IMG/VR virus record: IMGVR_UViG_3300020159_001020
Span: 1-20,612 of that record
Strand: one strand, 5' to 3'
From: a virus
Length of the DNA: 20,612 nucleotides
In this document: positions 1 to 20,612 of the stretch, piece after piece
How the letters are laid out: the number at the start of each line of letters is the position of its first letter
Numbering within the stretch: the first letter of the stretch is position 1
Notes under the pieces: model-generated
Database searches by the model: none
What the model was told of the DNA's origin: nothing
The model's input: the letters and a program-made list of their open reading frames with translations, nothing else
Translations under genes and position numbers: made by a program

Positions 1-208
1 AATTCAAACTCGTCCTTACTTTGCTGGCAATATCATGCTGCAACCTGCATACAGCCATTTAATGGATCCAAAAGATGCACGTGATAATTATCCAAATGCT
101 ACACATGCAATGACGCACACATATTTTCACGGCACCAGCCCAGTAATAACACCAGAACAAATCGCATATATCGGCGAAATAGTAGATAAATTTATGAAAT
201 CATTTTAA
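1..208 (+). CDS. DegT/DnrJ/EryC1 (RfbH-like) PLP-dependent sugar enzyme, C-terminal fragment
   Basis: Only the last 68 codons are present; the reading frame is open from base 2 to the TAA at 206-208 and the 5' part lies outside the window. The visible tail contains TRPYFAGNIMLQPAY and, further on, THTYFHGTSPVITPEQIAYI. This fits the C-terminus of DegT-family nucleotide-sugar enzymes, closest in style to the RfbH/ColD 3-dehydratase branch, where an R-P-x-x-A-G-N-x-x-x-Q-P segment and a final PxxTxEQIxYI helix are typical. These enzymes carry out PLP-dependent transamination or C3 deoxygenation of 4-keto sugars in the cytoplasm. The key catalytic position (PLP lysine, or histidine in dehydratases) is not in the window, so aminotransferase versus dehydratase cannot be decided. 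It is the first visible gene of the + strand sugar operon, and its stop codon merges into the Shine-Dalgarno of the next gene. Confidence 0.8.
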   Translation, partial: IQTRPYFAGNIMLQPAYSHLMDPKDARDNYPNATHAMTHTYFHGTSPVITPEQIAYIGEIVDKFMKSF

Positions 209-217
209 GGAAACAGT

Positions 218-1324
218 ATGTCATATCGTAAAAAAGGTAATGAGATCTTCGAAAATCTCTTTGTACTAGAAATTGCAAATAACCATTGGGGCAGTTTAGA
301 GCGTGGATTAAAACTAATCTACGAACATGGTAGTGTTGCACGTATCAACAATGTCAAGGCTGCAATTAAACTACAGTTCAGAGATGTGGATGAGTTTATT
401 CATCCCGAGTTCAAAGGCGATCAAGATAATCGTTACATCAAGAAAACCGAACAGACCAAACTAAGTAGAGATGACTTTGCTGTTATGGTTAACAAGATTC
501 GTGACATGAGCTGTATTCCAATGAGTACACCATTTGATGAAAAGAGTGTGGACTTGTGTATTGAATTTGACATGCCTATTATTAAAATTGCATCTAGCGA
601 TGTTAATGATTGGCCTTTAATTAGCAAGATTGCTAGTACACGTCGTCCTACTATTATTAGTTCAGGTGGCGCAAGTGAAAAGGACTTGGATGATATTGTC
701 ACTTACTTTGCCAAACGTGATATTCCGCTAGCAATTAACCATTGCGTCAGTTTATATCCTAGCGAAGATAACGAGCTAGAACTAGATCAAATTGATTACT
801 TGCGGAATCGTTATCCAGATAACGTAATTGGTCTAAGCACACATGAATACCACGATTGGAGTTCTAGTATATTAATGAGTTATGCCAAAGGTGCACGTAC
901 TTGGGAACGCCATGTTGACATAGATTATAATAACGTGCCTGTTAGCAGCTATTGCTCGTTACCAGAACAATGCGATACATGGTTTAAAGCCTATCACAAA
1001 GCAGTTGAAATGTGCGGAGGACGTAGTACCTCACGTCGTGTTATCAGTCGCAAAGAAACAGAATATCTTGATCAGTTGGTGCGTGGTGCTTATGCACGTC
1101 GCGATCTAGAACCAGGATATAAAATACACAAGGACAGTTTTGAGAAAGACTTTTATCTTGCTATCCCGTTACGCAAAGGGCAATTAAGTTGCCGTGAAAT
1201 CATGAATGGCGAAAGCTTAACACAAGCAATCAAAGCCAACGATCCGTTAACTATTGATCACATTGATGGTCCATATGCAACAAACACATCACTCAAAAAT
1301 CTAATTAAAAACAGAGGACTATGA
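218..1324 (+). CDS. NeuB-like N-acetylneuraminate synthase family protein with SAF domain
   Basis: Predicted cytoplasmic PEP-condensing sugar-acid synthase of the NeuB type (368 aa, close to the usual 340-360). NeuB landmarks appear in order: EIANNHWG (18-25, for E-I-x-x-N-H-N-G), AIKLQF with Lys51, TPFDEKSVD (104-112), IIKIASSD with Lys123, TIISSGGAS (145-153), CVSLYPS (176-182), GLSTHE (205-210, where NeuB has GLSDHT) and ERHVDID (230-236, for E-K-H-F-x-x-D). Residues 285-350 form an SAF/antifreeze-like domain (RGAYARRDLEPGYKI onward), which caps the active site in NeuB enzymes. Start ATG 218 has a good Shine-Dalgarno, AAGGAAA at 207-213. The stop overlaps the next start by four bases (ATGA). 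Family membership is firm. The substrate is not: departures around the canonical DHT and NHNG motifs suggest a sugar other than ManNAc. Confidence 0.88.
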   Translation: MSYRKKGNEIFENLFVLEIANNHWGSLERGLKLIYEHGSVARINNVKAAIKLQFRDVDEFIHPEFKGDQDNRYIKKTEQTKLSRDDFAVMVNKIRDMSCIPMSTPFDEKSVDLCIEFDMPIIKIASSDVNDWPLISKIASTRRPTIISSGGASEKDLDDIVTYFAKRDIPLAINHCVSLYPSEDNELELDQIDYLRNRYPDNVIGLSTHEYHDWSSSILMSYAKGARTWERHVDIDYNNVPVSSYCSLPEQCDTWFKAYHKAVEMCGGRSTSRRVISRKETEYLDQLVRGAYARRDLEPGYKIHKDSFEKDFYLAIPLRKGQLSCREIMNGESLTQAIKANDPLTIDHIDGPYATNTSLKNLIKNRGL

Positions 1325-3168
1325 GATTAGCTGACTATGTAGCTGAACGCTGCGCTGAAGCTGGTGCAAGACATGTATTTCTTGTAACTGGCGGAGGTGC
1401 AATGCATCTCAATGATGCATTTGGACGTCACAAAGACTTAACACCAGTATGCTTTCATCATGAACAAGCGGCTGCTATTGCTGCTGAAAGTTACTATCGG
1501 ATCAATAATCAACTTTGTGTGCTTAACGTAACAACAGGACCTGGTGGTATTAATGCACTCAACGGAGTGTTTGGTGCTTATGTAGACAGTTGTGGTATGC
1601 TTGTAGTTAGTGGACAAGTCAAGAATGAGACATACTTACGTAACTACTCAATACCAATGCGACAACTTGGTGATCAAGAAGTAGACATTGTTAGCATGGC
1701 CAAGCCTGTTGTCAAGTATGCAGTAACTCTCCATGATCCCAAACTGATCAAAGAAGTCATGGACAAAGCCATATTCCTTGCCACACACGGTAGACCCGGT
1801 CCTGTGTGGGTGGATATTCCAGTTGATATACAAAGTACACAAATTGATCCTGATTCATTGACAGGTTGGGACAAAAATTTAACCACACTGGCACTAGATC
1901 CTGCAGTGACAGAAAACACACGACTGGAATTACATACATTAGGCATTGACCAATATGAACGTGATATTCCTGCAATTATTGATCGCTTGTATCAAGCCAA
2001 ACGTCCAGTAATTTATGCTGGAACTGGTGTACGGTTGTCTGGCATGCATGATGAGTTTCTGGAGTTAGTTGAACGATTAGGCGTACCAGTTGTTAGTAGC
2101 TTTAATGCATACGATGTTCTTACCAATGATCACCCACAGTACTGTGGGCATCCTGGCATGGTTGGTGATCGTGCCGGTAACTTCACTGTACAAAATGCAG
2201 ACTTTGTACTGATACTCGGCAGTAGACTAAACATTAGAATGATCAGTTATAACTATAAAAATTTTGCCAAGAATGCATACAAGGTCATGGTTGATATTGA
2301 TCGTGCTGAATTAGACAAGCCCACACTCAATATTGATCTCAAGGTACACTGCAATCTAAACAATTTTATCGCAGAGTTTTTGGAAAAAACTACAGTATAT
2401 GTAAGACCCGAAACACATACAGAATACTTGAATTGGTGCAGAGAACGTGTTGCCAAGTATGATCCAGTATTACCAACATACGAACACAAAATAGATTCTG
2501 TAAATCCTTATTTGTTCTTCGACAATTTTTTTGACAAACTAGATAACACAGACATAGTTGTTAGTGGTAACGGTAGTGCCAGTGTTATAAGTGGACAAGC
2601 TGGTAAACTCAAAGTAGGACAAAGATTTTACAGTAACTCAGGTAATGCAAGCATGGGCTACGACTTACCTGCTGCAATTGGTGCCAGTGTTGCTGCAGGT
2701 GGCAACAAGGTATATTGTATTGCCGGCGATGGCAGTATAATGATGAACTTGCAAGAACTACAAACTGTAGTGGGTTACCGATTACCTATCAAAATCATTA
2801 TTGTTAATAATAACGGATATCATTCAATCAAACAAACACAACAAGCATACTTTAGCGACAATGTGTTTGGAACCAATCCCAAAGATGGAGTAACACTACC
2901 AGACTTTGTTGCACTTGGTGTTGCTCTTGGTATTATGAGTCATCGTGTTGATACCATGGATGCGTGGAATAGTGATATGGTACAAATGTTGTTAAAGAAC
3001 AACGAACCTGCTATAATAGAAGTTGTAGTTGACCCGGATCAAATGTTTGCACCAAAACTTGCAGCACGTAAACTTGAAGATGGATCAATGTTAGCACCAA
3101 GTTTAGAATACATGAGTCCATTCTTGCCAGATGCCGAGATGGAACAGAACATAATCAAGGATGAATAA
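1321..3168 (+). CDS. ThDP-dependent acetolactate-synthase-like enzyme
   Basis: 615-aa thiamine-diphosphate enzyme with the three-domain acetolactate synthase/pyruvate oxidase layout. The N-terminal pyrimidine-binding domain carries FLVTGGGAMHLNDA (20-33) and the conserved catalytic glutamate in HHEQAA (Glu48). The central nucleotide-binding-like domain is around 210-370. The C-terminal domain has the ThDP/Mg motif, with GDG at 469-471 and NNN near 496-498. A C-terminal tail of about 40 residues (SLEYMSPFLP) extends past the core and recalls IlvB-like proteins of O-antigen clusters more than housekeeping IlvB. No regulatory small subunit is next to it. In sugar clusters such homologues (YerE type) transfer an acetyl unit from pyruvate onto a keto-sugar; this role is inferred from neighbours. 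It overlaps the previous stop at ATGA and the next start at TAATG, so translation is probably coupled. Confidence 0.88.
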   Translation: MRLADYVAERCAEAGARHVFLVTGGGAMHLNDAFGRHKDLTPVCFHHEQAAAIAAESYYRINNQLCVLNVTTGPGGINALNGVFGAYVDSCGMLVVSGQVKNETYLRNYSIPMRQLGDQEVDIVSMAKPVVKYAVTLHDPKLIKEVMDKAIFLATHGRPGPVWVDIPVDIQSTQIDPDSLTGWDKNLTTLALDPAVTENTRLELHTLGIDQYERDIPAIIDRLYQAKRPVIYAGTGVRLSGMHDEFLELVERLGVPVVSSFNAYDVLTNDHPQYCGHPGMVGDRAGNFTVQNADFVLILGSRLNIRMISYNYKNFAKNAYKVMVDIDRAELDKPTLNIDLKVHCNLNNFIAEFLEKTTVYVRPETHTEYLNWCRERVAKYDPVLPTYEHKIDSVNPYLFFDNFFDKLDNTDIVVSGNGSASVISGQAGKLKVGQRFYSNSGNASMGYDLPAAIGASVAAGGNKVYCIAGDGSIMMNLQELQTVVGYRLPIKIIIVNNNGYHSIKQTQQAYFSDNVFGTNPKDGVTLPDFVALGVALGIMSHRVDTMDAWNSDMVQMLLKNNEPAIIEVVVDPDQMFAPKLAARKLEDGSMLAPSLEYMSPFLPDAEMEQNIIKDE

Positions 3169-4250
3169 TGGATTTTAACAAGTTTAGTAAAACTGTTTCG
3201 TATGGGCATTTTGAAACACTAGATCACGGAAAGCCGGTCTGGATTTTCGGAGCAGGTGGATTTGCACGTAGCATTGCCAAAGTATTAATCAGCGAAGGGT
3301 TTCAAGTGTACGGATTTGTTGTATCAGATCCCAAGGAAAAAACTTTACTTGATCTTCCTATAGTGAGTTGGAAGGATGTTACCTGGGAAAATGTACAACT
3401 GGCAATGGGGGTATTTAGTCACAATGTGCCTTATACCAAGATGCTTGCTGAAGCACAGGAACATGGTTTTAGCAAAGTGTTTATGCCTTGGGAATTGTAT
3501 GCACAATTTAAAGATCAACTAGGCTGGCGGTATTGGTTAACGCCATTGAATTATATTACTGATCATCTGCAAGAAATTCAAAATGTTTATAATTTAGTTG
3601 AAGACGAGGAAAGTCGTTCGTGTTTACTGAATGCACTATTGTTCCGTGTTGGACTAGCCAACGAACGAGCAGATTATAAAAGCAAAGAGCCACATTACTT
3701 TAACAAACTATCATTGGCTAAATTTAAAGGGAAAGCTATTACCTTAATAGATGGTGGTGCTTACACTGGCGACACATACCAAGATGCCATGGCAGCAACT
3801 CCCGTTGATACAGCTTTCTTGTTTGAACCAGAACCTAAAAACTTTAGTCAACTAACACACAATGTTGGCAGCAACGCAATATGCTATCCACTAGCACTTG
3901 CAGACACATATAAAATTCTAACTTTTGCTAGTGATGTAGGTCCAAGTAGTGCTGTAGTCAAGCAAGGCGATATACATATTGCTGCTGGTGCTATTGATCA
4001 ATTATTTCCTAAACGTCATATAGACTTTATCAAGTTTGATATCGAAGGATGCGAAGCTGATGCCATTCGTGGTGCAGAGGAAACTATTAAACGTGAGCGT
4101 CCAGTACTTGTAATGGCAGGATATCACAAGCCTGGTGACTTATGGGAATTACCATTATTGTTAAATTTGATATGTGAGAACTACAAGTTCTATATTCGTC
4201 AACATGACTACAATAGTTTTGAATCAGTAGTTTACGCTATTCCTAATTGA
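3168..4250 (+). CDS. FkbM-family SAM methyltransferase with N-terminal Rossmann-like region
   Basis: 360-aa protein in two parts. Residues 23-110 start with VWIFGAGGFARSIAKVL and look like the small Rossmann-like PglD/NAD-binding module often placed before sugar-modifying enzymes. Residues 190-350 are an FkbM methyltransferase: motif I LIDGGAYTGDT (193-203), acidic FEPEP (219-223), and KFDIEGCEADAIRGA (289-303), which matches the family's K-x-D-x-E-G-x-E-x-x-x-L-x-G-A signature, followed by H320-K-P-G-D-L. FkbM enzymes O-methylate sugars and secondary metabolites. The start is fixed by the TAATG overlap with the previous stop. The position in the operon suggests methylation of the sugar made here or of the glycan carrying it. 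The family is clear; the substrate is unknown. Confidence 0.88.
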   Translation: MDFNKFSKTVSYGHFETLDHGKPVWIFGAGGFARSIAKVLISEGFQVYGFVVSDPKEKTLLDLPIVSWKDVTWENVQLAMGVFSHNVPYTKMLAEAQEHGFSKVFMPWELYAQFKDQLGWRYWLTPLNYITDHLQEIQNVYNLVEDEESRSCLLNALLFRVGLANERADYKSKEPHYFNKLSLAKFKGKAITLIDGGAYTGDTYQDAMAATPVDTAFLFEPEPKNFSQLTHNVGSNAICYPLALADTYKILTFASDVGPSSAVVKQGDIHIAAGAIDQLFPKRHIDFIKFDIEGCEADAIRGAEETIKRERPVLVMAGYHKPGDLWELPLLLNLICENYKFYIRQHDYNSFESVVYAIPN

Positions 4251-4251
4251 T

Positions 4252-5058
4252 ATGAAAATTGCTGTCCTTGGTGCAAGAGGGTTTGTAGGATCAAGTCTTG
4301 CTACATATTTTAAACACAATCACACAGTTGTCCCGGTAACACGACAAACAATTGATCTACTAGATCCTATAAAAGTTAGAAAGTGGTTAGAACATGAGAA
4401 ATTTGATGTTGTGGTCAATGCTGCTACTACTATGGGCAATAACAATTTACTTGCTGATACCCGTAACAATTTAGGCCTGTTTATGAACTTCTATAACAAT
4501 TCAGAATTGTTTGGTAAGTTTGTTAATTTAAGTTCGGGCGCAGAGCTTGATCGCAGTAGAGATTTACTAGAAGCTCCTGAAGAAGATATATTTACAGTAA
4601 TGCCCTCGGACAGTTATGACTTTGGTCAAAATATGAAAAGTAGAATTTGTGTACGTACACCAAATTTTTATACCATACGAATCTTTAATTGCTTTGGACT
4701 TGGGGAAATACCAACTAGAATATTTCCACGTTTTCTTTTAGCAGGAAATACTCCATTAACAATTGCTAATGATAGATATTTTGATTATTTTGGTATCAAG
4801 GATCTTTGTTTGTTAGTTGATTATTTTGCTAATAATGAATCTGTGCATAAAGATGTTAACGCAGTATATCTAACCAAGTACAAAATTAGCGAAGTAATTG
4901 AAAGATTTTGTACATTAAACAACTTAACACCAAACTATGTAGTTGAGTCTACAGGCGGTAATAACTATACCGGCAGCGGTCGTAAACTTGCTGAATTACC
5001 TGTACAATTACAAGGATTAGGCCACTCACTATCAACTTATCATGTCCCAGTATATTAA
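4252..5058 (+). CDS. NAD-dependent epimerase/dehydratase-like protein, atypical active site
   Basis: 268-aa extended SDR-like nucleotide-sugar protein. The Rossmann start is clear: MKIAVLGARGFVGSSL with GxxGxxG at 7-13. VVNAATT (54-60) and VNLSSGAE (91-98) occupy the expected later strands. The catalytic Tyr-x-x-x-Lys site reads Y122-D-F-G-Q126-N-M-K129, so glutamine sits where lysine is expected and the nearest lysine is three residues late. The substrate-side motif RIFNCFGLGE (around 142-151) and a YFDYFGIKDL segment are retained as in GDP-fucose-synthase/epimerase relatives. At 268 aa it is shorter than typical epimerases (about 310-340). Start ATG 4252 lies one base after the previous stop. 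It may be a reductase or binding protein with altered chemistry rather than a standard epimerase. Confidence 0.78.
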   Translation: MKIAVLGARGFVGSSLATYFKHNHTVVPVTRQTIDLLDPIKVRKWLEHEKFDVVVNAATTMGNNNLLADTRNNLGLFMNFYNNSELFGKFVNLSSGAELDRSRDLLEAPEEDIFTVMPSDSYDFGQNMKSRICVRTPNFYTIRIFNCFGLGEIPTRIFPRFLLAGNTPLTIANDRYFDYFGIKDLCLLVDYFANNESVHKDVNAVYLTKYKISEVIERFCTLNNLTPNYVVESTGGNNYTGSGRKLAELPVQLQGLGHSLSTYHVPVY

Positions 5059-5827
5059 TCAATTATTTGATTTATCTAAAAAGAATGTAGTAATCACCGG
5101 ATCAGGCGGTCACTTGTGTGGTGCAATGGCTCGCGGGCTTGCACAAGCAGGTGCTTCATCTATCACTATCTGCGATTTGCGTTTAGAAAAATCACAGGCC
5201 GTTGAGGCCACAATAAACAGGCTTGGTTACACCAATACTCTTTCGCTTGTATTGGATGTTGGAATTAAACAGTCACACGAGTTTGTATTAACTTCAGTCA
5301 TTGATAGATTTGGTGGTTGCGATGTACTAATTAATGGTGCTGGTATTAACGGTTCTACGCCATTCCTTGATATAACAGAACAAGAATGGGATAACATTAT
5401 GAACTCGCAACTCAAAGGCACTGTGTTTGGTTGTCAGGTATTTGGCAAACACATGTTAGAACGTGGAAGTGGAAGTATTATTAATGTTAGCTCAGCTAGT
5501 GCAGATCCACCTTTAAGTAAAGCATTTACTTACAGTGTGGCCAAAGCAGGTGTTGTAAACTTAACCAAGAACTTGGCAAGAGAATGGGGTACACAAGGAG
5601 TACGTGTTAATGCTATACGACCAGGATTCTTTCCTACAGAATGGAATCGTAAAAACTTTATTACTGCAGAACGTGAAGCAGCAATACTAGGACATACACC
5701 AATGCGTCGGTTTGGCGAACCAGAAGAACTTGTTGGTGCTATTATATATCTAGCATCAGATGCTAGTCAATTTGTTACTGGCACAGAAATAACAGTAGAC
5801 GGAGGCTTTGCATGCCAAACAATTTAA
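5042..5827 (+). CDS. Short-chain dehydrogenase/reductase (classical SDR), first of two
   Basis: 261-aa classical SDR, the usual 250-260 length. The cofactor motif TGSGGHLCG (19-27) is one residue longer than standard TGxxxGxG, as in the GGxGxLGxAMA subgroup. CDLRLEK (44-50) after strand 2 places an aspartate where NAD(H)-preferring enzymes have one. INGAG (97-101) replaces NNAG. The catalytic set is Ser150/151 in INVSS with Tyr164 and Lys168 in TYSVAK. The C-terminal HTPMRRFGEPEELVGAIIYL and TGTEITVDGG are typical of sugar-acid and sugar-alcohol dehydrogenases. It starts 17 bases inside the preceding gene and overlaps the following SDR by 16 bases. It probably reduces a keto-sugar intermediate of this operon; the substrate cannot be read from sequence. 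Confidence 0.88.
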   Translation: MSQYINQLFDLSKKNVVITGSGGHLCGAMARGLAQAGASSITICDLRLEKSQAVEATINRLGYTNTLSLVLDVGIKQSHEFVLTSVIDRFGGCDVLINGAGINGSTPFLDITEQEWDNIMNSQLKGTVFGCQVFGKHMLERGSGSIINVSSASADPPLSKAFTYSVAKAGVVNLTKNLAREWGTQGVRVNAIRPGFFPTEWNRKNFITAEREAAILGHTPMRRFGEPEELVGAIIYLASDASQFVTGTEITVDGGFACQTI

Positions 5828-6555
5828 GACGTACAGTTATTATCACTGGTGGAAATCGTGGTATTGGTTGGGACATTACACAACGTTTTTCCTCAGCCAA
5901 TTACGATGTATTTGTAGGATCACGTTCTGGCATGGAACAAAATCTTGTTAATGTGACACATGTTCCAATGGATGTACGCAAGGCCGAAGATCACGCAATG
6001 TTGGTTAATCATGCATTGCTGCGCACAGGTCGAGTAGATGTATATATTAACAATGCAGGATATTCAGAATGGCGCCCTATAGATCAAATTGACGAAGAAT
6101 TCTTAGATGACATTATTAATACAAATCTCAAAGGTGCATTCTGGGGTTGCAAGGCTGCATATAATGCAATGAAGTCAGGTGGTAGTATTATTAATATTAG
6201 TAGCATTGCCGGTAAACGTGGTAGCAGCAATAACTCTGCGTATGTAGCCACTAAGTTCGGAATGAATGGCATGACGCAATCTCTAGCAAAAGAGTTTGGT
6301 CCAAATGGTATACGTGTCAATGGCTTATGCCCTGTGCTTATCCCTACACCAGGATTAATGACAGCACTAGAAAGCAAGTATGCACCTGGAGGAGATAATC
6401 CTATTGAGTGGATGCAAAAGTTTGCACAAGAACAAACAGCATTACACAGATTGCCTACCGGTAAAGAAGTAGCAGATGCTTGTATGATGTTAGTTAATAC
6501 TACTGCTATTACAGGACAGAACATCAATGTTGACTGCGGAGTGTTTCCTCAATAA
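5812..6555 (+). CDS. Short-chain dehydrogenase/reductase (classical SDR), second of two
   Basis: 247-aa classical SDR with textbook motifs: TGGNRGIG (12-19), NNAG (80-83), INISS with Ser130/131, and Tyr144/Lys148 in AYVATK, then a C-terminal TGQNINVDCG. It is complete and looks catalytically competent. GSRSG follows strand 2, hinting at NADP preference since a basic residue is present and no acidic one, but this is only suggestive. It is clearly divergent from the SDR just upstream (different cofactor motif and tail), so this is not a recent tandem duplication. It overlaps its upstream neighbour by 16 bases and its downstream neighbour by one (TAATG). The likely role is a second stereospecific ketone reduction in the sugar pathway. 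Confidence 0.88.
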   Translation: MPNNLRRTVIITGGNRGIGWDITQRFSSANYDVFVGSRSGMEQNLVNVTHVPMDVRKAEDHAMLVNHALLRTGRVDVYINNAGYSEWRPIDQIDEEFLDDIINTNLKGAFWGCKAAYNAMKSGGSIINISSIAGKRGSSNNSAYVATKFGMNGMTQSLAKEFGPNGIRVNGLCPVLIPTPGLMTALESKYAPGGDNPIEWMQKFAQEQTALHRLPTGKEVADACMMLVNTTAITGQNINVDCGVFPQ

Positions 6556-7307
6556 TGCATAACATTATTCCGTGTCCTTGCTGCGATTCGTTAGATCAAA
6601 CCAGTATACCTGCGTATATGTCACAGTTCGTTGTATGGCGTACTACTGGAGTTAAACCTGAATCAAATCCTAGAAATTTATTAATTCAGTGTAATCATTG
6701 CAATTACTATTTTAGTGACACAAGATTTACTGATCAAGAACTTGCTCGATTGTATACAGGTTACAGGGGCACAGAATACAATCAAATGCGAATAGAGTGC
6801 GAACCAACGTATCAAGCAGTCATGTACTCTGATGTGTATATTAAACAACGTAAAGAATTTATTGATAGATTAATTGGTCAGCATGTTGCTGATATTGAAT
6901 CTGTTTTGGACTACGGTGGTGATGATGGAAAATATATCCCAGAGATGTTTGCCACTGCAGATAGGTATGTTTATGATCTTAGCGGTGCAGATACAATATC
7001 CGGAATTAAAAAATACAATACTGCACAACAACAAAAATTTGATCTTGTTATGAATTGTCAAGTACTTGAGCATGTGTCAGATGTAAATCAGTTAATAGTC
7101 AATCTCAAAGATCTTACTAACAATTACCTGTATATCGAAGTACCTGCATACAGAAAACCACCTGCAATTGATATAGTGATAGGCGAGCATCTTAACTTCT
7201 TTCGTAAATCATCATTAATAGCACTACTAAATAGACACAACATTCAAATAGTTGATACCGCGGTGGATTATGATTTGCAAGTATTAGCTGTTCTAGGAAA
7301 AATATGA
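6555..7307 (+). CDS. Zinc-ribbon class I SAM-dependent methyltransferase
   Basis: 250-aa protein. An N-terminal treble-clef/zinc-ribbon-like part has Cys7-x2-Cys10 and Cys46-x2-Cys49. A class I methyltransferase core follows, with motif I SVLDYGGDDGKYI (116-128), where the usual GCGxG is GGDDG, and a later FDLVMNCQVLEHVSD segment typical of Methyltransf_11/23 proteins. A Cys-rich N-terminus plus methyltransferase recalls sugar C-methyltransferases (TylCIII/NovU-like), which act on 4-keto sugars, but those are about 400 aa and have a C-terminal domain missing here. It overlaps the preceding SDR stop at TAATG and the following gene by four bases (ATGA). The methyltransferase call is strong; C- versus O-methylation is open. 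Confidence 0.82.
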   Translation: MHNIIPCPCCDSLDQTSIPAYMSQFVVWRTTGVKPESNPRNLLIQCNHCNYYFSDTRFTDQELARLYTGYRGTEYNQMRIECEPTYQAVMYSDVYIKQRKEFIDRLIGQHVADIESVLDYGGDDGKYIPEMFATADRYVYDLSGADTISGIKKYNTAQQQKFDLVMNCQVLEHVSDVNQLIVNLKDLTNNYLYIEVPAYRKPPAIDIVIGEHLNFFRKSSLIALLNRHNIQIVDTAVDYDLQVLAVLGKI

Positions 7308-8242
7308 AAAAGATTGTATATGTAACAGGCTGTTTAGGTCTCATTGGTTATCGTGTTACTACAAGATTATTAGACGAAGGTTATTATGTTATCGGTGTAG
7401 ATAAACAAACTTATGCTAGTAATATAAATTTTCTTCCTATGCTGCAAAAAAGTCAGCAATTTAAATACATTAATAGCGATATTAATGATTTAGATCGTCT
7501 TGTAGACTGCGATTATATAGTTAACTGTGCAGCAGAAACACACGTAGATAATAGCATCATGAGTTCGGATGTATTCCTAAAGAGTAACGTAAATGGAGTA
7601 CATCATCTCTTGACTCTTATTCAACAAAAGAGTCGTTTTAAAATGCCCACACTGATTCATTTTAGTACAGATGAAGTGTACGGCGACATAGAACAAGGTG
7701 CACATAAAGAAACAGACTTGTTAAAACCAAGCAACCCGTATTCTGCAACCAAAGCAGCAGCAGATATGTTGGTGCTGGCATTTGCTAGAACATTTAGTAT
7801 TCCTTATATTATTTTACGTCCAACAAATAACTACGGTGTTGGACAATATGTAGAAAAACTTATACCCAAGACAGTAAAGTACATGGAACTTGGTCGTAAG
7901 GTTGATCTACATGATAAAGGAACGCCTAGACGTACTTGGTTACATATCAGTGATACTGCTGAAGCAGTGTTAACTGTTATCAAGTCTGGTGTAGAAAATG
8001 ATATCTTTAACATATCAGGCAACTACGAAGATAGTAATCTAAATGTAGTACAAAAAATATTTTATCACTTTGGTATTACAGATTACCAAGATCACATTGT
8101 GGATCTTGTTCGCCCGGGACAAGATGTAAGATATGCAATTGATGACAGCAAACTAAGAGCTCTAGGTTGGGAACCTGTTGCTGACTTTGATGAAGAACTT
8201 GCTAGAATTGTTAATTGGTACAGACTTAACTTTGTGTGGTAA
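7304..8242 (+). CDS. dTDP-glucose 4,6-dehydratase-like (RmlB-like) extended SDR
   Basis: 312-aa extended SDR. The NAD-binding motif is TGCLGLIG (8-15). DKQTYASN (33-40) parallels RmlB D-x-L-T-Y-A-G-N. NCAAETHVDNSI (74-85) matches the dehydratase A-A-E-S-H-V-D-x-S motif. STDEVYG (121-127) holds the Asp-Glu pair that performs water elimination in 4,6-dehydratases, and Tyr146/Lys150 in YSATK complete the site. RPTNNYGVGQ and RTWLHISDTAEAV are also RmlB-type. The protein is somewhat shorter than RmlB (330-360). It probably makes the 4-keto-6-deoxy intermediate that feeds the upstream operon enzymes; the nucleotide carried is unknown. It is the last gene of the + strand operon, overlapping its upstream neighbour by four bases and its convergent downstream neighbour by 17. 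Confidence 0.9.
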   Translation: MKKIVYVTGCLGLIGYRVTTRLLDEGYYVIGVDKQTYASNINFLPMLQKSQQFKYINSDINDLDRLVDCDYIVNCAAETHVDNSIMSSDVFLKSNVNGVHHLLTLIQQKSRFKMPTLIHFSTDEVYGDIEQGAHKETDLLKPSNPYSATKAAADMLVLAFARTFSIPYIILRPTNNYGVGQYVEKLIPKTVKYMELGRKVDLHDKGTPRRTWLHISDTAEAVLTVIKSGVENDIFNISGNYEDSNLNVVQKIFYHFGITDYQDHIVDLVRPGQDVRYAIDDSKLRALGWEPVADFDEELARIVNWYRLNFVW

Positions 8243-8705
8243 CTTCAGTCCACGTATAATCACCTAACCATTGAACCTGACAGATATATTCGTATTTGTC
8301 AGGTTTTCCTGTGGTCCAATCATCGGGTCCTTGCATGATCAATCTGGTGTTTTCAATCGCACTATCATACAACAACCAATATGTTTGACCATGTGCTGGT
8401 TGGAATTGATATTCAGCTGCATGGACCATGTCTGTTATATCCAACCTACGTTTTAATTCTGCTGCCTGTTTGGCCAAAACGGTCATTAGGTCCGTGATAC
8501 GATTATACTCTTGCTCGGCATGCATACGTGCTGCATTGAGCATGATGTCTTTGCGTTGGGTAACTGGTACCAAGTCAAACTTAGGACCACCAACTTCTGT
8601 AGGATAAGGAGTTACATTACGGTTAAAAAATGCCACCAGTGAATTGTCCACGGTGGCATCGTAACTGTTTTTACCTTTAGCTAGATTACTTTTTTTCTTT
8701 TCCAT
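8226..8705 (-). CDS. DUF2452-like protein of unknown function
   Basis: 159-aa soluble protein. The pattern PYPTEVGGPKFDLVPV near the N-terminus, a central helix with AAELKRRLDITDMVHAAEY, then FQPAHGQTYWLLYD and a C-terminal tryptophan-rich GPDDW...VQWLGDYTWTEV matches my memory of the DUF2452 family, whose function is unknown. That family assignment is from recall of the motif order and was not searched. The middle (about 60-95) is likely coiled coil or long helix; the C-terminal half looks beta-rich. It is the last gene of the leftward tRNA operon, starting 20 bases inside the membrane-protein gene, and its 3' end overlaps the convergent sugar operon by 17 bases. No signal peptide or membrane segment is visible. 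Confidence 0.72.
   Translation of the reverse strand: MEKKKSNLAKGKNSYDATVDNSLVAFFNRNVTPYPTEVGGPKFDLVPVTQRKDIMLNAARMHAEQEYNRITDLMTVLAKQAAELKRRLDITDMVHAAEYQFQPAHGQTYWLLYDSAIENTRLIMQGPDDWTTGKPDKYEYICQVQWLGDYTWTEVTTQS
8274..8307 (+). terminator. Probable intrinsic terminator of the sugar operon, inside the convergent gene
   Basis: 13-base arms AACCTGACAGATA (8274-8286) and TATTTGTCAGGTT (8293-8305) pair fully with one G-U wobble around a six-base loop. The top strand continues so that the run TTTT spans 8304-8307. It begins 31 bases after the end of the RmlB-like gene. The U-run is short, so efficiency is uncertain. Read on the - strand the hairpin has no T-run, consistent with a one-way signal embedded in the C-terminal codons of the DUF2452-like gene. 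Confidence 0.6.
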
Positions 8706-9069
8706 CAGCCTTTTTACTTATAATAGGATCATCTAACTCTGGAGAGATTTTTTCAAATTGTCCTTCTTGCTGCGGATGCCTAATACTGCGTAGAACATAT
8801 GAAGATACATTCAATGTTGCTTTTAGTGGGTACGCAACGATAGCCAACATTGCAGTGAGCGCAACACCAGCTGATAAACAACCAATAGCAAATAAAGTAA
8901 AGATAACTTCAAGTATAAAATTCCAAAAACCCGAAACTCCTACATCCATATAATTACCTGGATCTTTAGATTCACTTCTAAAACTTCTAATATGCATACG
9001 CAAAGTAGAAATTAAGTCTGTAAATTTTTCTGTTAGAACTAATAATAACCCACGGTATAACTCTGTCAT
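8686..9069 (-). CDS. Small membrane protein of unknown function
   Basis: 127-aa protein not recognised. An N-terminal basic, amphipathic region (1-35) is followed by a long hydrophobic stretch at about 48-81 (FWNFILEVIFTLFAIGCLSA continuing to about residue 81). It is long enough for two tightly spaced membrane helices or one long one. The C-terminal tail is polar and charged and ends in lysines (ISKKADGKEKK). Layout alone is compatible with a phage inner-membrane effector (superinfection exclusion, holin-like or host-takeover protein), but no family evidence supports one role. It sits between the MazG-like gene (four-base overlap) and the DUF2452-like gene (20-base overlap), so it is co-transcribed. 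Confidence 0.7.
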   Translation of the reverse strand: MTELYRGLLLVLTEKFTDLISTLRMHIRSFRSESKDPGNYMDVGVSGFWNFILEVIFTLFAIGCLSAGVALTAMLAIVAYPLKATLNVSSYVLRSIRHPQQEGQFEKISPELDDPIISKKADGKEKK

Positions 9070-9344
9070 GCTACATCCTCATTGAAAATTGTACTGTATA
9101 CTTTTAATTTATCTCTTTTATTTCGCATGGCAATTTCAACATTATTATTGTCAAGTATACCGGCTTCGATCAGTAGATCAACCATACAAAGCAAATCGCC
9201 GACTTCTTCTTCTAGTTTTGCTCTATGCTTTACACCAGATTTATGCGTGGCGTCTATACCAAATCTAAAAATCTTACTAATCTCCTGTATTACTTCAGCT
9301 GATTCTTCAGCTGTAATCATTAGTATCTGTTCTTGTTTATTCAT
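9066..9344 (-). CDS. MazG-like nucleotide pyrophosphohydrolase
   Basis: 92-aa MazG-type all-alpha NTP pyrophosphohydrolase. The metal-binding helices show E-E-S-A-E-V-I-Q-E (EExxE-type) in the first half and KLEEEVGDLLCMVDLL (ExxD-type) in the second, as in short phage MazG proteins. Such enzymes hydrolyse (d)NTPs to monophosphates; in marine phages they are proposed to tune host nucleotide or ppGpp pools. A frame starting with TTG at 9347 is open, but the ATG at 9344 is the better start; it lies within the last codons of the upstream 61-aa gene, an eight-base overlap. It overlaps the downstream membrane-protein gene by four bases. Confidence 0.8.
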   Translation of the reverse strand: MNKQEQILMITAEESAEVIQEISKIFRFGIDATHKSGVKHRAKLEEEVGDLLCMVDLLIEAGILDNNNVEIAMRNKRDKLKVYSTIFNEDVA

Positions 9345-9522
9345 CAATCAGTTCAATTTCTTCCACAGATGGTATTAAATTTCCAAGTCCTGCGCCTGCT
9401 TCTATATCGGCAATCATCGATTCAGTTGCACGTCTTGCTGCTTCTTGTGTTGTATATGCTCGTTCAAAGACTTTGTTTCCATCTTCAAATTCTGCCATTG
9501 CTATGTAAATTTTTTTAGTCAT
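9337..9522 (-). CDS. Small acidic protein of unknown function
   Basis: 61-aa protein, not recognised. It begins with MTKKIYIAMAEFEDGNKVFE (likely two beta strands), continues with an alanine-rich helix (TTQEAARRATESMIADIEAG) and ends acidic (SVEEIELIDE). It is the first protein gene after the tRNA, starting 17 bases beyond the tRNA's CCA end, with no convincing Shine-Dalgarno. The stop overlaps the MazG-like start by eight bases. Its position in a tight operon and protein-like composition support a real gene. Confidence 0.65.
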   Translation of the reverse strand: MTKKIYIAMAEFEDGNKVFERAYTTQEAARRATESMIADIEAGAGLGNLIPSVEEIELIDE

Positions 9523-9538
9523 AATATTTAAGTAAATT

Positions 9539-9617
9539 TGGTGGGCCCGGAGAGATTCGAACTCTCTATCTTCCGGTTATGAGCCGGGTGCTTATACCAG
9601 GTTTAAGCTTCAGGCCC
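9539..9617 (-). tRNA. tRNA with CAU anticodon (tRNA-Met, or tRNA-Ile2 if lysidine-modified)
   Basis: The full cloverleaf can be folded by hand. The acceptor arm is GGGCCTG with CGGGCCC (one G-U), and the discriminator is A. The D stem is GCTT/AAGC with an 11-base loop containing the conserved GG. The anticodon loop is CTCATAA, so the anticodon is CAT. The anticodon stem has four good pairs plus a C-A mismatch at 27-43. The variable loop has five bases. The T stem is GAGAG/CTCTC with loop TTCGAAT. The 3' CCA is encoded (9541-9539). The acceptor starts with a G-C pair rather than the C1-A72 mismatch of initiators, and the anticodon stem lacks the three initiator G-C pairs, so it is not an initiator. 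Elongator Met and Ile2 cannot be separated from anticodon alone. Confidence 0.93.
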
Positions 9618-9628
9618 AGTATTAAAGT

Positions 9629-9657
9629 ATTATAGAGATATAATATTGAAATGTCAA
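9629..9657 (-). promoter_or_regulatory. Consensus sigma70 promoter for the tRNA operon
   Basis: Reading leftward, TTGACA (9657-9652) and TATAAT (9634-9629) are separated by exactly 17 bases, a perfect match to the bacterial housekeeping consensus. Transcription would start near 9622, about five bases before the mature tRNA 5' end at 9617. It would then read through the tRNA into the four downstream protein genes. Confidence 0.85.
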
Positions 9658-9683
9658 TCTTGTGCAAGGTATCAGGTTGTTAA

Positions 9684-9712
9684 TTGAATTGTGTATAACT
9701 GTTATTTATAAA
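9684..9712 (+). promoter_or_regulatory. Possible sigma70 promoter for the small + strand gene
   Basis: TTGAAT (9684-9689), a 17-base spacer and TATAAA (9707-9712) face right, toward the 57-aa gene at 9781. Each hexamer has mismatches to consensus and the region is very AT-rich, so this is a weak prediction. Confidence 0.35.
9703..9710 (-). promoter_or_regulatory. T4-type late promoter motif (TATAAATA) facing the tRNA operon
   Basis: The - strand reads a perfect TATAAATA, the T4 late promoter -10 element recognised with gp55. It lies about 85 bases upstream of the tRNA, so the operon could also be transcribed late. AT-rich background makes chance matches possible, but it falls in the only sizeable noncoding region of this part of the window. 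Confidence 0.5.
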
Positions 9713-9745
9713 ATTTTTATGAACGTTTAACTCATGTTGCGTTGC

Positions 9746-9753
9746 AATAAATA
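9746..9753 (+). promoter_or_regulatory. T4-like late promoter motif (AATAAATA) before the small + strand gene
   Basis: AATAAATA differs by one base from the T4 late element TATAAATA. A start a few bases downstream (near 9759) would leave a short leader containing the AAGGAG ribosome-binding site at 9769-9774 before ATG 9781. This spacing is typical of T4 late genes. Confidence 0.5.
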
Positions 9754-9780
9754 CTTGTGTCAACCCACAAGGAGAAACAA

Positions 9781-9954
9781 ATGACAATTGACTTTGAAAG
9801 TCTTAAAGAACGTCTTAAAGAGATGTTCCCAAATCAATACAAAAGCGAAGTAGATCTGTACATAGAAAGCAAGAACCCAAAAAATGCAGCCGAAGTAGAA
9901 CATTGGCTACAGCAGTTCACATATCAGAATAGACACAATGGCTTTGGTGCGTAG
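9781..9954 (+). CDS. Small protein of unknown function (57 aa), isolated + strand gene
   Basis: The ATG at 9781 is preceded at six bases by AAGGAG (9769-9774), a strong Shine-Dalgarno. An in-frame GTG at 9757 lies upstream of that site and is rejected as start. The product begins MTIDFESLKERLKEMFPNQY, is rich in charged residues and predicted largely helical, and contains ESKNPKNAAEVEHWLQQF. It has no signal peptide, membrane segment or recognised family. It is the only rightward protein gene in this stretch apart from a possible tiny ORF overlapping its end, and its own late-type promoter suggests production in the late phase. Function unknown. Confidence 0.75.
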   Translation: MTIDFESLKERLKEMFPNQYKSEVDLYIESKNPKNAAEVEHWLQQFTYQNRHNGFGA

Positions 9955-10030
9955 TTTTATTCAGGCTGTAATTGAATCAAGACAACGCCAGGCCGATTTG
10001 TACTTACGTAGTTTGAATGCCGGTATCTAA
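9938..10030 (+). CDS. Possible 30-aa helical peptide overlapping the end of the 57-aa gene
   Basis: ATG 9938 opens a 30-codon frame ending at TAA 10028-10030. It overlaps the previous gene's last codons by 17 bases and the convergent fusion gene's last 27 bases. The peptide starts MALVRSFIQAVIESRQRQAD and continues with LYLRSLNAGI, an amphipathic helix with arginines on one side, in the style of DUF1127-like or phage host-takeover peptides. Overlapping start-stop arrangement matches the rest of the genome. There is no clear Shine-Dalgarno and the length is near the chance level, so this is tentative. Confidence 0.35.
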   Translation: MALVRSFIQAVIESRQRQADLYLRSLNAGI

Positions 10031-10780
10031 ACGTTCAATATCTGATTCATCACATCGTTCACCAAATTGAATTTCTATAATACTACAGGGTACTGTAAAT
10101 GGATTTGTTAGTTGGTGCCAAGTATTCTTTGGTACTTTAAATTCGTCATACTTGGTAAGTATTTTAGGAGGATGGTGCAAGTCACCGGGCATGGCCATAT
10201 TAATCATACAGGCTCCAGCAGTAACCATCCAATATTCACTACGCTGCTGATGTATCTGCATACTGAGCATTTTACCAGGCTCTACTGTTAGTACCTTAAC
10301 TTTTGCGCCCGGGATATCGTGTATGGTTCTATAACTACCCCATGGGCGATCCACTTCTTGAACAGTCCAACGTCGGAGTATATCGCTGCTACTGTTTAGC
10401 TTGTTGTCTCCGCCTACTCCAAATGCAAACTCTATTCCTGTTACAGACATTTCGGGAATATTGTCTGCTGTACGATCTCCGCCATTGGCAAAAACAATTT
10501 TATCATTAGGATAGGTACGTTTAATTAATTCCAATAATTCACAAGCCGAATCATCCGTGTCTTCTACTGGAATTGTTGCATCAACAGATTTAAGATTTTT
10601 AATAATTTCTCGTCGCTCCGCAATCGGCATAAATGCTCGACCTTTTTTACGCTCTAGCCAAGCATCGCTGTTTATGCCCACGATTAATACGTCACCTAAT
10701 GCTCTAGCTTCAGATAATAATTTAATATGCCCCGAATGTATTGGGTCAAACCCGCCGGTAACTACAACTATTGTACTCAT
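10004..10780 (-). CDS. Fusion of HxGH nucleotidylyltransferase with ManC-type cupin
   Basis: 258-aa two-domain protein. Residues 1-137 are a cytidylyltransferase-like domain: VVTGGFDPIHSGH with the HSGH site at 15-18, and SSSDILRRW (130-138) in place of the ISSTxIR motif; closest in style to the RfaE/HldE adenylyltransferase half. Residues 139-250 are a cupin like the phosphomannose isomerase end of ManC: VDRPWGSY (143-150), LSMQIHQQRSEYWMV with Gln175, His177 and Glu182, and His222 in WHQLTNP as putative metal ligands. Together they suggest activation plus isomerisation of a sugar phosphate for glycan synthesis; the precise sugar is unknown. This domain pairing is not one I know as standard (ManC carries a GT-A-type guanylyltransferase instead). 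It is the last gene of the leftward operon, overlapping the methyltransferase gene by four bases. Confidence 0.85.
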   Translation of the reverse strand: MSTIVVVTGGFDPIHSGHIKLLSEARALGDVLIVGINSDAWLERKKGRAFMPIAERREIIKNLKSVDATIPVEDTDDSACELLELIKRTYPNDKIVFANGGDRTADNIPEMSVTGIEFAFGVGGDNKLNSSSDILRRWTVQEVDRPWGSYRTIHDIPGAKVKVLTVEPGKMLSMQIHQQRSEYWMVTAGACMINMAMPGDLHHPPKILTKYDEFKVPKNTWHQLTNPFTVPCSIIEIQFGERCDESDIERLDTGIQTT

Positions 10781-11538
10781 TCTTTTACTCTATAAAAATC
10801 TCTATCTAGCCAGGTTGTAAGTAAATCATCTTGTTTAACAAAACCGTGTGCATTAATACTATTACGCACACTATCGTTTACTAGATTTGCATCTATTATA
10901 TCGTGCCAGGTAGCGTTTCGCGGATCCATTGGCAGCACATCACTTTTATATACAGCAGCATATAACCACATGTCATTCATATCTTTGTAAAAATATGCAT
11001 CTCTACAGTCAAATCCATTGACTCCTAGCATGTACATAAGATTGACTACATTATAGTTAAAATAGTTCCCGTTACGGCTAATATTGTTGAGTCTATTATG
11101 TTGATAATGCACAGATTGTGGTATAGTTAATACCATCATTCCATTAATACTCATCATTTCATTCCATACACGTAAAGTTTGTAATGGATTTAATACATAT
11201 TGAAATGCGTCGTGACACCAAAGCAAATCAATTTGTCTTGAGATTGGTCTCTCTGTAGCTTCAAAGTCTGCTTCAATAAGTTTTACGTTTGGTAATTCTT
11301 GTATTCTTTGTTCTATTTGTTTAGTATTTTGATCTAGTGCATAGCAAAGATAATCTCTAGGCTCTGCTGGTTCGTCACGGGTTTCTAATGTGGCCCACCA
11401 TTCTACATCCAGACCATTACCGCATCCAAAGTCAGCAACAACTTCTAAACTGTCTAAAAAACTATCGTATTGATATATAAGATCTAAAACTGCACGACTG
11501 TGTGCATGACTTGCTTCTGCGTTCTTAAACAGTGCCAT
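10777..11538 (-). CDS. Class I SAM-dependent methyltransferase
   Basis: 253-aa methyltransferase with motif I VVADFGCGNGLD (33-44), an acidic strand-2 end (ALDQN), a strand-3 motif (KLIEADFEA), and a strand-4 IDLLWCHDAFQYVLNPLQTL like Methyltransf_11/ubiE relatives. The C-terminal third has no recognised domain. Substrate unknown: its direct partner downstream, the nucleotidylyltransferase-cupin fusion, points to sugar modification, while UvsY two genes upstream belongs to DNA recombination. No DNA-methyltransferase D/N-P-P-Y/F motif is present, so a DNA adenine or N4-cytosine methylase is unlikely. It overlaps the upstream 84-aa gene by 14 bases. Confidence 0.82.
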   Translation of the reverse strand: MALFKNAEASHAHSRAVLDLIYQYDSFLDSLEVVADFGCGNGLDVEWWATLETRDEPAEPRDYLCYALDQNTKQIEQRIQELPNVKLIEADFEATERPISRQIDLLWCHDAFQYVLNPLQTLRVWNEMMSINGMMVLTIPQSVHYQHNRLNNISRNGNYFNYNVVNLMYMLGVNGFDCRDAYFYKDMNDMWLYAAVYKSDVLPMDPRNATWHDIIDANLVNDSVRNSINAHGFVKQDDLLTTWLDRDFYRVKE

Positions 11539-11779
11539 TTGTTAATGCCTCAATGATAACTTGTTCTTTTAGTTCTTGTAGTCTTGGTGCCAGTTGATAG
11601 CAAGCTTCAGCTATCTCATTATTGGTTCCCCAACTACGCTGTGTGGCAAGATAGCTTGCCCATTTACCTACAGAGTCTTTTAATAGTTGTATATCTACTG
11701 CATTGTGCCGCGGACGAGCCCGGCAACACAAATCGTATTCTTCAAGCAATTGATCTGCGTATTCTTTGAAGTCTGTCAT
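11525..11779 (-). CDS. Unknown 84-aa protein downstream of uvsY
   Basis: Small soluble protein, predicted all-helical, with a Cys-Cys pair near residue 18 (EEYDLCCRARPRHNAVDIQL) and a helical C-terminal half (NEIAEACYQLAPRLQELKEQ). I do not recognise a family. It starts within the last codons of uvsY (four-base overlap, ATGA) and overlaps the following methyltransferase start by 14 bases, so it is translated as part of the recombination operon. A role as a recombination or replication accessory is possible from position only. Confidence 0.65.
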   Translation of the reverse strand: MTDFKEYADQLLEEYDLCCRARPRHNAVDIQLLKDSVGKWASYLATQRSWGTNNEIAEACYQLAPRLQELKEQVIIEALTNGTV

Positions 11780-12231
11780 GCAATTACAATATCTTCCATA
11801 CCTGCGGTACGTAGTCGCACAACGTGACCCAGCATAAAGTTTTTACTTTCTAGGCCTTTCATGACACCTAACCACTTGTTTCGTAAGAGAGCAACTTCAT
11901 TAATGATTGTTTCAAAGTCCACAACTTCATCTTCTCCATCAACATACTTCTCGGCGTCACGACTTGTAAGTGCTCTTGCGTAAGCCTCCAAGTACTTTTG
12001 GAAGTGCTTGCGTCTAATTTTTCGTAATTGAATATTAAGAAAATTGAGGATGGCTTCGATTTCCTGGAGTTGATTAAAACGGTGTTCAGTGACTCCAGGT
12101 AAATTAGATAAGGACTTTTCAACGTTACCCCTAATAGCTATTTCACTTTTAGCCGCAAAAAGTTCGCCTTCATAGTAATCTATACAGGCAGGAATCTCTC
12201 CTAGGTTAGATACTACTCGATTATACCACAT
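11776..12231 (-). CDS. uvsY: UvsY-like recombination mediator
   Basis: 151 aa, slightly longer than T4 UvsY (137). UvsY loads UvsX onto gp32-coated single-stranded DNA during recombination-dependent replication and repair. Features agreeing with the family as I remember it: IDYYEGELFAAKSEIAIRGN near the N-terminus, LPGVTEHRFNQLQEIEAILN, a basic helix RKIRRKHFQKYLEAY suited to DNA binding, KYVDGEDEVVDFE, then LLRNKWLGVMKGLE. It is a predicted helical protein without catalytic motifs. Context confirms it: UvsX lies one small gene upstream on the same strand, and gp32 is in the same gene cluster. It starts in the TAATG overlap with the 74-aa gene. Confidence 0.88.
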   Translation of the reverse strand: MWYNRVVSNLGEIPACIDYYEGELFAAKSEIAIRGNVEKSLSNLPGVTEHRFNQLQEIEAILNFLNIQLRKIRRKHFQKYLEAYARALTSRDAEKYVDGEDEVVDFETIINEVALLRNKWLGVMKGLESKNFMLGHVVRLRTAGMEDIVIA

Positions 12232-12455
12232 TAGTTTTCGTAATCAATTTCGTCGTCGTCGTCGTCGCCTATATATTCGTCAAGGCTACGTCGAGTATAA
12301 CTATCTGTGCTACCAAACTCCTTTAACTCTTTTTCACTAAGAGCATCAGCAAGCATACTCATTAAAGTGTCGCTGGCTGCTTGGCGTTCTTTGGTAGGCA
12401 CATACTCTTTAAGAATAGTGTAAGTTTCAATTAGAACTTCTACGTCAATACTCAT
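12231..12455 (-). CDS. Small acidic protein between uvsX and uvsY
   Basis: 74-aa protein of unknown function with a helical N-terminal two-thirds (VEVLIETYTILKEYVPTKER onward) and a strongly acidic C-terminus containing five consecutive aspartates (IGDDDDDEIDYEN), encoded by a GAC-type triplet repeat. Acidic tails of this kind can mimic DNA or bind basic DNA-binding proteins, as the gp32 tail does. Since it is translationally coupled on both sides (four-base overlap with uvsX, TAATG overlap with uvsY), a role in regulating presynaptic filament assembly is a reasonable guess, not a demonstrated one. Confidence 0.72.
   Translation of the reverse strand: MSIDVEVLIETYTILKEYVPTKERQAASDTLMSMLADALSEKELKEFGSTDSYTRRSLDEYIGDDDDDEIDYEN
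12251..12267. repeat. CGT/GAC trinucleotide microsatellite
   Basis: 17 bases of uninterrupted CGT repeat on the + strand, read as GAC (aspartate) codons in the 74-aa gene. Such tracts are prone to slippage in steps of one codon, which would change the length of the acidic tail without breaking the frame. Confidence 0.8.
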
Positions 12456-13522
12456 TCGTCGATTTCCTCTTCAACAGGTTGAACAGCAACGGCTTCTTTG
12501 TGTGGATGTGCTACAAAGTCTGCCATAACTTTATCTAGGCTATTGTCTTCGTTACGCTCCCACGCTTTGCGGAACTGCTTGATAACTGTGCCGTCTGCTA
12601 GCGTGTATTTAAGACTATTGCCTTCCTTGCTTAATAAACCTTTTCCTTCAAACATGTCTACAAGTCCTGAGTATGGATTCATACCAGATTCATATGGAAT
12701 CTTAACTTGTACTGATTCAAATGGTTTAGCATAACGTGTTTTCATAATCTTACATGCTGCACGTATACCTTTTACTTCACTAATCTTGTTACCATCCTCA
12801 TCTTCTTTTAGTTTCAACTTACGCATAGCAACAACGATACTGCTTGCGTAAATAAAGCCTTGTCCACCGCTGATCTTGTCATCAGGATCAAACATGTCCT
12901 GACTTGCGTAGGTATGATTGGTACATACCAACCCAATATTTAAACTACCAAACATGTTAACACAGTTACGAACCAGTGCTGTTAGTGCTTTAGGCTTACG
13001 GCCCATGTCACCTTTCAAGTCACCAGCTTCAAATTGATTAACGTCAGTTGGTGTTAACAACATGCCCAAACTGTCTAACACGATTAATACCTTGGGACGG
13101 TCAGTTTCTGGCAATGTCTTATACTCTTTAACAAACTCAGTAATCATTTTAGCAACGTCATCAATCATCGCCATATTGAGCTTGAGAAGTTTATCATCGC
13201 TTGTGTCAACTCCAAGCGCATGTAACCACGCTTCATCCAATGCGTTCTCAGTGTCAATGAGGATAACATAAATGCCTTGCTCCTGAGCATTCTTAACGAG
13301 ATTTCCCGAGCAGATAAAGGATTTACCCGCGCCAGATTCGCCAGCAAATACAGTAACTTTGCCCATCGGAATACCTTTATTAAAGTCGCCGCTAATAAGG
13401 TAGTTGAGCGCAAAGTTGTTTGTGCTGATCCAGTCTGTTGGATCATTGAAGCCGATACTAATGCCGTCAATACTTTTTGTGATACTTTTGCGAAATTTTG
13501 ATACGTCAAACGGTTTTCCCAT
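12452..13522 (-). CDS. uvsX: UvsX RecA-like recombinase
   Basis: 356-aa T4-type RecA homologue (T4 UvsX is about 390) that forms ATP-dependent filaments for strand exchange. Walker A is GESGAGKS (61-68), Walker B is VLIVLDS (145-151) and the post-strand TENALDE segment is at 91-97. Loop L1 lies around GDMGRKPKAL (171-180), TNHTY is at 201-205, and the L2-region glycine motif KISGGQGF is at 216-223. The C-terminal 30 residues are acidic and valine/proline-rich. The ATG at 13522 has AAGGAA (13530-13535) seven bases upstream and lies inside the 3' end of the radical SAM gene (17-base overlap). It is followed by the 74-aa gene and uvsY, giving the classic partner set. Confidence 0.95.
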   Translation of the reverse strand: MGKPFDVSKFRKSITKSIDGISIGFNDPTDWISTNNFALNYLISGDFNKGIPMGKVTVFAGESGAGKSFICSGNLVKNAQEQGIYVILIDTENALDEAWLHALGVDTSDDKLLKLNMAMIDDVAKMITEFVKEYKTLPETDRPKVLIVLDSLGMLLTPTDVNQFEAGDLKGDMGRKPKALTALVRNCVNMFGSLNIGLVCTNHTYASQDMFDPDDKISGGQGFIYASSIVVAMRKLKLKEDEDGNKISEVKGIRAACKIMKTRYAKPFESVQVKIPYESGMNPYSGLVDMFEGKGLLSKEGNSLKYTLADGTVIKQFRKAWERNEDNSLDKVMADFVAHPHKEAVAVQPVEEEIDE

Positions 13523-14663
13523 AATATTTTTCCTTGTCTAAGTTTCTATCTAATAGTTCTTTAAAATCATTGTAATTATCTGCTTTTGGAGCACAAAAGC
13601 CACACATGCATAAATCCTTAACACATTGTATAACAGGCATAGATCCGTTGTCAAGTTGCAATTTTACGGTTTCTATAATAGAATGGTAATTTTTTAAATT
13701 ACCAAGAGGTTCTACACGACCGGTTGTACTTGTGCGACAATCTTTGTTGGTATACACCTCGCCATCAACTTGCCGCACAAATAAAAAGAACCAATTTACA
13801 CTACAATACCAGTCTCGAAAACCTTGCTTGTGTACAAAAGATACACAAGATTTTAAATCATTATTCAAACTCAATTTTCTACCACCACAACATGCTCGAC
13901 CTTCATCTATACTTTGCATTTTATCTTTATTAGATACTAAATCTAAATTATTTTTATATTCTTCTTGTTTAGACAGAGGTACAGAGTTTAACCAGAAAGT
14001 TTTTAATCTAGAAAATTGATCAGGCGTGTATGCCCATTGATTATCTAACGGTTTCTCAACATATCGTATTTTGTTGTCTTTACAAAACTCAATAATCTTT
14101 TCTGATTTTGCAAAATAAACTGGATCGTTGTGCATCATAACAACACACTTAAATCGTTTGTTTTGTTCTTTAAGATAAAGAACGTTATCTAAATATTGTT
14201 GTTGTTGCTTAGGTAAAATTTCAGAATGATAGCTAACAGAAAATTCATCTATTAACGGAACAATTTTTGTCCATTGATTACTACCTACTACGCCATTGGT
14301 AGTACAGGTTATTGTTAAGTGCCATCGATCTTTGTATGAATTGTATTTTTCCCCACAAGCCTGTAAAATTTCTACAATATGGGGATGAAATACACTTTCT
14401 CCTCCATATATATTTAAAATTACTTTACGTTGACTTGGCTTTTTATATTGCATATACAAATCAACATACTGATACATAAAATTAATAGTTCGTAAACATT
14501 CCTCCAATGTAGGATGTTTTGTAGAATTGTCGTGTCCGCCGTCGATACCAGTACCGCAATAGCTACAATCTAAATTACATAATTTAGTAACTTCCCAATC
14601 TAATAAAAAACTAGGAACATTAGTTGGATCTAATGCAAAGCCAATTGATTTAACATCACTCAT
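13506..14663 (-). CDS. Radical SAM protein with SPASM-like C-terminal cysteines
   Basis: 385-aa radical SAM enzyme. The [4Fe-4S] site CxxxCxxC is Cys29, Cys33 and Cys36 (KLCNLDCSYC), and YGGES (86-90) is the usual GGE SAM-contact motif. The C-terminal third carries further cysteines: Cys258/259, Cys273, Cys287, Cys309, Cys347, Cys352, Cys354 and Cys357 (ending CVKDLCMCGFC). This resembles SPASM/Twitch auxiliary-cluster domains, which usually act on peptides or proteins. The start overlaps the upstream 270-aa gene by eight bases; the 3' end overlaps uvsX by 17. That wedged position means it is expressed with the recombination genes. Substrate unknown: candidates are the 270-aa partner, a small peptide, a nucleotide or a glycan intermediate. 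Confidence 0.88.
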   Translation of the reverse strand: MSDVKSIGFALDPTNVPSFLLDWEVTKLCNLDCSYCGTGIDGGHDNSTKHPTLEECLRTINFMYQYVDLYMQYKKPSQRKVILNIYGGESVFHPHIVEILQACGEKYNSYKDRWHLTITCTTNGVVGSNQWTKIVPLIDEFSVSYHSEILPKQQQQYLDNVLYLKEQNKRFKCVVMMHNDPVYFAKSEKIIEFCKDNKIRYVEKPLDNQWAYTPDQFSRLKTFWLNSVPLSKQEEYKNNLDLVSNKDKMQSIDEGRACCGGRKLSLNNDLKSCVSFVHKQGFRDWYCSVNWFFLFVRQVDGEVYTNKDCRTSTTGRVEPLGNLKNYHSIIETVKLQLDNGSMPVIQCVKDLCMCGFCAPKADNYNDFKELLDRNLDKEKYYGKTV

Positions 14664-15468
14664 ATTTTACTTCTATACTTTTTAAAAAGCGGTACCGGTC
14701 CAATAACTGCGATACAGCATCTTTATCTTCGATGTAACCTAAAGGTATTTTACCGTGCCCTAATGTTTTGTTAAATCGATCTATGTTATTACGTTCAAAC
14801 CAAGTAACATAATCGTTATCTGCAAAGCAATCAAACTCATCAAACGTTAACATCGATTCGCCGCTGTAATAATGCAAATTTTTTGCACCAGTATAATCAA
14901 TGGATAAATTGTCTTCGTATAAATCAATATATTCTTTGCCCAATTCAACATAATGCAAAAACAAAGTGCCAGCAGGAAACTTAAATTCAAATTCGTTATA
15001 ATCTTCTATAGATAACGGATGTCGTCTATATTGATCTTTATCAAAACTAATATAAAGTGCCGGATGAGTTTCTTTGTTTAGTTCTACACGATGTACAAAA
15101 AAATTTAAATCTCTAATTGCTTGTTTTAATTCTTTGTTAGCAATATTAAACAAACGAGTTGGCTTCCCAAATTCTCCACTTAGTTGTTCAAATTTAACAT
15201 GCAAATAGTTATAGTATTCTTGGGAGGATATATCCTGTATATCAATAAAATCCTTTAGATACTTATTAATAACTAAACAAGAATCTCGCAAACATTTTTT
15301 ACTATAGTTCAATGAATATAAAGTTGCAAACGCTTCATGTTGATTAAATTCACAGTTCTGCAGACACCATATCAATTCACCAACATATTTGCTAACAAAT
15401 TTAGTGTCGTAGAGATGAATATCAAAAGACGCCTCTGCAGAGGCGCCTAATGTTACAACAAGTTTCAT
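14656..15468 (-). CDS. Unknown 270-aa protein paired with the radical SAM enzyme
   Basis: Not recognised. It is soluble, rich in Tyr, Phe, Asp and Asn, without signal peptide or membrane helices. Visible segments include MKLVVTLGASAEASFDIHLY at the start, HPALYISFDKDQYRRHP in the middle, then a beta-rich section FPAGTLFLHYVELGKEYIDL and LHYYSGESMLTFDEFDCFA. Two histidines and acidic residues in the second half could bind metal, but no known motif is complete. It starts two bases after the gene 32 stop and its end overlaps the radical SAM gene by eight bases, so the two are translationally linked. Its first codons contain a GC-rich palindrome acting as a possible terminator of the gene 32 transcript. 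Confidence 0.72.
   Translation of the reverse strand: MKLVVTLGASAEASFDIHLYDTKFVSKYVGELIWCLQNCEFNQHEAFATLYSLNYSKKCLRDSCLVINKYLKDFIDIQDISSQEYYNYLHVKFEQLSGEFGKPTRLFNIANKELKQAIRDLNFFVHRVELNKETHPALYISFDKDQYRRHPLSIEDYNEFEFKFPAGTLFLHYVELGKEYIDLYEDNLSIDYTGAKNLHYYSGESMLTFDEFDCFADNDYVTWFERNNIDRFNKTLGHGKIPLGYIEDKDAVSQLLDRYRFLKSIEVKYE
15424..15445 (-). terminator. Terminator-like hairpin just after gene 32, inside the next gene
   Basis: A perfect 16-base palindrome, CGCCTCTGCAGAGGCG (15430-15445), is followed in leftward transcription by TCTTTT (15429-15424), the layout of an intrinsic terminator. It lies 26-41 bases past the gene 32 stop and inside codons about 8-13 of the 270-aa gene. Partial termination here would give abundant gp32 mRNA and reduced read-through into the radical SAM, uvsX and uvsY genes. 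Confidence 0.55.
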
Positions 15469-15470
15469 TA

Positions 15471-16478
15471 TTACTTGCTACGATTACGAATCATGGCCAA
15501 GATATCCTCGGCCTTTTGACTTGATGGTTTAGCTGCCACTGGTGCTGTTGCAACAGGTGCATCATCTTCATCTGCTTCAAATGGTGCAGGTTGTGCTGCT
15601 ACTGCACCTGAGTTAGGAGCAACGTAACCTTGGGCTGCTGCAGGTGCTGCTTTGGCTGCTGGTGCTGCTTCTGCATCACCACCTTTGCTCTGGAATCCAG
15701 CTGGTTTAAAGTATTGACCCCACTTGTCTGGATCGTATGCTTGACCATCTACACTTGCTTCAAACATTTCTTTGATTACTTTAAGTTCTACTTCGCCTGG
15801 ACGCTTTGGCAAGAAGTCTGACAAGTTGTACAACCCGTGAGCATCAATTGCTGCTTGCTCTTCTGAGGTTAGTGCAGTTTCTTTGCGTGACCATTTGCTT
15901 GTTGAGTAGTCTGCATAACCACCTTTACTTGTTTTAGTAACAGTAAAGTCTAGACCACCTGTGTAGTCTGTTGGCATGCTTTCTAGTTCTGGATCCATCA
16001 GTGCAGCCTTGATCAAGTTAAAGATCTGTGGACTGATAATGAAACGACGAATTGGATTTTCTGGGGTCTTGTCATCACCTAGTGCGTTTTCACGTACAAA
16101 GCCTTGGAACAAGTAAGATTTTTTCTTCCAGTACTTACGACCCATTTCCTCTAGAGCTGGATCTTTAAACCATGTACGCACTTCAGCAAGAATTGGGCAA
16201 GCGTCGCCATACATCTCTACACATGGTACTTGTACTTGAACTGGTTTACTGTCCGACTGACCTTTGATACCAGCAAATGGTAACTTGATCATTAAACGTT
16301 CTACCCAAAAGAAATCATTCTTTGCGTTTGCGTCTGGTAAGAAACGGATTTTACTGCTTGAGCCTTCTGGAATGTTCCAGTGTGCATAGATGGCGTTGTC
16401 GCCTTGTGATTGCCCGCCTTGTCCACGGGTTTCTTGCGCTTGTAGTTTTGCGCGAATTTCTGCTAATGAAGTTGCCAT
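15471..16478 (-). CDS. 32: gp32-like single-stranded DNA-binding protein
   Basis: 335 aa, near T4 gp32 (301). It coats single-stranded DNA in replication, recombination and repair. The N-terminal basic region (MATSLAEIRAKLQAQ, 1-15) corresponds to the cooperativity domain. The core includes KIRFLPDANAKNDFFWVERL and YWKKKSYLFQGFV (about 116-128), typical of T4-like gp32 OB folds. An Ala/Pro-rich linker (around 265-300) leads to an acidic region (FEADEDDAP) and terminal helix AEDILAMIRNR. The zinc-site region keeps only two cysteines (Cys86 and Cys94, the latter in CPIL), where T4 has CPVC and a third cysteine plus His64. The start has AGGAG (16487-16491) eight bases upstream and its own sigma70-type promoter. 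Confidence 0.93.
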   Translation of the reverse strand: MATSLAEIRAKLQAQETRGQGGQSQGDNAIYAHWNIPEGSSSKIRFLPDANAKNDFFWVERLMIKLPFAGIKGQSDSKPVQVQVPCVEMYGDACPILAEVRTWFKDPALEEMGRKYWKKKSYLFQGFVRENALGDDKTPENPIRRFIISPQIFNLIKAALMDPELESMPTDYTGGLDFTVTKTSKGGYADYSTSKWSRKETALTSEEQAAIDAHGLYNLSDFLPKRPGEVELKVIKEMFEASVDGQAYDPDKWGQYFKPAGFQSKGGDAEAAPAAKAAPAAAQGYVAPNSGAVAAQPAPFEADEDDAPVATAPVAAKPSSQKAEDILAMIRNRSK

Positions 16479-16523
16479 AATGTTTTCTCCTATAAGATGG
16501 TCTTAGTATGTGCCTAGATATAC

Positions 16524-16540
16524 AACTGCACCGTGCAATT
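16524..16540. promoter_or_regulatory. Dyad at the gene 32 transcription start (operator candidate)
   Basis: TGCAC-C-GTGCA (16527-16537) is a perfect five-base inverted repeat around one base; pairing resumes one mismatch further out (AA/TT). It directly follows the -10 box at 16538-16543, covering the predicted start. It could be a repressor operator or an RNA hairpin at the 5' end of gene 32 mRNA. Confidence 0.45.
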
Positions 16541-16567
16541 ATATAACATATCTATTTATCAAGTCAA
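16538..16567 (-). promoter_or_regulatory. Sigma70-type promoter of gene 32, with an overlapping late-like motif
   Basis: Reading leftward, TTGACT (16567-16562), an 18-base spacer and TATAAT (16543-16538) give five of six plus six of six consensus bases. The spacer contains GATAAATA (16560-16553), one base from the T4 late element TATAAATA. Both would yield a leader of about 55-70 bases before ATG 16478. Dual early/middle and late transcription is known for T4 gene 32; here it is inferred. Confidence 0.7.
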
Positions 16568-16584
16568 ACAAATATTTAATTTTT

Positions 16585-17349
16585 TTACAAATATGGTAAA
16601 ACAGTCTCAGCAATGGTTGTATAGCCAGAAAAAGTTGGATGCACATCATTCCATTCGTTGATTATTAAATTTATTTTATCTGCATTAATTATGGCTAGTT
16701 CTTTTAGCTCTGTGCCAAATTTGGACATGATGTTTTGATCGGCGTCCAGTTGCAAAAACCATTCTGGGTCGCTGATGTAAGTGTCTTGTTTTAAAGAAGG
16801 TATCAACAATTTACTTGCACTTGTACATACCGGAATTAAATTGGAATAATTAGCAATTGACGGATGTAATTTTGACCACCCACCAATGCATAAGATTTTT
16901 TTATTGAAGGTATTTAATTTTTCATATAGTTCTTGAAAATATTGATCTACAAAATCTTCAATTGATTTATACTCTAATAAATTCTCCACAAAATCATCAT
17001 TAAGAATTTTAAATTGAGTATCGTTACTATGTTCATATTGCTTACCATAATAATATCGTTCTCTAAAAATATCAGTTTGTAAAAAAATTATGCTGTCAAA
17101 CTCTTGCAAATCTATTTTTATTGGTTTGTCTGTTCCTACTCCAAATGTGCATTTAGTTGAATTGTTCCATCGACCTTCTAATCTATCAATCATTAACCAA
17201 TTGCTTCCACCTGCCTTACTGATATTAACAATTTGATGTCCATGATCTTGTAATAAAGATTGTACTCCTTGCCCTGTTGGTCCATAGCTGCCATTTATAT
17301 TAGAAAAAACTCCAATACCCCAACTGTCGCCAATTAATAAAATTTTCAT
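16585..17349 (-). CDS. SGNH/GDSL-type hydrolase
   Basis: 254-aa predicted cytoplasmic SGNH hydrolase. Block I is LLIGDSWGIG with the nucleophile Ser9. Block II is SKAGGSNW with a glycine and Asn50. Block V is NDVHPTFSGY with Asp235 and His237 (D-x-H-P). Block III, normally GxND, is not clear (SIIFLQTDIF). Members remove or transfer acyl groups on sugars, lipids or peptides; no signal peptide is visible, so an intracellular or virion-associated carbohydrate esterase/acyltransferase is most likely. It overlaps the upstream glycosyltransferase-like gene by four bases, supporting a joint glycan role, and ends just upstream of the gene 32 promoter. Confidence 0.82.
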   Translation of the reverse strand: MKILLIGDSWGIGVFSNINGSYGPTGQGVQSLLQDHGHQIVNISKAGGSNWLMIDRLEGRWNNSTKCTFGVGTDKPIKIDLQEFDSIIFLQTDIFRERYYYGKQYEHSNDTQFKILNDDFVENLLEYKSIEDFVDQYFQELYEKLNTFNKKILCIGGWSKLHPSIANYSNLIPVCTSASKLLIPSLKQDTYISDPEWFLQLDADQNIMSKFGTELKELAIINADKINLIINEWNDVHPTFSGYTTIAETVLPYL

Positions 17350-18368
17350 TTGTAAATAAATTTTAAAAAATTTTCTCTATTATGTACTAGTACAGGCATC
17401 ATTTCTTTTTGCAGATCATTGAGTTCTTCGTATGTCAAGTTGGCCAATCTATCAATTTCTTTTTTGATTGCTTCTAATCTTTCATATGAGTTTACTATTG
17501 TGTCATAACTTTCGTCAATCCAAGGTGAGAACGTTTTAAATCCATTTTTTCTTAATAACTCCAAACTATAAGGGCCACTATAAACTAAAAATGGTTTTCC
17601 AATATACAAATTTTTAACAGTTTTTTCTGTTATCCACGCATTGTCAATAATGTGCGATTCACCGACTATTTCTACAAAATATTCTTCGTAAGGTTTTCTA
17701 CTGATACCAACAATGTCCTCATAATTGTAAACACGATTTTCAAAAAGCTTATCATAAATTACTGGTGTATGTTGATTTGCCCAGTCTAGGGATTCAGTAA
17801 AATATTCTTCTAGTTTTTTTTCAACCAACATTCCAGATTCTTGATATGATATAAAAGAGTCATCTTTGTAAAACTTATAAAGATGCTGCATTAATTGTAG
17901 TCTATAAAATGTTCCGCGATTGAACCATACTGCAAATTTTTTAGATAATTGACCTTGTTGCAATTCTATATCTTTTACAGTTTGCCATATAGTGTTGCAC
18001 CAATAATATAAAAAATTATTATTAATTACTGTGGCATTGGGTATTTTTATGTATTCGCGACACATTACATAACAAGTATCTTTGTTTAAATTAAAGCAAT
18101 TGATTACATTTTCAATAATAGGTATTGCACCACAGTATCGAAGTATTGCACCATCTTCTGACAGAAACAAAAATCTACGTCCTTGCCCTGTTTGGTGAAG
18201 TAGGTACAAAAGCTGATCTGGTCCTCGCAAACTGCATTCTCGTACATAGATAGAATCAAAGTTTACTACAACCACATCATCAATTATCATAAACGCATGA
18301 TTACGATCCTCGTGAGATAATTTTGACACTACTTCGTTCCAATAAAATTGTTCTAAGTTATTTGTCAT
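17346..18368 (-). CDS. Putative glycosyltransferase (GT10/fucosyltransferase-like)
   Basis: 340-aa protein. Residues 227-290 hold the informative part: EEYFVEIVGESHI, then AWITEKTVKNLYIGKPFLVY and a GFKTFSPWIDESYD segment. The E-x-x-x-x-x-x-x-x-T-E-K-x-x-x-x-L-x-x-G-x-P pattern matches the donor-binding end of GT10 (alpha-1,3-fucosyltransferase) and related families, in which TEK precedes the nucleotide-sugar site. The N-terminal half is not recognisable. GT10 membership is therefore probable but not proven. It is translationally coupled to the SGNH hydrolase (ATGA), and a tiny ORF upstream ends on its start codon. Likely substrates are phage virion proteins or host surface glycans. Confidence 0.65.
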   Translation of the reverse strand: MTNNLEQFYWNEVVSKLSHEDRNHAFMIIDDVVVVNFDSIYVRECSLRGPDQLLYLLHQTGQGRRFLFLSEDGAILRYCGAIPIIENVINCFNLNKDTCYVMCREYIKIPNATVINNNFLYYWCNTIWQTVKDIELQQGQLSKKFAVWFNRGTFYRLQLMQHLYKFYKDDSFISYQESGMLVEKKLEEYFTESLDWANQHTPVIYDKLFENRVYNYEDIVGISRKPYEEYFVEIVGESHIIDNAWITEKTVKNLYIGKPFLVYSGPYSLELLRKNGFKTFSPWIDESYDTIVNSYERLEAIKKEIDRLANLTYEELNDLQKEMMPVLVHNRENFLKFIYK

Positions 18369-18442
18369 AATGTATATTCTAAATTCTGTTCAAGACGGCC
18401 ACAGGCAGGATTGAACCCGCCATATATTATTTCATAACTCAT
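18365..18442 (-). CDS. Possible 25-aa peptide ORF between the 480-aa gene and the glycosyltransferase
   Basis: ATG at 18442 opens a 25-codon frame (MSYEIIYGGFNPACGRLEQN, then LEYTL) whose TGA overlaps the glycosyltransferase ATG (ATGA), the same coupling seen at several other junctions here. This makes it more than a random frame, and it fills an 81-base gap in a genome that otherwise has almost none. There is no visible Shine-Dalgarno. The same bases contain a hairpin resembling a tRNA T arm, so a noncoding explanation competes with a coding one. Confidence 0.35.
   Translation of the reverse strand: MSYEIIYGGFNPACGRLEQNLEYTL
18404..18421 (-). other. Hairpin resembling a tRNA T arm
   Basis: The - strand reads GGCGGG, TTCAAT, CCTGCC: six base pairs (one G-U) closed over a TTCAAT loop, followed by TGTGGCC, which resembles an acceptor 3' strand. 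A genuine T loop has seven bases; here it has six, and no matching D arm, anticodon arm or acceptor 5' strand is evident upstream. It may be a decayed tRNA end or a coincidental hairpin. No T-run follows, so it is not a good terminator. Confidence 0.4.
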
Positions 18443-18449
18443 TGATGGT

Positions 18450-19892
18450 TTATAGACCAGCTAGCTTACGAATTGACCGCAAATCTTCCGATACCACTGG
18501 TTCATCCATTGCGGATGCACCGTATGATTGTGGGTCGGGTGTTGGTTGTGGCGGCATTGGCTCAGTTGGTTGAGCTTGTGATTGCATTACTTGTATAATT
18601 AAATTAGCCAATGCAGTTTCACCATTGGATGCTAACCAGCCGGCAATTGTACGTCTAGAATCTGCATCCGGGCCTTGTTGTAACGATTGTTTTTGCAACG
18701 CTGAATATAATTCTTCGTTGTTTAGGAAATTTATGCCTCTAATTGCACCAATGGCATCTGAACCATCAATACCAACTGCAATAGGAGTTTGGACCAATCT
18801 TTGTAAATCTTCTTCGTCATGGTCATCGGAGTCTGAATCCCAAGTTTCCTCAGTAATTTCATTTGCCCACGATTCAAATTCTACAGACATTGGTGTGTCT
18901 GTTTTTTGTCTATTTTTATATGCACGATACACATACGGTAATGCTTCTGTAAATCTATCGTCGTAAATCTTTTTAACAAAACGTTCTCTGAGAGAATCTA
19001 CATCAACTTCCTCGTCAACATTGTCATATGCTCCGCCGCACATGTCTATCAATAGATCGTGTCCTTTGCGACCTTGAAAACGTTTTAAATGATCGCGAAC
19101 TTCGTTATAGCGATGCATTGCTGCTTCGACCATGCCGGTTGTTTCTTGATCTTCAAATGTTCTGTTGCGCATGCTACGTACAAAATGTCGCATGCTGGCC
19201 ATTTCTTTGACCATTTCGTTTATTATTGCTGAACCTTCGTCATCCATGCGACCGCCATGACGTAAATGGTTAGCAGTAGCACGAGCACCGTGTAAATTAG
19301 TATGTGGTAATAAGAAACGTTCACCCAATGGTGTTTCAACAAATACGTGTTCAATTTGACGTCCACGAGCACCATGACTTTCCAAATTGATTTGATCTTT
19401 GTGTTTAATAATTAGTTTATGTGTGCCAACATCGCCGTAACTAACACGACGGTTATTGCCGTGGCCATATAATCGACTTTCAGCAATAGCTAATTCATCT
19501 TTATCGTATGTGCTGTCTGCTTTGCTTTGCTGTTTCAAATCTTTTAAATCTAAGTTACTACGATTGATATCTCTAACATCAAATGCCAACATGTTTCTAC
19601 GGGCAAATTTACGTAGATTACGCAAGAATAGATACCATTCTGCTTCTTGTTCTTCATCCAACGCATTGGTAATATTGGAACTAAAATAAATTTTTAAACT
19701 GTCTTCATCAACTAGACTAATAGTAACATTACCAAAATTTTCACCGTCTTCGCTGACATAGTCAAAGTTAAAAAATCTAGCTTGTGATGGGTCTGTTACT
19801 TTTTGGGCAGTTTCGTCACCGATACTGACTTGATCAAAGCGGGCTCTGATTTTATTAAATAATGAATCTGAAATTTTATCTAGTTCGCGCAT
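18450..19892 (-). CDS. Unknown 480-aa protein next to the terminase, possibly structural
   Basis: Not recognised as a named family. The N-terminal 140 residues look like a mixed alpha/beta domain (MRELDKISDSLFNKIRARFD, later GNVTISLVDEDSLKIYF). Residues 140-240 include a basic, glycine-rich section (RLYGHGNNRRVSYGDVG; ATANHLRHGGRMDDEG). The middle is helical. An acidic stretch (DSDSDDHDEED) lies near 345-355. The C-terminus is Gln/Pro-rich (PTEPMPPQPTPDPQ) and ends with a short helix, SEDLRSIRKLAGL. In T4 the gene after 17 encodes tail sheath, which this does not resemble. Placement in the packaging/morphogenesis end of the cluster suggests a virion or assembly protein, by position only. It starts 18 bases after the terminase stop. 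Confidence 0.75.
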   Translation of the reverse strand: MRELDKISDSLFNKIRARFDQVSIGDETAQKVTDPSQARFFNFDYVSEDGENFGNVTISLVDEDSLKIYFSSNITNALDEEQEAEWYLFLRNLRKFARRNMLAFDVRDINRSNLDLKDLKQQSKADSTYDKDELAIAESRLYGHGNNRRVSYGDVGTHKLIIKHKDQINLESHGARGRQIEHVFVETPLGERFLLPHTNLHGARATANHLRHGGRMDDEGSAIINEMVKEMASMRHFVRSMRNRTFEDQETTGMVEAAMHRYNEVRDHLKRFQGRKGHDLLIDMCGGAYDNVDEEVDVDSLRERFVKKIYDDRFTEALPYVYRAYKNRQKTDTPMSVEFESWANEITEETWDSDSDDHDEEDLQRLVQTPIAVGIDGSDAIGAIRGINFLNNEELYSALQKQSLQQGPDADSRRTIAGWLASNGETALANLIIQVMQSQAQPTEPMPPQPTPDPQSYGASAMDEPVVSEDLRSIRKLAGL

Positions 19893-19910
19893 AATGTATT
19901 ATTTATGATT

Positions 19911-20612
19911 TTATACCATGATAAATGGCATTGGTGCAATATAGTCGTTTGCACTGTCTTTCATTTTTTCATCTAAATCTGAATCATAGCTTTGTAAACT
20001 TTGGATCATACGCAAACTTAGTAATGTAGCACTTACTAAATCGTCTGTTTCTCCAAGTTTGGCAGCAAAACCAGCCCCAGATGCCACAAACGTTTTAAGC
20101 TCGCTAATCAAGTTTTTGCTGTTAATTGTCATTTTCTTATTTTCTATAAGATTCTTCAACTTGGCACAAACAGTAATTTTACTCTTATTTGTTGTGGTAA
20201 ATCCCTTGCGATGAATACGTGCTTGCCCTACTTTTACTGGTTGACTTAGGAAAACTCCACGTATATTTTCTTCGCCAATTTCGCCAATGACAACCAGAGC
20301 AGCTTCACCTAGTGTGTTGTTTTCTACGCTGTAATAGATATCATTTTGCGTACCTATTGTGTCGTATATGTATTCGCAAATTTCTTTAAGAATCGCAATT
20401 TGACGCTGTATTGGTGTTTTGTTATGTTGCCATTCTCCAACTTGCACCATCGACGGTAACTCAAATATTTGTATAGCTGCAGGATCTCCACCTGTGCCCA
20501 AACTGGGATCTAGTCCAACTACGTATGTTCGACCTCTCTGAGGTTTTTGGAACCAACGTACTTGTCCTTGGCGTTCAATCGGATCTTGGCCTTCTAACTC
20601 CGATAGTATCAT
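19911..20612 (-). CDS. 17: Terminase large subunit (gp17-like), C-terminal nuclease domain, partial
   Basis: 233 codons visible; the frame runs off the right edge of the window, so the methionine at 20612 is probably internal and the N-terminal ATPase is missing. The RNase H-fold nuclease of T4 gp17 is recognisable: first acidic site in VVGLDPSLGTGGD (Asp35), second in YYSVENNTLGE (Glu97), third in GETDDLVSA (Asp190/191), corresponding to the Asp-Glu-Asp metal triad that cuts concatemeric DNA during headful packaging. FTTTNKSKITVCAKLKNLIE between the sites is also typical. Downstream, 18 bases separate it from the 480-aa gene. Confidence 0.9.
   Translation of the reverse strand: MILSELEGQDPIERQGQVRWFQKPQRGRTYVVGLDPSLGTGGDPAAIQIFELPSMVQVGEWQHNKTPIQRQIAILKEICEYIYDTIGTQNDIYYSVENNTLGEAALVVIGEIGEENIRGVFLSQPVKVGQARIHRKGFTTTNKSKITVCAKLKNLIENKKMTINSKNLISELKTFVASGAGFAAKLGETDDLVSATLLSLRMIQSLQSYDSDLDEKMKDSANDYIAPMPFIMV

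Follow-up and report, generated by a model that had tools for sequence, protein, structure and literature searches.

A radical-SAM enzyme gene within the core recombination cluster of a phage raises the question of what it does there and whether it belongs to that machinery. In the viral DNA analyzed here (20,612 nt, referred to as the window), four ORFs follow one another on the minus strand: gene 32 (15471..16478), encoding a single-stranded DNA-binding protein of 335 aa (phrog_1192 SSB, E 2.5e-65); a gene for a 270-aa protein, P270 (14656..15468); the radical-SAM enzyme gene (13506..14663, 385 aa); and uvsX, encoding the recombinase (12452..13522, 356 aa, phrog_97, E 1.1e-68). The spacings are +2 nt for gene 32/P270, −8 nt for P270/enzyme and −17 nt for enzyme/uvsX, and the ORF coordinates, together with the PHROG matches for gene 32 and uvsX, confirmed the four genes as an earlier note on this DNA had described them. 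After uvsX, on the same strand, come a conserved 74-aa protein with an acidic tail (12231..12455) and the recombination mediator uvsY (11776..12231, phrog_231, E 1.1e-14). Both the enzyme and P270 are under purifying selection, with dN/dS of 0.06–0.23 in the testable pairs. The uvsX of jumbo myophages is 62–69% identical to that of the window. NeuB-like, FkbM, NDP-sugar and HldE-like genes are also found within the window.

A cargo slot bordered by gene 32 and uvsX

In the cultured phages CBB, Atu_ph07, XaC1 and Vibrio 2.275, gene 32 adjoins uvsX directly, and the same arrangement is found in Munch and Phosso, judged by position and size. Since the earlier loci had been collected by P270 and the enzyme, relatives were drawn by gene 32 alone, giving 55 complete non-redundant loci, all on metagenomic contigs. 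Between gene 32 as the upstream border and uvsX as the downstream one, 18 loci were empty (most gaps 51–86 nt) and 37 were filled, with a radical-SAM gene in 16 of the 55. The enzyme was absent from the slot in 50 of the 55 relatives, and P270 likewise in 50. Among the 94 inserted genes, 30 encode radical-SAM proteins and 15 encode P270 or its 263-aa counterpart P263; compared with the 2–3% of genes that are radical SAM genome-wide, this is a strong enrichment, with a p-value (<1e-21) that is only indicative because the loci are related by descent. Besides the window enzyme, the radical-SAM inserts include N_Twi members (NF033640, E 1.9e-76) together with a B12-type and a 304-aa type; other cargo includes SDR-like, sulfotransferase-like and GT-like genes. 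Empty sites and differing inserts at the same position, between conserved flanks in related phages, mark the gap as a hotspot; of the readings offered in the earlier note, the last, a locus where cargo enters at this insertion point, is borne out.

The preferred reading, to which a probability of about 0.5 is assigned, is that the gene 32–uvsX gap is a cargo hotspot in this jumbo-myophage clade and that the enzyme is one of many tailoring enzymes, likely serving decoration or biosynthesis rather than modification of the replisome. In this reading, cargo genes occupy the space from the gene 32 terminator to uvsX in the same orientation and are exchanged among relatives; the likely route would be homologous recombination within gene 32 and uvsX, the conserved flanks. 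Radical-SAM enzymes of several distinct subfamilies are the commonest cargo identified. Contigs of 337–374 kb carry 11–17 radical-SAM genes each. Twelve such genes have been reported in one marine T4-like genome (PMC5332604), and radical-SAM gene cassettes are variable cargo in pelagimyophages (PMC7029224). The slot extends across a large, uncultivated group of giant phages, each with more than ten radical-SAM enzymes of no known role. An odd gene arrangement thereby becomes a testable locus with defined borders, in which naturally empty, one-gene and two-gene slots allow the role of the radical-SAM proteins to be tested by comparing relatives.

The earlier note had also proposed from the spacings that the four genes are made together. 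The spacings stand, but the claim is too strong, since a conserved, intrinsic-terminator-like hairpin of gene 32 (15427..15448, minus strand) sits within P270 codons 7–14. It has a 9-bp stem and a 4-nt loop followed by TTTTGATAT, with a folding energy of −17.5 kcal/mol (z −5.5). The hairpin occurs at the same spot behind gene 32 in empty, enzyme-only and P263 loci. It was found in 35 of 44 P270 genes, against 11.1 (maximum 18) in synonymous shuffles, and in only 2 of 63 P270 paralogues not located behind gene 32. In addition, three of its base pairs show changes on both sides. P270 thus appears to be a gene carrying its neighbor's transcription terminator within its own first codons. A promoter scan was uninformative in this AT-rich DNA, with 27 matches against 15.7 expected by chance.

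The radical-SAM enzyme and its possible substrates

The radical-SAM assignment of the earlier note is well founded. PF04055 was matched with 31 bits, above the cut-off of 29.5, in the genomic search with frame neighbors (24 bits, under the cut-off, in a single-protein scan), and the predicted structure has a radical-SAM fold. The CX3CX2C motif C29-C33-C36 (14556..14579, minus strand), the putative ligand of the SAM-binding [4Fe-4S] cluster, and the GGE motif are kept in 75 of 75 relatives. Equally invariant in all 75 are the eight cysteines of the C-terminal region (258, 259, 287, 309, 347, 352, 354 and 357; 13593..13892, minus strand), which would be enough for auxiliary Fe-S clusters. Foldseek matched CteB (E 3.5e-9), anSME, MoaA and ChlB with E-values from 1e-9 to 1e-6, and VIA-align gave BlsE (Z 17.1), SkfB (16.8) and anSME (15.5); SuiB, viperin (CTP) and DesII (TDP-sugar) were further fold matches, BlsE acting on a nucleoside sugar.

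In the SPASM domain, the cysteines are spaced as CX9-15GX4C-gap-CX2CX5CX3C-gap-C. The window enzyme departs from this pattern, with C287-X13-G-X7-C309, C347-X4-C352-X-C354-X2-C357 and the C258-C259 pair, and the NCBIfam SPASM model TIGR04085 was absent from its matches at E 0.1, while the same model finds gp171 of Atu_ph07. Of the earlier label "SPASM-like", the fold is thus retained and the strict cysteine spacing is not. The predicted core followed by a Cys-rich auxiliary domain of matching fold places the enzyme in the broader SPASM/twitch fold group. Membership of N_Twi_rSAM (NF033640) was rejected, with 33.5 bits against a cut-off of 170 and over the core only.

By analogy of fold and cysteines, the enzyme would bind SAM at the C29/C33/C36 cluster and form a 5'-deoxyadenosyl radical. 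Its C-terminal domain would hold one or two auxiliary Fe-S clusters and serve in modifying the substrate, which may be a small molecule, a glycan or a peptide. In our view, the large set of tailoring enzymes in these phages may serve to decorate molecules of the surface or the virion. The enzyme has no directly coupled gene for a sugar or peptide substrate, and a glycan role is suggested by the neighbors.

Peptide maturation, the usual activity of SPASM enzymes, would here concern a virion-associated or secreted peptide, and the fold matches to CteB, SkfB, ChlB and SuiB agree with it. Jumbo phages do carry SPASM pairs of this kind, since in cultured Atu_ph07 and Phosso a SPASM radical-SAM gene adjoins one for a 296–306-aa protein with a CHxSCHASCHxSRSRR end. 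However, no leader-recognition domain is apparent in the enzyme, whose radical-SAM core starts near residue 17, and no gene for a small precursor is linked with it. The 74-aa protein is unlikely to be the precursor since it is kept with or without the enzyme, and neither a precursor peptide nor a recognition element was seen among the conserved neighbors, a distant precursor being possible beyond this 20.6-kb fragment. A peptide or RiPP maturase is considered unlikely.

The closest clade of the enzyme is phage-only, and three of its subclades lie among replication genes, at gene 32/uvsX, at the clamp loader and at primase/helicase, settings that a pure cargo explanation does not predict. These relatives, together with P270 paralogues at uvsW (see below), may keep a link to replication alive. 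One form of it is an enzyme acting on nucleotides or DNA, for instance producing a modified nucleotide, and kept in replication operons for co-production with the replisome, with BlsE, viperin and DesII among its structural neighbors. On the other hand, the same slot takes SDR-like, sulfotransferase-like and GT-like cargo with no evident nucleotide link, no typical base-hypermodification partner gene was recognized beside the enzyme, the similarity to QueE is weak (E 4e-4), and most close relatives manage without the enzyme at this locus. We regard this explanation, too, as rather improbable. A viperin-like antiviral or counter-defense enzyme with a chain-terminating nucleotide product is barely credible: prokaryotic viperins resemble the core weakly (pVip E 2.8e-9; NF038283 E 4.8e-7), but membership was rejected because the NF038283 match reaches 29.2 bits, far below the cut-off of 180. 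The match covers the radical-SAM core only. Moreover, the enzyme has eight invariant extra cysteines, which viperins are not known to have.

P270, its superfamily and its relation to the enzyme

P270 of the window gave no match in Pfam, PHROG or NCBIfam, and Foldseek against solved structures returned none below E 1e-3. In VIA-align, its structure model (pLDDT 94.1) was matched by cyclophilins, which make up most of the top 50 rows, with Z of 9–10.6 (139 residues aligned and an rmsd of 3.3). The predicted fold resembles the barrel of cyclophilins, with a helical insert added; function does not follow from it. Two motifs stand out on the minus strand: N87-x2-H90-x2-F93-E94 (NYLHVKFE, 15187..15210), with N87, H90 and E94 invariant in 17 diverse members, and L121-N122-x3-H126-x2-E129 (LNFFVHRVE, 15082..15108), with N122, H126 and E129 invariant in the same number of diverse members and in the P263 branch. 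By hhalign, P270 is clearly related to P263 when nine sequences are used (E 4.9e-13), two having been too few (E 0.44). P270 belongs to an undescribed protein superfamily.

Members of this superfamily recur beside uvsX, uvsW and radical-SAM cassettes. P270 itself, in the 79 loci found with its own profile, is flanked by gene 32 and uvsX wherever the flanks are visible; the paralogue P270-B is directly upstream of uvsW (identified by phrog_16, E 4.7e-73) in 77 of 80 loci; and a third paralogue, P270-A, closes five-gene radical-SAM cassettes distant from recombination genes in four of four near-complete contigs. A tblastn search for the enzyme, P270, P270-A and P270-B found no match among 50,697 cultured phage records, and the P270 profile found none in six cultured jumbo phages. 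In BFVD, a fold relative occurs in Atu_ph07 (A0A2L0UZJ4, 300 aa, probably gp166, which lies among radical-SAM genes).

The leading proposal of the earlier note, an undescribed phage system formed by this pair and perhaps acting on the replisome, was not sustained. As a dedicated two-gene system, the enzyme would modify P270 or, through P270 as adaptor, gp32, UvsX or another replication protein. In 22 of the 25 loci with both genes, the two overlap by exactly 8 nt, which speaks for such a system, as do the P270-A cassettes, the Atu_ph07 relative and the frequency of SPASM-type folds among peptide maturases. However, the pair is not obligate. In 71 non-redundant rows, partly collected by P270 and the enzyme themselves, P270 occurs without the enzyme in 35, the enzyme without P270 in 15 and both in 15. 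Mapping onto the UvsX tree takes 11 changes for the enzyme and 10 for P270, both having been repeatedly gained and lost; an apparent opposition between them on this tree was set aside, as the loci had been collected by those two genes. Whereas the distances of the enzyme correlate with those of uvsX (rho 0.59), they show no correlation with the distances of P270 (rho 0.00). No residues of UvsX, gp32, UvsY or the 74-aa protein track the enzyme beyond descent; in P270, the strongest signal was in the C-terminal codons overlapping the enzyme start. In addition, the P270 frame is interrupted in 3 of the 79 loci. P270 does not appear, from these comparisons, to be a dedicated partner of the window enzyme, and the two-gene system is distinctly unlikely.

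An extension in which the superfamily supplies general adaptors coupling radical-SAM modification to recombination proteins, with separate paralogues for gp32/UvsX, UvsW and the cassette, is highly improbable; if true, these phages would chemically modify their own recombination machinery. A role for P270 as an accessory factor in recombination, with the enzyme as an unrelated hitch-hiker, is possible, if doubtful, and compatible with the cargo view of the enzyme. The constant positions of P270 and P270-B beside uvsX and uvsW argue for it, whereas the absence of P270 from the slot in most relatives and the location of P270-A apart from recombination genes argue against it. As part of the cargo reading, P270 would be a conserved accessory protein, probably binding a protein or ligand via its cyclophilin-like barrel, in a superfamily that keeps company with recombination genes and radical-SAM cassettes alike.

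Comparison with known systems

Unlike cyclophilins, P270 has a helical insert of about 100 residues that bears the invariant residues, and no Pfam match. The enzyme shares with anSME, CteB, SkfB, BlsE and ChlB, its best structural matches, the CX3CX2C core, the GGE motif and a barrel followed by a Cys-rich auxiliary domain, but differs from SPASM/twitch enzymes in its cysteine spacing, 9–16% identity, no recognized partner peptide and no TIGR04085 match. The N_Twi_rSAM proteins (NF033640) are found in the same phages, in the same cargo slot and as part of the same arsenal, whereas the window enzyme is without their N-terminal twitch half. Distant relatives of the enzyme, in phages and in Bdellovibrionota MAGs, are found in arrays of several radical-SAM genes that also include genes for sugar-nucleotide dehydrogenase, GT2 and SIS proteins. 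In the Bdellovibrionota arrays, a relative 26–29% identical to the window enzyme accompanies N_Twi-like and other radical SAMs; these arrays are chromosomal, carry sugar-nucleotide genes and are not replication operons.

Gene 32–uvsX interval as a cargo hotspot

The four minus-strand genes claimed in the earlier note, namely gene 32 (15471–16478), P270 encoding a 270-aa protein (14656–15468), the 385-aa radical-SAM enzyme (13506–14663) and uvsX (12452–13522), were reproduced with spacings of +2, −8 and −17 nt. Gene 32 and uvsX were named by PHROGs, as was uvsY, two genes on from uvsX. UvsX of this 20.6 kb viral fragment shares 62–69% identity with that of cultured jumbo myophages (e.g. Phosso, CBB, Atu_ph07, XaC1 and Munch). 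In the reference phages, uvsX directly follows gene 32, an adjacency judged from position and size in Munch and Phosso, where gene 32 is annotated as hypothetical.

Relatives were drawn by gene 32 alone to guard against sampling bias, giving 55 complete non-redundant loci. The slot was empty in 18 and held at least one radical-SAM gene in 16; the enzyme was found in 5, P270 in 5, and P263, a 263-aa family distantly related to P270 (hhalign E 4.9e-13), in 9. Radical-SAM genes accounted for 30 of the 94 inserted genes; each 337–374-kb contig of the clade carries 11–17 in all, about 2–3% of its genes. Further cargo comprised an SDR-like gene (Pfam) and, from motif-only readings, sulfotransferase-like, 2OG-oxygenase-like and glycosyltransferase-like genes. 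These empty and variously filled slots support the cargo locus that the earlier note had offered as its last alternative. The uvsX–uvsY interval is also filled by radical SAMs of several subfamilies. In three loci (L088, L095, L110), the interval between uvsX and a 74-aa gene holds a split radical SAM, with a 205–213-aa core ORF and an 80–104-aa ORF that is Cys-rich where read.

Radical-SAM enzyme

A search for relatives of the enzyme gave 80 loci in IMG/VR but no hit among 50,697 cultured phage records. All 75 full-length relatives keep C29, C33 and C36, the GGE motif and eight cysteines in the C-terminal region. The predicted structure (pLDDT 89.9) matched SPASM/twitch-type enzymes, with CteB, anSME, MoaA and ChlB returned by Foldseek, and BlsE (Z 17.1) and SkfB (16.8) by VIA-align. 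The earlier description as SPASM-like therefore holds for the fold, but the cysteine spacing departs from the strict SPASM pattern and TIGR04085 did not match the enzyme. Models for NF033640 and viperin matched the core only, far under cut-off, and both memberships were rejected.

Close relatives occur in two other replication settings, the clamp loader/97-aa gene and primase/helicase intervals, and fall on distinct branches in the enzyme tree. More remote relatives group with sequences from Bdellovibrionota MAGs in a second clade and lie in multi-radical-SAM arrays.

P270, its association with the enzyme and the gene 32 hairpin

P270 had no match in any family database searched. Its model was confident (pLDDT 94.1), and Foldseek against solved structures gave nothing below E 1e-3, while VIA-align consistently returned cyclophilins (best Z 10.6, 139 residues). 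In the viral structure library, only uncharacterised phage proteins matched, one from Atu_ph07. N87, H90, E94, N122, H126, E129, G167, G177, K178 and D186 are invariant in 17 diverse members; the first six fall within a predicted helical insert, where they might make up a metal-binding or catalytic site. The reading frame is broken in three loci (L156, L157, L158), through decay or sequencing error.

Two paralogues keep other company. P270-B lies immediately 5' of uvsW (identified by phrog_16) in 77 of 80 loci (L190–L269), and P270-A is the last gene of a five-gene N_Twi-type radical-SAM cassette in all four near-complete contigs (L171, L172, L173, L174; 337–374 kb), near genes that read by motif as glycosyltransferase-, SGNH- and carbamoyltransferase-like.

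The overlap between P270 and the enzyme is 8 nt in 22 of 25 two-gene loci. Their distances are uncorrelated (rho 0.00), whereas those of enzyme and UvsX are correlated (rho 0.59), which argues for neighbours more than partners. Mapped on the UvsX tree (76 rows), the locus types took 26 changes; considered singly, the enzyme took 11 and P270 took 10. Given the uncorrelated distances and these repeated changes, a dedicated replisome-modifying pair, one of the options in the earlier note, is unsupported.

Whether the locus is empty or holds the enzyme alone, P263 or P270, a terminator-like hairpin stands 3' of gene 32, beginning about 11–27 nt past the stop in most loci having one. In P270 loci, it falls within P270 codons 7–14, coding LGASxEASF. 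It was present in 35 of the 44 P270 genes, whereas 200 synonymous-codon shuffles averaged 11.1 and reached at most 18; of 63 paralogues not behind gene 32, 2 had it. In the window, its folding energy is −17.5 kcal/mol (z −5.5), and three pairs have changed on both sides among 14 same-register sequences, selected for having the hairpin. The hairpin weakens the earlier proposal that the genes are made together: a single unbroken transcript probably does not yield gene 32 and the genes after it at equal levels.

Possible role and comparison with known systems

The enzyme is a conserved radical-SAM protein that has auxiliary-cluster cysteines. Such enzymes abound both in this hotspot and in the phages that carry it. 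From gene context, we infer that the enzyme takes part in a programme of decoration or biosynthesis, because arrays with its relatives also hold sugar-nucleotide dehydrogenase, GT2 and SIS genes, and the window itself encodes NeuB/PseI-like, FkbM and HldE-like genes. The enzyme may instead have a replication-linked role, since replication-gene contexts recur.

At 218–8242 (+), the window carries an eight-gene cassette that encodes a NeuB/PseI-like synthase, an acetolactate-synthase-like TPP enzyme and a NeuD-like protein fused to an FkbM methyltransferase, besides genes that read as SDR/epimerase. The cassette resembles a pathway for nonulosonic acid or a related sugar. At 10004–10780 (−), an HldE-like nucleotidyltransferase domain is fused to a mannose-6-phosphate-isomerase-like cupin; some two dozen loci keep this fusion 3' of uvsY. 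Contigs from Bdellovibrionota and related MAGs (L347, L348, L350) have five to seven distinct radical-SAM genes arrayed with genes for sugar-nucleotide and membrane proteins, resembling phage-contig arrays (L073, L076–L081).

Among cultured records, only Atu_ph07 (gp170–gp171; L188, 13119–15070) and Phosso (L189, 12415–14396) pair a SPASM radical SAM with an adjoining 296–306-aa protein ending CHxSCHASCHxSRSRR, a tail like those of His-Xaa-Ser RiPPs. Earlier papers, neither of which assigns a function, report twelve radical-SAM genes in a single marine T4-like genome (PMC5332604) and, in pelagimyophages, radical-SAM cassettes as variable cargo (PMC7029224). The locus is real and well supported, and ordinary in kind, as a cargo hotspot with a radical-SAM tailoring enzyme; what is new is the enzyme subfamily, the P270 superfamily with its uvsX, uvsW and radical-SAM company, and the terminator within a coding start.
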